Shown here one piece after another: positions 1-64,000 of a stretch of DNA of 64,000 bases. Location: contig CP021227.1 in assembly GCA_003999685.1 (NCBI GenBank), positions 124,001 to 188,000 of the forward strand. Direction: 5' to 3'. Numbering within the stretch: position 1 is the stretch's first letter; the number at the start of each line of letters is the position of its first letter. Under the pieces are notes generated by a model. It did no database searches and had not been told where the DNA came from. It was given only the letters and a program-made list of their open reading frames with translations. Made by a program: the position numbers and the translations under genes. This DNA is from Taiwanofungus camphoratus. Its lineage: Eukaryota > Basidiomycota > Agaricomycetes > Polyporales > Taiwanofungaceae.

Positions 1-218
1 ATAAATGTATTCCCTTTTGGTTGTGTATCTAATGATATTCGAGGTGTGAACTACCTATCGTTTATAGTCAGTCATGATATTGTATTGCGGTATGAAGCTC
101 GAGCCAGAACAATGCATTCGATCTGACCGACCAAATTCAATCATCTAGATTATGTAATGCGTTCATCCAAGGTCTCGTGGCCAAGTATGTACATTCATCC
201 CCACTCTGTGTTCGCAAC

Positions 219-1355
219 ATGGCGAATAGTTCAATGCAAGCCTACCTCGCTGCTAAGTACATGTCGGGACCCAAGGCAGATGCCATCCTCTCCCGAACAT
301 CCTCCCCTGGTGCCCCCAAGAAGAAGAAACGCAAAGCCGCCACCGCTTCTTCAGCTTCTACAAAATCTGCTGGAGCTTTCTCTTCTAGGATCAAGGATGA
401 TGATATTCTAGGCTGGGATAATGGCGGACGGGAAGCTGAAGAGGACGATGTTGCAGATGCTGTGATTGCTGAGGATCGCGGATTCAAGAAGCGGCAACGC
501 AGAGACCCAGAATCTGGCTGGGCAACGGTGCGAGAAGGCGAGGGCGACAGAGAAAGCCCGCCTCCCGCTGCAGATGAGCAACCTCAGGTCGTCGTGCAGG
601 AGGAGGAAACGCCTTTCCGCGGTGGGCTTCTCACATCCGCACAACTAAAGGAGTCGCTTCCTCGCGTGAAGCCCGCACAAACGGCTGCAGATGCTGAGCG
701 GCAAGAGCGTGAAGCAGCACAAGAGACCGTATACCGTGATGCCTCTGGTAGGCGCATCGACACCGCTGCTGAGCGCGCTGAGGCTGCGCGGCTCAAACGC
801 GAACGACTAGAGCTGGAGGCTCGCAAAATGGAATGGGGTAAGGGTCTTGTGCAGCGAGAAGAACAGGAGAGACGGAAACAAGAGGAGGAGACCATGCGTG
901 CACGCACGTTTGCGAGAAGTCGAGATGACGCAGAACTGAACGAAGAATTGAAGGCACAGGAGCGGTGGGACGATCCTGCTGCAGCATTCCTCACTGTAAG
1001 ACATTCGTCTTTATCCTTCACCCAGTCAGTCCTGATATCTAGTACCGCTCTCAGAAGAAAAGAACAAAGGGTCCAAAGAAGCCGGAATACACTGGTCCAC
1101 CGCCACCGCCCAATCGCTTTGGTGTTAAACCAGGCTACAGATGGGATGGTGTAGGTGCGTGCACGAAATCCCATTTCCAACTAGGAATAAAGGCTGACCA
1201 AACTTACTTTACTATATCATATTCCGGATTTCTGTAATTTTTGACATGACCAACTAGATCGTGGGACTGGTTTTGAGAAGAAGCTCTTCCAACGCCAGAA
1301 CGAAAAGCGACGTCGCGGGCTAGAGAGCTATCAATGGAGCGTAGACGATATGTGA
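219..1355 (+). CDS. BUD13: Pre-mRNA-splicing factor Bud13/CWC26 (RES complex)
   Basis: Subunit of the nuclear RES complex (with Snu17/Ist3 and Pml1 in yeast), which binds the activated spliceosome and supports splicing and retention of unspliced RNA. Three exons, 219-995, 1055-1154 and 1258-1355, join in frame to 324 residues. Seen directly: the N-terminal motif [15 protein letters not shown], a basic KKKKRK patch near residue 30, a long charged, coiled-coil-like middle, and the C-terminal hallmark [20 protein letters not shown], then DRGTGFEKK and the terminal SYQWSVDDM. In the family this C terminus anchors the other RES subunits. The first ATG in the open frame with family similarity is at 219; an ATG five codons later is possible. 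No lesion is visible. It is the first gene of the window and is followed by a long unassigned stretch. Confidence 0.95.
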
Positions 1356-3889
1356 GCTGGTTCGCAGGTATCTGCATCCGGATAGGCCTTCCTGGGCCAA
1401 ATCGGGGTTGAAGCACGATCGCTGCCTCCGGTGCTCAGAGGCAGTATACGCTAGCACTCATATGAGGGTCGAAACCGCCTTCATGGTTTATGCAGCATGT
1501 TCCCCAAAGCGAGAGTTGGGTGTAGTTGCACGACTCTAAGAAGCTTGCTAGGACTAACGCGAGTTGACTATGTGCGGTCATCGTTGCTACTTCAGAGATG
1601 TGACTGCTTTGTTATAGATCAGTTGCCAGGTGTTTGGGATGTCTGTTAAACATGAAATTCTTAACTCTGACGGGTTTTGGGACCGTATTCCCGGTGAGTG
1701 GAGAACAAGTATTCGACGGCGACCACGATCACGTAGAATATGAACACGTCTTTTCAAAACCAGGTATGTTTTCGTGGTGAGATCGAAGCTGGTGATACGA
1801 GGATGTGTCTGACCCTAATAAATCTAAGGTGTGCATCTCAACGATCACTGAACATGACGCCAAGCTCGACCATCTCGGACCGCTATCCTCTCAGAGGTGT
1901 GGACCTCGTTATTCGCCGTGTGACTGTTCTCTGTCGAAATCAAACATCAGGTTGTCGGGTCTCTAACATCTCCTGGTACGGCCATGGCATGGCATGCCAA
2001 GCAGTATAGGCGAGAGACCGAACGCACTTTGTCTCTGAGCAACCGGCCACGACCATCCGACCAGTCTTGAAAAGGGCCTGTGTACCGTGTACAATCGCGA
2101 GCTGAGGTCGCTTGCATAAGATCACAGGCTTCAGCAATCACATTCCTTCCTATCCTTCAGCACTCGGTAGCAGCCAACTACCGCAACTTCGACTTGGTGC
2201 GTTTTCCCGATCTTTATCAAGACCTGCAAAGTGTCTTCATGGAGCCATAACTTTTTTTGTTTGCAGGCTGAAATCCGCAAGAATTCACGCATTTCTTAGA
2301 AAACTCTCATATTTTGGGGCCCGCTATGTCGCTCAACTTTCGCCGATTGCCTGAACGTTCTATTCCGTCATTCTCATCATGCGTAAACAAAGATTGGCAC
2401 CGTGCTTGTCGCGTTGAACACGATTATAGTGGTAATGTTGAGCCGCGTCATGCTTGGCGGGATAATCTGCAGAATATATCAGTATTTGGAAGTAGATCTG
2501 ATGAGTCAGGTCATCAATACACCGAATCACAATTCCCATCTTTCTGCAGGCTACGGGCTATGCCTATGGTGTTTTCTCCTCGGACTGACGAATACATTGG
2601 CCTGAAGGATCTGGAGATCGCAGAGGTCAATCATTCCAGACTAAAATGATCTGAGGGTATTGTCCATGTTATCTATTCTTCCAATATATTCCTTCTCTGG
2701 TAGTTGATCTATTGCCTGATCAACCAGAAGCAGCGTGTTGTGAACATGTTTAACAAGGAGAGATTCGGGGACTCATCATCCGCATACCGTCAGTTTTCGA
2801 AATACCTCGAGAGCTGATAGCCTTGTCCATTAGGTTGTGGCGTTTCGTGATGGTCCCAGCTTTCATTACAATATGTCATGATTGAGCTAAACAAAAGAGC
2901 CTGCAGGAGTACCGAACAAGTATACTTTTAATGGCGTGTTTGCGGTCTCCAGAGGCAACGTTCTTCAGGTGCTTCAGTTTATCGTCTTTCTTCTCGTTCA
3001 TGACCCTATGCAACTTGATATATTGTTCTTCGTCTTGAAGGCTATCTCAATTTCAGTTCGGGTGCACATTGGATGGAACTCAGCCGACGTACGGTAATGT
3101 ACACAGTTTTTTACCGTGACAACTTCGAATACATAGTTCATCGGCAAACGTTGCACTGGTAGCAGATAAACCCAGGATGATTTCATATTCCCCTAATACT
3201 TGAGGTTCAACAAGTTTTGCATGAGTGCAAATATGGTTCTTGTAAATGTACAAAGGGAGAATTTTGTGCCCAATGAGCTCATTGACTTTCACTTATCCCA
3301 TCTGAGGGATATGCTTGCTGATACATCTCAACAGGAGACTACCGGACCACTTCAATGCAGAATCGTTCAGCTGACCGGTTGCGCCCATTTGCCCTGTAAA
3401 TGTTTTGCTAATTGACAGATTAATCAACTTTGACCTTGTTTGTAAATTAGCGGTGAATTACAATCTACAGGTAACAGCCGTGATGATGATGATGAAGTCA
3501 GGCGCTTAAGCGCCTGCTACTGTACTACTTATACGCGTTATAGACCTACTGCCGCCCCGATGTGTATCTACTAATGTTATCATATGTACTATACATTGAA
3601 TGGAAATGGCAATGGTTACAACCGTGAGTTAGACAGTCTTTCAGGTTGCTTGCAGTTACTTAGGGTCCAGTTTCTAATCCACTGGGCACTACACGTCTAC
3701 TTGACACGTCTAGTGACACACTGACACTGCTAGTGCTGCTGCGCTCTTGTGGAATGAACTCGGAGTTCGGCCAGATGAGGAACGCCTGTAATTGGCGCTC
3801 ATAACAAGTGAACAACAAATTGTCCCCCCTCTTTAATCTGTTCCAACGTTATTGTATTCACGTCACTTAACCCTGAAGGTCAGACAGGC
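1356..3889. other. Unassigned intergenic region, about 2.5 kb
   Basis: No gene can be supported. Only short open frames occur on either strand. A plus-strand frame at about 2314-2649 and its overlapping frame at 2402-2605 (hydrophobic, with IIVVMLSRVMLGGI) could be remnants of a membrane protein, but no start, splice pattern or family signature joins them. A short GGCAT-rich stretch lies near 1981-2000. The right end should hold the promoter of the transporter that starts at 3890. Confidence 0.5.
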
Positions 3890-5552
3890 ATGCCTCGGTC
3901 TAGGGCGTTCCTCGCGGTAGATAGCCTCACACTGGCAGGGCGACGCTGTCTTTTTGGTCATTCACGGCCAATCACCTCAGACTCAGAAGTGCCGTCAAGG
4001 ACGGCCCAAATCTTCAACACGCAGAACGCTCGGCCTGATCAAGATGGGGAGTATGAGCTGCCCAAGATACGATCGATGGTCACTGTGATATCAGCGAGTG
4101 CACTCTTGCAGGTCCGCGTCTGTTTCAGTAGAAGGCGGGTGACTAAACGTGCAGATTCTTGGTATAGGTTTCCTTTTTCATTATAGTATCATCGTCCAAC
4201 CAGTATGCACAACATCTTGGGGGGACTGCGACATTTTCTGGTCTTGTGGTCGGCATCCCGACTGTATTCTCTGGCCTCGCCCTCTTGCCTTTGATGAGAA
4301 TCGATCAGGGTAGCGCTATATTTATGCACCCATACACCCTACTGACTATCACATTTTTGGAACAGGCGGATACAAGAGACCGCTACACTTCGCATGTGCT
4401 TCCGCATTTGTAGGAAATATCCTCTACAGTCTTGCATATCGTGCGGATTTCCTATATTTGATCCTGCTTGGTCGGATAGTATCTGGCTTGGGTTTCACAT
4501 TCTGGATGTATGCAAAGCGATATTGCCCTGACCCTAGGATTGTAGGAGTTCGTAGACGATCAACATTGGCTAGCTGGCTGGTTTTGGGCCAGGGTGCGGG
4601 CTTCAGCATTGGTCCGTTCTTCGGTGGTCTGCTGTAGGCAATTAATGACTGTTACATACATAGGAAATTCGCCTGATATTTTGCTTCCAGGTACAAAGTC
4701 GGTTTCTCCAACGCGGTCTTTAACGGCTATACAAGCCCGACATGGATAATGGCTGCCATATGGGCAGTGTTTTGGGCTATTGCTTCGGTTGCATACGAAG
4801 ATGTCCCTAGAATTCTGCCAGCCCGTGAAATTGAAATGTCACCGACAACAACTGAAACACCAACATCAACGTCTGCTGGAGAAGTCCAGCACTTCGACAA
4901 TATCACGATTCCTTTAGAGGAACTGTCGGCCGAGTCACAGCACGCATTCATGACCGGACCTCAGTGGGGCGTTGTCGGGACGATGTGCTGGTTCGCCATG
5001 ACCTGTTTCTTCATTCTTGGTGCTTGGGAAGCGAACATCCCTATCTTCACTGGGACCGCCTCCCTGCTTTCGCCATTTCATTTCAGCCCCTTTGCTGCAG
5101 GAAATCTCATCGCACTCGGAGGTGTCTGCACTTTACCGTTCCTGCTACTCAATGTCGTCTTTGCACGGCGCGTGCAAGACCGGCACACCCTCGCTCTTGG
5201 CAGCTCGCTCGGACTTGCAGGGCTCATTGTTGCTGTCGCAATATTGCGAGAGCGGGCAGTGAGCTATGACTCCCTTTTTGCATGTTGGTTCCTCATCGCG
5301 CTTGGATTCAACCTCGCGAGCACGGTCACCCTCAGCTTGCTATCAAAACAGCTGCCCGGCGCGTGGAATACGCGGATTAGTATGGCGATCCAATACAGTA
5401 ACTATCTTGGACGTGTGACTGGCGCAGTATGGGGCGGTGCAGGGGTAAAGGTAGGCATGTTAAATCACGTCGGGGTGCAGATTGGCATGGTTGGCTTCGG
5501 AGCCGTTCTCTTCTCGACACTATGGAAACAGTTGAAGGCGAAAACCGGTTGA
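3890..5552 (+). CDS. Major facilitator superfamily transporter
   Basis: Polytopic membrane transporter of the major facilitator superfamily, of a fungal type related to the vacuolar MFSD8/SPX-MFS-like group; the substrate is unknown. Four exons, 3890-4111, 4168-4309, 4366-4633 and 4691-5552, sum exactly to 497 residues. Seen: a hydrophilic N terminus ending ELPKIRSM, then hydrophobic segments VSFFIIVSSSNQYAQHLGGT, GLVVGIPTVFSGLALLPL, LILLGRIVSGLGFTFWMY and GQGAGFSIGPFFGGLL, a central loop rich in Thr and Ser (about residues 240-290), and a second half with further helices including WGVVGTMCWFAMTCFFILGA. GGYKRPL after the second helix matches the loop 2-3 motif of the superfamily. The second half has fewer obvious helices than six, so the topology should be predicted. 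The first intron has an unusual donor (GTCCGC). Start chosen as the only in-frame ATG upstream of the first helix. Confidence 0.85.
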
Positions 5553-8152
5553 TTTAGCATAAAATAGCTCAGCTGAGCACTCCCCAAATCTAAACGTCCG
5601 TTGTAAGTGTTTCTCCCTTATGCTGCGCGTTCTTCGTGGCGAAGTGTGACCTTTTGTTTTACAAGTCTTGTCTTGATTGCCCTGAGTCATACAAAGACCG
5701 TTTTCTCAATGCAGTCATGGGCAGTATCATAGATCTTGGAATGTCTGCTTTACACCGTCATTTCGTGTCCGGTTCCGAAATGCTCAGGCTCTCCCAAAGG
5801 CGCTATTCTATGTAGTGTTCACGGCCCTGTATGGCTCTGGTAAAGAAATGCTTGAGGGACCAACTCCGCTATCTGTGTTCCTTACAGGTAGCACTAGTGA
5901 TTACAGGCAAGGTTGTGCTGTACCAAGGAGATTCAGTTCCCCGTGAGTCGCCAAAACTCCTGGCGTATGTGATACTGGAAACAGCTAACAATTACAAGTT
6001 GATCCCAAAATTACTTGCTCAGCTAGCATACGAACTTCTCCTGTCGTACGCTGGAAGCCTTCAACGACGACAGCCACCATTTGGAGGCTAGTCTCATGCG
6101 CAAAGCACATAAATGACCCATACTAATGGGCAGGAGGGGATACGGAGCCGAACAAATTTCAGGGTTAACCAACTGTTGCGTTCATCGCTTAGTTTACTGT
6201 CAGGATTCGCGAGTCTGGGCCAAATGCTGGTCTTGTCTCGAGTGAACACTGATTCTCCCTCCACTTGCTTCCCCCATTAATCATTGCTTGAGCCTCGTGA
6301 GTGTAACCCTTACACAGAGTCTTCGGAGTGCATCAGATCGACTTGACCACCGATGCGGGCGTTCGGGCGGCTCTCAGCCCAATACCTCTAGAGGCGAAAG
6401 GTATACCATGAGCTGGTATCATGAGCTGGAACTTCCCCTGCGGTTGTCCCTTCCTCTGTTTCTTAGCGCATGATGACCTATCCCTGAATCCGTCTTTCAT
6501 TCGGAGCGGCATTCACTTTGTGTTCCATACCTGTGTCTCAATCACCTCAAGAGCCCACGTTACCCGTTTTCCCTTCCTCACTGCTGAGAATGGGCATGTC
6601 ACTAAAGGCTTGTCGGTAGCTAGGTGCACCGACGCGCCGCACGGGAGCTCAAATGCTCCTAGTCTTCCTGTAGCGGTATCGAACTGCGAACGTGACATGC
6701 TTGTCATTTTCAACCGCATGATGCGCAATAGCGAGTGACCTCGGCTGCATATAGCTCCGTCCGTTGAGACCAGCGGGTCGTTCAATTGCAGGGCACTTAT
6801 CACGATGACGGAGGCCGTTTGACGCCCTACTCGATAGCTATGCAGATGAGAAGGAGACCAATGCATGACGGAGAACGTGGAGGGTCGGAGTGAACAGGTG
6901 TTGCAAAGATATTCGTCCATCGTAAACCTCCTACTCCCTCGGAGATGATCTAGTTGAAAGAGAACATGATCTCCCTGTGGTCACAGTGAGTGGTCTGCAG
7001 ATATGACTGACAGGCTTGGACCTTTTCGTAAACAGGCCCTTGTCCATTTTACTGAAGGCAGGGCGGACCGGAATGAAAGCCACAGCGGAGGAAAAGTCGT
7101 GGTTGTGGCATAGACGGAGAACGGAGAGCACGACGAACTGGAACGTCGTCGTAACGAGAACACAACGCCTGAAGTGAGCGCGGGAACTGTCGACGCAACG
7201 ATGAATGCTGCGGTAACGAGATGGTGTTGATCGCAGAGAAGCGCGATGGCTCAAAAGGGGTGGTTGGCAGTGGAGATTTACGCCGTCCGTGAGAGGAGGA
7301 TCCTGGATAAAAGGTCAAGAGGGGCGATGTCGGTTTGCGACGAATCAAAATTCATAGGTAATAGCAGGAAAGTCAGTGGGCCATTGATGCTGTTGACGTC
7401 AGAGCCAGCAGGGGCTGTGTAGGCTCTCGAATGCCGCACGCTGTCCGTCCCTCCAGCGATGAATCTAGATGTGCAGAGAGCCCTGGCCATCTGCTTGTCG
7501 GTAACATGTTGGCTCTCTGATACTGGCTCCAAGGGATGGCCGGGAATGTGTCGTAAACAGACCATGTTCGCGCTAGGGAAAACGGGGGTTAAGATCACCA
7601 GGGAGATCGGGGCCGTCATTGAGATCGAGCGAGCGAGCGCCGCTACGCTAGGAGCATAGTGCCAAAGCAGGTGGTACCGCTATCACAGCGGCGATGGGGA
7701 AGGAACGACGCCGAGTTGGCAACTGAGTTATGCAGATCAGGAAGGGGAATAGCAAGATGAGATGTTTGCGATATGACAGCAGTACAGGAGAAGGCAGAAC
7801 GAAGCAATGGCGATCGAGAAATCAGGGAATGAAAAGTGACCATTAGGGCCCACATGAGACTGATAGGACACTGTAATGACAAGGACCAGATTCTGCTGTC
7901 TCTAGGGGACACTAGTGCAGGTAGAGCAATGCACTGGAAGAAAGCGCGTGATGTGTGCTCTTGGGGTCGAAGCTCGTATGTTGCGTGCTGCCTGAGGGTT
8001 GAACATACATAAGACAGAATTGTGCTCCGATGTGCGGGTAGAAAGGTATCGGCGAGTAAAGGCCTGCGGAGAAAGAAACGACAGGACTTGAGGGGGGTGA
8101 GCATAAGTGTCCGATTGAAGATGGGATGATACCCGCTCCAGCCAATTATTAA
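5553..8152. other. Unassigned intergenic region, about 2.6 kb
   Basis: Nothing recognisable. The longest frames (plus 5831-6091; minus 6513-6920 and 7643-8104) lack a family signature and have no clear ATG-plus-splice context. The minus-strand frame next to 8152 follows the 3' end of the F-box gene directly and probably covers its 3' UTR. Confidence 0.5.
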
Positions 8153-9599
8153 TCAATGAAGAATGCGAGTTACCATCGCCTTCCATTCAACTCCTTTGGA
8201 TTAACATAGGACAATAAGGATACCACTCGGTAGATGGAACAGTGCCATCACAACATTCACTTACCATATTCATCCTCATCTAGAATCCATTCATCACCCT
8301 CCCAGACTGTGTAAGATGCAGCTGTAAGCACATTTTCATCGTATAGAGGTTCATTGGACATACTATAAGAACAGTGCTGTATCTTCAACACCTCCTGAGC
8401 ATGCCAAGCCAAGTGGTGGAGTTGGCAATCCAACTCATCCTTCTGGAGTTTATTGTTGTACCAGGCTCTATCACTGTACCACCCGAATTCAATCCTGACA
8501 TCTTCTACATGGCTGAAGTGCCCATTGGTGATGACATCATTGATAGTGTTCCAGTCAACTCTTGGTAAAATTGACGGCCGTTCACCAATGAGGTGGGTTG
8601 GTTTCAGTCTAAAACTGAGGTAAGAAATGCGATTGGAGGTGATCCGAGACAAGATTCTCGATATTGTATACCAGTATGTGTCCCACTGAGACACATCAAT
8701 CAAGCAAGGGCTGAATTTGAGTTCGGTCAACCGACTACTGCGTCGCAGTATGCAACGGTCAGGCTCTTTTGCAGTCAGAACATGAAGCAGATTAGGTCAA
8801 GTATTGATGCAAGCTGAGAACTGATCTCCGGAGATCACAGGCACATTCAGAGACTGAAGGGATGGAAGAGTGTCCGAGAGATTTGCCAAAGGCGTCCACG
8901 GACTGCTCATGTCCTGTTCCCTGCAGTCAATATCGGAGACATTGAAATGTGTGATGGATTGAGCGGATGGAGTGGCCAGAAGAAAGCTGCACAGATCGGC
9001 CAACACCTGCTTGGTCACTCCCCTAGCCCAGAAAGTTTTCAGTCGTGGTCTTTGAAGGTGGGAACCGTGATGACGACCAGATGCTACACGCAATCGAACC
9101 AGAGTAAGGTCCTCAAGCCGTGGAAGCCCAGAGATGAGACGTCGCAGGTCACCGAACGTCTGAAATTGGCAATCAACTAGCTTGAGCTCGGCGACGTGGG
9201 CAAACAGCGGGATGCAGTCGAAGTGTGGGGCCGTGGCCGTGGCCGATTGCTCCAATCGACATTGTGGATGGACAGGTCCCTGAGCCCTGTCAATTGGCAG
9301 CCAAGCAACTGCGGCAAAACATGCACAAAAGGCATTTCTCTGTCCTCGTAGATATACATCCATTCCATAGGTTGATAGTACAGCAACGTCTCGGACTCCC
9401 GCTGCAGTTCGTGTACCACGGAGTCAAAATCAGAGCGATTGCCGATTGTTAATACTAAACGAGGGAACTTTTCCAAGCGATAGTCAATACGACGCTTCCA
9501 GGCAGGGCACGCCTCAGCACAAGCGCGTAACGTCTGAGGATGGCGCGAGAGGCAGTCTATGATGAAGTCAATCAATTCTTGTGGCAGAGGTGGGATCAT
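8153..9599 (-). pseudogene. F-box protein, copy A, frame-disrupted
   Basis: Member of an agaricomycete F-box family; F-box proteins recruit substrates to SCF ubiquitin ligases through Skp1. The F-box is at the N terminus: MIPPLPQELIDFIIDCLSRH, followed by a family-specific body with an LRR-like block (FGDLRRLISGLPRLEDLTL). Exons run 9599-8839, 8763-8265 and 8193-8153. Exons 2 and 3 are in phase, with a clean GTAAGT donor after DEDEYG. Exon 1 changes frame by one base in a GGCCAC repeat around 9225-9245, between NVDWSNRPRP and HFDCIPLF. No intron can account for that shift. So the copy is either inactivated or carries a sequencing indel in the repeat. It is paralogous to the gene at 11017 and lies head to head with it. 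The true ATG is 9599. Confidence 0.7.
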
Positions 9600-11016
9600 G
9601 TTGACCGCACTGGCTGGCAATGTTGCATCGGGGAGCAATGATGGCGAACCGCAACACTGTGCCTGCTGAAGTTGCACGTACTAGGTGCCTCCATGATTCC
9701 GCGTGAGAAAATAGGGCCTTCTCTTACTGTCGCTTTGACTAGTCTCGTCTACAGACTGTATTCTTTTCCGATATTCTTAGCCTTGTCGAATCCCGTTACT
9801 GTTCCAGCCCTATTAATTGCCAAAATATTGCTTGGAAGTGCAGTCGACAACGCTGCTGCTACGACATAACTCTGGTTATATCACTCTGCCCACCCTGGCA
9901 TTGCTCACAATCAGAGATACTTGAGAGACAATACGGCCATCTCATCGCTGGACACATATATGGATATGTAAGTTGACGCAGCGCACTTCGTCCCCATTCT
10001 CTCTGGACCTCTTCCATGCACAGGAAAGGTATACTGGGAGAAATTCTTTCGAGTCCGGCTACGGCTGTGAAGCAATCGCAGCGAGGGCCGCAGCCTATTG
10101 TCACTCATGAGTGCGGTGCTTTTCCCGTGCTTCCATTCTTCTTGTCTGTGTCTTCTCTCGAACTGTCTGCAAGCCGGTGGTCTCTTATCTGCCCGTGACT
10201 CTGGTCATTTGCGCTGACACTCGGAACTCCCCCTTCTCCAACCTCCGTTCCGCGTACGGTATGATACTGCACTGGGCCTTTTCATGTTCGGCTTTGCCGT
10301 GTGTGAATCTGGTGTCTGAGTGAACTATTTTCGTCGTCGTTGGCAAATGATCAACGTTGTGACAGGGTTGCAGGAATATGGATCCCAGAAATCGTCACAT
10401 ACCTGTGAAAGTCTTTGCGCGTGTCAGCGTGGACCCTGTTTGGTCTGTGCCGTTCAGTCTTGCGCACTGCGTATTTCGGTGATAGTCGTTCACGAGTGAG
10501 GACCTCAGGGATATATTTAGAGCGGTGTAGGCGTCTTGTTTCTTCTGGACGCCCGTAGACTTCTCGATTCAAGGGTCCTTATCGCTGTTCTGATGTTCGC
10601 GGCATAGCGTTCCGTGTAACGCCTGTACATTGCTGGCGTTATGTATGTTGCGTATGTGCACCATGAGCTTGATGATGGACACTCGACAATGGCTTTAGAC
10701 TCGACCTGTGAGATCTACATGCGAGTTGATTCTGACATCGTGCCCTTCGTTGCTGCACGGGTGTGATGCGGTAAAATGCCATGGTGTCCACCCTGGAAGT
10801 GCATTCGGAACCTGTGTTCCCGACATGCCGGACGAAGCGCCAGTGTCCTCGGAGCACTTCGATGTGTGTAGGCGTCTGCTGTACTGGTTCGTGCACATGA
10901 CGGACGGCGCTCACTACCACTTACTAGCAAACATGATAAATCGAGTCTTCCGCGTCAATATCGTCTCATTACCCTCGATTGCCCTCGACTCGACCTCCCT
11001 GACTGACAACGCAAAC
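9600..11016. other. Shared upstream region of two divergent F-box copies
   Basis: About 1.4 kb between the two head-to-head F-box copies. It should contain both promoters. Short open frames occur on both strands but none resembles a protein family. The plus-strand frame entering the F-box copy B starts far upstream of the real F-box and looks like open leader sequence. Confidence 0.5.
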
Positions 11017-12321
11017 ATGGTCCCCTACCTTCCACCGGAGGTGACCGACTACATCATTAACTTTTTGTGGTATGACTTCAGAACATCGTACAATTGCGCT
11101 CTTGTGTGCCACGCTTGGCTTCCTTGCAGCCGTTTCCACCTACAATCACCTTTGATCATTCACAACCGCTCGCATTTTGATGACGTTGTCGATGATATTC
11201 TGCACAATCAGCAACTGTGGCCGTATTTCGACCTTATACAACATCTGACGGTTTTTGAGGACAGGCAGAAGCCGTATGCGCATGTGGTGCCCCATTTGTT
11301 TGCACCTCGCATGTCCAAACTCACAGGTTTGGCATTCTTCTATGTCAATTGGTGTAATCAGACGCGACCCCACCCGAGCTTCTTCCATCTCATTGCACTG
11401 TTCACATCCGTCACCTATCTCCATCTCTATAGTTGCACGTTCTCGACCTTCGGGGATGTGCGACGTCTCATCTGTGGGCTTCCGCTGCTCACCAAATTCA
11501 CGTAGAGCTCCGAAGTGACATCTTATGATGATGGAGCTCGCTATCCCATTCTTGCGCGACCACGACTCCTCGAGCTCAACCTTGAACAGGATTATGCTAG
11601 AGAGCTGACGGAGTGGACCTACTTCCTCAATGCATCACCATCTGTTCGGACGATCAGAACGTTTTCTTATAAGACGTCGGCGCGCCGGGATAATCGGTGC
11701 TGCTTAGCTTTAAACCCTCTGCTCGAGTCTCTCGGAGATGTATTGCATGAACTCGTCGTGCCTTTGAATCTTGCAGGTGAGCCCCAGGGAATATAAAGGT
11801 TTTGGTAGTATAATTTGTGACAGATTTCGTTGGCAGGAGATCAATGCAACTTGGAACACAATCACAGCTTGCAGTCGTTGACAGTTAAACGGACTCTTGT
11901 CAAGCTGTCGGAGTGGCCAATCTACTGGGACGGAGTGGCACGCCTGCTGTCTCGCGTCACTTCCAATCATATTCGAAGACTCAAATTTGTAATCCTATTA
12001 CAGGCCACCGGGGAATTTGATGACGCCTCCGATGCACCGCTGTCACCCGAGGACACTGTTGACTGGGAGCACGTCAATGATGTCACCGCGCACCAGTGCT
12101 TTGACAGACTGGAGAAAGTCCACGTCTGTATTGAAAGAACATCGTGTATCAATAGATCTGTGGCCGAGGTAGTGAGTCAGCTCCATCGTACTGCGTGGCA
12201 TGCTCGGGGGATACTGCGCGGCATGCCCAGGGGATACTGCGCATCTGAGCAACGTACGCTGGATACAGCCCTGTTACTATTAGATGAACACAATGAGCTC
12301 ACTCGGATGTATTGCAGGTAG
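11017..12321 (+). pseudogene. F-box protein, copy B, with in-frame stop
   Basis: Paralogue of copy A in opposite orientation. The F-box is at the N terminus (MVPYLPPEVTDYIINFLWYD, then CALVCHAWL). Two exons, 11017-11776 and 11837-12321, are in phase and would give 414 residues, but a TAG at 11503-11505 interrupts codon 163, just after FGDVRRLICGLPLLTKFT. The frame stays open on both sides, so the lesion is a single substitution. Homology to copy A continues across the intron: DWEHVNDVTAHQCFDRLEK here against DWNTINDVITNGHFSHVED in A, and HRTAWHARGIL against HHLAWHAQEVL. The intron position is conserved between the two. Either a young pseudogene or an allele with a premature stop; a truncated F-box-only product of 162 residues is conceivable. 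Confidence 0.72.
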
Positions 12322-12326
12322 TCGCG

Positions 12327-12944
12327 ATGAGAACCATGCAGACACCCTCAAACGAACCATACACCGCTAGCGGTGGCCCATGGAACAACTCCGGCAGGCG
12401 TCGTCATGCAATTCCTCTCGACATTCGAGGGGCTACTGATATCCCCACCCTCTTTTCTCTCTCGAGCTCGCAGCCTCCGACCGTTGATACACCCCCCCCC
12501 CATACGCACACGTCAAATTGCACCCGTCAGATTGCGCTCCCCATAACCATCGCTGCACTTTTCGACGCTATCACGACCGGTACCATTGTCTCTGGTTCAG
12601 GGGTCGCCCAACTAGATGTCACGGAAAATGTCTTGGAGCCAGGCTATAGGCTTCCCAACCCTTCGACGCCCGTGCTGGAGTCATCTCTCGAGGAAGACAG
12701 AGTCCCTATTTTGGCCAGTGATTCGGTTGTGGCCGTGGTAAATACACTTACTTCCCAAATGTCCCGGACTTTTACGCTCGATGGTCTTCTTTCACGTCCA
12801 CTTCATTCTCACCTTGGACCATGTCTTGGCCTCATATGTATGCGTGCCGGTCTATTCAATCCTTACTGTCTGTACCTGATACGTTGTTTTTCCACTGGAG
12901 GTCGCACTGTATGTACAACTAAATCTATTCGCAGTGGGTCATAA
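12327..12944 (+). CDS. Hypothetical ORF, 205 codons, doubtful
   Basis: Open frame from an ATG at 12327, starting just after the stop of F-box copy B and running 205 codons. The product is Pro/Ser/Thr-rich in its first third and has no domain, signal peptide or family signature that I recognise. It contains a run of eight or nine C near 12490. It may simply be chance open frame in the 3' flank. Confidence 0.2.
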   Translation: MRTMQTPSNEPYTASGGPWNNSGRRRHAIPLDIRGATDIPTLFSLSSSQPPTVDTPPPHTHTSNCTRQIALPITIAALFDAITTGTIVSGSGVAQLDVTENVLEPGYRLPNPSTPVLESSLEEDRVPILASDSVVAVVNTLTSQMSRTFTLDGLLSRPLHSHLGPCLGLICMRAGLFNPYCLYLIRCFSTGGRTVCTTKSIRSGS

Positions 12945-15900
12945 TGTGCTGAGTAAATGATGAAATCAAGTCTTGACGACCGACATTGTAAAATAGACCC
13001 CATCACAAGGTCCGCTGATAGGAATGACGGATTTATCAGTTGTGGTGCGTTCAACACACAAGCTGACTACCGAGCATAGCATCCAAGCCCAGCAAAGGAC
13101 AGACGTTGCTCTGGTCGCTGCTTTGGCTTGGTCGTCACAAGCACAAGGCCGGGTCGAGAGCAGTCTAGCAGCCGTTGCGCGCGGCCAGACGCGCGGAGAC
13201 TGCAGTCCATATCGAGGGCACCGCAGGAAGGTGAGCGCGGGACGTATCGCGCCGCTAACTGCGAACGTCACAGGACCCTGTAAGAAACCTGGTAATGCCA
13301 ATTTACAAACTGCAGTGGGTCGGACAGGCCAGTTACCGTGTTCCTAGTCGTCAGAAACCCGACACCGTCTCAATGACGGTAAGGATGGCGGAACCTTAGA
13401 TGCGGTGCCGCGTCGCCGTCAAAGGCCCAGAAGAGATCGCTCGAGCCATGCTTCAGCTAGCCCCACGCAGGGGTCTGTCGAGCGAGTAGTGCGTAGCGGA
13501 ATCGCCCTTTGTTATTGCACCGGCATGGCATGGCATGACATGGCATGGAGTTGAGTCGCGGGCATCGTGCGTCTGAGATATAGCGTACGGGCGGCCAACA
13601 GGGAAACGGCAATGGGAACTGACAACAGGGGGCTGAGCAATTCGGGTGAAGAGCCGGTTCAAGATCAAAGATATACGACGACCGGGCCATTATGATCATC
13701 GATCGTCGATCAAGGGAGAGGGACGATTCCACACACAAGGATGAACTGATCGGGTGGAGGGTGGGGGCGTGAGGTGGTAGCGGTTGATCTAAGGTTTTCA
13801 AGGGAAACGCTTGGGCTCACGATCTCAATTTGACAGTCGATCTACAAATGGCAAACGTGAATGCACCCAGAATTGCGATCCAAATTGCATGACTCCTGCG
13901 GTGCGTAGATGGCAGGGCAAATACGAGATTGTATTGGTACCTATTTCCGTGTTTCCAGACGCGTTCGGAGCCCGTGGCCCGCCTAGGACCCTTTTAAGCC
14001 GCCGTAATGTACGATTATAGGCAGGAATCAAGCATAGAGGATGATATCTAAGGAGCCATATTGTCTGAAGACAGACGCACGTCTCAGCACGCACGCACTA
14101 ATAGATAGCGATACGAGTCTCGGGGAGAGACGATCACAGACGGAGGGGTTACACTAGACAAGAGAAGGGTATCGAGACCCAGGGACGACGACAAGGGCAA
14201 CGAGAGCCGTCGGTTCCTAGTCAGCATCATCCGGACGCGTCGGTGTTGATCCTTCCGCTAGTCCCTACCACACCTCGCCCATGTGTGCTAGCAGCAGATG
14301 CTGCGTCCGAGACGCGTCGCCAGGCTATGAGACTTGTAGCTTGAGGCTTGGAGAGAAGAGGGCGACGCGTGATGTCCTGACAAGAAAGTGATTAGAGCAG
14401 GCGGTTCCTCGAGTCCAGACAGAAGGGAGGAATCGCGAAAGGAAAACAGTCAATGTAGCCGGCGCCATCATCGTTGGCAGAGACATTCGCTTGCCATGAA
14501 AGGTCTCCCTGCAAGTGGGTCATTCGGATCAGGGTTGTGGGTCACCTGCAGACCGGATTCTGACTGCCTGGAACCCACCATACGTACAAGTGAATACTCA
14601 CTATGTCCTGTCTGTGCTCGATATGTCCTATACTATATATCAGGCGAGCTATTTATACTAGTGTAAGTATTTGCGGTGGTGCGTGACGTGTGGGCATTTG
14701 AAAGTGATAGTCGAGTGATAGCCTCCGTCGTGAGTTTATTGGCTTCCATAAATTCATGCATAGGAGCTGGCTGTGTAGCACACGGTGTCCAGGCCAAAGA
14801 ACACATTTTCAAGCACCGGCCTTCCTCTGATCGGTCACCAGCTGCACGGTGATGGCTGAAATTCGCTCGGACCGCGATCTCCTTTGCCCGACCCCACTGC
14901 GCTTCTCAGTCAGTCCGTTTTCCGATGATTCTCAGGATAGGTACCGGACAAATGGGGCTATAGAAGCGGGCACAGCCGTCTGGGCGAGGAAAGGGCTGTA
15001 AGGCAGCGAAGCAGGCAATGGCTGTCTACTAGCATATGCGTGCTGGGAGTATCCGGACACGGTGTATACAAGACTGGCGTCACCGGGAGACGCTGGGTGG
15101 ACTGGCTCATGGAAGAGGAGTGTGAGCAATGACCGGAGGACAGATTGCGGCTCGTCCTTTCGTACATGCCGTGTGGACACTGGCCAGCGAGTGTGTACCA
15201 GGCGGTGCGGGCTACGGAAAGAATAAGGGGCCATCCAGAATACACACCTATACGTTCCCTTGAAAATCACCCCATGCACATATCCTTCATATTGGTCCAC
15301 AGAAGGATACGGCGAAATTCACGAGGAGTCTGACAGCGGCGTAAGCTGTATCAGACGCACGGAGACAAGAACCCGAGAAGGCGAGTATGCTGCGACATGA
15401 CAGTCAGGTCAACTAGCAGCACAGCTGGAGAAGGATGGCCAGGCATGAGGAGACTAATATCATATTCAAGCAGAAGAAGCGGTCGAGCGTGCGGAGCACG
15501 CGCAGGGGATATCTCAGCTCAGCGGGGCAAGTCACGGACGACATATTCCACCACTGGAACAAGACCGGTCACAAGAGCCTGAGCAGGAAATCGTGAATGA
15601 CGGGCCGGCAGATACGTTGCGCTGGGCATCAGCTTGGACGTCCGCCGACTGCCTTGTGACAGTCAGAGTCGGTAGGACCAAGAGGTTGCATTTCAACTCC
15701 TGTCCAGGAGCACAGGGACGGGAGCCAAGTGCACCTAGCGCCAGCCGCTGCGCGTCATGTCCCTACATTCAGAAGAGCCGACTTGCGCCACGGCCCAGAT
15801 CCCCAATGCGTGCTTTGAGGTGTGCACGGATGAGGGGGGTCGCAGAATGAGCTAGGAGAGGCAGACGAAGCATCGCGCATGAAGGCTCGAATCGACGTCG

Positions 15901-17399
15901 ATGCAATTTTTTGATTTGACTGTTGAGTGGGAAGCATACGAGTTCTGCGCTTCTCCAAGTAAGCGCCTCTCAACTGTGCGTCGCCGGCGAACGTCTAGCA
16001 GTGACTGGGAATGAAGCAAGAGGGGCCATGTTGGTCCGCGCGCTTCTCGGGTTATTGCCTTGAGAGCAGGGGCGCCTGCAGTTCGCTTCGGTCTTCATAT
16101 CAGGAGTGTGGGGAGGCCTTTGTGAGATGTGCTTTACAGCCCTTTTTTCATGTGCACGCACAACATAGGAGCAAGTGAGCAACACCGGTGATGGAAGTCG
16201 CAGAGGCACGCACATGAGCCGACTGAAGAGTGAGGACAAAACGTAGGCAGTTCAATGGCGCCTTTTGGTATCTAGGCGGAAATACTTGGGCCAGAGATTG
16301 TGAAAAGCAGACGTCGTATCCCTCAGTAAACCATCCCTCGGCACCACGCACACAGTTGACTTCACAAGCACAACCTCAAGAACACTCACCAGACCGCCAT
16401 AATCCGTTGAAGTATAATCTGCATAAACCCGAGGATTTTTAAAATAAAAAAAAGAAAGACAATGTCGTGACGCGCTCGAGGACGAGCACACGCGAGGCAT
16501 AGGTAAAAATAGATCGGTCTTGTGATCGTGGTCAGATCTAGACATCCCTTCTCTGCCAAGCTCCGCGCGTGAATTGGAAGTGCATCCCCGTCTGTGGTCA
16601 GTACTTACCGGACAACTTCAACCATCTCTTCGTTTCTCGATCCCGACGACCAGCAACGAGTACGCACTGGGGCATTCGCAGAACCTCAAGCTTCAAGATA
16701 CGCCTGTATTTCCGATGGTACTGTTCTCTTCCGCCAAGGGCGGTGCGCCGTCAGCCGAGTCAGTGTGTATGACGGACTTCATGGTTAGTCCAAGTGCGGG
16801 TGATACCGAAATCTCTAATGACGAAGGGCAAGGCGTCGGAGATGACTGAAGTCGTAGAGGATGAGCTTCAAGTGGGCCGCATACTGTATGCGAACGTGAG
16901 TTCACACGCTTGGTTGGCTAATGTAAGGCTCACAGAGCCGTACCTGAGGTAGTCGCAGACCTCTGAACACGACGAGGGACACAGGTGTAGTTTTCTCAAC
17001 TCGCTTCAAAACTCCGTCCGACATTGAACAATTGACGGGCGGCAAGTGACTGGTGACTGACATCCGCAGGCATTTCTGACTAGGGAGGGGGGACATGCCG
17101 CACTCGTGATGGCAGTCATCCTTGATTGACTCGCCACGACGGACCGAGCCTCAGTGCACTTCCACACTCAATCACGTTTACATAGCCCTCGTTGATTCTC
17201 CTACTCTATCGCAACATTCTGTACAGTACGTGCCTCCGGCTTCCAGGCATTATTTCTGGCTAACGTAGGTCCATCCTCAGTTGGGTGACCGATGCGATCG
17301 CGTATCCTAGACAAGTTACGCGTGTGCTAGATTGGAATTAGACGCTACACTCGTCGAAGCATTGACGGTACGCACGCATCGAATCTCAGGCTACCAGCT
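12945..17399. other. Long unassigned region, about 4.5 kb
   Basis: No gene supported. Many short frames on both strands, none with a recognisable product. A GGCAT-type short tandem repeat lies at 13522-13548. A plus-strand frame around 16574-16849 (about 90 codons) has protein-like composition but no ATG and no family match. I cannot exclude genes with very short exons such as the one at 19558. Confidence 0.45.
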
Positions 17400-18260
17400 G
17401 ACAGCCGTGCTATATGATGCTGTACAAATCTGCTACGTGATGGACCAGAAACATCGGCTTCAGCGCTCGTGATTTCGATGCGACGACGTCATCTCTGCTA
17501 TACTCTCCTCTCGCACTCTCCGGCTTGGCCAACGCCATCTGGGGCTCGTTGCCATGCTGCCCATGAATTGACCTCTTTGTTGGAGTAGTGTCTATTATCT
17601 CTCTTCACTCCCTCCCTCAAATGATGCAATCCTTTGATACCTTCAGCTAGTTTGAAAAAGATCATCCGTATAACTGGTTCCTAATCCTTGACTCGGAAAC
17701 TCTACCCAGGATGCTCGGGGACGAATTTCAGCACCTGGCAATACCCTTGATCATAGAAGGTGACTTCCCGTGATGGTCCGTTTCAGTATAAAATCCCCTG
17801 GTTTTCATGCACTTTCTCAACAAGGGATCAGATGAATTTAGTACCTCACTGCAGGTCACAATTGTTGAAGCTATCGTGGCCTTCGCCCTCCACTGGGTTG
17901 TCACGATCGTTGGCCCACATACTTGGAGACAATGAGCCGGTCGCTTCCAGTCACGTCCGTACGGTCACCACCTTCCAGATATATGTGACCTTAGGTAGTA
18001 CATCTTAGCATTATCTCACCATGTTTAACAATGTACAGATTACCCCGCCCCTGACTGTGTTGACTGGAGCAGCAGCATCATTGTTATTATTGCACGTAAA
18101 CGCTTCAACAGTCTGAAAGAAGGTACAGTTCCTCGCCTGGTGTGCTAATATGGCCAGAGAGGCCCTGAGTAGGCTGAATCACGAGGTGAAGGACCAGCTT
18201 TTCCGTCCAGTTTGGTACGGTCGTGGTATCTTGTGGATCTTCCAGACTCTATGCTCACAG
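17400..18260 (+). pseudogene. F-box-family remnant, copy C, heavily decayed
   Basis: Fragments in shifting frames match the second half of copies A and B in the same order. At 17711-17762 LGDEFQHLAIPLIIEG matches LGDVLHELVVPLNLAG of copy B, followed by a GT at the same intron position. Near 17826, DQMNLVPHCRSQLLKLSW matches the start of copy B exon 2. At about 18042-18125, DCVDWSSSIIVIIARKRFNS matches DTVDWEHVNDVTAHQCFDR. At about 18184-18235, EVKDQLFRPVWYGRGIL matches EVVSQLHRTAWHARGIL. The frames are not continuous and no F-box start is visible, although a weak match to the region after the F-box may begin near 17470. An older relic than copies A and B. Confidence 0.55.
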
Positions 18261-19557
18261 ATTGAGACTTGAGTTGCCACGCAGGCTTACGGTCATCGTG
18301 GCCTTCATAGAGCGGCTCCTATTCTTTAGACTTTGGATAACTTCACAGCTGGATATGCATATCCTCAATATTTCGTCATCTCTTCCTTCCCTAACACCAG
18401 AACCTTTTAGTGGGTGCACGTGTTGCGGGGTCATTGAAACTAGCTGCTTATTTCCCTCAAAAGGGCGCTGTTGCTCTCCAGACCAGTCCGAGTCCGAAGT
18501 CGAGAGATTGGTCGTAGTTAGTGTAGTGGTCTTTGTCTTCAGTCTAATGTTCTTCATGGACAGTTCCGTTCACGAAGATACATCCCACTCTTACATGAGA
18601 CTTGTCAGAAATCGTGGATCCATACGGCTTCCTGGATGAGCAAGCTGCTATGATAAGGTATGCATAGTGCGTCTCCTGCTACGTAATGTTCAGCCGTTAG
18701 TTCACCAGCTAATTTTGCAGATTGATCAAGCGGGCGCGTACAGGTGCCCGAGGCGAAAGCGAAGTCGCCACAGGTGAACATCTTGATATGATGCATAGTG
18801 GCGACAAGGCCTGGGCAGACATTGGATTCATCAGTGCTCAGGATGACTTCACTTGGGATTCAGCAATGATGTCACACAGAGGCGTAGTATTTGAAAGATC
18901 TCGACGTTCATGCTTGAGTCATCCTAGGTGTTTCGAGTCTCGACCGCGCAGGATGTGGAGACGGCACGGGTGAAATTTGGTAGATGTTTCGCAAGTTGTT
19001 CTTGATGTCGCATCTACTAGCTGAAAAGTAAGTGGCCCCCTATTTCGGCGGTCTTGACATTTTTCTTGCTCTGTACAGCGCCTTCCCGCATTTTCTACGT
19101 CGGGGCACCCGTTCAGAATACGCAATGCACGGGTTATGATGGCCATGCTTCTGAATGGCGTAGACCGCACTCAGCATATTCACGACCGTGATAAAATCAT
19201 CGTGCGTGGTCCAGGAGCCTTTCCCGTTTCAAACTATCCCTTGGCCGCTAGATAGACCCACACGCGTCGCACTGTCTTCAATAGTCTTATTCTTATGTAA
19301 ACGCACATACTTTTCTTTCGTTTGATGTAGTTGCGGTCTGTGTTCATTCCACCGAGTCGGCGGTTAGTGAACAGAACATACCAGGAAACAAAGGTCTCTT
19401 TGTGTTCTTTGATATGCAAACCTTCTGTTTACCATGCATTGCGATTTGCTGATAGCGGTCATCGATGCTATGCTAGCATATATACAAAGGATTGAATCTA
19501 ATTCAACACTGAGAGATGAATAATGATACAAGGATGACACAAATCAACAGTATGCGC
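18261..19557. other. Unassigned region with possible coding fragments
   Basis: No complete gene. A plus-strand frame from about 19079 to 19254 reads like protein (it includes VMMAMLLNGVDRTQHIHDRD) and follows a CTGTACAG acceptor-like site. Another at 18700-18930 has AWADIGFISAQDDFTWDSAM. I could not connect them or name a family. They may be relics like the F-box copy just upstream. Confidence 0.35.
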
Positions 19558-20305
19558 TTAGCTCTTCTCGTCCCATCGCTCATATGAGTCCCTCTCTAGA
19601 CTGGTCTTGTACGCGTCCTCAATTGTGACACAGAGATTGTCAAGGTCGGACAGTGCTGTAAGGAGCGCAGTGAGGGATGAAAGATGATCTATCAACGCAA
19701 TAAGTATGGCTGTATTGAAAGCCTGTGTACCGTCTCAAATGATTACATACCGTACATCTGTATGCGGATGTGAATATGGTTTTCTGAAGGATGCGGGACG
19801 CTGCGTATTGCATGAGTCAACGGTCAAAGGCGAGGCACGAGTGTGGAAAGCAGGAAGCAGAAGGCGAAAGTCGGTCGGAACGAAGACATTTTGCTCCGTT
19901 ACCAGCCATAACAGACTTGTCGAGTAATCGACCTAACATGCCCTGAGTTGCAAAGGGCAACAAGGACAACAAGCCAGATCGTAACGAAGTAGCGTACGAA
20001 AAGCAAACATACCTGTAGCCGCAGAACTCCACCTTCGGACTTCGCACGAGTTGAGAGTGAGTTCGAGCTCTGAAGAGGAGTCAGACGAAAGCAAGCTTAC
20101 TTTTTCATTATCATCCACCTCAAGGCGTTTCCAATAGTATGCGACTCATCATGGATTTGGTACGTTGCCGCAGACAAATCAGACTCCGCGCCTTTCAGCT
20201 GGGCCACATTGTAGAGTTGTGAGCGTCATGCCAACCGAAGGTCAATAGGCCACCGGCACACAATGAACAACTCACGATTCTGATCTTAGGTGTTGTTTCC
20301 GCCAT
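19558..20305 (-). CDS. RPC19: RNA polymerase I/III subunit AC19 (Rpc19)
   Basis: Small shared subunit of RNA polymerases I and III, the counterpart of Rpb11, which pairs with AC40 in the assembly platform. Five short exons, 20305-20276, 20198-20101, 20039-20013, 19800-19751 and 19688-19558, join to 111 residues with every phase matching. Seen: YQIHDESHTIGNALRWMIM, then NPKVEFCGYS, then PHPSENHIHIRIQ, the core motifs of the Rpb11/AC19/archaeal RpoL fold, and a helical C terminus LSDLDNLCVTIEDAY. The length is normal for the family (about 110-140). The 27-nt third exon encodes only the VEFCGY block, which explains why no long open frame marks this gene. It is divergent from the gene at 20979. 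Confidence 0.93.
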
Positions 20306-20978
20306 GCCCTCAACTTGCCGCACTGTTCGACGGACAAAAAGATCGAGGGTTGCATCGTGGGAATTGAACGTTAACCGATAAACAAACAAAGATAACTCTT
20401 TGACCTCCGTTGACTGCTCAACGAATGTAAGATGACACGAATTTGTCTCGGTCTATATTCGCAAGTGTTTAGTTCTGTGTATGTACAACATCTATCTAAC
20501 CCTTTGGAAAGATGGCAGGGTTGGCCACGCTAATACGTAGCAGAAGCGATAGATCTTAGCAATAGATCTTAGACGGTGTTGACAAACAAAGCAAAATAAC
20601 GCGGCCACGCGGCCATTGTCCCGAATCTACACAACCGAACAAAGGCCTTTGGGCAACTTTATCCGTGCCTATTGAATCCATTCAACGGCGCTTATCCCAT
20701 CTCTTGGCGAGGTTTGACAATGTCATTAGATTTTCACAGTTCAGAAGTCAAAGCTAAGTATAAAGCCGTGGCCGATGGCCGGCTAACCTTCATCTCCTCA
20801 CTGCCTTCCCTTTTACTCCAAGGGCCCCACCCGATACCCGCCTTTTTCATTTCATAGCTCTATACATAAGGCAGGCCCTTGCTACCCCGGTGGACGCAAA
20901 GTCATTTTACGTATCTCGATCTTATTCCTGTTATCCATCTGCCGCGCTCTGTATTCTCGCACCCGTCCGTTAAATCAA
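20306..20978. promoter_or_regulatory. Divergent promoter region, RPC19 and 192-aa gene
   Basis: A 673-bp region between two divergent ATGs. It should hold both promoters and 5' UTRs. I see no TATA box placed convincingly, and no coding potential. Confidence 0.5.
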
Positions 20979-21609
20979 ATGGCGTCCTCGCTTCCGCACT
21001 GCCCAGATACTCGTCCCACGCTTCCGCCAATCCACACACTCGGTCTTCCTTACATGTCGCCTATTGGCGTTCCTAATTTACATGATTTTCATGACCCTAA
21101 TGACTTTTCGGTTCGTCTCGTCTCCACCGCGACTCATGATCTTGACTGACAACGTTGGATAGAACATAGTACCTGCGGACGTAAATCGGGATTGGTCTCG
21201 TTCACGCCAGACGTCGGTGTCATCGACGCTATCGTCAGGCACCTCCTCATCGCGCTCGGTCTCTCCCTGCGATGCTCAGCCCTCGTCTCTGCGTAGTAGC
21301 TTCACTGCATCATTCCCTGGGTTTTCCCTTGTGCGCACGACTTTCGATAACGCGAACGCCATCATCGTCGTGCCTCCACCGGTTACACCACACACTTCCG
21401 ACGATTCCGATGGTTCCCCTTCCTCACTCACCCTTCCTCCTCTCGATAATTCAGAGAGAGGTAAAGCATTTCTCCTCGTTGGTCCGGCAGTAGAACACCT
21501 GCGTCATCCGCAACGCCGAATCACCAAAGGAGCGCGAATGCATCCCTACCGTATCACCCGACGATCGAGCAGACGGGCTTCTACATCATCGACATCAACT
21601 GACGTTTAG
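20979..21609 (+). CDS. Small conserved basidiomycete protein, function unknown
   Basis: Two exons, 20979-21110 and 21163-21609, join in frame to 192 residues. The N terminus has LPPIHTLGLPYMSP, the middle is Ser-rich, and there is a hydrophobic-acidic block NANAIIVVPPP followed by a Pro/Ser/Thr linker. The C-terminal motif is the most distinctive part: LLVGPAVEHL, then HPQRRITKGARMHPYRI. I recall the same order of motifs (SIxxLGLPL, VVVPPP, LLVGPAL, KGARVHPYRI) in hypothetical proteins of other agaricomycetes, which supports a real gene. No enzymatic domain or signal peptide. The basic C terminus and low-complexity body suggest a regulatory or nuclear role, but that is speculation. Confidence 0.75.
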
Positions 21610-22139
21610 CCTGGACAACGAACATTGTAGAGACGGCACATACAAAGTGTACTAGCTTATTGTTTCATCATCTCAGATGTATTGTTTGCAAGGATTAGGG
21701 CGTGGGTCCAAACTCTGTATCACTATACTAGTTCACTGGATAATCAAATGTATCATACCTTGTTCTCTGTTTATTCATCTCCACTGGCACGATACAGTAG
21801 CGACAATTCGCTATTGGGTGTCAATCGCATATCACCAGAATTATTTGTCAGAGTCACAGGAGGGCAAGTTGTAAGTGGGCTTGGGTCATTCAGCTACTGC
21901 TCCACAACTAAAGCTAGCTCAACAGCAACCCGCGGAGTGACGTTGTCGCGAATCCACCACACAAGCGACCGAAGATCTACCTGCATACATCTGTTACCAA
22001 TGCACTCTTTAATAGTCTCACCGGTCAAACAGCGTATGATAAGACCTGCTACAGCGTGTACGTGTATTACACAATGTGATACAGTATAGTATGCAAATAG
22101 GAGCTACATGTCTGTGTACAAATCGCACGCTACAATTGA
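21610..22139. other. Convergent intergenic region
   Basis: About 530 bp between the 3' ends of the 192-aa gene and YVH1, transcribed toward each other. It should contain both 3' UTRs. Nothing else is seen. Confidence 0.5.
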
Positions 22140-24033
22140 CTACACCACTTCGTCGACCTTTGATCGGTGTATACAGAATCCCTTCACAAGAATTGATGTC
22201 AGGAAGGTCATGACACTGATATATTGAGATACGAAAAAACTTACAGGCACGACCCACTCCTTACAGCTGCAGCAAACACCCGCCCAGTCGTAATTTCCAA
22301 GCTTTGTCCCACATTTCTTGTTCGGGCATATAATTTTGCCTGCTAGCTGGCCCTCCTCAAGGAATGGCTCCATCCATTTCATCTGAACAAACACCATTGG
22401 ATCCTTTAAACTGACTCTCAAGTAGATCGATGACTCACGGGCTCGACAAAGTAGCCAGAACATTTCGGATTAATAATAATCGGTGGGCTGTGCGGTGCTA
22501 CCCTCATCCCGCTTGACGATGAAGTCGAGGTAGAGGTCAGAGGCGTCATGGCCACAGGTTGACGCAAAGCTGCCAACTTCGGATTGGCATATAGCTGAGC
22601 CGCTAAATCCGAGGGATGCGAGAAACCGTTTGACTGAGACAAGCGTCTCGCGACCATGGGGGGAAGTCCAGTTCGCGCCTCATTGGAGCTTGAGGGAGAC
22701 ATCGGTGGCGGGGAATGTTCTGCCATTTTCGCGCCCGTGTTGTCACCGATCGCATTCTGTGTATCTTCGTCGGCAGAGTCTTCACCCTCAAGTGCAGACT
22801 CTGACAGGGAATCAGAAATATCCTGCCCTAGCTGCGCTGCACCCTCGAATGCAAGGAGGGAAGACTTCAGTGGGCGCGTATCCGTATTCGAGCCGAGACG
22901 TGTCCGTGCTGGCGGATCATGCTGTGATGACCGCCGCGACACGGTGGGAGAAGTGGGTGAGAGAGGAGTCAACGGCCCAAGCGGTCTCCCTTCCTTGAAA
23001 GACGGGCGTCGCGAACTAGGTGGGCTTAGAGCGGTGAGCGGACTCAGTGGCTTGCCATCATGCATAGAAGGACGTCTCGAGGTTACTGGAGACAGGGCGG
23101 AGAGCGATGCAGGAGTAGCAGGTCCGAGTTGTCCATGATCCAGCATGTGCTCCCTTGTTGCTAACTCATATCTGCGAGATGAATGAGTAAAAGGAGGGAC
23201 TTCCGCCTGGTGGGCGAGCGCTTACCTGCACATTTTACAACGGATCCTGCGGCGCGGGCCCGCTGGAGTTGGAGCGGTTGAATCCGACGGGGTGTGCGGA
23301 TACTTCGCAAACATGTCTGTCTCAACGGAACCATCACCATCTAAAGCAGTCGCATTTAGAAAAAATCCCCGGAGTAATTGACACACTTACTCATTATGTC
23401 CTGTACCACTCTTTCGAGATAGAACATACGAGTTGCTTTATCGCGTCGAGAGACCTTGAATGACGCCTGGTGGAAGATATCCAATTGCCTCAAGAAGCCA
23501 TCATTTGGCCTAGAGGTTATGATTATTGCCAACACCCCAAGATACCGACGGATTAGTTCACTCACTGCACGTTCGGACGCGCCTTCTTCACAAGCTCCAA
23601 AGCAGCATCAATGTCAATGTGCCTATCATACATGAGATACGCGGCTACGATAGTTGCGCTGCGACCTGCAAGACTTCTGTCAATGCTATCTACTATCCGA
23701 GGATATTACGCAACCTACTTAGGCCAGCTTGGCAATGCACAAGCACGCCTCTGCCCTTGTCTAGCTCAGCTTCTATGAATGTGATGGCCGAGATGAGATG
23801 TGCAAGAATATCCGCATCTTCTGTGTCATCAAGATTGATTTGCAAGCGCGTGAAGGCCTACTGCGACTCGTCCGAGCATGATCCCGGTAGCGAACTATAT
23901 AGCGTACCTCATGGATGGACACCCTTCCGCGCATGGCTGTCAGGACGCTGTGAATATTGTTCTCTCTCAAATTTTCAGCATTGAGTGCACTCGGAAGATC
24001 GCCTATCCAGAGGTTGCTGACAATCTCATCCAT
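22140..24033 (-). CDS. YVH1: Dual-specificity phosphatase Yvh1 (DUSP12)
   Basis: Yvh1 releases Mrt4 from pre-60S ribosomes so that the P-stalk can assemble. In yeast this needs the zinc domain, not the phosphatase activity. Eight exons join to 510 residues: 24033-23908, 23857-23719, 23665-23566, 23509-23391, 23340-23226, 23171-22439, 22403-22245, 22181-22140. The phosphatase domain starts at residue 1 (MDEIVSNLWIGDLPSAL); the catalytic loop HCQAGLSRS has Cys at about 84 and Arg at about 90, both present. The zinc module is IRCKMC (about residues 194-199), YFVEP (near 440), ICPNKKCGTKLGNYDW and CCSCKEWVVP, ending RSKVDEVV, as in human DUSP12. Between the CxxC and YFVEP lies an unusual insertion of about 240 Ser/Pro-rich residues with repeated SRRPS motifs; human DUSP12 has about 35 residues there. 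Confidence 0.95.
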
Positions 24034-24712
24034 GGCGCTCGAGTATTCAGAGGGTCAAGTCAAGTCAAGAATACTGAAGTGATGATTGATAATAACGCAA
24101 AGACCAACGATTCTCAGAGACTTTACACCTAGGCACAACGGTTCTCCGGTAGAGCCGAAGCCGACACAGCTAAGGTTGAGCCGAATGGTATTGTCCTTAC
24201 AACGTCTTGCGGTTCTACAATAAGTATTAGATTAGGAGCATGGAATCCAGAGCTTCGTAAATTCGATGTTGAAGGTGTTCTTACAGTGAGAATTGCAACT
24301 CAAGGGACAGGTGAAGGACAGAAGATGCTAGGCAAACGCATGCAAAAGGCGCTTGTCGATTTATACACGAGCGTCTCTTGGCCTGTGCTCAATCGCAGCA
24401 AAATGAACGCCGGAGACAAGAGACCCAACCAATCTCCCAAAACTACAAATAAATGGTGACTATAGACACATAGTTAACAAGATGCCAAACATAAGGTGCA
24501 GCTGAAGAGATCAATAGCAATGCGACAAGTTATGGATACAGTAAACAGCGAATGAGGTCGACGAACGATGAACAACCAAACTGCAGTCATTATAGCGCGA
24601 TAGCAAGTAAAGAGTAGAATAGAGCAATGAACGCAGTATAAGCTTCGGATATCACGGTACACAATCAGAAGCGGATGTGATTTTCGAGAGATGTTATAGA
24701 TAGTCGCTGGCC
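24034..24712. other. Intergenic region between two minus-strand genes
   Basis: About 680 bp, containing the YVH1 promoter and the 3' UTR of the coiled-coil gene. No coding potential that I can support. Confidence 0.45.
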
Positions 24713-25706
24713 TTACGCCTCGGAATCAGGGAGCGAAGGAACACGAACGATAACTCCTGCCTCCTCATCATTCACAGGTGAAACACGTGGATTATACCCT
24801 TTTCCCTTGTGGTAGCCGATCGCAGGCGAGCGAACAACAAGCATCCTTTCAGTCGCTGAAGGATGCGAAGTCTGATTCTGTGCACTTCTAGACATCGAGG
24901 ATGGTTTCACGACTTTCGGGAGAGTAGGGGTTACGCAGGGGGAGGAACACCGATCTACCAAGGTTACTCCAGAAAGTGTGGGGGGAGTCGATGTGCGCAT
25001 TACAGGAGGGGTAGAAGGGGAGGTCCCATGGAGTAAGTCTTCAAAGGGATGAAGAAATGGGCTATCATCCTGGAATTGAGCAGCTGACGGAAGACCATAT
25101 GAGGGGATATCCACATCAACATAATCTAAGTATCGATTGTCTGTGTTCTAGGCTTGCAAATGTGTCAAGACAGTGAGAGAGATGGAGGCCAAAATACGTT
25201 ACTTACATGATCCATCCCTTTGTCATTCGTCACGGCTGGCGAATCACCTACTGACAATGGCAGTAGGTCGCCATCGTTTTGGTCGCTAGTATAGACTTGG
25301 AGCCTGAGATTCGTTACCTCGGCTTCCAACAGGGAATTTTGAGCGACAAGTTGGGCAATTCTGGAATCCTTTTCAGCCATCATAGCATCGTGCTCTTTTT
25401 CGAGCGCAAGATGCCGTTCTTCCGCCGCTGTAAGGGCTGCCGCTGCGTAGTCACGATAATCAGAGAATTCTTTCTGGAGGCTCAGCTGCTCCCTAATTAG
25501 TGCATCGTACACTAACTTCTTCTCCTTCTCAACGAGACGCAGGAATGCGTCTGCTCCGCGTTGAATTGCAGGAGAATCATATCCCCCTGATTCCGAATTG
25601 CCACTGGCAGCCGGGATCTATAGCTTTGAGTGCGACAAATTTTTTTAATAATCCATATAGTACGTACCTGTCTTGCATTGTTTGGTTCTCGCGAGTCGAT
25701 GCTCAT
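24713..25706 (-). CDS. Coiled-coil protein of unknown function
   Basis: Three exons, 25706-25668, 25617-25207 and 25147-24713, join in frame to 294 residues. A short first exon encodes MSIDSREPNNARQ. Residues about 35-110 form a strong coiled coil rich in Glu, Lys, Ala and Leu (YDALIREQLSLQKEFSDYRD, then KDSRIAQLVAQNSLLEAEVT). The C-terminal half is Pro/Ser/Thr-rich and probably disordered, with TPP clusters and an acidic end VPSLPDSEA. No catalytic motif. It resembles many small structural or adaptor proteins of fungi and cannot be named. It shares a 182-bp divergent promoter with SEC24. Confidence 0.8.
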
Positions 25707-25888
25707 CAAGAACTAAATAAGGATGTCGCAACGAAGCTTACGGTTGTTTGGATCGAAAGCCTTTGGTACACAACAGAAATAACTCCGCGCTCGTTCAGAC
25801 CGGCGGCTAGGCGCCAAGCACGACTGCGCACTACAAGTAGTACTTACATACAGTGCTGCAGGAATTGTGACTGAATGCGTGTACACTA
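25707..25888. promoter_or_regulatory. Short divergent promoter, coiled-coil gene and SEC24
   Basis: Only 182 bp separate the two divergent ATGs, so the two genes must share regulatory DNA or overlap in their 5' UTRs. No specific element is recognised. Confidence 0.5.
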
Positions 25889-28800
25889 ATGAACGCCCTC
25901 TCCCCTACATCTCCTATTCCTCAACCACCTCACAGTGCTGGACTATCGTACAAGGGCATGTGCATCGTTTTCTTCCTGGGGGTGGAATCTTATACCTCTC
26001 GAAACTGAAGGTCTCCGAGCAGCTATCGATCCACATTCAATACCATCGCCTATAGATACCATAGAGGTCGACAGGGAGCAATGGGAGGATCAACCATACG
26101 GTACTCTCCCCGGTGGTCATGTTCCTCTTTCTACGACGGACTATGTGGCCATTGACCAAGGTGCTCCGAGTGAGTGGCTGATGCGGACTACAGAAGACTA
26201 ACAGAGTGCCAGGGAACTCATCGCCGAAATTCATGCGTGTCTCAACATGGAACGTGCCCAGCACTTCTCGTCTGGCTTCCGAATGCGCCATTCCGCTTGT
26301 CACCATGGTTCAGCCGTTTGCAGACCAGGACCCACGCGAAGAGCCAGTGCCGCTGGTAGACACAGGTGACATTGGACCTGCGCGATGCGCGAATTGTAGA
26401 GGGTATATCAACCCGTGGTGCAATTGGGTAGCTGGGGGGATGAGGTGGAAGTGCAATCTCTGTACCCACGAGACGGAAGGTGCGTCCCATTCCTCACAAC
26501 ATCGCTGGAAGACTGGTTTTGATCATAGCGTACAGTGTCGTCGGAGTACTTCTGCAATCTAGATGCAAATTTTAATCGGCTCGATCATCTCCAAAGGCCC
26601 GAGTTGAATAAGGGTACTGTCGACTTCGTTGTGCCTGAAGAATATTGGGCTCCTCATCCTCCGCCCAGAATCACGCCTCTGCATCAAGCTGTGATTGCAG
26701 AAGAAACATCTGGTCGCAGGAGACCTCAGCCTATGAACTTTGTGTTTGCTTTTGATGTATCGCTTGAGGCTGTCAAATCTGGATTCACGAGTGCGGCCTG
26801 CACCGTGCTTTCGAAGTGCTTATATGGCGAGGAAGCCGAAGATGGGTCTATGGTTGAGCCATGCTTCCCACAAGAAAGCCAAATATGCATATTATCATTC
26901 GACCGATCACTACATTTCTATGATCTTTCTGTACGCCACTTCTCCCTTCTGGTTTCGGTGACGCTCATAGACTCTTCCTGACACCGAACTTTGGAAGTAT
27001 AGCCCCGACCAGTAGGCAATGCCCCGATGCTGGTGGTATCAGAATTGGACGACGTATTTGTGCCTTTACGGGGCGGTCTGTTTGTTCGTCCCAAAGAATC
27101 CCAGTACGTTGTTAAGAATACGCCGAGCGTGTTTCCAATTCATTTCGCTCTAGAGGCGTTATCACCAACTTGCTGGCGAGTCTCGGGAAGCCCGAAGGGC
27201 GTTTTCTCGAACCTGAAGCCGCGTTAGGCTCCGCTCTAGCGGCTACAATGGGCGCTCTTGTACGTTCATGTTACTATATTGTCATGGATGATATACGATG
27301 TCTCGACTTGGTAGGCAGGCACTGGCGGAAAGGTAGTAGTTTTCACCGGTACCATTCCAACGTTGGGGCTTGGGGCGCTCAAACCGCCGATAGACGAGTC
27401 AACACTGTTCGGAACGGACAAGGAGAAAATGCTGTTCATTCCTCGTGACGAAACATGGAAGGAAATTGCGGAACAATGCGCAGAAGAAGGAATCGGCGTC
27501 AGCATGTTCTTAGGCATGAGCAGACCGATTGACATAGGGAGCGTTGGTGAGATATTGGCTGTCCTCGAAGGGTGTACGTCAGAATTCATGTACTTCTAGG
27601 TGTTGTGTCTTCTGTCACCGGCGGAGAGCTCTACTTCCACCCTCGCTTTGACCCCATTCGCGATACTATGGTCCTCAGCTCCCAAATCAAGCGGTTATTA
27701 TCGCGAACTACGGGCTACAACTGCACGATGCGGGTGCGATGCTCAAATGGTTCCGTGTTTTTTTCTCTCCCCCACAAGAACCTCGTCTCACCTAGTTTTT
27801 AGGGCTCCGGATAACCCAGCATCGTGGCAATTTCTACGAAAGTCCAACGATGGATCTCGAGTTCGGGACCCTGGACGCCGATAAGGCCATCTCGGTGTCG
27901 TTTGACCATTCGCGCGCTCTCGACGAGCGGCAGTTTGCGTTCTTCCAGTGCGCTGTATTGTACACGACCGTGTCTGGTCAGCGCCGTGTGCGCGTGTGCA
28001 ACCTGGCTCTCCAGGTCGCGTCGATGGCAGGAAACGTCTTCCGGTATGCGGACATGGACACCGTTGTCTGTCACATGGTCCGTGAAGGTCAGTCGTCGAT
28101 CTACAGCCGGCAGCATCCGTATTCAGCTTCCGTTCTGCAGGCATCTCCTTGCTGCCGAGCCAGCGGATTTCGCAGATACACGAGCAGCTCACGGAGAAGT
28201 GTGCCGCGATCCTGTTTGGATACAGGAAGAATTGTGCAGCGTCTGCAGCCCCTTCCCAGGTGCATGGGAGCTTTCTGCCCGCTCCGAGATGTATCAGCTG
28301 ACGCGAAAGATTTGTGCCAGTTGATCATCCCCGAGGCCTTCAGAGCGCTGCCCGTGTATACTCTAGCGATGATGAAGTCGAAGCCGCTCAAAGGTTTGTG
28401 CAAGCATCCGCAGCCGCTATCCGGTTCTCACGGGCTCTGTCTGTAGGCCGAAACGTGACTTCCGACGTGCGCAACTTTCATGCGCACAAGATCCTGTCGA
28501 TGGGTGTGCGCAGCACGATGCAGCATCTGTATCCGAGATTGCTTGCTCTCCACGATTTGAGCGACGACACTGCCTTGCCAGACCCGGGTACGGGGCAGAC
28601 CCGGCTTCCATCTCTGATGCGCGATAGCTACCTCTTCATGGAATCCCATGGCATGTATCTGATAGGTACAGCTGCTATTCGATTCGGCGTATGCGCGCGA
28701 ATGGTCTGATGGACACGTCCGCAGATAACGAGGACATGATGGTGCTGTGGATAGGGTTCAACGCATCGCCGCAGCTGCTGAAGGATCTTTTGGACGTGGA

Positions 28801-29201
28801 AGACTTCATGCACGTCGACCCACATATGGTGAGTCGCCAAGGCGCCTACGATAGCAACTACTGGTATGTACTCCTGACCCGCGTCCAGACACACCTTCCG
28901 CACCTACCCACCCGGCTATCGACCCAAGTGCGAAACGTTCTCGCGCACCGATTTTCCCAGCGGGGATGGACGCCGAGGCTGCTCGTTGCCCGCCAGAACA
29001 CGGACGCCGCCGAGATCGAGTTCAGCGACATGCTGGTGGAGGACCAGAACAACGCCGCGATGTCCTACCTTGACTGTGTGTGGTCTCTGTCCTCGGCCGG
29101 TTGGATGCTGATGCTGGGCGCGTCGGACAGATCTGTGTCTCGTGCACAAGCAGATCAACACGGCGGCGAGTGCTGTTTTTCGACGCGTGTGGGGCCCGTG
29201 A
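25889..29201 (+). CDS. SEC24: COPII coat cargo adaptor Sec24
   Basis: Sec24 pairs with Sec23 in the inner COPII coat and selects cargo leaving the endoplasmic reticulum. Fifteen exons sum to 841 residues: 25889-25955, 26011-26160, 26213-26479, 26536-26930, 27003-27103, 27154-27259, 27315-27546, 27600-27749, 27803-28087, 28141-28259, 28321-28393, 28447-28665, 28725-28828, 28889-29075, 29131-29201. Domains in order: short N terminus; zinc finger with Cys at about 131, 134, 153 and 156 (ARCANC, WKCNLC); trunk domain from [15 protein letters not shown] through [12 protein letters not shown]; beta-barrel ([20 protein letters not shown]); helical domain ([15 protein letters not shown]); gelsolin-like C-terminal domain ending YLCLVHKQI. 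Intron 1 is GC-AG (GCATGT donor). The acceptor of exon 5 is chosen from two options. The N-terminal extension is shorter than in yeast Sec24 (926 residues). No lesions. Confidence 0.96.
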
Positions 29202-29801
29202 TTGACTGACGGGGTGCTTTCAGCTGACGACCGGTGCCTCTTTGTCGAGCAAGAGCGTCCTCAAGACGGCGCCATGGTAGCACGGGTGAGTGCAGGGCGC
29301 TGGCGGGTACTCTTGTGCCATCAGGTGGCAATGATATCACAGCGCTTTTATTTCACGGAGACGTGGTGTATCTATAGGGCAGATCAGACGCGTGTCGACA
29401 ATGGTGAAAAGGCGCTCCGATTTTGAGCCGTGACATTGGCAGACGGGCGACGGACGTGTGGCTACAAGATGGTGATCAAGAGCGGGGGTAGTACAGATCT
29501 ATATCCTAGTAGTGAAAAAGATGATGCTCCGAGTCGGGTACCATAGCGTTCAGGTGACTCGAGCAGCCAATGTGCCGCCCATGAATCAATTGCAGCCCGT
29601 TGTGACACGGGGGTGCGTTTCTCGTCTGTGAAGTGGTGTCAGAACGCCGCGACATCTGTGGCCGGAGCCAATTCATGACACCAGTTGCCATATATGGCAA
29701 GTGTGGATGGTTATCGATGGCGCACACTCGCGCTGCAAGTAAACGTTAAACCTTGACGCCCACTTCAAGAAGTCAGTTACGGAGGACAGGGCGGGCAGAC
29801 C
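29202..29801. other. Intergenic region between SEC24 and EFM7
   Basis: About 600 bp with the SEC24 3' UTR and the EFM7 promoter. No gene seen. The rise in GC that marks the next 8 kb begins at its right end. Confidence 0.45.
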
Positions 29802-30909
29802 ATGATGGACGACTTTCTGCGCGACTCTGCGGCGCTCTTCGGGGACGCCGCCGAGGACGACGACGGCCGTGTGTACTACGGCCCGCTCGTGTTGACGGCC
29901 GCCCCCAAGGTACGTGGGATCGCCGCAAGCAGCCGGGGCAGCCCCTGGCAGGCACGCACTCACAGCGGCGCTGTTCAAAAGGCTAACCACGCTCTCCAGG
30001 AAGGAAAGGTGTGTCTCAGCTCTATCACCGTGCGGCCAGAGGGACTGCGACGTCGGCTGACTCTGGCGCGGCGCCGCCCGTCCCGCGCGCAGGCCAACAC
30101 CTTGCTCGCGGACCACCTCTTCTCGCCGTCGCTGCTGCTCGCCGAGCGGATCGAGCGCGGGCTGGTCCCCCTCGCGCACCGGACGGGTGCGTTGGGCTTT
30201 TTCTCCCGGGTCCGTCGAGGCGCGTTCGTTTCCACTGACACGTGGGCGCCAGTGATCGAGCTGGGCGCGGGCTGTGCCCTGCCCTCCCTGCTCGCGTCGA
30301 CGCTCGCGCACCCGCCGTCGCTCGTCGTCGTGACCGACTACCCCGACGAGGTCATACTAACGAACCTCGAGCAAAACGTGGCGAGGAACCGCGACAGCGT
30401 CAGCGCAGGCTGCGCGGTCCGCTGTCTGGGATACGAATGGGGCCAGGACGCGCGTCCGCTGCTGTACGTACGCCTTCCCCTTCTCCTTCTCCTCATCCCT
30501 CTCCCTCTCCCTCTCCCTCTCCCGCACAAACTCCTATGTGAACGCTGACGGGCGCAGCGCGCTCCTGCCCGGGCCCGGCGGCTTCGACGCGGTCATCCTC
30601 TCCGACCTCCTGCACTTCGACCAGTCGCACGGCGCACTGCTCGCGTCCCTCTGCGCGCTCCTCCGCAGGACCGCGGCAGCGCGCGCCTACGTCGCGGCGG
30701 GCAAGTACACGCCCGCGCGCGTCTGCGACGGCTTTCTGCGCGCGGCGGGCGCGGCGGGCCTCGTCCTGGAGGAGGGCGCGGACGCGGGCGGCTGGCAGGG
30801 CGCCATGGCGGTCAGGGCGGCGGGGCTAGACCGGGAGCAGCTCGGGGTGAGGAAGGGGATGTGCAGGTGGTGGGTTGGCCGGTGGGCCGATGGGTGCGAG
30901 GCAGATTGA
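29802..30909 (+). CDS. EFM7: Class I methyltransferase, Nnt1/Efm7 family
   Basis: Seven-beta-strand methyltransferase of the METTL21-like group. The yeast member Efm7 (Nnt1) methylates the N terminus and Lys-3 of translation elongation factor eEF1A; older annotations call it nicotinamide N-methyltransferase. Five exons, 29802-29909, 30000-30008, 30093-30186, 30253-30463 and 30558-30909, sum to 257 residues. Seen: EGKANTLLADHLFSPSLLLA near residue 37; the SAM-binding motif VIELGAGCALPS; acidic post-motif VVTDYPDEVILTNLEQN; LGYEWG; and FDAVILSDLLHFDQSH (motif II and post II). Exon 2 is a 9-nt microexon coding EGK, required to link TAAPK to ANTLL. Codons are very GC-rich at the third position, unlike SEC24 next door. 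The start could be either of two adjacent ATGs (29802 or 29805). Confidence 0.9.
30497..30523. repeat. CTCCCT microsatellite in EFM7 intron 4
   Basis: About four and a half perfect copies of CTCCCT directly downstream of the 5' splice site of the last intron. Pyrimidine-rich on the coding strand. Confidence 0.9.
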
Positions 30910-32866
30910 GTGTTGTGCTCCATTATGGGGGCCTTCGCGTGCGGAGGCGCCGGTGCGGCACCTGCCGCGCGTCATCGGTGCCTTGGGGCCTTTAGAGGGA
31001 GTGAATCGCCGTCATGGAAGGCAGGAGAAGGGCGTGTGTCGTTTTACGTCGGCGATGTTCGTTTCTGCTGTGACGGCCGAGCTATGTCCGTGGAGCATGT
31101 ATTCTTTCTGGCGCGCAAATGAACAAGACAGTTACGCTAGCTGGTGGTGCAGCCTGAGGAGTGTTTATTATGTACGCCCAGGGTGCACGGCAGGCTTGTG
31201 AGTGGCGGCTAGTGAACAGCGTCAAGTGCGCGGGACACGTCGGAAGACGCTGCTGCTGCTACTAGAATGTCGGTAGCTGTGCGCTGATTAAAATTCGGCA
31301 CATCCGCCAGGCCTCAGGACGGACGAGGGCACGGGCGGATCTCTGTGGCAGAGAACATCAGCGGCTGGAGCAGCCATTACGTGCATGCATGCATGCACGC
31401 ATGCACACGCCACCCCAGCCCGCGTCCGCCTCGGTGTCTTGATCCTGCCGGCCTGACAGCCAGATCCTGGTCCTCGAAGCGGGGCGGGGCGTGGTGTGCT
31501 GATCTTCGTGTTCGACCCAGAATTCGGCGGCGGACGTGTGCGGCGGTACCGTACGTACACGCCCTCGTCCCCGCTCAGGGCCTCAGGGCCCCAGGGACCC
31601 AGGGCCCTGCTTACCGCATTGCGGCCTGCAAGCCCGCAGCGCGACGTATTCTATCCGACGAACCGAAGCCTGGGATGCCTGTCGCCCCAGGAGCCTGTCG
31701 GGCAGGGATCGCGCGGTGATCCGCAGCGAAGGGGGGGGAACCCGTTCGTTCTCGCGCGCCGCAGGCGGTGGGAACGGGCTGCCCGCGGGCAGATCGCCGC
31801 GGGCCACGGCGGAGGCGTTCCAGAACACACCAGAAGCGCGCCGTGGCTGCTGTGGGCCCGTGCAACGACCGCCTGCGCGCGCGGGCGGCGAGTGCGGGGC
31901 TGCGAAGGCGTACCGGAGTCGCGGGGAAGCGGTGGGCCGGCTTCTGTGGCCATCCCTCGAGCGCCAGTCTTCTTCACAGGCCACGCACGATGCTTGGCCA
32001 GTGACGCGTTGACGACGGAGCATCGTTCGGTGCAAGTACAGGAGCTGTCAGCGAATCGCGCGCAGCGCAGGTAACGTGCCCAATATCACAGACCAGACGT
32101 AGCGTTTAGGGCCACCCCACCCCCGGGGCAAAAGCATGCCAATAAACTCGCGTACCCACTATATACGGTCGGTACGAACTGGCAACTCGGACAGGGCAGT
32201 TCGTCAGAATCCCGGCCAATGTCCAACGGCGCCGAGGCGTGCCGTCTTCCAGAACGACGCTCCCCCCCCACCCTGCGAACGCTGCTGTATCTCTGCCAGT
32301 TGGCATCAGCCAGCGCAGCGCAGCTTGGGGGGGGCGGGCGTGCCGCCGCCTGTGCCCCATCTGTGCACAAAGGGCCCTTCCCACACCAACGGTCAGCAGG
32401 CCGCGAGAGCTCCGCGCCGGGACGCGTGCTCAGCTGGCCATCCCCGTTCCCGAATCCTCACACCCGCGCATCGGCCGGACCTGCGCTCTGAGTCGAGCGT
32501 GGCGAAGGGCAGGGAGCGCGAGGCGTGAGGCGTCGGGCGGACCCGCGGCCGGCTAGTGCAGCGAATTCGCAGCGTCCGCGCGCGTGGGCGACGCAGGGCG
32601 GGACGAGCCGCTGCTCGGGAGCGAGAGCGAGAGCGAGAGCCGCCAGCGCCTTCCCGACACATCGGGGACCGGGGACCGGGGCCGCGGGCTCGGGGCTGAA
32701 CGCCGCGTGCCGCTGATCCAGGGGGGAGGGGAGGGGAGGGGAAGGGGGGAGGCTTACGCAAGCGCAGCTTACGCGGACGGGCCTGCTGTGTCAGATGGGC
32801 GGCCGCGCGCGGCGGAGGCGACGCGGTGGCTGCGCGTGATGGAGCTTGTCGGACGGGCGTGGGCGT

Positions 32867-32905
32867 GGGGCGTGAGTGTGGGGCGTGAGTGTGGGGCGTG
32901 AGCGT
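32867..32905. repeat. 13-bp tandem repeat, three copies
   Basis: Unit GGGGCGTGAGTGT repeated three times head to tail; the third copy differs at one base (GTGAGCGT). Confidence 0.9.
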
Positions 32906-33460
32906 GGGCCTGACGGGCGTGCGCACCAGCTGTGGCGCCGGTATGGATGGCGGGTCCCATCAGACGGAGAACGGGGGGGGGCACCCAAAGAACACCCGCT
33001 TCCGGGACGCCTGCAGCCAGACGTCGCACGACGGCCAACGTCGTGTGCTCCAGAAAACATCGCATGGCCCGTGCACGCACTGGCGTGTCCAGGCGCCGGG
33101 TGGGAAATGCGGGTGGCTGCCAGGCCTGTCCAGACTGCCGGGGCGAGGGGTCCCAAGGTTCCAAGGTCCCAACAGCACAATGTGAAATGGGGGGGGGGGC
33201 GAAGGAGACGGGTGAATGTTGCCACCCGATCTGGCCCCGTGCAACGCGCCGCGTGACCTGTACCCCCGTCGCACCCTGCAACGCACTGACTCGCCCCCCG
33301 GTGGGAGCTCGCACTCTGCGGCCTGATCAGCGGCGGGCAGGCGTCCGCGAAGACGCAGGAGCAGCAGCATATGAGAGCCGCTCGGGCAGCGCCGCGCGCA
33401 CTTGGCATGCGCAGAGGACGCGGCTCCGCGGACCTCCCGCGAAGCAGGACAGGATGCGCG

Positions 33461-33484
33461 ACAGAACGACAGAACGACAGAACG
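33461..33484. repeat. 8-bp tandem repeat, three copies
   Basis: Unit ACAGAACG repeated three times without mismatch. Confidence 0.9.
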
Positions 33485-36206
33485 GTGCTCTGCTGGGGAC
33501 GGGGGACGCGAGCACGGCCACCAATCGTGGGCCCATGAAGCCTTGAAGCTCTGAAGAGCCAAGACGGCCCCACGCGCGACCCGTTCGCCTGGGCCGCGCC
33601 ATTTGCATTTGCCATTGAATATTGATGCTCAGAACCTTCGCGAGACAGATACCGGCGTATGTGTTCTCCCCCCTGCAAGCGTCCGCGGCGAGCCACGCAC
33701 GTCGAGCTGCCCACGCGAGCCGGGCAGCCGGCGCTGCGATTCGACGGATAAGGTCCAAGGCCCAAGGGGCAGCAGCCACGCCGTTTCTGTCAATGTCGTA
33801 TCGCAGCCGCTGCTGCCCAACCTACGCGGACTCCGCGGAGGCTCCTGGAGAGAAAGGGGGAGAAGGGGGGGAGAACGACGGCCGCAGGGCGTCTGTGCGT
33901 TCGATGGCGTGCGTTCTCGCGCGCGCATAGGGAGCTTGCAGGGAAGCCCAGGGTGCCCGTTCGCCGTTCTGCACGCACGCCGGCGCGTCGATGGCCCGCG
34001 CCGTCTGCCGCTTCATCCGTCCGCGCAGAACGGCGCACCGTGGCTCCTTCACATCGTCAGTCGTCAGTGCAGCGACAGAGCTAGAGAGGCCAGTGCAACG
34101 ACGCAGCGTCGAGGGCCGCGCCGCGCGCGAGCCCCGCGGCCGGCGCAGTGCAGGCAGGGGGGTGGATCCCAAGGAGAACCCCGCCCGTGTAGTCGCAGCG
34201 GGTGCTTCGCGGGCTTCTCGCATTCAAAAAGGCTGCGCGCTTCGCGAAGGCGAAGACGAAGCCGCGGGCGCACCGGTGCGGATCGCGGCAGCGGCAGCGC
34301 AGATCGCGTCGCATGAACGCGCGCACGCAGCACACGCGCACATCGGGGGCGAACGTCGGCCGCTGTGGGGCGCGCGTCGGCCGCCAAGCGAGGCGCGCCG
34401 CCACTGCTCTGCTCTGCCGGCCTGGCGCGGGCCCGCCGGCCGGCGCTGCGCTGCGCTGCGTGCGCGGGTTCTGCGGAGAGCGTGGTGGCGGCGGCCGTCG
34501 CGTGCGACCCGGCACTGTGGAGACTATGCCGCACTGCCGCTTCTCCCCTCGATTGTCGGCTGCGCGAGGGCCCACGCGCTCGGGTAAGGAAGAGGAGAGG
34601 AGTCAGCGCGCTCAGGCTCGCGTGCGGGCGGCTGCGTGGGGCAGCGATAGTCCTAGCGCCCGCGCGCTGCGGGGAAGGGGATGTGGGTGGGGGGTGGGGT
34701 GGGGGGGGAATGCAGAGCTGCGTGCAGATCCGGGTGCAGATTCGCAGGCGAGGGCAGCGTGGATCCGGGGAATGAAGAATGCAGCGATATCGATGTCGTA
34801 CACAAGCGGGCAGCCGGGGTGCATTCGACGAGAGGGGCAGGCTTCCGGGGGCGATTTGCAAGGCGCGGAGGGCCAAGAGCACACAGGAAGGATGGACAGA
34901 CCTGCGCCGCAGGCAGAGGGGAGCATTCTCGTCTGATGGTACACCTGGCCGCGTCTGGTATTCTCCGTCGTCCAGTGTCCGTCGCACCCGAGCGCGGCCC
35001 ACTGGCTGCGTTGGCCCCTGCGTGTACTGCAAGCGAGACGACGCGTGCAGACCACAGCGATGCGTCCGCATATGGGACACGGCAGAACCACGGATGTTCG
35101 GCCGCGCAGCCGGCTCGACAGGAAGTGCTGTCCTTCGTATGAAGGGGGCCTGGACCGCCTTCTGGGGGAGACGAAGGGATGAAGTCATCGCGCGTGGGGC
35201 CACCCGTCTGCGCGGGATGGGCACGCTGCAGTACAAGCGGTGGCGATAAGCCGGGAGCGCGCCGCGCCGCACAGATAGGACGATGGAAGGGTGTACATCC
35301 TCCGAGGGGGCCGTGGGCAGAGCCAGACTGTGGGCGGACACGCGTTTGGGTTCGGGGAACCCGGGGAAGGCGTCTGGGAATGCAGGACACCAGGTCGTCG
35401 CCACGGTCCCTGAGATCGTGGGTGCGATCGAGGACGGTGGCCACCATCGAGCGCCACCATCTGTTCGTCCGCACGGAGGAGAGGGAGGAGATACCGGATT
35501 GGGCGGCGCGATGGGCCGCGGAGCTCGAAGCTGGTGGCGGGGTGGGATATGTCGGCAAGTAAGCGGCACTGACGTCGACGGCTGGCCAGACGAACGATCG
35601 GCCCGTGGGGGATCTGGGCGACAGGAGCTGGTGCGTGCGCGGGGCCTAGCCGAGGTGCGTTGTCAGATGCGGGGACACACAAAGTGGATCGCCTGGAGAA
35701 GACTGCCGGATAAGGCATGAGGGGGCACCAGGGAGCGTGTCTGCGGGAGGTCGTGTTCGCCGAATAATAAAGATGCCCGCGAGATGGTGAGCCAGATGGG
35801 TGGTCCGCGTTCCTTCACATCAGCTGCTTGATCAGGCCGGCGCTGCTGGTGCTGGTGCTGGTGTGCTGGAGGACCCTGCGTCGGATTGATTTCATACATC
35901 TGCTGCCAGCGGAACAGCCCTCTGATCTGGCAGAAGCCTCGCCCCTCTGACGAGCCGTCATGCCTTCATAAACCAGGCATTCCGCCTGCTCCGTTCTCGC
36001 ACTCGCCCCTGCCACCCGCTGTCCTTGGCGTCTCGTATCCCTGGCTGGTTCTCTCTTCATTTCCTCCCCATTTTTCTCCTCTTTTTCTTTCTGTTTTCGC
36101 CATCACCGGCGCTCGATCTCACCGCCAAGGCCTAGTCCTCTCCTCTTGCCTCTTTCGACCACCCTCGTCCCATATCCCCGCCCCCGCCACCCGCCACCCC
36201 TGCCCG

Positions 36207-37595
36207 ATGGCCTCCTCCTACTCCACTTCCTATGACCCGACCGGCCTCTTTTCCTTCCCGCACTACATCGACAACACCTCCCCCGTCGATCAGACTTACA
36301 TCGCCGGTGCTTCCTATATAGGCAACGGCGCCAGCGATCACCCCCGCCCTTGGCAGTCCCACGCGCCGTCATATCCGTCTCTTTCATTAGACTCGGGCTC
36401 GCCCTTCTCGACCCCCCCTGCCTCGTCCCACATGGCCTACCCCGCCGATTATCCAGAGTCGTCCCAGAGAACCGTCTTATCGGGCCAGAGTTTCGCCTCG
36501 GCAACCTCCTCCTCCCCCTCCTCCTCCTCCTCGCGGTCCTTCGCGTCCATGTACTCCCAGCCCTCCCCGACACACACCCCGACCCTCCAGCGCGCCCTCC
36601 GCAGCAGCGGCCTCTACGCCATCGCCGGCGACGAGTCCGCGCAGCAGAGCGGGGACGGCAGCCAGCCCCCCTCGCACGTCAAGACCGAGGAGGAGCCCGA
36701 GGACGTCTTCATCTTCGAGGCGGGGTGCCCGATCGGCCGCAGCAGCACATTGACCACGGCCCACCCATCCTCGACGCCCGCGGCCCTCGCACCGCACCGC
36801 TTCGTCCCCCGCGTCGGCCCCTGTTCCGCACACGCGCAGATGGCCGAGGTTCCGCTGCGCGCGACGGGCGCGTCGCGCGAGATGCGCAAGATGATGGGCG
36901 CGTTCCGCCTCGACCCCTTCGCGATGCACAACGGCATCCGCAGCGCCGCCGTGGCCGCGCCCCCCGCCGGCATCGAGATCGGGCCCCTCCGCGAGGAGCC
37001 CGTCATGCTCGAGTTCCAGGTGCACCTCGACCACGCGCCCGGCGCCCCGCCCGCGTGCTGGTCCCCCGGCCGCAGCCCCTCCCCACTGCTCTACCCGCTC
37101 GAGGACGACCCCGAGGACAAGTGGGCGCCCGCGCTCGAGACGTACCCCGCCTTCGAGCACGGCGAGAACGACAGCGGCGAGTTCGCGCCGCTCCTGACGC
37201 CCGCGCAGTCGCTGCACTGGAGCATGAGCTGCCCGCCCGGCGACGCGCACGCCGACCCCGTCCAGCCGCTGTCGAGTGCGCCCTTTCTCTCGTCGCTGCC
37301 CGTTCTCGCCGTGTGCTGACCCCTGCGCCGGTTTGCCACAGTCTTCCGCGCCGCGCAGCCGGCGTCCGCCCACGCCCTATCGCTCAAGGCCGCCGACCAC
37401 CACCACGCGCACCATGACTCCACGCCGTACCTCGAGCGCGACGCGTACCGCTCGTACGTGCCGTCTCAGCCGCGGCCGTCCGCCCTGCGCTGCCAGCAGG
37501 AATACACCGGCTACACGGGCATCCCCGCAGGCACGCTGGCGTGGTTCCGCAAGACGCTGGTGCTGTCGGACTCTCCTTACACCGCATGCACATAG
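36207..37595 (+). CDS. Ser/Pro-rich protein of unknown function
   Basis: Two exons, 36207-37275 and 37342-37595, join to 440 residues. The N-terminal 130 residues are rich in Ser, Tyr, Pro and Thr (MASSYSTSYDPTGLFSFPHY; a poly-Ser block near 100). Then comes an acidic patch KTEEEPEDVFIFEAG, a more ordered middle (EMRKMMGAFRLDPFAMHNGI and EEPVMLEFQVHLDHAPG), and a C-terminal part with a His cluster DHHHAHHD and GIPAGTLAWFRKTLVLSD. The composition recalls fungal transcription regulators, but no zinc finger, homeobox, bZIP or other DNA-binding motif is visible, so that is not claimed. Strong GC3 bias and the same frame across 1 kb support real coding. The large GC-rich upstream region would suit a developmentally regulated gene. 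Confidence 0.75.
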
Positions 37596-40051
37596 CACGA
37601 GGTGAATGCTCTCCGTCCCACACGCAGCGCGCGGCATGCTCATGGCTCGGCGAGTCTGATGTGGCCAGGAGCGGTCGGGCGCCGCGGGCGGTTCTCTCGC
37701 AGGGCGGAGGTCGGCGCAGGGGCCGCTCCCGCAGACGAGCGCGCCGGTGGCGTAGACATGTATTTTGATTCGCGGAACGGCGACAGGGCAAAAGGGCACG
37801 GCACGATATGTATTACTTCTTGGTTTAGCACGCAAATCGCACTCGCATCTAGAAGGGGGGGGGCCCGAGCAGCAGGGCAGCAGCAGCAGCAGCACACAAT
37901 GTACGAACGAGAGCTGTCCGAAACACCGCATCCCATCGTGCATGTTGTCGCGGCGGAACATGGCGTCAGTAGAGGGCTTATGGGAACATAGACACGACCG
38001 ATCGCGACGCAGTCGCAATACCCTGTACACTGTGATATCCCGGATCATATACGTCAATGTAGACAGTCTAACGTGTGATTGACTCGGGACGACGAATAGG
38101 TTCACGCCAATTTCGCGCGTGTGGGCATTGAACGCCGTCCATTCAGATGCCCGCCGAAATCGTTTGGCAGCGTCGATTTGGCGAGTTGCCGGTCGGCCTC
38201 TCACAGGTCGCGACGCGCGGGACACGAACAGCGCGCGGGACTCGGGCACGTGCACTGACTTCACATGCCTGGCATCCGGTTCGCAGAACGGTCTCGAGAA
38301 CATCAGTCCGGCGAAGGCAGCCAAGTCCGACCAGACAAGACAAGACAATGTACGTGTCGGAATCTACACCGCGGGTACCGCTGGGTGTACGCGCGTACGC
38401 CACCTCCTATTTCCCGGCCCCCAGTCCAATCACAGGCTCTGAGGCTCACGCAAAAGCCTCTGACATCGGCGGCGGTGCCGACAGCGTGGAGGCCATCTGC
38501 ACTCTGGATGTCATTCAGTTTCAGTTTCGCTGGGACGCTGAGTGTCGGAGGTAGCATCGGGCTGATCAGCTGCTGGAGCAAGTTGCCCCGGAGGATAGCG
38601 CACAGCGGCGTTTGTTCTGAGCGACCGCCGGCCACGCGGTGGTGTCGCATGCGTGCGTTCATGCAACGTCGAGTGGAGAAACGCAGCATCAGGACGCCGG
38701 TGCGCTACAGGCGCGGAGCGCCACATCGGGCGCTGAGACATTGTCTACCGCGTGTACAGGGGCCGCCGTGCCTGGTGCGCACGCGCTTCAATAACGTACT
38801 TACAAGGACCTTGCTGCGCTCGTGTATTCGCGTTTGGCTTGCCGTCGCAGTGGTATGCTTTTTTGGGGGAGTTGTGCGGCGCACGACCCTGGGCGCTCCC
38901 CGCGGGGACATTCAATATAGGTAAAGTGTGCCAACAGCCGCCGAGCCGCGTTCTGCACGCCCTGCAGCTACGCCTGCGCCGCGGGTCTGGACTTGAGAAG
39001 GGGGAGTGACACAAACAACGACCGCGCACGGTGAACCCGATAGCAAGCGATATAAATGTGAGCGATAGGAGATGCTGATAACGAGGCCCGCCCTGCCCTG
39101 CGCAGCACCAGCGCATTTGCACCCTTTTGCGAAGGTGATGAGTAATCGCCTTCTAGTCTTGGAGAATCCCGCGATCTATCTTGCACGGAGCGCCTCGCAC
39201 CAATTGCCATTACGGTGACTCGAGGGCACTTACCAGCCGCTCGTGCTAGAAAGGAATCAGAGACGCACCCACGTTATCGTCCATCGATCCCACACTGCGT
39301 GGAGGCAGAAGCGAGGAGATCGGTAGCTTCTAGCAGTGTGATCTGCGGACTCTGGAAGGGCTCGTTGTGTTGAGGTCGTTTTACGTCCTCGTGCACACGT
39401 TCAGAGGTGCGCGAGCCACTTGCACCTTGGCGGCCACGATCAGGCATCCCGGAAGCCTCTGCGCCCGACGCCCCCAGCGACGGAGGTGGTGGAAACAAGG
39501 GTGCGAGGGCATCAGATTCAAGCATCAGGACGGTTCCTGTTTCCTCCGTTCCAATTCCACGGCCCGGATATGGTGAGTGAGCCTAGACCAGCACGTTGTG
39601 TCTCAGAGCAGGCTGCAGTCCGCCAGGCAGCGAGGTACGACGAGACAAGGATTGTTCGGACACAGCGACCGCCGCCATTGTCAAGGAAACGCGCTCATCG
39701 CATCTGCGAGTAGGGCGCGCCGGAAGATAAGAGCAGAAGGGGATCGTCGGAACCACAGAGCGAGCGACAGAGTGGCATATTCCGTCGCGCCGGAGTGCAA
39801 CTTGTCGCGTTGCGGAGCGCCCATAGAGCCACGTGTTCGAGGCCGGCCGCCGCGGGAACCCAAACCGCACGCGACACAGCCCTCCCCACGCCCAGCCAGG
39901 GCATCTTGAAATACTGTAACTTGCTCTGTTCTGACGCTGTGTCCTGCACAACACACTCTCCGCTCCCGCCCACTCCTTCCCCTGCTGCCTGCATCCGTTA
40001 CCACTGTTTTAGGGCCACCAGCTGAACGCGAACAGCGCTGGGTTCCGTGAC
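37596..40051. other. Unassigned intergenic region, about 2.5 kb
   Basis: The first few hundred bases continue the GC-rich block, then GC falls gradually. A CAG-type trinucleotide run lies near 37870-37895. Several 80-200-codon frames overlap on both strands without any recognisable product. The right end must hold the phosphodiesterase promoter. Confidence 0.45.
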
Positions 40052-42267
40052 ATGACCGACGTGGGACATGGGCGAAGGCGGAGCGTTGATGTCGGCGGTC
40101 TCGCGCTCGCACTCAGCGACGAAGGTTTAGGGCACGGTTGGGGAGGGTGGGAGGAAACGGAGAATGGCGAAACGAGGTAGGGAAGCTGTCACCGGTCGAT
40201 TGTCTATCTCAAGTCGCCACCGCTAGATACGCCGAAGTCTTGATTGATGTTCGCGCGCACACCGAAACTATAGTGAACCTAGATGCCGTCCAATTGTATG
40301 TCGCATCCAATCACTCCACGACGTTCTCCGTCACCCGTGCTTATCTCTATCAAGACCCCCCTTCGTAGTGCTGGAAGAGGAGACGCGGAACCGCCTCATT
40401 GACTCCCTCTGCACTTGGAATTTCGAACCTCATAAGCTCCCAGAAGAGGAAGTGGTCGCCTGCTCTTATATCCTCTTCGAAGCACTGTTTCGCATAGAGG
40501 GCATGCAGGAGGCGATTGGAGTACCACTGAGTGAGCACCGCCCATCCACATACACCGATTCGGCAAGACTGATGCGCCTGCAGGCCGGCTAGCCACATTT
40601 TTGCAACACCTACGCCAAGTCTACCGTCAAGGAAACTCTTATCATAACTTCCAGCACGCGCTGGACGTGTTCCAAGCCACATACTTTTTCTTATTCTCTG
40701 CAGGCATGGTGCCCCCTGTATCAATACTATCGCATACGGACACTCGGACGTGGAAACGAGATAAAGATTGCCAGATTAATTCATTAATATCATGCTTAAC
40801 AGAACAAGATTTGTTCGCACTATGCATCGCGGCGGTAGGCCACGACGTTGGGCATCCAGGGCTCACCAACACTTTTATGGTGCGCGAGTTTATTTGCATG
40901 GCTTGCCTTGCTCCTCATTCGGTGACGTCCCTCGTGGATTGCAGAAAAATGCCAAGACACCATTGGCGGTTGTATATGACGATAAGTCGGTGTTAGAGCA
41001 AATGCATTATTCCCTCATACTTCAGATCATGCGGCATAATGGCCTCGAATCTCTCCTCGACCGGCCAGTATCGGGACCCTCATTCCGTAAATTGCTCCTT
41101 GGAACGGTGCTTGCGACCGACCTCAGCCTCCATTACGAGTTTATGGCAAATTTCCAAGAGCTAGTCACCGGTAAAGACATGGGGGAAGTCAAGCGCAAGT
41201 TGCTTGTATGCCAAGCCATAATCAAATGTGCAGACATCAGTAACCCTGTAAGTTGAGCTCATTTTTAAGGTCACAAATTTTATCAAAGTGGATTCCATTC
41301 AGAGTCGCCCCTACAGTGTTTCGAAACACTGGGTCGCAGCGCTCGAGTCTGAATGGGCTAGGCAATCACTGTTGGAACAACACTTACATCTTCCAGCCTC
41401 AGTCAAGCCTTCAGACGACTCCTTAGGCGAGGCTCGCGGTCAGGTCTGGTTTATTGGAACTTTTACACGACCCCTATTCGAGCTTGTGGCGCAGGGTATA
41501 CCAGGTCAGTAAGCCCTCAATTGTATCCGGCATCACGATCTTGATAGTATAAATCAGAGATGGAACAATTCGCTCGGCAGTGTAGGGAGAACTTGTTGAT
41601 GTGGGAAACGCGGTCAGCAGAGCTGTCAGCTAACATCGAGCAAGCTGCAACAACGTCCAGTGCGCCTTTGGCTGCGCAATGGCAGCTTGTCGAGAACTTC
41701 CTTTCCGCTTTCCCCCCAACGCTTCCCGAGTCCTTCCGAGGTGCAGAAGATCAGCGGACCACCTTTTCTTCCCCCGCATGTTCATCCACTTCCTCTGCTT
41801 CGAGTCATTACGAGAGCTGCGAGTCCGGCCTACCTTCGCCCTCCATTTCTCCGAGTGAACCTGTGTCAAGCGTATCGCCCCTCATGCAACCGCGGCTAGA
41901 GATCACTCCCTCACATCACCGCTCACCGAGTGTGGCGTCCACAGCCTCGTACAGCACGCACGCGCTCGATGCCACAGCGGCCATCCGAGCAGCATACAAG
42001 GCGAGTGTCCGGAAGAAGAAAAGCTTCCACCGGAGCTCGTGGAACCCCGTCCCAACTCCAATCTCGCCTCTCTCCTCGCACCTCTTCCTGCACAGCAACG
42101 TCACAAGCCCCATCTCGCCCATGACCCTGACGAGCAACAGCCCCCTTACGGCTGGCTCCTCCCCATCGACTACGCATACCCACAGCCCTATCACTCCAGA
42201 ATCCACCTCCGCACGACCCCGACCGAGTCCACTGAGCGCTGCCTTCGACGCGACCGACATTGCATAA
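40052..42267 (+). CDS. PDE2: Class I 3',5'-cyclic nucleotide phosphodiesterase
   Basis: Hydrolyses cAMP (possibly cGMP) to the 5' monophosphate and so ends cAMP-PKA signalling; equivalent in class to yeast Pde2. Seven exons, 40052-40176, 40227-40295, 40355-40530, 40593-40879, 40945-41247, 41303-41504 and 41558-42267, join to 623 residues. The N terminus is MTDVGHGRRRSVDVGGLALA. The metal-dependent HD-type catalytic domain covers about residues 65-420: YHNFQHALDV (metal/catalytic His near 141-145), AAVGHDVGHPG (near 203-213), LATDLSLHYEF, and CADISNP (near 314-320). All signature His/Asp residues expected are present. The last 200 residues are a Ser/Pro/Thr-rich tail of low complexity without homology that I know. 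RRRSV at residues 8-12 is a plausible PKA site, which would fit feedback control (inference). Confidence 0.95.
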
Positions 42268-43788
42268 CACCGACGAGTTTGCAGCCAAGATCCATGGAAG
42301 TGTATTATATTTGTATCCAGAATGGTCTTTGCACCTCGACGCGCCTCGGGTTCGTACATGTGGAACTCTTGTTTCGTCCAATCCAGCACCGCACTCATGT
42401 TGTCATGACGTCCGCGGCAATTACCCGGTGAAGACGGTTCGTTTTGTACGACCGAGCAAGACCGAATATGTCTTTGTACCGCTGGCAAGCACTCCCAGAA
42501 CGATGTGCTTCAAATTGTATACTCAAGGCTTGTTGTGTAGCTGTAAGGAAGGTAATTGCGATAGCTTGTTTATTGAATGATGTCAGTCACATTTTTGTTC
42601 GACAAACAAATACTCCTTTCTGTCATTGCGCTTGGTAGGATCGTCGCGTTACAAGATATCGATCGACATTACAGATATCATAACGAATGACCTTCCGTCA
42701 GTGTATAGAATAATTACATTGTGCGCCTACGTTTCAAAACGGCGCACATAAATCGCCATCGATTCATCTAAATGAAGTTATTGTGAGAAGAACATAAAAA
42801 CATCCGGAGCTGACATGCAACGCTTGACTACAGAGGTTGTATGGTGTTTATGCCACATTGTGCTGAAACGATCGAATGTAGATCCATTTGTAGGGAAACC
42901 GTAGAGATGACGCTGAACATTATGATGCTACTTCGGAGTAAGCTTTTGTGATCGAATGGGACTTGAGACATACTCACGATGCAACACACACAGGGGAGGC
43001 CGTAGGACATCAGTCTAAAACTCACATACGACCTCTTGTCACTTATAATGACTACTCACAAACTCGGCTGTGGTGTTCTGTACCTATATGGATGGCCCTG
43101 CCATGAAATATAGTGCAGAAAACCGGCGTTCCAACCTTGTCCGGGATAAGCCTACCTGCATACACCGGCCTTACGGCAACTTACCTACTCACTGGGAAGA
43201 AATGAGCGACTTTCAAGTGAGGCCCCAGATGAGATCCTCCTACTATGCTAAGCCAAAGAGTGAAGTTGGCTCTCGGCTCGCCCATCCCATGGGCACTGGC
43301 ATGAGGCCCCGGGGGAGAGCCTCTTCAGACGTTTGTCTGGTTCCAAGTCTATCTCAGATAAGAGGTTGCGAATGCGATCAAAAATGATGTGCGACAGCAA
43401 ATGTTACATTTTCGTGTGAGCACAACCCAGCTAGTCGGTGACAATTCGGCCAGAAGCCCTGAGACTGAGAAGGACCACGAGTGTTCAAGAACATTTTGTG
43501 CAGCAGCACAGATTGACATGCCAACAATAACTTCCGCTTAACGGAAACGAACAGTATGCAGGATCTCTTTGGCCATTAGGAAGACGTAGTGGATTGAGGC
43601 TTGCCAATTGTTTTTTTTTGTGGACGTGAGAACATGTTATAGAATCTGAGTAGACGCAAGCAGAAAGTCCAAAGTGTCATATTATGATACGCCTCTAGAT
43701 GCACGAGCGCAAAATCTCTGGAATTAGGCACGTCAGATAACGATTTCTATCCATCATTTCGGAGGACGGCTGCTCTCAGAAATAATTA
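42268..43788. other. Convergent intergenic region, about 1.5 kb
   Basis: Between the 3' ends of the phosphodiesterase and the TULIP-like gene. Lower GC than its surroundings. Only short frames; no gene supported. Confidence 0.5.
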
Positions 43789-45823
43789 CTACGCTTTGAA
43801 TTTGTACTTCAACTGGCACAGCAGATCTTGCTCGCGGTTGAATACCGCCTTGTCGATGTAAAAATCACCGCCGCCTGCGAAGCAGAATATCCACCCGTCG
43901 CTGAATGCCCCAGTGAGACGGTTCAAGACGTCCTGCATTGAGAGCGAGTTGAGCCCCCGCTTGACGCTGTCGAAGAAACGGGTCACATCTCCGTCTCGTA
44001 GCCACGCCTCGTCGGCTCCGTGGGTTACGACTGGGACTATCGGATCCGCCTTGATGATGAGCTCGCCGTCTTTGACGCCGTCGAAGATGAGGTTGACCGA
44101 CCATTCACCCTTGAGCCAGCCGCTGAACCAAATTAGTATTGTCCATAAAGACCGTGAGAGACGAGCACCTACGTGGATCTCGGAAGGTCGATATGGACAT
44201 AAAGGTCTACGTCAGTAGTGCCCATCACGGTGATTTCACATTTGCCATTCTCGTTATAGCCCTCCGGCAAGAAACACCAGTTTGTTGTCGTTCCTTTCAT
44301 GGACAAACGACACGTGAGACAAAACAAATACGGTTGTAGGCTGAAGGCTGACCCCATTCATAGACCCGGAAAAGACCCTCGTCGTCATCTTTGCCATTCC
44401 TGTTATGGTATTTGTACCACTTGCCAGGAGCATTCTTTACTTTGTCCTTAGCCTTCTGGTCTACGTCTTTTGTTTCGACAGCCTTCCATTGAAGATCCCC
44501 CGGCTTGGCATCCCACCACCCCATGTGACCTGCGAGTTTGTATTGCACATATATCACATCCTTCGAACGCCACCAAGCTTCATCGACTATCCAGGTCGAG
44601 CGTTTGTTGAACTCAACTAGAGCAGGGAGAAGCCAACCCTCAGCAAAGATTGTCTTGGACAACGCCACTGTCCCGTCGTAGCTCGCAGAATAACTATCGG
44701 GAGCAGGGACAACCCAATTGGCCTAGGAAGATGAGAATGGAGGAGGGCCGTCAGCGCGAGCACACAACGCAAGCAATAGGGAACAACGAAGCAAAGGACC
44801 TACTGATACAGGAAGCAGCTCACGGGGCATAGGATGGCCACCCGTCATCTGGAGGTATACGAGCATGGTGTTCTCGCCGACCCGTCCAAGATCTGATGCG
44901 GACTTGACGAAGGGTAAGTTCTGGAAGGTAAGATCCGTCGGGGGCAAAGTAGGCACCGGGTACCCTTTTTGAGCCTCCGTTACCTTTGGGAGGTAATGGA
45001 TGACAGAGTCGTTCTTATTCTTCGCGAGTTCTGCAAAGTAGTCGTTCATGAAAAGCTTCCAATATGACTCGGCCGCCGTGTCGCCCGAGGGTAAATCGAT
45101 CTTACTCCTCGCGGCGTCGTAGTTGGCGATATTAGCACCTGTGAGAAAGAAGGTAAGCACTGTTGACAGAGTCACAACAAAATAACAAACTTGTGAAATC
45201 GATGAGTAGCTGTTGCACGCTGTAATCATTAAGCTTCTTGAGACGATCCTTCACGTCTTGGGGAAGATTTGTGAAAGCGGCCAACTCGAAAGCAAGATTG
45301 ACGTGCAGAGCGAGCACCCAGTCTCGGACGGAGCAAGACGCTTGCCTATAAGTTTAATTTTCGTTGTCAGACCGAAGTACATAGAGGATATACAAACTTC
45401 CTCACTGAGCTTTGGGACCATATCCTTTCCAGTATTTAAGTGTCCCGGACTGTACATACAAGTTCAGGTTTACCCTATATAGGAAGAGTCATCAAGGACA
45501 GCACCTTGAGCTTGATGAAATAGTAGACCGCCCGATCTACCATCGGGAATGAAATTGTTAGAGTCAATGCACACATGTCCGAAAGCGATCGACGTACTGT
45601 CTGTTCCTAACTGAAGCTCGATCTCTGGAGGGTCGAGGTCTGCAAAGAGGCCGGCGTAATCATCATCTGCAAGAGTCGCAGATATCTTCTTGAGAGTCTT
45701 GTTTGCTTTGTACATGTTCGCAAGTTGCTTATTTATGGCCTTCTGGGAGATGGCGGTAATTTGATCATACGCGTAAATCTTGGTGGACGAAATACGTTCT
45801 TCGTTAAGCTTGTTGTAATCCAT
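43789..45823 (-). CDS. Uncharacterised fungal protein, TULIP-like fold suspected
   Basis: Six exons, 45823-45474, 45345-45191, 45138-44804, 44722-44353, 44293-44173 and 44122-43789, sum exactly to 554 residues. No signal peptide or membrane helix. I recall a family of fungal hypothetical proteins with the same landmarks: N-terminal YDQITAISQKAINKQLANMY; DWVLALHVNLAFEL followed by YSVQQLLIDFTSANIANYD; a mid-protein block TVALSKTIFAEGWLLPALVE; an alternating beta-type region NGKCEITVMGTTDVDLYVHI; and a C-terminal GWIFCFAGGGDFYIDKAVFN. The pattern of amphipathic strands around an N-terminal helix resembles tubular lipid-binding (TULIP) proteins, which would imply lipid binding, but this is inference from memory. 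The frame continues upstream of 45823 without an ATG, so a further 5' exon is possible. Divergent from the gene at 46542. Confidence 0.75.
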
Positions 45824-46541
45824 GTTCGGGAGCGGGGGACGTGCACTGGGCAGGGCATCTTGAACGTGTTCTTGTATAGTTTCGGGCGCTAGCACTTGGA
45901 CGTTCGAATGCTTGCTCTCGCGCAGTTGAAGCCAGGTCTGTGTTTGTTCGTAAGATGCATCGGGATCGGCAGACGTGTTTTCGGCGCTTGTTGCGAGTCT
46001 CTTTCGAGGAGTTAAACATTCACCGCCATTCAAATGGCTTCTAACTCGGTCGCCTCTGACACTTTTTATTCAGCATCAGGAACATTGTCCCTGATGTTTA
46101 CGGGATCAATTGTGATAGGATACGATAGAGCAAATGAACGGCTTCTAGACATCAATTCCGACACCTCCATGGTCTGGAGATCCACAACTTCCGGTCTGAT
46201 ATCACAATCACCTCCGCTTGCGCAACTCGCTCATGTACTACTTCAAACAGATTATCCTTGATAGGCATAGCCAGTCATGCAGAAGTACATAATGGCGTTC
46301 CACACGACCTGAACACGCACCATCGGCCTCCCAATCGCGCCGCTGCTATTCTACGACTTCAATTCTTCCTGTCAATCTATAGTGGCAGCTTGGCGAGGAT
46401 GACTGTTCTTTCAATGCATGCTCCGAATGTCAGGGCAGAGCATGTGTGAGTACCCAGAACGGGGGTAGAATCCACACCGACCCCCCTGAGCCTTATAACA
46501 CGTATTTCCTTGTCATTTCATAGCCTCCCAATTCGATCACA
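45824..46541. promoter_or_regulatory. Shared promoter region of the divergent gene pair
   Basis: A 718-bp stretch between the two start codons. Part of it next to 45824 is open in the minus frame and may be 5' leader or coding. No element recognised. Confidence 0.45.
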
Positions 46542-49500
46542 ATGGCCAACATCCATGTCGACAGCGAGCTCATGCTCCATATGATGCCTGCACAACCTAT
46601 CACCACAGCCAGACGGTTTACCGCAGTGCACGACGAGTCTCACAATCCCCTACTCTTCTCGATTTCTTCTGATGGCCACTTCCTCGCTATCAAGTCCGAT
46701 GGTTGTGGCAGGAATGTCATTATTGATCTCAGTAACATTCTCAACATTCGTGATACCGCTCACGCATTTGCTGTCAGTCAATCCACTGACAATTCCGGCA
46801 TGATCTTTGTCGCTTTCGCAACGGAAAACGGTCCATACACGAGCAATCTCCATGTCTTTTCTCCGCTCCGTCCAAATGACCTTGACTTGCCGGGGACTGA
46901 GTTGAGGAAGAAGCTTCTGATATCGTCCGGCCAAACTCAAAAGGCTCGCATTACTCAGCTCCATATGGTCAGTCCTGATGCCCCTGCTCTTGAACATCCT
47001 GAATTGAAGCGTTCTGCAGAATCGTTCCACAAACGGATCATACCCCTTACTCGTTTCAGTTTATACCGATCCGAATGGCGACGTCAATATCTCTCGCATT
47101 GCAGTTGCGGCGACGAGTTGGAAATGGACAACCGATCTGCACATCCCTGAGCTTGCGAAGGGTTTTATAGGCATGTGCGCGGGGACGCTGTCCATCGGAG
47201 ATGGAATCTTTGTCCTGTACACCGTTCTCGGAAAGCCCTCGCTCATGTTCTCGACCACGGATCCGGGTGACAAAATCACAGTCGACCTCAAGCTCCCATC
47301 GTGTGAGACATCTGCCTTTTTACTTGGTACGACCCATCTAATATAATCCTCTGCACTGCTAGCTTCTAATCCAGGCAGTCTGTCCACGTTCTATGATGAC
47401 GATGGATACTCCAACGTACTTATTGCTGGGGGAGGTCTGTATTACTTGAACGCAGACGACTGTACCCAGTCCGGAGCCGTGGCTAAGCAGATCTCGAACA
47501 ATGCTCTATATAGCCAGGTAGAAAATATCTTTGTCGCTCAGGCAGGGGACGCAATTTCAGCTTGGTTCGAGACCAAGGAACATGCATTGGGCTATCAGAG
47601 GGTTCGAAACGACGGCACCCTCGAGGGCGACGCAGTGCCACTACTCCCTTCCGGCTCAAACGCCGAATTCGCCCCGCTCATCGACATGAAGTCGAAATCC
47701 CAGTTACTCATTATCCTCGACGACGATCTGCGATTGTCTATCCTAGAACAATCCGTCGACACTCGCATTTGGAACAAGACGCCATTTCTCATACACCAGG
47801 TACAGAAGATGACAGAAATATCCGCATTCGTCTCCCATATCCAGATTAACGACGAACGTGGTTGGCCCCTCGGCCTAACGTCCTTCATCCTTTCCAGTTC
47901 TGCTTGGGTCACTGTCCTGATTAACGGCACTCAGCATTCGATCGGTACCACCGGTATAGCTGTCGAGACAGACGCTAGCGGTGTCATCACTCTCATTGTT
48001 CCCTGCCAAGACCTGTCATGCTACGAATTCACCCTCAGGAACGTCTCGGGCTCTTCTCACCTTCCTGTGTCCGGTTACGTGATCAATCCTGCCCAGAAGG
48101 TCCAGGACAGATTGGCAACGATCAAGACAGGAGACGACCTCAAGAATGCGAAGACATCAGATGGAACACCATTTCTCCATGGTTCTGACGCTTCAGACGC
48201 CGACATCGACAACGCTGCGAAAGCGATTGCAAGCATGCACTCCATTTCTACAGATCGGATGCTAGCTGTTGCTACATCGAGGACCGTAGCTCGTTCTGGG
48301 TCGATCTCACGAGGTGATGGTGTCAAGCACGTCGCATGGGAATGGTGGGAGTGGGTCAAGAGGCAAGCCACGAAAGTCACGAACTGGATTGTCGAGAAAG
48401 TGTCCGGAGCTTGGCACTTCGTCGTTCATCTCGCTGGAGAAGCTTGGAGTTTCATACTTGACAGCGCGAACGCCGTTGCCAAGGCTGTCACTTTTGTGCT
48501 CGAGAAAATCAAAGTCGCCTTCAAGAACGTCATCAATTTCTTTGGCTTCCTGTTCAACTGGGACGACATCAAGAATACCAGAGACTCGATTAAGATCATG
48601 TTCAATGCAGGCCTCGATTATGGGTCAAACTTCCTGAGTAATAATAAATCGGTAGTCGGGAAACTGTTTGACGGGTTGGAGGCTCAGCTGTTGAAGTCTC
48701 GAGATGCTCCCATTCCAAAGGATATCAAGGAGAGACAGGAAGGACCAGAAACATCATCAACAAGCAAAGATTCCGCTACACGTTCTGCTCCCGCAAATAT
48801 AGGCTCTTACCATTTCAGCCAGGCAAAGAGTGCCGAGCCTGCCGTCATCGGTGTTACCGACTCCCTCGTCACGCTTTATCACGATATCATTGAACCCGTT
48901 TTGCAGGGAGTCTCCGAGGCAGTCCAAAAGATTGCGAAAACTTTGAGCCAAACCTTTGACACAGACAAAAGCATATCTATGACACAGATTTTCCAGCAGT
49001 TGGGCGAAGATGTCCTCAGAACTTTTCTCAGCATCCTGAAGAAACTAGTTACTGGTCTAATGGACGTTGGAAAAGACCTGATTGAAGGGATCAAAGGTAT
49101 ACTAAACGCGAACGTCGATATTCCAGTCCTTACTCCTCTGCTCAAGTCGCTCGGTGTACCGGATTTCTCGCTCCTTGATGTTATCTCCATTGTGTTGGCC
49201 ATTCCTGTAACTGTCGTGGCGAAGGCTATTACCGGCAGTGCTCCGAAACGGATCCAGACGTTTGACTATCGGTCAATGGTCGAAGGTGGACAGCTCGATA
49301 AGCAGTCACTACTCGCTTACAACGACTTGGCATCATACTTGGACATTAGTTATACCATGTTACATACAATCTACAAGGTCTACAAGATTTTCACTGCAGA
49401 AGCACCCGAGCCGGAAACATTCAGCTATTTATCTTTCATTCTCGATATCGTTGTTCAAATTGGAACGTTCCCTTACGACACAGAATCTCCGGGGCGAGGA

Positions 49501-49960
49501 GTCAGGTAAATCTCACCGTTCTTCTTGTATCGAACCAGAGACTGACCATAACGGTTGGTCGGTAAGAATTGCAACCTGGGGTATCCTAACTACCAATGTT
49601 GTCATCCGCGCCGTATGCCTCAAGGCTAAAGTCCCGTCTGCCAAGATCCTCGCAATGGCCGATATCCTCATTGCCGTCGTGACCTTCGCACTTACGCAGG
49701 TCGTACACGGACTTCAGTTTATAGAGGACTACCCGGAGAAGGACGAAGCTGTCACCGGCCTTTCCATCGGATCGTCCATTTTCACGGTTATCGGGGGTGT
49801 TGCTGGTGGGTACGGTGCTCTCGTTCCAGAACCGTTAGAGAAAGCCGTCGCTGCCATCATCGTCGCAGGCGGACAGGCTTGCGTTTCCGTAGTCAAAACA
49901 GGCAAATGCGCAATCGCGATCAAAAAGAAATACCACAATTACATCGTAGAAGGTGTATGA
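46542..49960 (+). CDS. Large uncharacterised fungal protein, helical C-terminal half
   Basis: Exons 46542-46967, 47020-47326 and 47375 to about 49490, plus a last exon ending at 49960, give about 1,080 residues. The first three join in phase; the last junction is unresolved (a 41-nt intron from GGA|gtcagg to ccagag|ACT fits the frame but is very short). The N-terminal half (to about 500) is beta-rich with repeats such as FSISSDGHFLAIKSDG and LIDMKSKSQLLIILDDDLRL, perhaps a propeller. Then a Trp-rich amphipathic stretch WEWWEWVKRQATKVTNWIVE (about 565-585), helices KVSGAWHFVVHLAGEAWSF and IKVAFKNVINFFGFLFNWDD, and a C terminus with long hydrophobic segments (ILAMADILIAVVTFALTQVV; SIFTVIGGVAGGYGALV). 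I recall the Trp-rich part and NWDDI block in other fungal hypothetical proteins. Function unknown; membrane association is inferred. Confidence 0.72.
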
Positions 49961-50631
49961 TAAGATGTGGTTGGCGTCTAGGTGCCCTTTGCACACTTAT
50001 AATTCGTGGAATATGATCATGTACATTGTCTCTCCGTTGCATAAGTAGTTCTCTCTGAGCTAGGTCAATCGGTTTCTTTGCAATTAGTGACTTAAGAATA
50101 CTACATGCCGAAGATTAGCGCGATACAATCCTTATAGCCAATGCAACGATACGCCTACTTGGCATATACTAGCTACGTGAAACTCCTGACGTTCAAAGTT
50201 CAGGAACCTTACCTGATCGTCCCAAAGGCCATGAGGTGCGTAAAAAGATACTCCAAGAGATGACACAGCATATGAGGACATCTCTTCAATTCGAACCCAC
50301 AGTTGGAGAATGGTTAATTTCTAGCATTCAATCGGTTGCCGCAGTTGCAACAGATATTTCAAAAACAGCAAGTGATAGTACATATAAGCTAGAAAACCCT
50401 AACTAAAAACCCTGTATCAGACATGCGAGCAGAAGTCGAACCAATCTGGTCTGCCATCGCTGTGAGATAGATCAGCATGTGTGAAAATGTTTCTCCAAAA
50501 AGCCATACAATCAAGATTAACAAGCACTTTGCGCTCACCGACACGCCGTAGGAAGTAACTGGACTGAGAACCGTGGAACCACGATGCAAACCAACCTACC
50601 CTGGTAATTCGGTGAATAAAATCCAATCGGG
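49961..50631. other. Convergent intergenic region
   Basis: About 670 bp, AT-richer than the flanking genes, between the 3' ends of the large fungal gene and the F-box/LRR gene. Nothing else seen. Confidence 0.5.
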
Positions 50632-52205
50632 TCACAGCACGCGCACGGTATCCACAACATTGTTGAGCTGTTCCAACACATCTGGATCGAACGAGTCACA
50701 TTGAGAGATCTTCAGGTAAAGTATTGGTGTGACATCTGAACCCGATTGGTGGCGTGCGCAGACAACGCGCAGGAGCTCGTGTCCGGTCACGTCCATGCAT
50801 TGATGAACACATAGTGCTTGGAGTTGAGGCAATAACCAAATCCCCGTCGTCGCCGGTCCTGCCGCGAGCAGATCGAATATCTGCCCTCCAAGAAAGCCCA
50901 GTCGCGGGGAGGACAGCGACAGCGCAGTTAGCTGGGGAAGTTGATGTAATGCGCGCACAAATGGGACCAGAGCTGGTCCGTCAATGTTGCACGTGCGCAA
51001 TTCGAGCTGACGTAGTGCGGAGAAACGTGTGGGAGATGCGAGTGAGATCCGCGACAACCAATGTATGTTTTCCTCTGCAGATGGCTCCATGTTGACGGAA
51101 AGTCGAGTCAGAGCAGGGAGCGAGGTCGAATCCAAGAAGAGCGAGATATTGATGGAATCTACAAGGTTGAAGGAAAGAACCCTTAATGATGGGATTGTGG
51201 TCAACACAGGGGTGCCTTGGAAGATATCTTCGTCGCCATTCAATGTGAATACGACCGACTGCAACCGCAGTTCATCTAGCTCCGGCGTGGAAGTCAGCAT
51301 TGTGAGCAGCTCCTGGAAAACGACGCTGAAGCGACGGTTTGCAGATCGGCGATATTGCTGGTCGCGCATGAGGTATAACCGCTGAAGGGTCGGTAATTGC
51401 ACACGAGTACAAATGAGCGGAATATGTTCGAGGATGACCGTCTTCAAACGGGGACATGCCTGCGCTAACAGCGTGCAATATGGCGTCGTTTCTTGTAGGT
51501 CTGTTGCACTTATCCGAATGTGCAGCTCCTCCAATGATGGTCCCAAACTACTGATGTGCTCACGTAAAAGCGGAAGCGAGTCCCAACACGGTGCTGATAC
51601 TCGGAATGAGAAGCACCGAGCCAGGTGAGGCCGCAATTCCGTCATGATGTCATGCATCTCCTCATTATCGATATAGCCAAGGTCTATGTCAACTAGGAGC
51701 TTGCATGTCTGCGAACGCCCAAGGCAGGCCCGCAATTTACGCAGGAACGCAGGTGTGCGTCCAAGACCCCACTGGCTATCCAAAATAATGTACGTCCACA
51801 AGGAAGGTGTTCCGAGTGCTGTATCGCGCCAATAGTGGCACACAAGCAGTATGATTGGAAGCAAATTGGTGTTTTCGTGAACGCCAAATTCGAATATACG
51901 GGACAGTAGTTCAGGTGGTAGCCGAACAATGAGAGCTTGACTGGCAAGAATTTGAGCCTTCTTGAGTTTAAGACGTGCGAGTTCAGCCTCTAGCTCAGCC
52001 ACAGATTTGTCAATCTCGACTATGTCCGGTGGCGTCGTTCGTGGATCGCTGCCCAAGTAATCTCTGCATTGAGAACATGCGTAGCTATCATCAAAACGAC
52101 TTACATGGTTCGAGGGTCCTGCACTTCTTCATCCTCGGTCACTGGGGAGACAATGTCGAGATCGTCCCACGAACCAAGGTCGTCGAAGGAAAGTGTTAAA
52201 GCCAT
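50632..52205 (-). CDS. F-box protein with leucine-rich-repeat-like body
   Basis: Two exons, 52205-52105 and 52063-50632, join to 510 residues. An acidic N terminus (MALTLSFDDLGSWDDLDIVS) is followed by a short coiled coil IDKSVAELEAELARLKLKKA, typical of the large mushroom F-box family, and the F-box LIVRLPPELLSRIFEFGVHE with VCHYWRDTALGTPSLWTYII (residues about 80-130). The rest contains irregular LRR-like repeats (CPRLKTVILEHIPL; FSALRQLELRTCN; LPQLTALSLSSPRL; LPQLQALCVHQCM). Likely a substrate receptor of an SCF ubiquitin ligase; the target cannot be guessed. No lesion. It is not closely related to the F-box copies at 8-18 kb. Confidence 0.9.
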
Positions 52206-53692
52206 TGAGAGTTCGACTTCTGTCCCCGAGGCCTCTTGGAATGAGAGCAAAGTAAACTCGTGCACGGAAGGAGTACTGTGGATCCCTAAACACGCAAAGG
52301 GTCGGCTGATCGACTTGTAAGTTAGAACTTCACCAGTTCTAACTAATAAGTGGGTTTCGAAAGCTCTGAAGTCTGAATCAGCTCCAAGAGCAGCACATCC
52401 AACTCTTGGAACGTGGGCATGCGAGCGTTAGAGTAAGGTTGGCGCCAGACTCACGAAGTCGACAATGAAGCAAGAAGAGTACTGCGCTCGTATACCTTCA
52501 GCGCCTCAGTACGCGGTGCATGCATCCACGTGACGCTTCGCTTCGAATTCTCAAGAAGTCCACAGTACTCATGAGAAAGTACTTGTCCTGGTACTCTTCG
52601 ATGAGACGTGCCTTATCTGTTCAGCTTTGAGCATCCAGCTTTCTAGCAGACTGATTGGCACTAGTTTTTGCATCGATCGCTCACCACTTCGTACTCGCAT
52701 CTGCGGGCTGCCATCGGTACGATCACCAAGGACAACGCGGTCACTCGACGTGCTAGTACGTGAACGTGCCAACGAGGATAGAATGGCGAAGTTCTCTGGG
52801 ATTTCACTTGCCATCATTGACTATCAGGGACCTGCCATGCATATATGTCATTTCTTTGAGACTCGGAGGTAAGTAAAGACGTTAAAGCTTGAAGTCAAGA
52901 TGTGAGTTGCAACGTTCTTCCCCACGCTTATGGACTTGAAACGACCAAAAAAAGCTGTTTTTGAAGTCTGCTACTCTCTCTCTCTGTCATTACTCGGTTG
53001 ATGATGTATGACACGCAATTGGGTTCAATCTCTCCAGTCAATCCATAGGTAACCTCATTTTGACCAGCTCAAATCGTGAATTATTTTGACTGAAAATAGG
53101 ATATGTCAGGTCTCTTACCTGTTGCCGTTTGCTCATTGTGTGTACATGAGCATATGTCAGGTCCAAAACATGCTCAATTGTATATCTCTGCTACTAATAC
53201 CTGACCTAGTGGATCCCTCATCATCGACCTTTCTCCCTCTTTTGAGGCTGGCTTCCGCGACTGCGGGGGAAATCCCCGTTGATAAAGCTCTATCCATGCT
53301 GGTTTGGCTGCTTCTGTTGTGGACACCCTCAGAGTGGGCTGCCAACTCGTGGTACCTTTGTCGGCGGAGTTCGTCATACTCACCACCACGTGTTAAATAT
53401 AAAATAACGGTTTAGTGTGTTTTCATGATATACTCTACAATGATTACCTTCTGACGTGAATTCAGAGCTGGTACGTGATTCTGAAACTTCTGGCAGGCCC
53501 GTTGTTACCATCGATCTCTTGTCATGGAGCCCATAGTTAACGACCCGTACTGAAATAGGTATACAACATGACGGACCTGTCTGTCCTCCAGAAAACGCGA
53601 TGCACAGTGCTTTCTCACATCCATTTGCTGACACCAACCACTCCGAGCTGTTTACTATGTGTAATCAACTTAAGGAGGGGCCCTTAGTAAGT
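52206..53692. other. Unassigned region with an orphan ORF at 52569-52817
   Basis: A minus-strand frame of 82 codons starts at an ATG at 52817 (MMASEIPENFAILSSLARSR). Immediately after it, another frame reads protein-like (RLIEEYQDKYFLMSTVDFLR, about 52535-52600) and a third further on (PTFQELDVLLLELIQTSELS, about 52370-52430). No splice sites join the first two. This could be a decayed gene of unknown family. The rest of the stretch (to 53692) holds nothing I can support. Confidence 0.35.
53686..53692. repeat. Target-site duplication, left copy
   Basis: AGTAAGT, identical to 53933-53939 on the other side of the 240-bp element. Confidence 0.75.
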
Positions 53693-53932
53693 CTCTATAA
53701 AAAAGGATAGTCAACCAAGTCACAATCCTAGTCCCCAAATAGTGCCAATTAACTAACTAGTCATTTTATCGACTCCCATTGTCTTAGCTTGGAAGAAATA
53801 GTTACGTAGCAGTCAATGTGTAGTCGGTTCGAGCGACTAATGCTTTACTGCGCTTCCGGGTTTAGTCAAATAATAGTCTGGTGCGATTTGGGGACTACGG
53901 TTGACTATCCTTTTTTACAGAGAGTAAGTAGT
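53693..53932. mobile_element. MITE-like non-autonomous DNA transposon, 240 bp
   Basis: Imperfect terminal inverted repeats of about 50 bp. The left end starts CTCTATAAAAAAGGATAGTC; the reverse complement of the right end starts CTCTGTAAAAAAGGATAGTC. Both continue with AACC, then share TAGTCCCCAAAT; the left copy has about 11 extra bases between these blocks. The element is flanked by direct repeats AGTAAGT (53686-53692 and 53933-53939). If the repeats are extended by one base (TCTCT/AGAGA), the target duplication would be GTAAG (5 bp). The interior is non-coding. Superfamily uncertain; it could be mobilised only by a transposase elsewhere. The close match of the repeats suggests a fairly recent insertion. 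Confidence 0.85.
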
Positions 53933-53939
53933 CCTCCTG
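53933..53939. repeat. Target-site duplication, right copy
   Basis: AGTAAGT, identical to 53686-53692. Confidence 0.75.
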
Positions 53940-54020
53940 ACACACATGAACATTCTGAAAGGCTTGGTGCATGACCGCCATATATTCTGTGGTCTGCGCA
54001 AGGAATCCATAACATAGCCT

Positions 54021-55432
54021 GAAGAGCCCCGTGACCTCTCAACCACTGAAGGAAGTGGCCTTTACGATGCAATTTCAGGTTGAACTCTCAGCTCGAGGTA
54101 CACCATCATCCGCAAACTCGGATGGGGCCAGCACTCGAGCGGTTGGCTTACAAGGGACATTCAGTAAGCTGCGACGCTCTCATGGTAAGTGCGTCTAATT
54201 GCCACAGGGAGTGCCAGCGCCAGCGCTATGTAGCGGTCAAGATACTAACATCTCATGCAACTCAAGTCCAAGGGCAGTTGGCCAATGAACTCGCTTTCTT
54301 GCAACGCATCAAGAGCACCTCAGCATCATCGAGCCACGCTGGTCGCAACTACGTGTCAACTTTGCCGGATACGTTCCAAGCAGCGGACGCCCATGGTAAT
54401 CGCCTTTGCTTGCTTTATGAGGGTATGGGAAGCTTTGCGAGCGGTTCTCAAGGGCAGAGCAAGAAGTAACCTGTCCCTTCGGCGAAAAGCACGGCAAGCC
54501 AACTCTTGTTGGCCTTAGATTTTCTCCATCGCGAATACTGTATAATCCACACAGGTATATTGATGGCTCATTCGTCTTCCCGTAGTACAACTGAGCTGCA
54601 TTAGGCATAGACATCAAACCCGATAACTTACTAATCAAAATGAACAATACCAACCAGTTCCTTGGTCCGGGTGTCGAAAAATCATCACCGTCGGGAAGGG
54701 ACAATGCTTCCTTAGTAGTCTTGTCTCGCCCGATAGTTCCTGTCAATCCCGCCGAGCTGGTAAATACGGCAACGATACCAGAGTTCAATATTTAGTTGAC
54801 AGACTTTGAAACTGGTAAGTGCTTGGATGATGAGCCAGTCGTTTTACTTAGCTGGCCTTCGCAGCTGAAGAAATTGATGACCCTCATGTGGACCTCATTC
54901 AACCTTATGCTCTGCGAATTTTAGAGGTCATCGTCGGATGCGGGTGGGATCGAGCACTGACATTTGGAACTTAGGATGCTTGGTAAAACCTTTATTGTCA
55001 CACAGTGGCTCGTGTTGGTGACTTCATTGTCATATATTTTTGAATTCCTCACCGGTTCCTGGCTTTTCGTCCCCCGAGGAGGAGCAACTTGTCCCCAGAG
55101 ACACAGGCATATGTGCAAGGATGACAAGCTTCTGGTGTCCGAGTTTGATGTGTCGTATCTACGGAGAGGAAAGCACTTCGAGCAGTATTTCGAGACCGAT
55201 GGCAAGTGTTAACATATAAATTGAGAGAAAGGCCTCTGATATGAACTGCAATTTAGGTCGTCTACGGATTCAAGTTTGAGGGGTTCGTGATCTGGAAACG
55301 GCTCTCCGCAACTACAATGTCCTAGATGACGTCGAGGGACCGCTTTGCGTCTCGCTTCTGCGGGCGATGCTAAAGCCGTCAGATAGAGCAACCGCTGCTG
55401 AATTGGCGCGACATGAATGGTTGACGAACTGA
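54021..55432 (+). pseudogene. SRPK-type protein kinase pseudogene
   Basis: Relic of a Ser/Arg-protein kinase-like gene, a family expanded in mushrooms. In order: SSRYTIIRKLGWGQHSSGWL (glycine loop, with Gly where the family has Val), RYVAVKILTSHATQVQGQLA (ATP-binding Lys), ALDFLHREYCIIHT and DIKPDNLLIK (catalytic loop of the SRPK type), a DFE where the family has DFG, the PYALR-EVIVGCGWD region, NLGCL, FEFLTGSWLFVPRGG, and the C-terminal LKPSDRATAAELARHEWL. Lesions seen: a TGA just before TLSSRYTI (near 54079), a TAG before LTDF (near 54791), a frame change between CGWDRAL and DIWNLGCL (near 54955), Pro of the APE motif replaced, and a TGA in the last exon near 55280. Remnants of the ordinary introns persist, so it arose from a genomic copy, not retrotransposition. 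Just downstream of the 240-bp element. Confidence 0.8.
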
Positions 55433-57063
55433 TGCCGACTTCACATACACCATAAAGTTCTTGCCGAAATCTCGCATCTCCACTTACAGCTACGTTCAAC
55501 TGATTGACAACGAGAACAATCTCAAGTTCAAAGGACAAATTTCAGGCGTGGAGCAGGAATGGATTGCCTTCCGGATTTTAGGATGTCGGATGACATCCAG
55601 CAGGACCTCCATCTTCCTCTCCTCTGTGCAGCTAGCCATCCCCCGTTCGCGTTGTACATAGTCTTTTTACGAATCGTTCCACTATCGCGTTTCCTATCGC
55701 TTCCCTCCGACAACATTTTCTTCAAATGTGGGGATGGTCGCCCTCGAGAGGAGCTACCTTGCGCTCTCGTCAAACCAGGCAAGGGCACACCAGCACTAGT
55801 GGAAGGGGCATTGGAAGTGGGGCGAGGAGGGTTAGACATCCTACGTAATGGCCGCTAAAGGTGCATGAAGCGGTGTTGTTGGATTGTTCGTGTGCACACA
55901 GTTATTCAATGTAATCAACTTGACTCTAGGTATAGATAGGTTAACAGCATTTGGTATACGTTGGTCATGTCCTGGAACGATATAGCATTTTGCCATTCGT
56001 CAGACGCCTGCTTCCGCTTGTAGAGAGTGCTGCATGCCAGAAAAGGATACAATAAATCCTAATTTAGCAGTCTTCCTCAGGCCCCGTAGTTCTTCAAGTG
56101 TCAGATACCTGAGGCTTGAGGAAGCGATATTTATGTACCGCTCACCCTTAGAGCGAATACAATTCTCAAATTCCCTCCTCCCTATAGCATCCGGAACTGA
56201 ATGTCGCACATTCTGCTGCCGCTTAATGATACAGCAATCGTCTTTTTGCACCCTGACGATACACATTTGCCTGAACCTCACGTAGCCCAAGTAACCATCA
56301 AATCGAACGGGTAAGCACTCATAATTGGCTGAATCTGAGCCGAGCTATGTTCAGCAATCTCCATGATAAGGCCAGAGACAGTCAATACCATTGCGGCATT
56401 TTTCAATGCCCAACACGATATTGGAGTACGTCCTTTTCATTTGCGCATCATCAACAGTTGACGGAGATGATCAATCGTAATAGGATTTGATTATTCGAAT
56501 CGTCACCGCACACTTACACAATCCGTTTCCCTCCTCTGTGGTATTTGAAGACAATCATTACATGCTGATCACCAGTGAGTGAGTACGGGCGCAGGCGGTT
56601 CACAAGTCCTTATTCTCTTCGCCATTTCAAAAGATCACGCGAAGTGGCCATTCGGTAAGGAGAAACTGAAGTTTTGGTGGGGAGAGCACAGTGTGATGGC
56701 CTGCTCTGAGAAGTGGGTGTTTGTTTTCAGACCCAAGGTTGGCGGAAGCAAGTAGAAAAGCAGACAGAGCCCTGTCCACATAACGCGGATGTGTTCGAGT
56801 TCTGAGGACTACTGTTGTGTATTGTAATATAATGTGAATCGGCGTCAGACATTCAACTGCGAGTGCCACCTGAGCTCGGGAATCGGTTTCAAAACGGTCA
56901 GATTCCTGAATCCGGACAGGTACTCAGAGCGGGCCGCTCCGGACCGGATATCCGGATGGCTTTCACTAGGCGGATGTAGTATAAGTAGACCACTTCTAGC
57001 TCGGAGTACCATGTTATTTACCTACCTCAAACTGAGCGTTTGTACAAACATCGAGCAGCTAAC
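55433..57063. other. Unassigned region; doubtful ORF on minus 55528-55839
   Basis: A minus-strand ATG at 55839 opens 103 codons (MSNPPRPTSNAPSTSAGVPL, then a basic stretch with RKRDSGTIRKK). It could be a small gene or first exon but no family or splice partner is seen. The remaining stretch to 57063 contains only short frames and, at the right end, the promoter of the dehydratase gene. Confidence 0.35.
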
Positions 57064-58880
57064 ATGTCTGCCAAGATTACTGGTTTTGAGACTCATGGTA
57101 TGTCGGCACATGGATATCTGTACAAGGTAGTGCTAATTGCCTTATGATGGCAATATAGACATCAGGTTCCCAACCTCCCTGAGTGGGGATGGAACTGATG
57201 CCATGAACACTGATTGCGACTACTCTGCGGCTTATGTTACGTTATTCACGTCCTCAGACCTCGTCGGCCATGGTCTGACATTTACTATCGGACGCGGCAA
57301 TGACATCGTCTGCGCAGCGATCAAGGAGCTTGCGAAACGTCTGGTGGGCAAAGACGTAGAGGATTTGTTCGGAAACATGGGAAAGACATGGGACTATCTG
57401 TCTGCTGACTCCCAACTACGATGGTTCGCTCCCTCGGTTTCACTCCAAGTCATCGGACTTAGCTTCTTCATCCAGGATCGGCCCGGAGAAGGGTGTGATC
57501 CACATCGCGCTTGGTGCTGTTGATAACGCGCTCTGGGATATGTTTGCACGCTCTCGCAAAAAACCCTTGTGGAAATTGGTCGTAGACATGACACCCGTGG
57601 GCTTCTCAGATCCAATGCATTCCTTGACGATTCTCATTTGTTTCCAATACCTCTCTCGCAGGAAGAACTTGTAAATGCTACCGCCTTCCGTTACATCACG
57701 GATGCAATTACACGTGAGGAAGCACTTGAGATGCTCAAGGCAAAGGCAGCCACCAAAGCCGAACGTGAGGCTAGGGTACGCGAGCTCGGGTACCCCGCCT
57801 ACGTGACATCAGCAGGCTGGCTTGGTTATAGCGACGAGAAGGTGGCGCGATTAACGCGGGAGGCTGTGGAGGCTGGCTTCAACCACTTCAAAATGAAGGT
57901 CGGCGCCGACCTCGAATCGGACCTCCGTAGAGGAAAGATCATGCGTTCGATTATCGACGATCCCAAGTATCTTCCTGAGGGCCGCAGGCCGCAGGACCCT
58001 AACAGCCCTGCCCTTGTTGGAAAGAATGCGGGGCCAACGGGCAGTGTACTTATGATTGACGCGAACCAGGTATGGGACGTCCCAGAAGCGATCCAGTGGG
58101 TCAAGGGCTTGGCAGAGATCAAGCCTTGGTAGGCATTCTGTTGCTTCATATTTTAAGCGGATTAGCCTTCACTAATGTCTCTTAAGGTTTATCGAGGAGC
58201 CGACCGCCCCTGACGACATCCTCGGCCATGCAGCTATCCGTAAGGCGCTGAAGCCTTACGGGATCGGTGTCGCCACAGGCGAGCACGCGCACAACCGCAT
58301 GGTGTTCAAACAGCTCTTGCAGGCAGAGGCCATCGATATATGCCAGATCGACTCATGCCGTCTTGCGGGCGTGAGCGAGGTGCTCAGTGTGCTGCTGATG
58401 GCTGCCAAGTGCGTAGCCTCGATGATCATTCACGCACCCCAGAAACTGACGAGTCAGTCTACCGCTGTCGTAGGTTTGGTGTTCCTGTCTGCCCACATGC
58501 GGGTGGTGTTGGCTTGTGTGAATATGTGATTCACTTGAGGTTGGTTGAGCAACGTATATATTCTGATATGATCTGACAAGAGACCTCGGCTAGCATAATT
58601 GACTACATTGCGATCTCCGGCACGATGGAACGCAACGTGCTCGAGTTCGTCGATCATCTTCATGAGCATTTCCTCTATCCTTGCTCGATCAACCAGAATG
58701 GGCGGTACAACGTACCGAGCAACCCGAGCGAAGGCTACAGGTAGGCTTGCTCGTCTTTCGAATGGTCTGCTCTGATTAAAAACTATGTCCATGATCAGCA
58801 TCGAGATGCATAAGGCGAGTTTTGCAGAGTTCGAGTGGCCACATGGGTCGTACTGGGTGAAGGCCAAGTCCCAAACATAA
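57064..58880 (+). CDS. L-fuconate dehydratase-like enolase-superfamily enzyme
   Basis: Member of the mandelate-racemase subgroup, close to L-fuconate dehydratase and human ENOSF1; it would dehydrate a sugar acid such as L-fuconate to the 2-keto-3-deoxy product. Eight exons, 57064-57097, 57159-57423, 57476-57596, 57662-58128, 58187-58408, 58474-58539, 58594-58740 and 58799-58880, sum to 467 residues. Seen: [20 protein letters not shown] near the N terminus, [16 protein letters not shown], the KxK catalytic base pair in [11 protein letters not shown] (about 217-219), metal ligands in MIDANQ (Asp near 273), [11 protein letters not shown] (Glu near 299) and ATGEHAHNR (Glu near 328), and [14 protein letters not shown] (His near 378). 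The C terminus is [11 protein letters not shown]. All expected active-site residues are present. The first exon is only 34 nt. Probably cytosolic: no targeting signal is visible. Confidence 0.93.
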
Positions 58881-59010
58881 TAAGTGCTTGCGATGAAGGA
58901 AATCGAAATTGTAGCGGATGTCTTCCTTTGTATCAATACAGGTGTTGTTGAAAAGTATATTCGTTCGGATGAGATACGAGTGTTTGAATACCTCGTCCTG
59001 AAGCGGTGGC
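58881..59010. other. Short convergent intergenic region
   Basis: Only 130 bp separate the stop codons of the dehydratase and CWC23, so their 3' UTRs probably overlap as antisense transcripts. Confidence 0.5.
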
Positions 59011-60401
59011 TCAATCGCCCTCTGCTGCTTCTCGCTCTCTGATCTCTCGCTCCAGGCGTGCCCGCTCTGCCTGACGCAGACGCATGAGCGTCAGCGTCTC
59101 ATAATCTAGTCCGGAGGCGATCATTCCTGAATTCGTTGCGGAAGGAAATGTCGTTGTATCCACGTCTGGCTGCAGGAAAATGAAGTGATTCTTCAATACA
59201 GGACAGGGGTTGAACATAAGAGAAAAAAACGAACAAACGTAGAAGGAAACGTTGCAAAGGGTGTTGATGACGACGGAGTAACGTCCTCAGCTTTTCCGGG
59301 TGCCTGAGGAGGTTTGAAATTGGAAGCAGACGCCGTACCTGGATTAATCTTAGAGCTGTCCTTGGGCTCCGCCTTTCCTGAGGTGCCTCCATCTAGCTTT
59401 CCCATTCTCTTCAGCCATCCAATCAACTCCGGCTCCTTTCCTTCCGCCCAGTCGACCTCAATATCTGCCAGCCCGGCCTCTGCCCGTCTGCTCGCGCATA
59501 CAGCAGCGAAAGCGCTGCCGATTTGACGAAAGGGTACGAGTGCTATCACACGCTTTGGCTTCTTCGGAGGTAAGGGCTTCAGCGAGAGCACAACCGCCGA
59601 CTCATCAATGGAGCCGAAAGGTGAGAGTAGAGGATTAAGACTGGACGGCGTAGTCAGTGAGGGATGCGTGGAAAGCGGGTATCTCAGTCGGACGGTCGTG
59701 TCTAAAGCTCCTATACACATCGGCAGAGTCTGTGAAAATTGGTGAAGGTAAGGACATGAAAGTCATACCTAGTGTGGGAGGCTCATTGTCTCTAACTGTT
59801 GCCTTTGCTGCCTCCTCCCTCTCCATCTCCTTGCGTCTGAGTTCTTTTTCGCGTTCCTCACGTAATTTCTTTCCCTCCTCCATGATCCTCTCGTTCTCAC
59901 ACCATCGTGCTTTCTCCTCCTCTTCCTTCTCAACTTTCGCTTTTTTGAAAGCACGCTCGCGTGCTTCCAGCTCTTCAACGAGGCCTTTACGCTTGGCATC
60001 ATACGAAGAGAACCGTGCCTTTCGTGCTTCTTTAAGGCGCAGCTTTGCATCAACGGCCATACGCCGTAGAGGATCCAGGAGGAGCTCATAGGCTTGATTT
60101 AATTCATGAAACTTTCGCGCTAAAAGGAATAGCAAGCAGAAGGGTTTCGTGATGTTGGAAAGCAGATCTAGCACTAAAAGACACACCTGCATCAGGGTTA
60201 CCGCGATTCTTTTAGGGAGACTTGGGTTAGAGAGCGAATTCAAAATCCGTGGAGGTACACCAGATAGCATGATTGACGCACCCTGTCTGGGTGGACTTTT
60301 AGCGAACGTTGACGGTAAGCGGTGCGGATTTCTGGCTCGGTTGCCTCCAAGGCGACACCTAATAGCTCGTAGGGGCTTGTTTCGTTTGGATCCGTAGACA
60401 T
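59011..60401 (-). CDS. CWC23: Spliceosomal J-domain protein Cwc23/DNAJC17
   Basis: J-domain cochaperone linked to spliceosome disassembly (yeast Cwc23 works with Ntr1/Prp43; animal DNAJC17 is a splicing factor). Five exons, 60401-60282, 60208-60187, 60119-59769, 59701-59235 and 59169-59011, sum to 372 residues. The J domain is at the N terminus: SPYELLGVALEATEPEIRTA, HPD at 37-39 (KVHPDR), then NPDAARKFHELNQAYELLLD. A long charged coiled coil follows (about 85-165, rich in EEE/RKE). Next comes an RRM-like domain (TVRLRYPL; PFGSIDESAVVLSL; RVIALVPFRQIGSAFAAV), the diagnostic combination for DNAJC17. The C terminus has LDYETLTLMRLRQAERARLE. Exon 2 is just 22 nt. A second splicing-related gene after BUD13, but 58 kb away and not linked by regulation that I can see. 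Confidence 0.94.
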
Positions 60402-60648
60402 GTTCACAAGTTGTAGGACAGGTGGAAAGGAATACAAAGCAAATCTTCACTGCAAAGTCGAAAAGTTATGTATACATATAGATGGGCAGATGAAATCTAT
60501 CTGACTAAATTTATTTTGTAAGACAAGTTATTTACTTGTCACATTGTTTCGCCTGCAGAAGTGGCGTGACGTGACACAGTTCAGTTTACACGCATTCTGC
60601 GCGGTGTGCACTTTGCATTTTAGCATCTCCAACCGCACGTTGGCTGCG
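60402..60648. promoter_or_regulatory. Divergent promoter, CWC23 and NUM1-like gene
   Basis: A 247-bp region between two divergent start codons; AT-rich around 60470-60550. No specific site recognised. Confidence 0.5.
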
Positions 60649-63600
60649 ATGCCCACGTTCTCTGACGGCGACGACAGCGTCGACGCTCCCGTCATGTCTG
60701 ATATACCCATTCACGGTCCTTCTTCCAACGGCGACATGCGCCTTCATCTTCAGAACCTTTTGGATAACAAGGAGAAACAGCTGCAGCAGGCCGGCACGCT
60801 CGGGCAGCAGCTGCTTGCGCAGCGGATGGAGCTGGAAGACCGGATCAGACAGCTGCAGGAGTTCGATCTCGATGGTGGTGGCAGCAGCGATGAAGACGAC
60901 GTGGACGCGAGCGTGCGCGAGAGATACCGCGAGTTAGCCGACACGATCAAAGCATGGGACGCGGAAAACGAGCAACTATCGAACGCGTTTGGGTACAAGG
61001 TACGCAGCGTTCGTGATATGGGGAAAGACCGGCAGTGATCTTTGACCGTTGATCCGACGTGAATAGCAACTTTCCAACAATGGCACGCAGGCGCACATGG
61101 AGTTATCGCGCAGCGAGGTCGAGCGTTCGCTCGAGCGATCGAAGGCGTCTGCTGCGGGGCCTTCAGCCGTTCAATCGTCGCGTCGTGCTAAAAATGCTGC
61201 ACACCGTGCAGATGACGTCGGTACGTGCGGCGTCTATAGTCGGGCTGTGGTGGTGGTCTATGTTTAATACTGACTACCTGATCGTCGCAGAGTTTGCATT
61301 CGAGATTGGTAGCGGGCTGTTGACGGAGGTGCGACGGCTGCAGAGCCTTCTGGGAGAACGTGATAAGGCGATCCAGGACAACAAAGAGGAGAAGGATGAT
61401 CTAGAGAAGACAGTCGAGAGCCTGCGGATGACTCTGCGGCAGCAGGAGCAGTCTGCGGATAAGTTCAAAGAGGAGAATTGGAATCTCGAGGTCACCCTGC
61501 AGGAGCTCCGCACGCAACTGTCCGACTCTCAGTCGTCCGTGCAGCGGCTGGAGGGCGAGCATAAGCGCCTGACAAAAATGCTCACGATGGCGCGTGAGGC
61601 GGTAGACCAGCATAAGAACGAGTCCGAGAGACACCAGAACGCGTTCATGGAACTCAAGGCGAAGCACGAAACCGACGTCGCACAGGCGCGGAAGCATGCA
61701 GCGAGCCTGCAGCGTGACAAGTCTGATCTGCAGCAGACGCTTGACTCGATGAAAGCTGAAATGGCTAAGGCAAGTCGAAGGTTCCCTCGGTTTGGGTCGC
61801 CGTTGACGCCCAACGGCGCTGCTGGCTCTGATATGCTGACCCCCGGCAATCATGATGAGGACGATGTGTTTGGCACCACGGGCGGGGCGTCCACGAACAA
61901 TAGGAAGAAGATTGACGCCACGTTCTTCACTGCCGCAGAGGGCTTTACTGAATACCCTGACTCATCTCCTGACCCATCACCCTCCAAGCCGTTCCTGGCT
62001 CCTAATCACCCAAGTAATGAGATTGAGGCCTTGCAACAACGGTTAGCTCATGCTCAGAGGCAGATCAATACTCTGAAGGGCACGTTGCAGAGGGAGAAGG
62101 AGCTCCGGATGGAATACAGGCGCAAACTCGACTCATCTCCTGGGTATGCCATCGAGGAAGAGCAAGAACCTGTGATAGACGAAGAAGATGAGGTGCCTAA
62201 GCCCAAGCCACGCTTGACACCATTCCGTGCAGGCAGGGGCCGCGGCAGGGGTAGAGGCAGGGGTGGTCTTACACTCATCCAACGGCTGGGAATGGCAGCG
62301 AATAGTCCAGCTTCCGAATACAATGACGACGAAGTGCGCGAGACCTCTCCACCGCCGCCTGTCCCTCCGCTCCCTGCTGCCTTCCAGGTTGAAGATATCG
62401 CTAATGTCGACACGGAAGACGAAGATGAGCTAGACGTACAAGCTTCCCCCTCACCTCATTTGACTTCAAACCGCACGAGCGTGGACGGGATGGATCCTGC
62501 GTTTGCGAATGTTCTCCGTCGATCCGCCTCTGCCAGCTCGCTACCGCAAGTGAGTCCCCTTCGACAGTCTGTCGTTGCAAGGACATCTAGGGGAGGAACT
62601 CTACCTCGCCGGTCTAGGGGTGGCGCCGCGTACCAGGATGCTCGACCACCATCACTGGTAGGACAGCCCGAGGCCTTGGCCGCGGAGCTCGGGCTAGGAT
62701 TGGGAGCCGCCTTGAACGACAGTGTGGAGGTCCAAGAGCCAGCTCCCGCCGTCGAGACTGCCGAGTCTGGGGTTCAGACTGACTTCGATGAGCTACCAGC
62801 TCCCCCTCTGCCCCCGATTCACGTCACGCCTGCCATGTCAGAGATAGGTGTTCAAGTAGATCCGGAACCTCTGCCTTTGAAGGCGATGTCCGAAGTCTCT
62901 TTGCAGACAGACGCGGAGCCTGTGCTAGTTCGCACAGAAACGGGAGTGCAGCATGTGGAACCTGAATCAGTCCACATATCGAACGCAGTGTCTGTCCCTG
63001 AGCATCAACGGCTCTCTCCTGCACCGATCCTCATTCAAGCTGAGACGCAGACTCCGCGTGTGCAATCCATTGATGTTGACGTTCAGACAATTCCTGAGCC
63101 TGAGCCTGAGCCCGTAGAAAAGGTAGACATGGACATCCAGACACAGCCACCACCGCTCGCAGTCACTATCGAAGTACAGACACAAACATTGGAGCCTGTT
63201 GCTGTTGATGTGGAGGTACAAGCAATGCAGAGCGAAATACCCCGCCTACTCTGTGTCGACCAGGCCTCCGTTACTGCAGAGTCGTCGTATGGAGATTCCA
63301 GCGGTGATACGACAATTCATGCCAGGCCAGCGTCGCTTCTGCTGTCAGAGGAAGGCCACGAGTACTACGATACCGAGACAGAGACAGGCTCGGTCATGGA
63401 GACAGACACCGACGCCTACCAGGATGCCCATCAAAGTTCAGTTCTTCCGACTCCTACTGAGTCACTCGATGACTTCCACTCGATCATGACCGTCTCGGAC
63501 AACGATTTCTCCGAAAGTGAGGACGACAACGAGAGCATCAGAGCTTCTCGTTTACCTAGCCGTCAGGACCTGTCGGCTATGTCCTCTACTGTTTCTGTCG

Positions 63601-63735
63601 CAGAGCCATCGTCGTTGACCTCGGTTCTACCTGAACCAGCACGCACATATGAGTCGAGAGCGGTTTCTACTGACCCCATCGAGGAGGTAAGGCGCCTGGA
63701 GCCTGAGGTGCAGGAACAACAGGTGGAAACCGAGT

Positions 63736-63772
<37 letters not shown>

Positions 63773-64000
63773 GAAAGCCGAGCTCAAGGAAATGTCGGTG
63801 CAGACGGATGAGTGGGTCCCTCCTACCTCGCCTCCTCCTACAGCTCCTGTCGCCGCTCCTGTCACCGCTCCTGTTACCGCCCCTCCTACCCCAGCACCTG
63901 GTCCAGTCCCCACTTTGTACCGTGTAGGTGTCAACTCTCAGCAATTCCAATTCATTTCACCCCCTTCATCAGCCGGCCCGACAACTATGTCGCTGCCCAT
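60649..64000 (+). CDS. NUM1: Num1/ApsA/Mcp5-type cortical anchor, 5' part
   Basis: N-terminal part of a large cell-cortex protein that anchors dynein and mitochondria and positions nuclei in hyphae (Num1 in yeast, ApsA in Aspergillus, Mcp5 in fission yeast). Exons 60649-60999, 61091-61220 and 61291 to the window edge, in phase, about 1,060 residues so far; incomplete. Seen: an N-terminal coiled coil (NLLDNKEKQLQQAGTLGQQL), the family block IGSGLLTEVRRLQSLLGERD followed by a long coiled coil to about residue 340, an RG-rich stretch GRGRGRGRGRGG, and a long acidic low-complexity region with repeated VQT-type motifs (GVQTD, SLQTD, DVQTI, DIQTQ, EVQTQT, SVQTD) and an EP repeat. The PH domain expected at the far C terminus lies beyond the window. 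Start: first ATG of the open frame preceding the acidic MPTFSDGDD. Confidence 0.88.
63738..63773. repeat. GAGCCT hexanucleotide repeat, in frame
   Basis: Five copies of GAGCCT and one GAGCCG inside the Num1-like coding sequence, coding for (Glu-Pro)6. A shorter EP run of the same kind lies near 63095-63115. In-frame length variation between strains is likely. Confidence 0.9.

What the first reader, a model, noticed from the sequence alone, without database searches (positions are those of the whole stretch)
43789..49960. Divergent pair of large uncharacterised fungal genes (TULIP-like and Trp-rich helical)
Two long genes, neither with a known domain by eye, start 718 bp apart and point away from each other. 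One has the strand-helix pattern of tubular lipid-binding proteins; the other has a beta-rich front, a Trp-rich amphipathic helix series and a hydrophobic end, as a membrane-interacting protein might. I recall both families in other fungi, always as hypothetical proteins. If the two always occur together, they would be an undescribed two-component lipid or membrane system.
Basis: partly seen in the sequence, partly recalled or inferred. Interest (0 to 1): 0.72.

Follow-up and report, generated by a model that had tools for sequence, protein, structure and literature searches.

The report
Botulinum-type lipid-binder paired with lectin-headed protein
Two unnamed neighbouring fungal genes turn out to be a pair that bacteria of several phyla keep side by side, and sometimes fuse into one gene; one protein has the fold of the helper proteins made with botulinum toxin, the other looks like a sugar-binding, membrane-touching protein, so the pair may be an undescribed two-part weapon or membrane tool.

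Summary
Gene A (minus, 45823-43789, 8 exons, 545 aa) and gene B (plus, 46542-49960, 4 exons, 1089 aa) start 718 bp apart and match no Pfam, NCBIfam or PDB-sequence family. The pairing is real: B homologues in five bacterial phyla have an A homologue directly upstream on the same strand. In a Myxococcota sample A is in 18 of 195 genomes, all 18 with B nearby; in a Bacillota order in 4 of 246, all 4 with B; a Bacteroidota sample is weak (1 of 3). In three related myxobacterial genomes A and B are one open frame. A and B distances correlate (r = 0.935, 0 of 20,000 permutations). B without A forms a separate group. A bacterial A homologue folds like OrfX2/OrfX3/P47 of the botulinum clusters. B has a PLL-lectin-like propeller, an Ig-like domain and a Trp-rich amphipathic helical core. 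My reading, inferred and not shown: a two-part toxin-like complex, B binding glycan and membrane, A its lipid-binding partner. Lipid binding, sugar binding, membrane action and recurrence in other fungi were not testable.

The parts
43789..45823 (-). Gene A: OrfX/P47-like TULIP protein, 545 aa, 8 exons (45823-45598, 45536-45505, 45449-45406, 45345-45191, 45138-44804, 44722-44332, 44293-44173, 44122-43789)
   Evidence: Splicing; bacterial-only profile hits it at E=5.5e-39 over aa 13-300; fold assigned on a bacterial homologue
45824..46541 (.). 718-bp intergenic region between the two start codons, possible shared divergent promoter
   Evidence: length 718, GC 0.499, two CCAAT matches (46331, 46528), no TATAA[AT] match on the plus strand; promoter activity not tested
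46542..49960 (+). Gene B: 1089 aa, 4 exons (46542-46967, 47020-47326, 47363-49505, 49567-49960)
   Evidence: Splicing; bacterial-only profile hits it at E=1.1e-152 over aa 3-541 and 558-1078
46593..47793 (+). B head: beta-propeller resembling PLL/PHL lectins (fungal aa about 18-388, spans two introns)
   Evidence: Model of homologue L020 B residues about 20-385, pLDDT mostly 65-88, best matches Photorhabdus/Chromobacterium/Burkholderia lectins; mapped to the fungal protein; coordinates approximate
47812..48087 (+). B Ig-like beta-sandwich (fungal aa about 395-486)
   Evidence: Homologue model residues 392-480, pLDDT about 64-85, called Ig-like by eye from its strands; mapped; coordinates approximate
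48328..49257 (+). B Trp-rich amphipathic helical core (aa 567-876) with FLFNWDDI (aa 640), IPVLTPL (831), AIPVTV (857)
   Evidence: Conserved columns; amphipathicity; helices (low confidence); positions
49258..49957 (+). B hydrophobic C-terminal part (aa 877-1089), spans intron 3; absent from two shorter bacterial homologues
   Evidence: Hydrophobic windows at aa 979-1008, 1020-1038, 1052-1070; B of L023 and L026 end at 898 and 903 aa

Best explanation
The two genes are the fungal form of a conserved two-protein module. A is, in the broad sense, a TULIP protein of the OrfX/P47 type. B is a large protein made of a lectin-like propeller, an Ig-like domain and an amphipathic helical core that most likely acts on membranes. 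They work as one complex: the operon-like order in bacteria, natural A-B fusions and co-evolution show functional coupling; physical contact between the separate proteins is inferred. No signal peptide is seen in either (crude test), so they are most likely stored in the cytoplasm and act when cells are eaten or lysed, like other cytoplasmic fungal defence proteins. B would dock on target glycans by its propeller and insert into or lie on the membrane by its helices; A would bind lipid or shield B's hydrophobic face and help deliver it. Shown: gene pair, linkage, fusions, co-evolution, folds of A and of B's head (both on bacterial homologues). Inferred: membrane action, the toxin or defence role, and what A does.
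Against: No experiment and no structure of the complex. The A model is poor in its C-terminal half (pLDDT below 50 from residue 248), and fungal A aligns well only over aa 13-300. The helical core of B is low confidence, so membrane insertion rests on composition. B occurs without A in a whole group (15 tree rows), so A is not needed for every B-type protein. The Bacteroidota sample is weak: A in 3 of 395 genomes and B in 3, one genome shared (p 0.023). Propellers are a superfold: integrin and splicing-factor propellers score only about 1-5 Z units lower. No known toxin domain in B. The three fusions are close relatives and may be one event. Signal-peptide absence rests on hydrophobicity alone (highest 11-residue mean 1.91).
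Confidence: 0.5

Rival explanations
1. A self-directed lipid or envelope module: the pair moves or organises lipid at the producer's own membranes or wall, with B anchoring to own polysaccharide and A carrying lipid.
For: TULIP proteins are lipid-transfer proteins in many cells (PMC6791001, passages); fused A-B would put a lipid carrier next to a glycan and membrane anchor.
Against: Rare and patchy: A in 4 of 246, 3 of 395 and 18 of 195 genomes, unlike housekeeping lipid transfer; no signal peptide seen (crude) and no envelope gene shared widely as a neighbour.
Confidence: 0.22
2. A is an immunity protein or inhibitor that keeps a toxic B silent in the producer.
For: Adjacent, same strand; A seldom without B: 34 loci with B, 3 without.
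Against: Natural A-B fusions in three genomes are unusual for an immunity protein (general knowledge); the fold is one whose member OrfX2 acts as a partner of a toxin complex (PMC13030710, passages).
Confidence: 0.12
3. B is only an adhesin or lectin scaffold and A a lipid-linked anchor; the pair sticks cells to surfaces or prey and does not damage membranes.
For: Lectin-like heads and Ig-like domain.
Against: No export signal seen (crude test); the amphipathic helical core and hydrophobic tail are not explained.
Confidence: 0.12
4. The link is a chance or hitch-hiking neighbourhood without joint function.
For: In the fungus the genes are divergent, not an operon, and no second fungal genome could be checked.
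Against: Repeated adjacency in five bacterial phyla, fusions, co-evolution.
Confidence: 0.03

Closest known systems
OrfX2/OrfX3/P47 of botulinum and PMP1 gene clusters (Pfam PF06597, Clostridium_P47)
   Same: A bacterial A homologue has that TULIP fold, the A profile has a weak sequence match to P47, and A sits beside a large partner, as orfX-p47 clusters sit beside toxin genes (PMC7020563, passages).
   Different: No A member scanned matches the Pfam P47 model; no orfX1-3 set is seen beside A and B; B has no Pfam toxin domain.
PLL/PHL seven-bladed propeller lectins of Photorhabdus, CV39L, BP39L
   Same: Fold of the first 390 residues of a B homologue, weak profile match.
   Different: Those chains are 336-363 aa; B is 1089 aa with Ig-like, helical and hydrophobic parts; sugar sites not checked.
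Fungal chimerolectin nematotoxins such as CCTX2 (PMC13324453, abstract and passages)
   Same: By analogy only: a cytoplasmic fungal protein with a glycan-binding head joined to a part of unknown function.
   Different: CCTX2 has four beta-trefoil domains; B is modelled with a propeller and has a TULIP partner. B has no Pfam match.
Other TULIP proteins (YceB, BPI, LBP, Takeout, SMP)
   Different: Clearly weaker than OrfX/P47 in the same list.

Membership tests
OrfX/P47 (Pfam PF06597) | Match to the curated Pfam model | tested here: not met
   Fungal A: no family at E<=1; 0 of 12 A members at E<=0.5; 0 matches in the fungal genome at E<=1, searched exon by exon
OrfX/P47 (Pfam PF06597) | OrfX/P47-type TULIP fold | tested here: met
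OrfX/P47 (Pfam PF06597) | Sequence homology to P47 | tested here: inconclusive
   22-row profile: P47 best PDB hit, E 0.0016, two short stretches neither significant alone; the 12-row profile did not find it
OrfX/P47 (Pfam PF06597) | Gene cluster with orfX1, orfX2, orfX3 and p47 together | tested here: not met
   Among the bacterial loci clustered (L015-L029, L054-L062) only A and B recur widely; a divergent extra TULIP gene could be missed by BLAST
OrfX/P47 (Pfam PF06597) | Binds lipid in vitro | not testable with these tools
   Reported for OrfX1, OrfX2 and P47 in PMC7020563 (passage)
TULIP superfamily | Fold matching solved TULIPs | tested here: met
   on a bacterial homologue, mainly its N-terminal half
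PLL-type propeller lectins | Propeller closest to PLL/PHL | tested here: met
PLL-type propeller lectins | Free-standing lectin of about 350 aa | tested here: not met
   B is 1089 aa; paired bacterial homologues 898-1232 aa
PLL-type propeller lectins | Sugar binding | not testable with these tools
   Needs a glycan array
CCTX-type fungal chimerolectins | Beta-trefoil (ricin B-like) heads | tested here: not met
   No Pfam family in B at E<=1; head of a homologue modelled as propeller
Known anti-phage systems (PADLOC) | Match to a PADLOC model | tested here: not met
   0 hits for 5 bacterial A, B and fusion proteins at E<=0.1; fungal proteins not scanned

The most novel reading that the evidence does not exclude
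A categorically new class of binary, lectin-guided, membrane-active complex shared by fungi and at least five bacterial phyla, in which an OrfX/P47-type TULIP protein is a fixed, sometimes fused, subunit. It would suggest that the helper proteins of the botulinum clusters come from a wider and older role as partners of membrane-active proteins.
Probability: 0.4. Interest if true: 0.87.

Novelty: new variant of a known kind. Interest (0 to 1): 0.74.

Why it matters
The roles of OrfX1-3 and P47 were called unknown in 2019 (PMC7020563, abstract start in the listing), and a 2026 review names OrfX2 as the first of them with a shown direct link to the toxin complex (PMC13030710, passages). Here is a simple two-gene system outside those clusters, in environmental bacteria and a fungus, sometimes as one polypeptide, in which a protein of this fold has one fixed partner. 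That makes the role of this TULIP type testable with two proteins and without a botulinum toxin. It would also add a lectin-headed family to fungal defence proteins if the defence reading is right.

Tried and rejected
Rejected: A as a Pfam P47 member. B matches no known family by sequence in Pfam, NCBIfam or PDB chains; bacterial members were also run against PADLOC without a hit. PHROGs was not searched. Phage records: no match with the Cohnella B. Viral contigs: two scans found no relative. A designed-helical-bundle hit of the B profile (E 9e-5) I take for composition bias of amphipathic helices. The G332 match of the A profile (E 1.4e-4) is by eye a different, secreted protein and was left out of the A count; G187, G618, G660 and G820 B matches are weak (E 2e-4 to 4e-4) and were left out of the tree. 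Not read: a second B place in the Kovacikia plasmid pA and a weak Variovorax hit. VIA-align lists are filled by the propeller, so nothing is said on the fold of B's helical core. The fungal place among the paired B has support 88, is drawn open and sits on a long branch (2.15), so no horizontal transfer is claimed. Other fungi could not be searched. Pairing labels come; rows whose matched part was under 350 aa or above E 1e-6 were dropped before the tree.

Claims that the pair is not in print rest (open-licence PMC papers only; no preprints).

Full report
What is there. The window is part of a 33-Mb genome in 15 contigs that I take to be fungal from its short introns and genes such as Bud13 and an F-box protein; no tool named the organism. 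Gene A is read on the minus strand from 45823 to 43789 in 8 exons (545 aa); gene B on the plus strand from 46542 to 49960 in 4 exons (1089 aa); 718 bp lie between the start codons. Neither has a Pfam or NCBIfam family at E <= 1, and the PDB holds no sequence relative (one hit at E 0.31 for B). In the own genome B is single, and A has one weak paralogue on contig 7 (E 0.0022) with no B seen within the 10 kb read.

From the fungus to bacteria. A translated search of 72,556 plasmids with B found 5 records (6 places): Stanieria, two Kovacikia plasmids, Undibacterium, Methylocystis. I read one place in each. In Stanieria and Methylocystis the gene directly upstream of the B homologue, a hypothetical protein, proved to be related to fungal A (BLASTP E 1e-7 and 8e-7 for single comparisons). 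The other three have no such gene. A itself found nothing in plasmids, and each of the two upstream proteins found only itself. So A-like genes are rare there, and these two were found by position, not by searching for A.

Wider search. One scan of the species-genome collection with a Stanieria-plus-fungus core alignment gave 10 B loci: Aneurinibacillus, Shouchella, two Aquimarina, Corallococcus, Cohnella, Pedobacter, two Paenibacillus and a Bacteroidales genome. In 9 of 10 an A homologue lies directly upstream on the same strand; L028 (Bacteroidales) has none. Over the 15 bacterial pairs measured, with mechanically chosen starts, the gap is 6-134 bp in 13 and an overlap of 41 or 65 bp in two. 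Profiles built from bacterial members only recover both fungal proteins (A E 5.5e-39, B E 1.1e-152) and none of 1000 shuffles.

Less biased samples. In the order of the Cohnella genome G006 (246 genomes) A occurs in 4 and B in 7; all 4 A lie beside B on the same strand; B without A is in G093, G097 and, weakly, G187. In the phylum of G005, Myxococcota (195 genomes), A occurs in 18 and B in 26; all 18 A genomes have B. At 19 of 20 A loci B follows on the same strand, the profile matches 25-1119 bp apart; the exception is a second A in G733. I read the DNA of six of these loci (G770, G775, G780, G733, G739, G783) besides G005; the others rest on match positions. In the phylum of G007, Bacteroidota (395 genomes), A occurs in 3 and B in 3, only G007 in both. 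There both A copies are paired with B, while G410 has an A without B on its 11.3-kb contig and G332 is by eye not an A; the B matches of G445 and G618 are partial or weak. Fisher tests: 2.4e-7, 1.4e-19 and 0.023; without the centre genome 8.3e-6 and 1.0e-18 for the first two. These do not correct for relatedness among genomes.

Fusions. In G770, G775 and G780 one open frame (1810, 1904 and 1816 aa by my start choice) holds first the A profile and then the B profile. The three are close relatives and may be one event. A fusion of two proteins that elsewhere are separate neighbours is strong evidence that they act together.

Co-evolution and history. For 16 pairs the A and B distance matrices correlate at r = 0.935 (0 of 20,000 permutations as high); on pairs under 35% identity r = 0.614 (0 of 5000). 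In a quick tree of 50 B rows the paired ones gather: one side has 34 paired and 1 unpaired row, the other 15 unpaired rows (support 94, drawn open); the label needs 2 changes, against a mean of 13.8 in shuffles, 0 of 500 as low. The one unpaired row among the paired is a second, split B copy in G733 on the contig of a paired one. Fungal B falls among the paired rows with support 88, not starred, on a long branch. Over all loci seen, A lies beside or fused to B at 34 (33 bacterial, 1 fungal) and without B at 3 (G733 contig 75, G410, fungal contig 7), leaving G332 out.

Third partners. I clustered the flanking frames of the loci held (plasmid, species-genome and first G-handle loci, before the myxobacterial ones). 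Beyond A and B the largest cluster spans six loci, of which the one member tested is a histidine kinase, at varying places; two clusters span three loci; and the two close Paenibacillus loci share six genes downstream. No third gene goes with the pair widely.

How it most likely works. Shown: a conserved two-gene module, fusions, co-evolution, an OrfX/P47-type TULIP fold and a lectin-type propeller, the last two on homologues. Inferred: the proteins form a complex; B docks on glycans and touches membranes; A binds lipid or covers B's hydrophobic surface and helps deliver it; the complex is kept in the cytoplasm and used against others. Supporting knowledge: OrfX1, OrfX2 and P47 attach to lipids in vitro, and most orfX-p47 clusters examined lie next to insecticidal toxin genes, with P47 fused to lectin-like domains in some (PMC7020563, passages); OrfX2 binds NTNH and promotes oral toxicity (PMC13030710, passages); mushrooms make cytoplasmic nematotoxins with lectin domains (PMC13324453, abstract and passages). 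I give the toxin-like complex 0.5, a self-directed lipid module 0.22, an immunity role for A 0.12, an adhesion system 0.12, chance 0.03.

Novelty. In seven searches I found no paper that describes the pair. As orfX-p47 next to toxin genes is known, I call this a new variant of a known kind; that it is a class of its own is possible.

Noticed in passing
window 30001-39000: A GC-rich island (61-71% GC per kb against about 50% around it); the stretch 33500-35500 has no second match in the genome; four long frames tested there have no Pfam family at E<=0.01.
   Followed up: partly
L012 3927-6129 (G000:C7 about 1822926-1825128): A second, multi-exon A-like gene in the fungus without a B homologue in the 10 kb read.
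   Followed up: partly
L124 2251-7683, L125 4097-9811, L126 3030-8480: Natural A-B fusion genes in three related myxobacterial genomes.
   Followed up: yes
L127 14226-18213: A second B copy in G733 split over two overlapping frames, on the contig of an A-B pair.
   Followed up: no
L019 2742-9608: A 2288-aa B-type protein on a Kovacikia plasmid with hemopexin, PQQ and tectonin heads.
   Followed up: no
L060 6237-7889: An A-family protein in a Bacteroidota genome (G410) with no B on its 11.3-kb contig.
   Followed up: partly
L024 4547-6247: The last part of the Corallococcus A frame looks unlike the other A proteins and overlaps B by 41 bp, as if the frame changes near its end.
   Followed up: no
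window 50632-52128: An F-box protein gene on the minus strand next to gene B.
   Followed up: no
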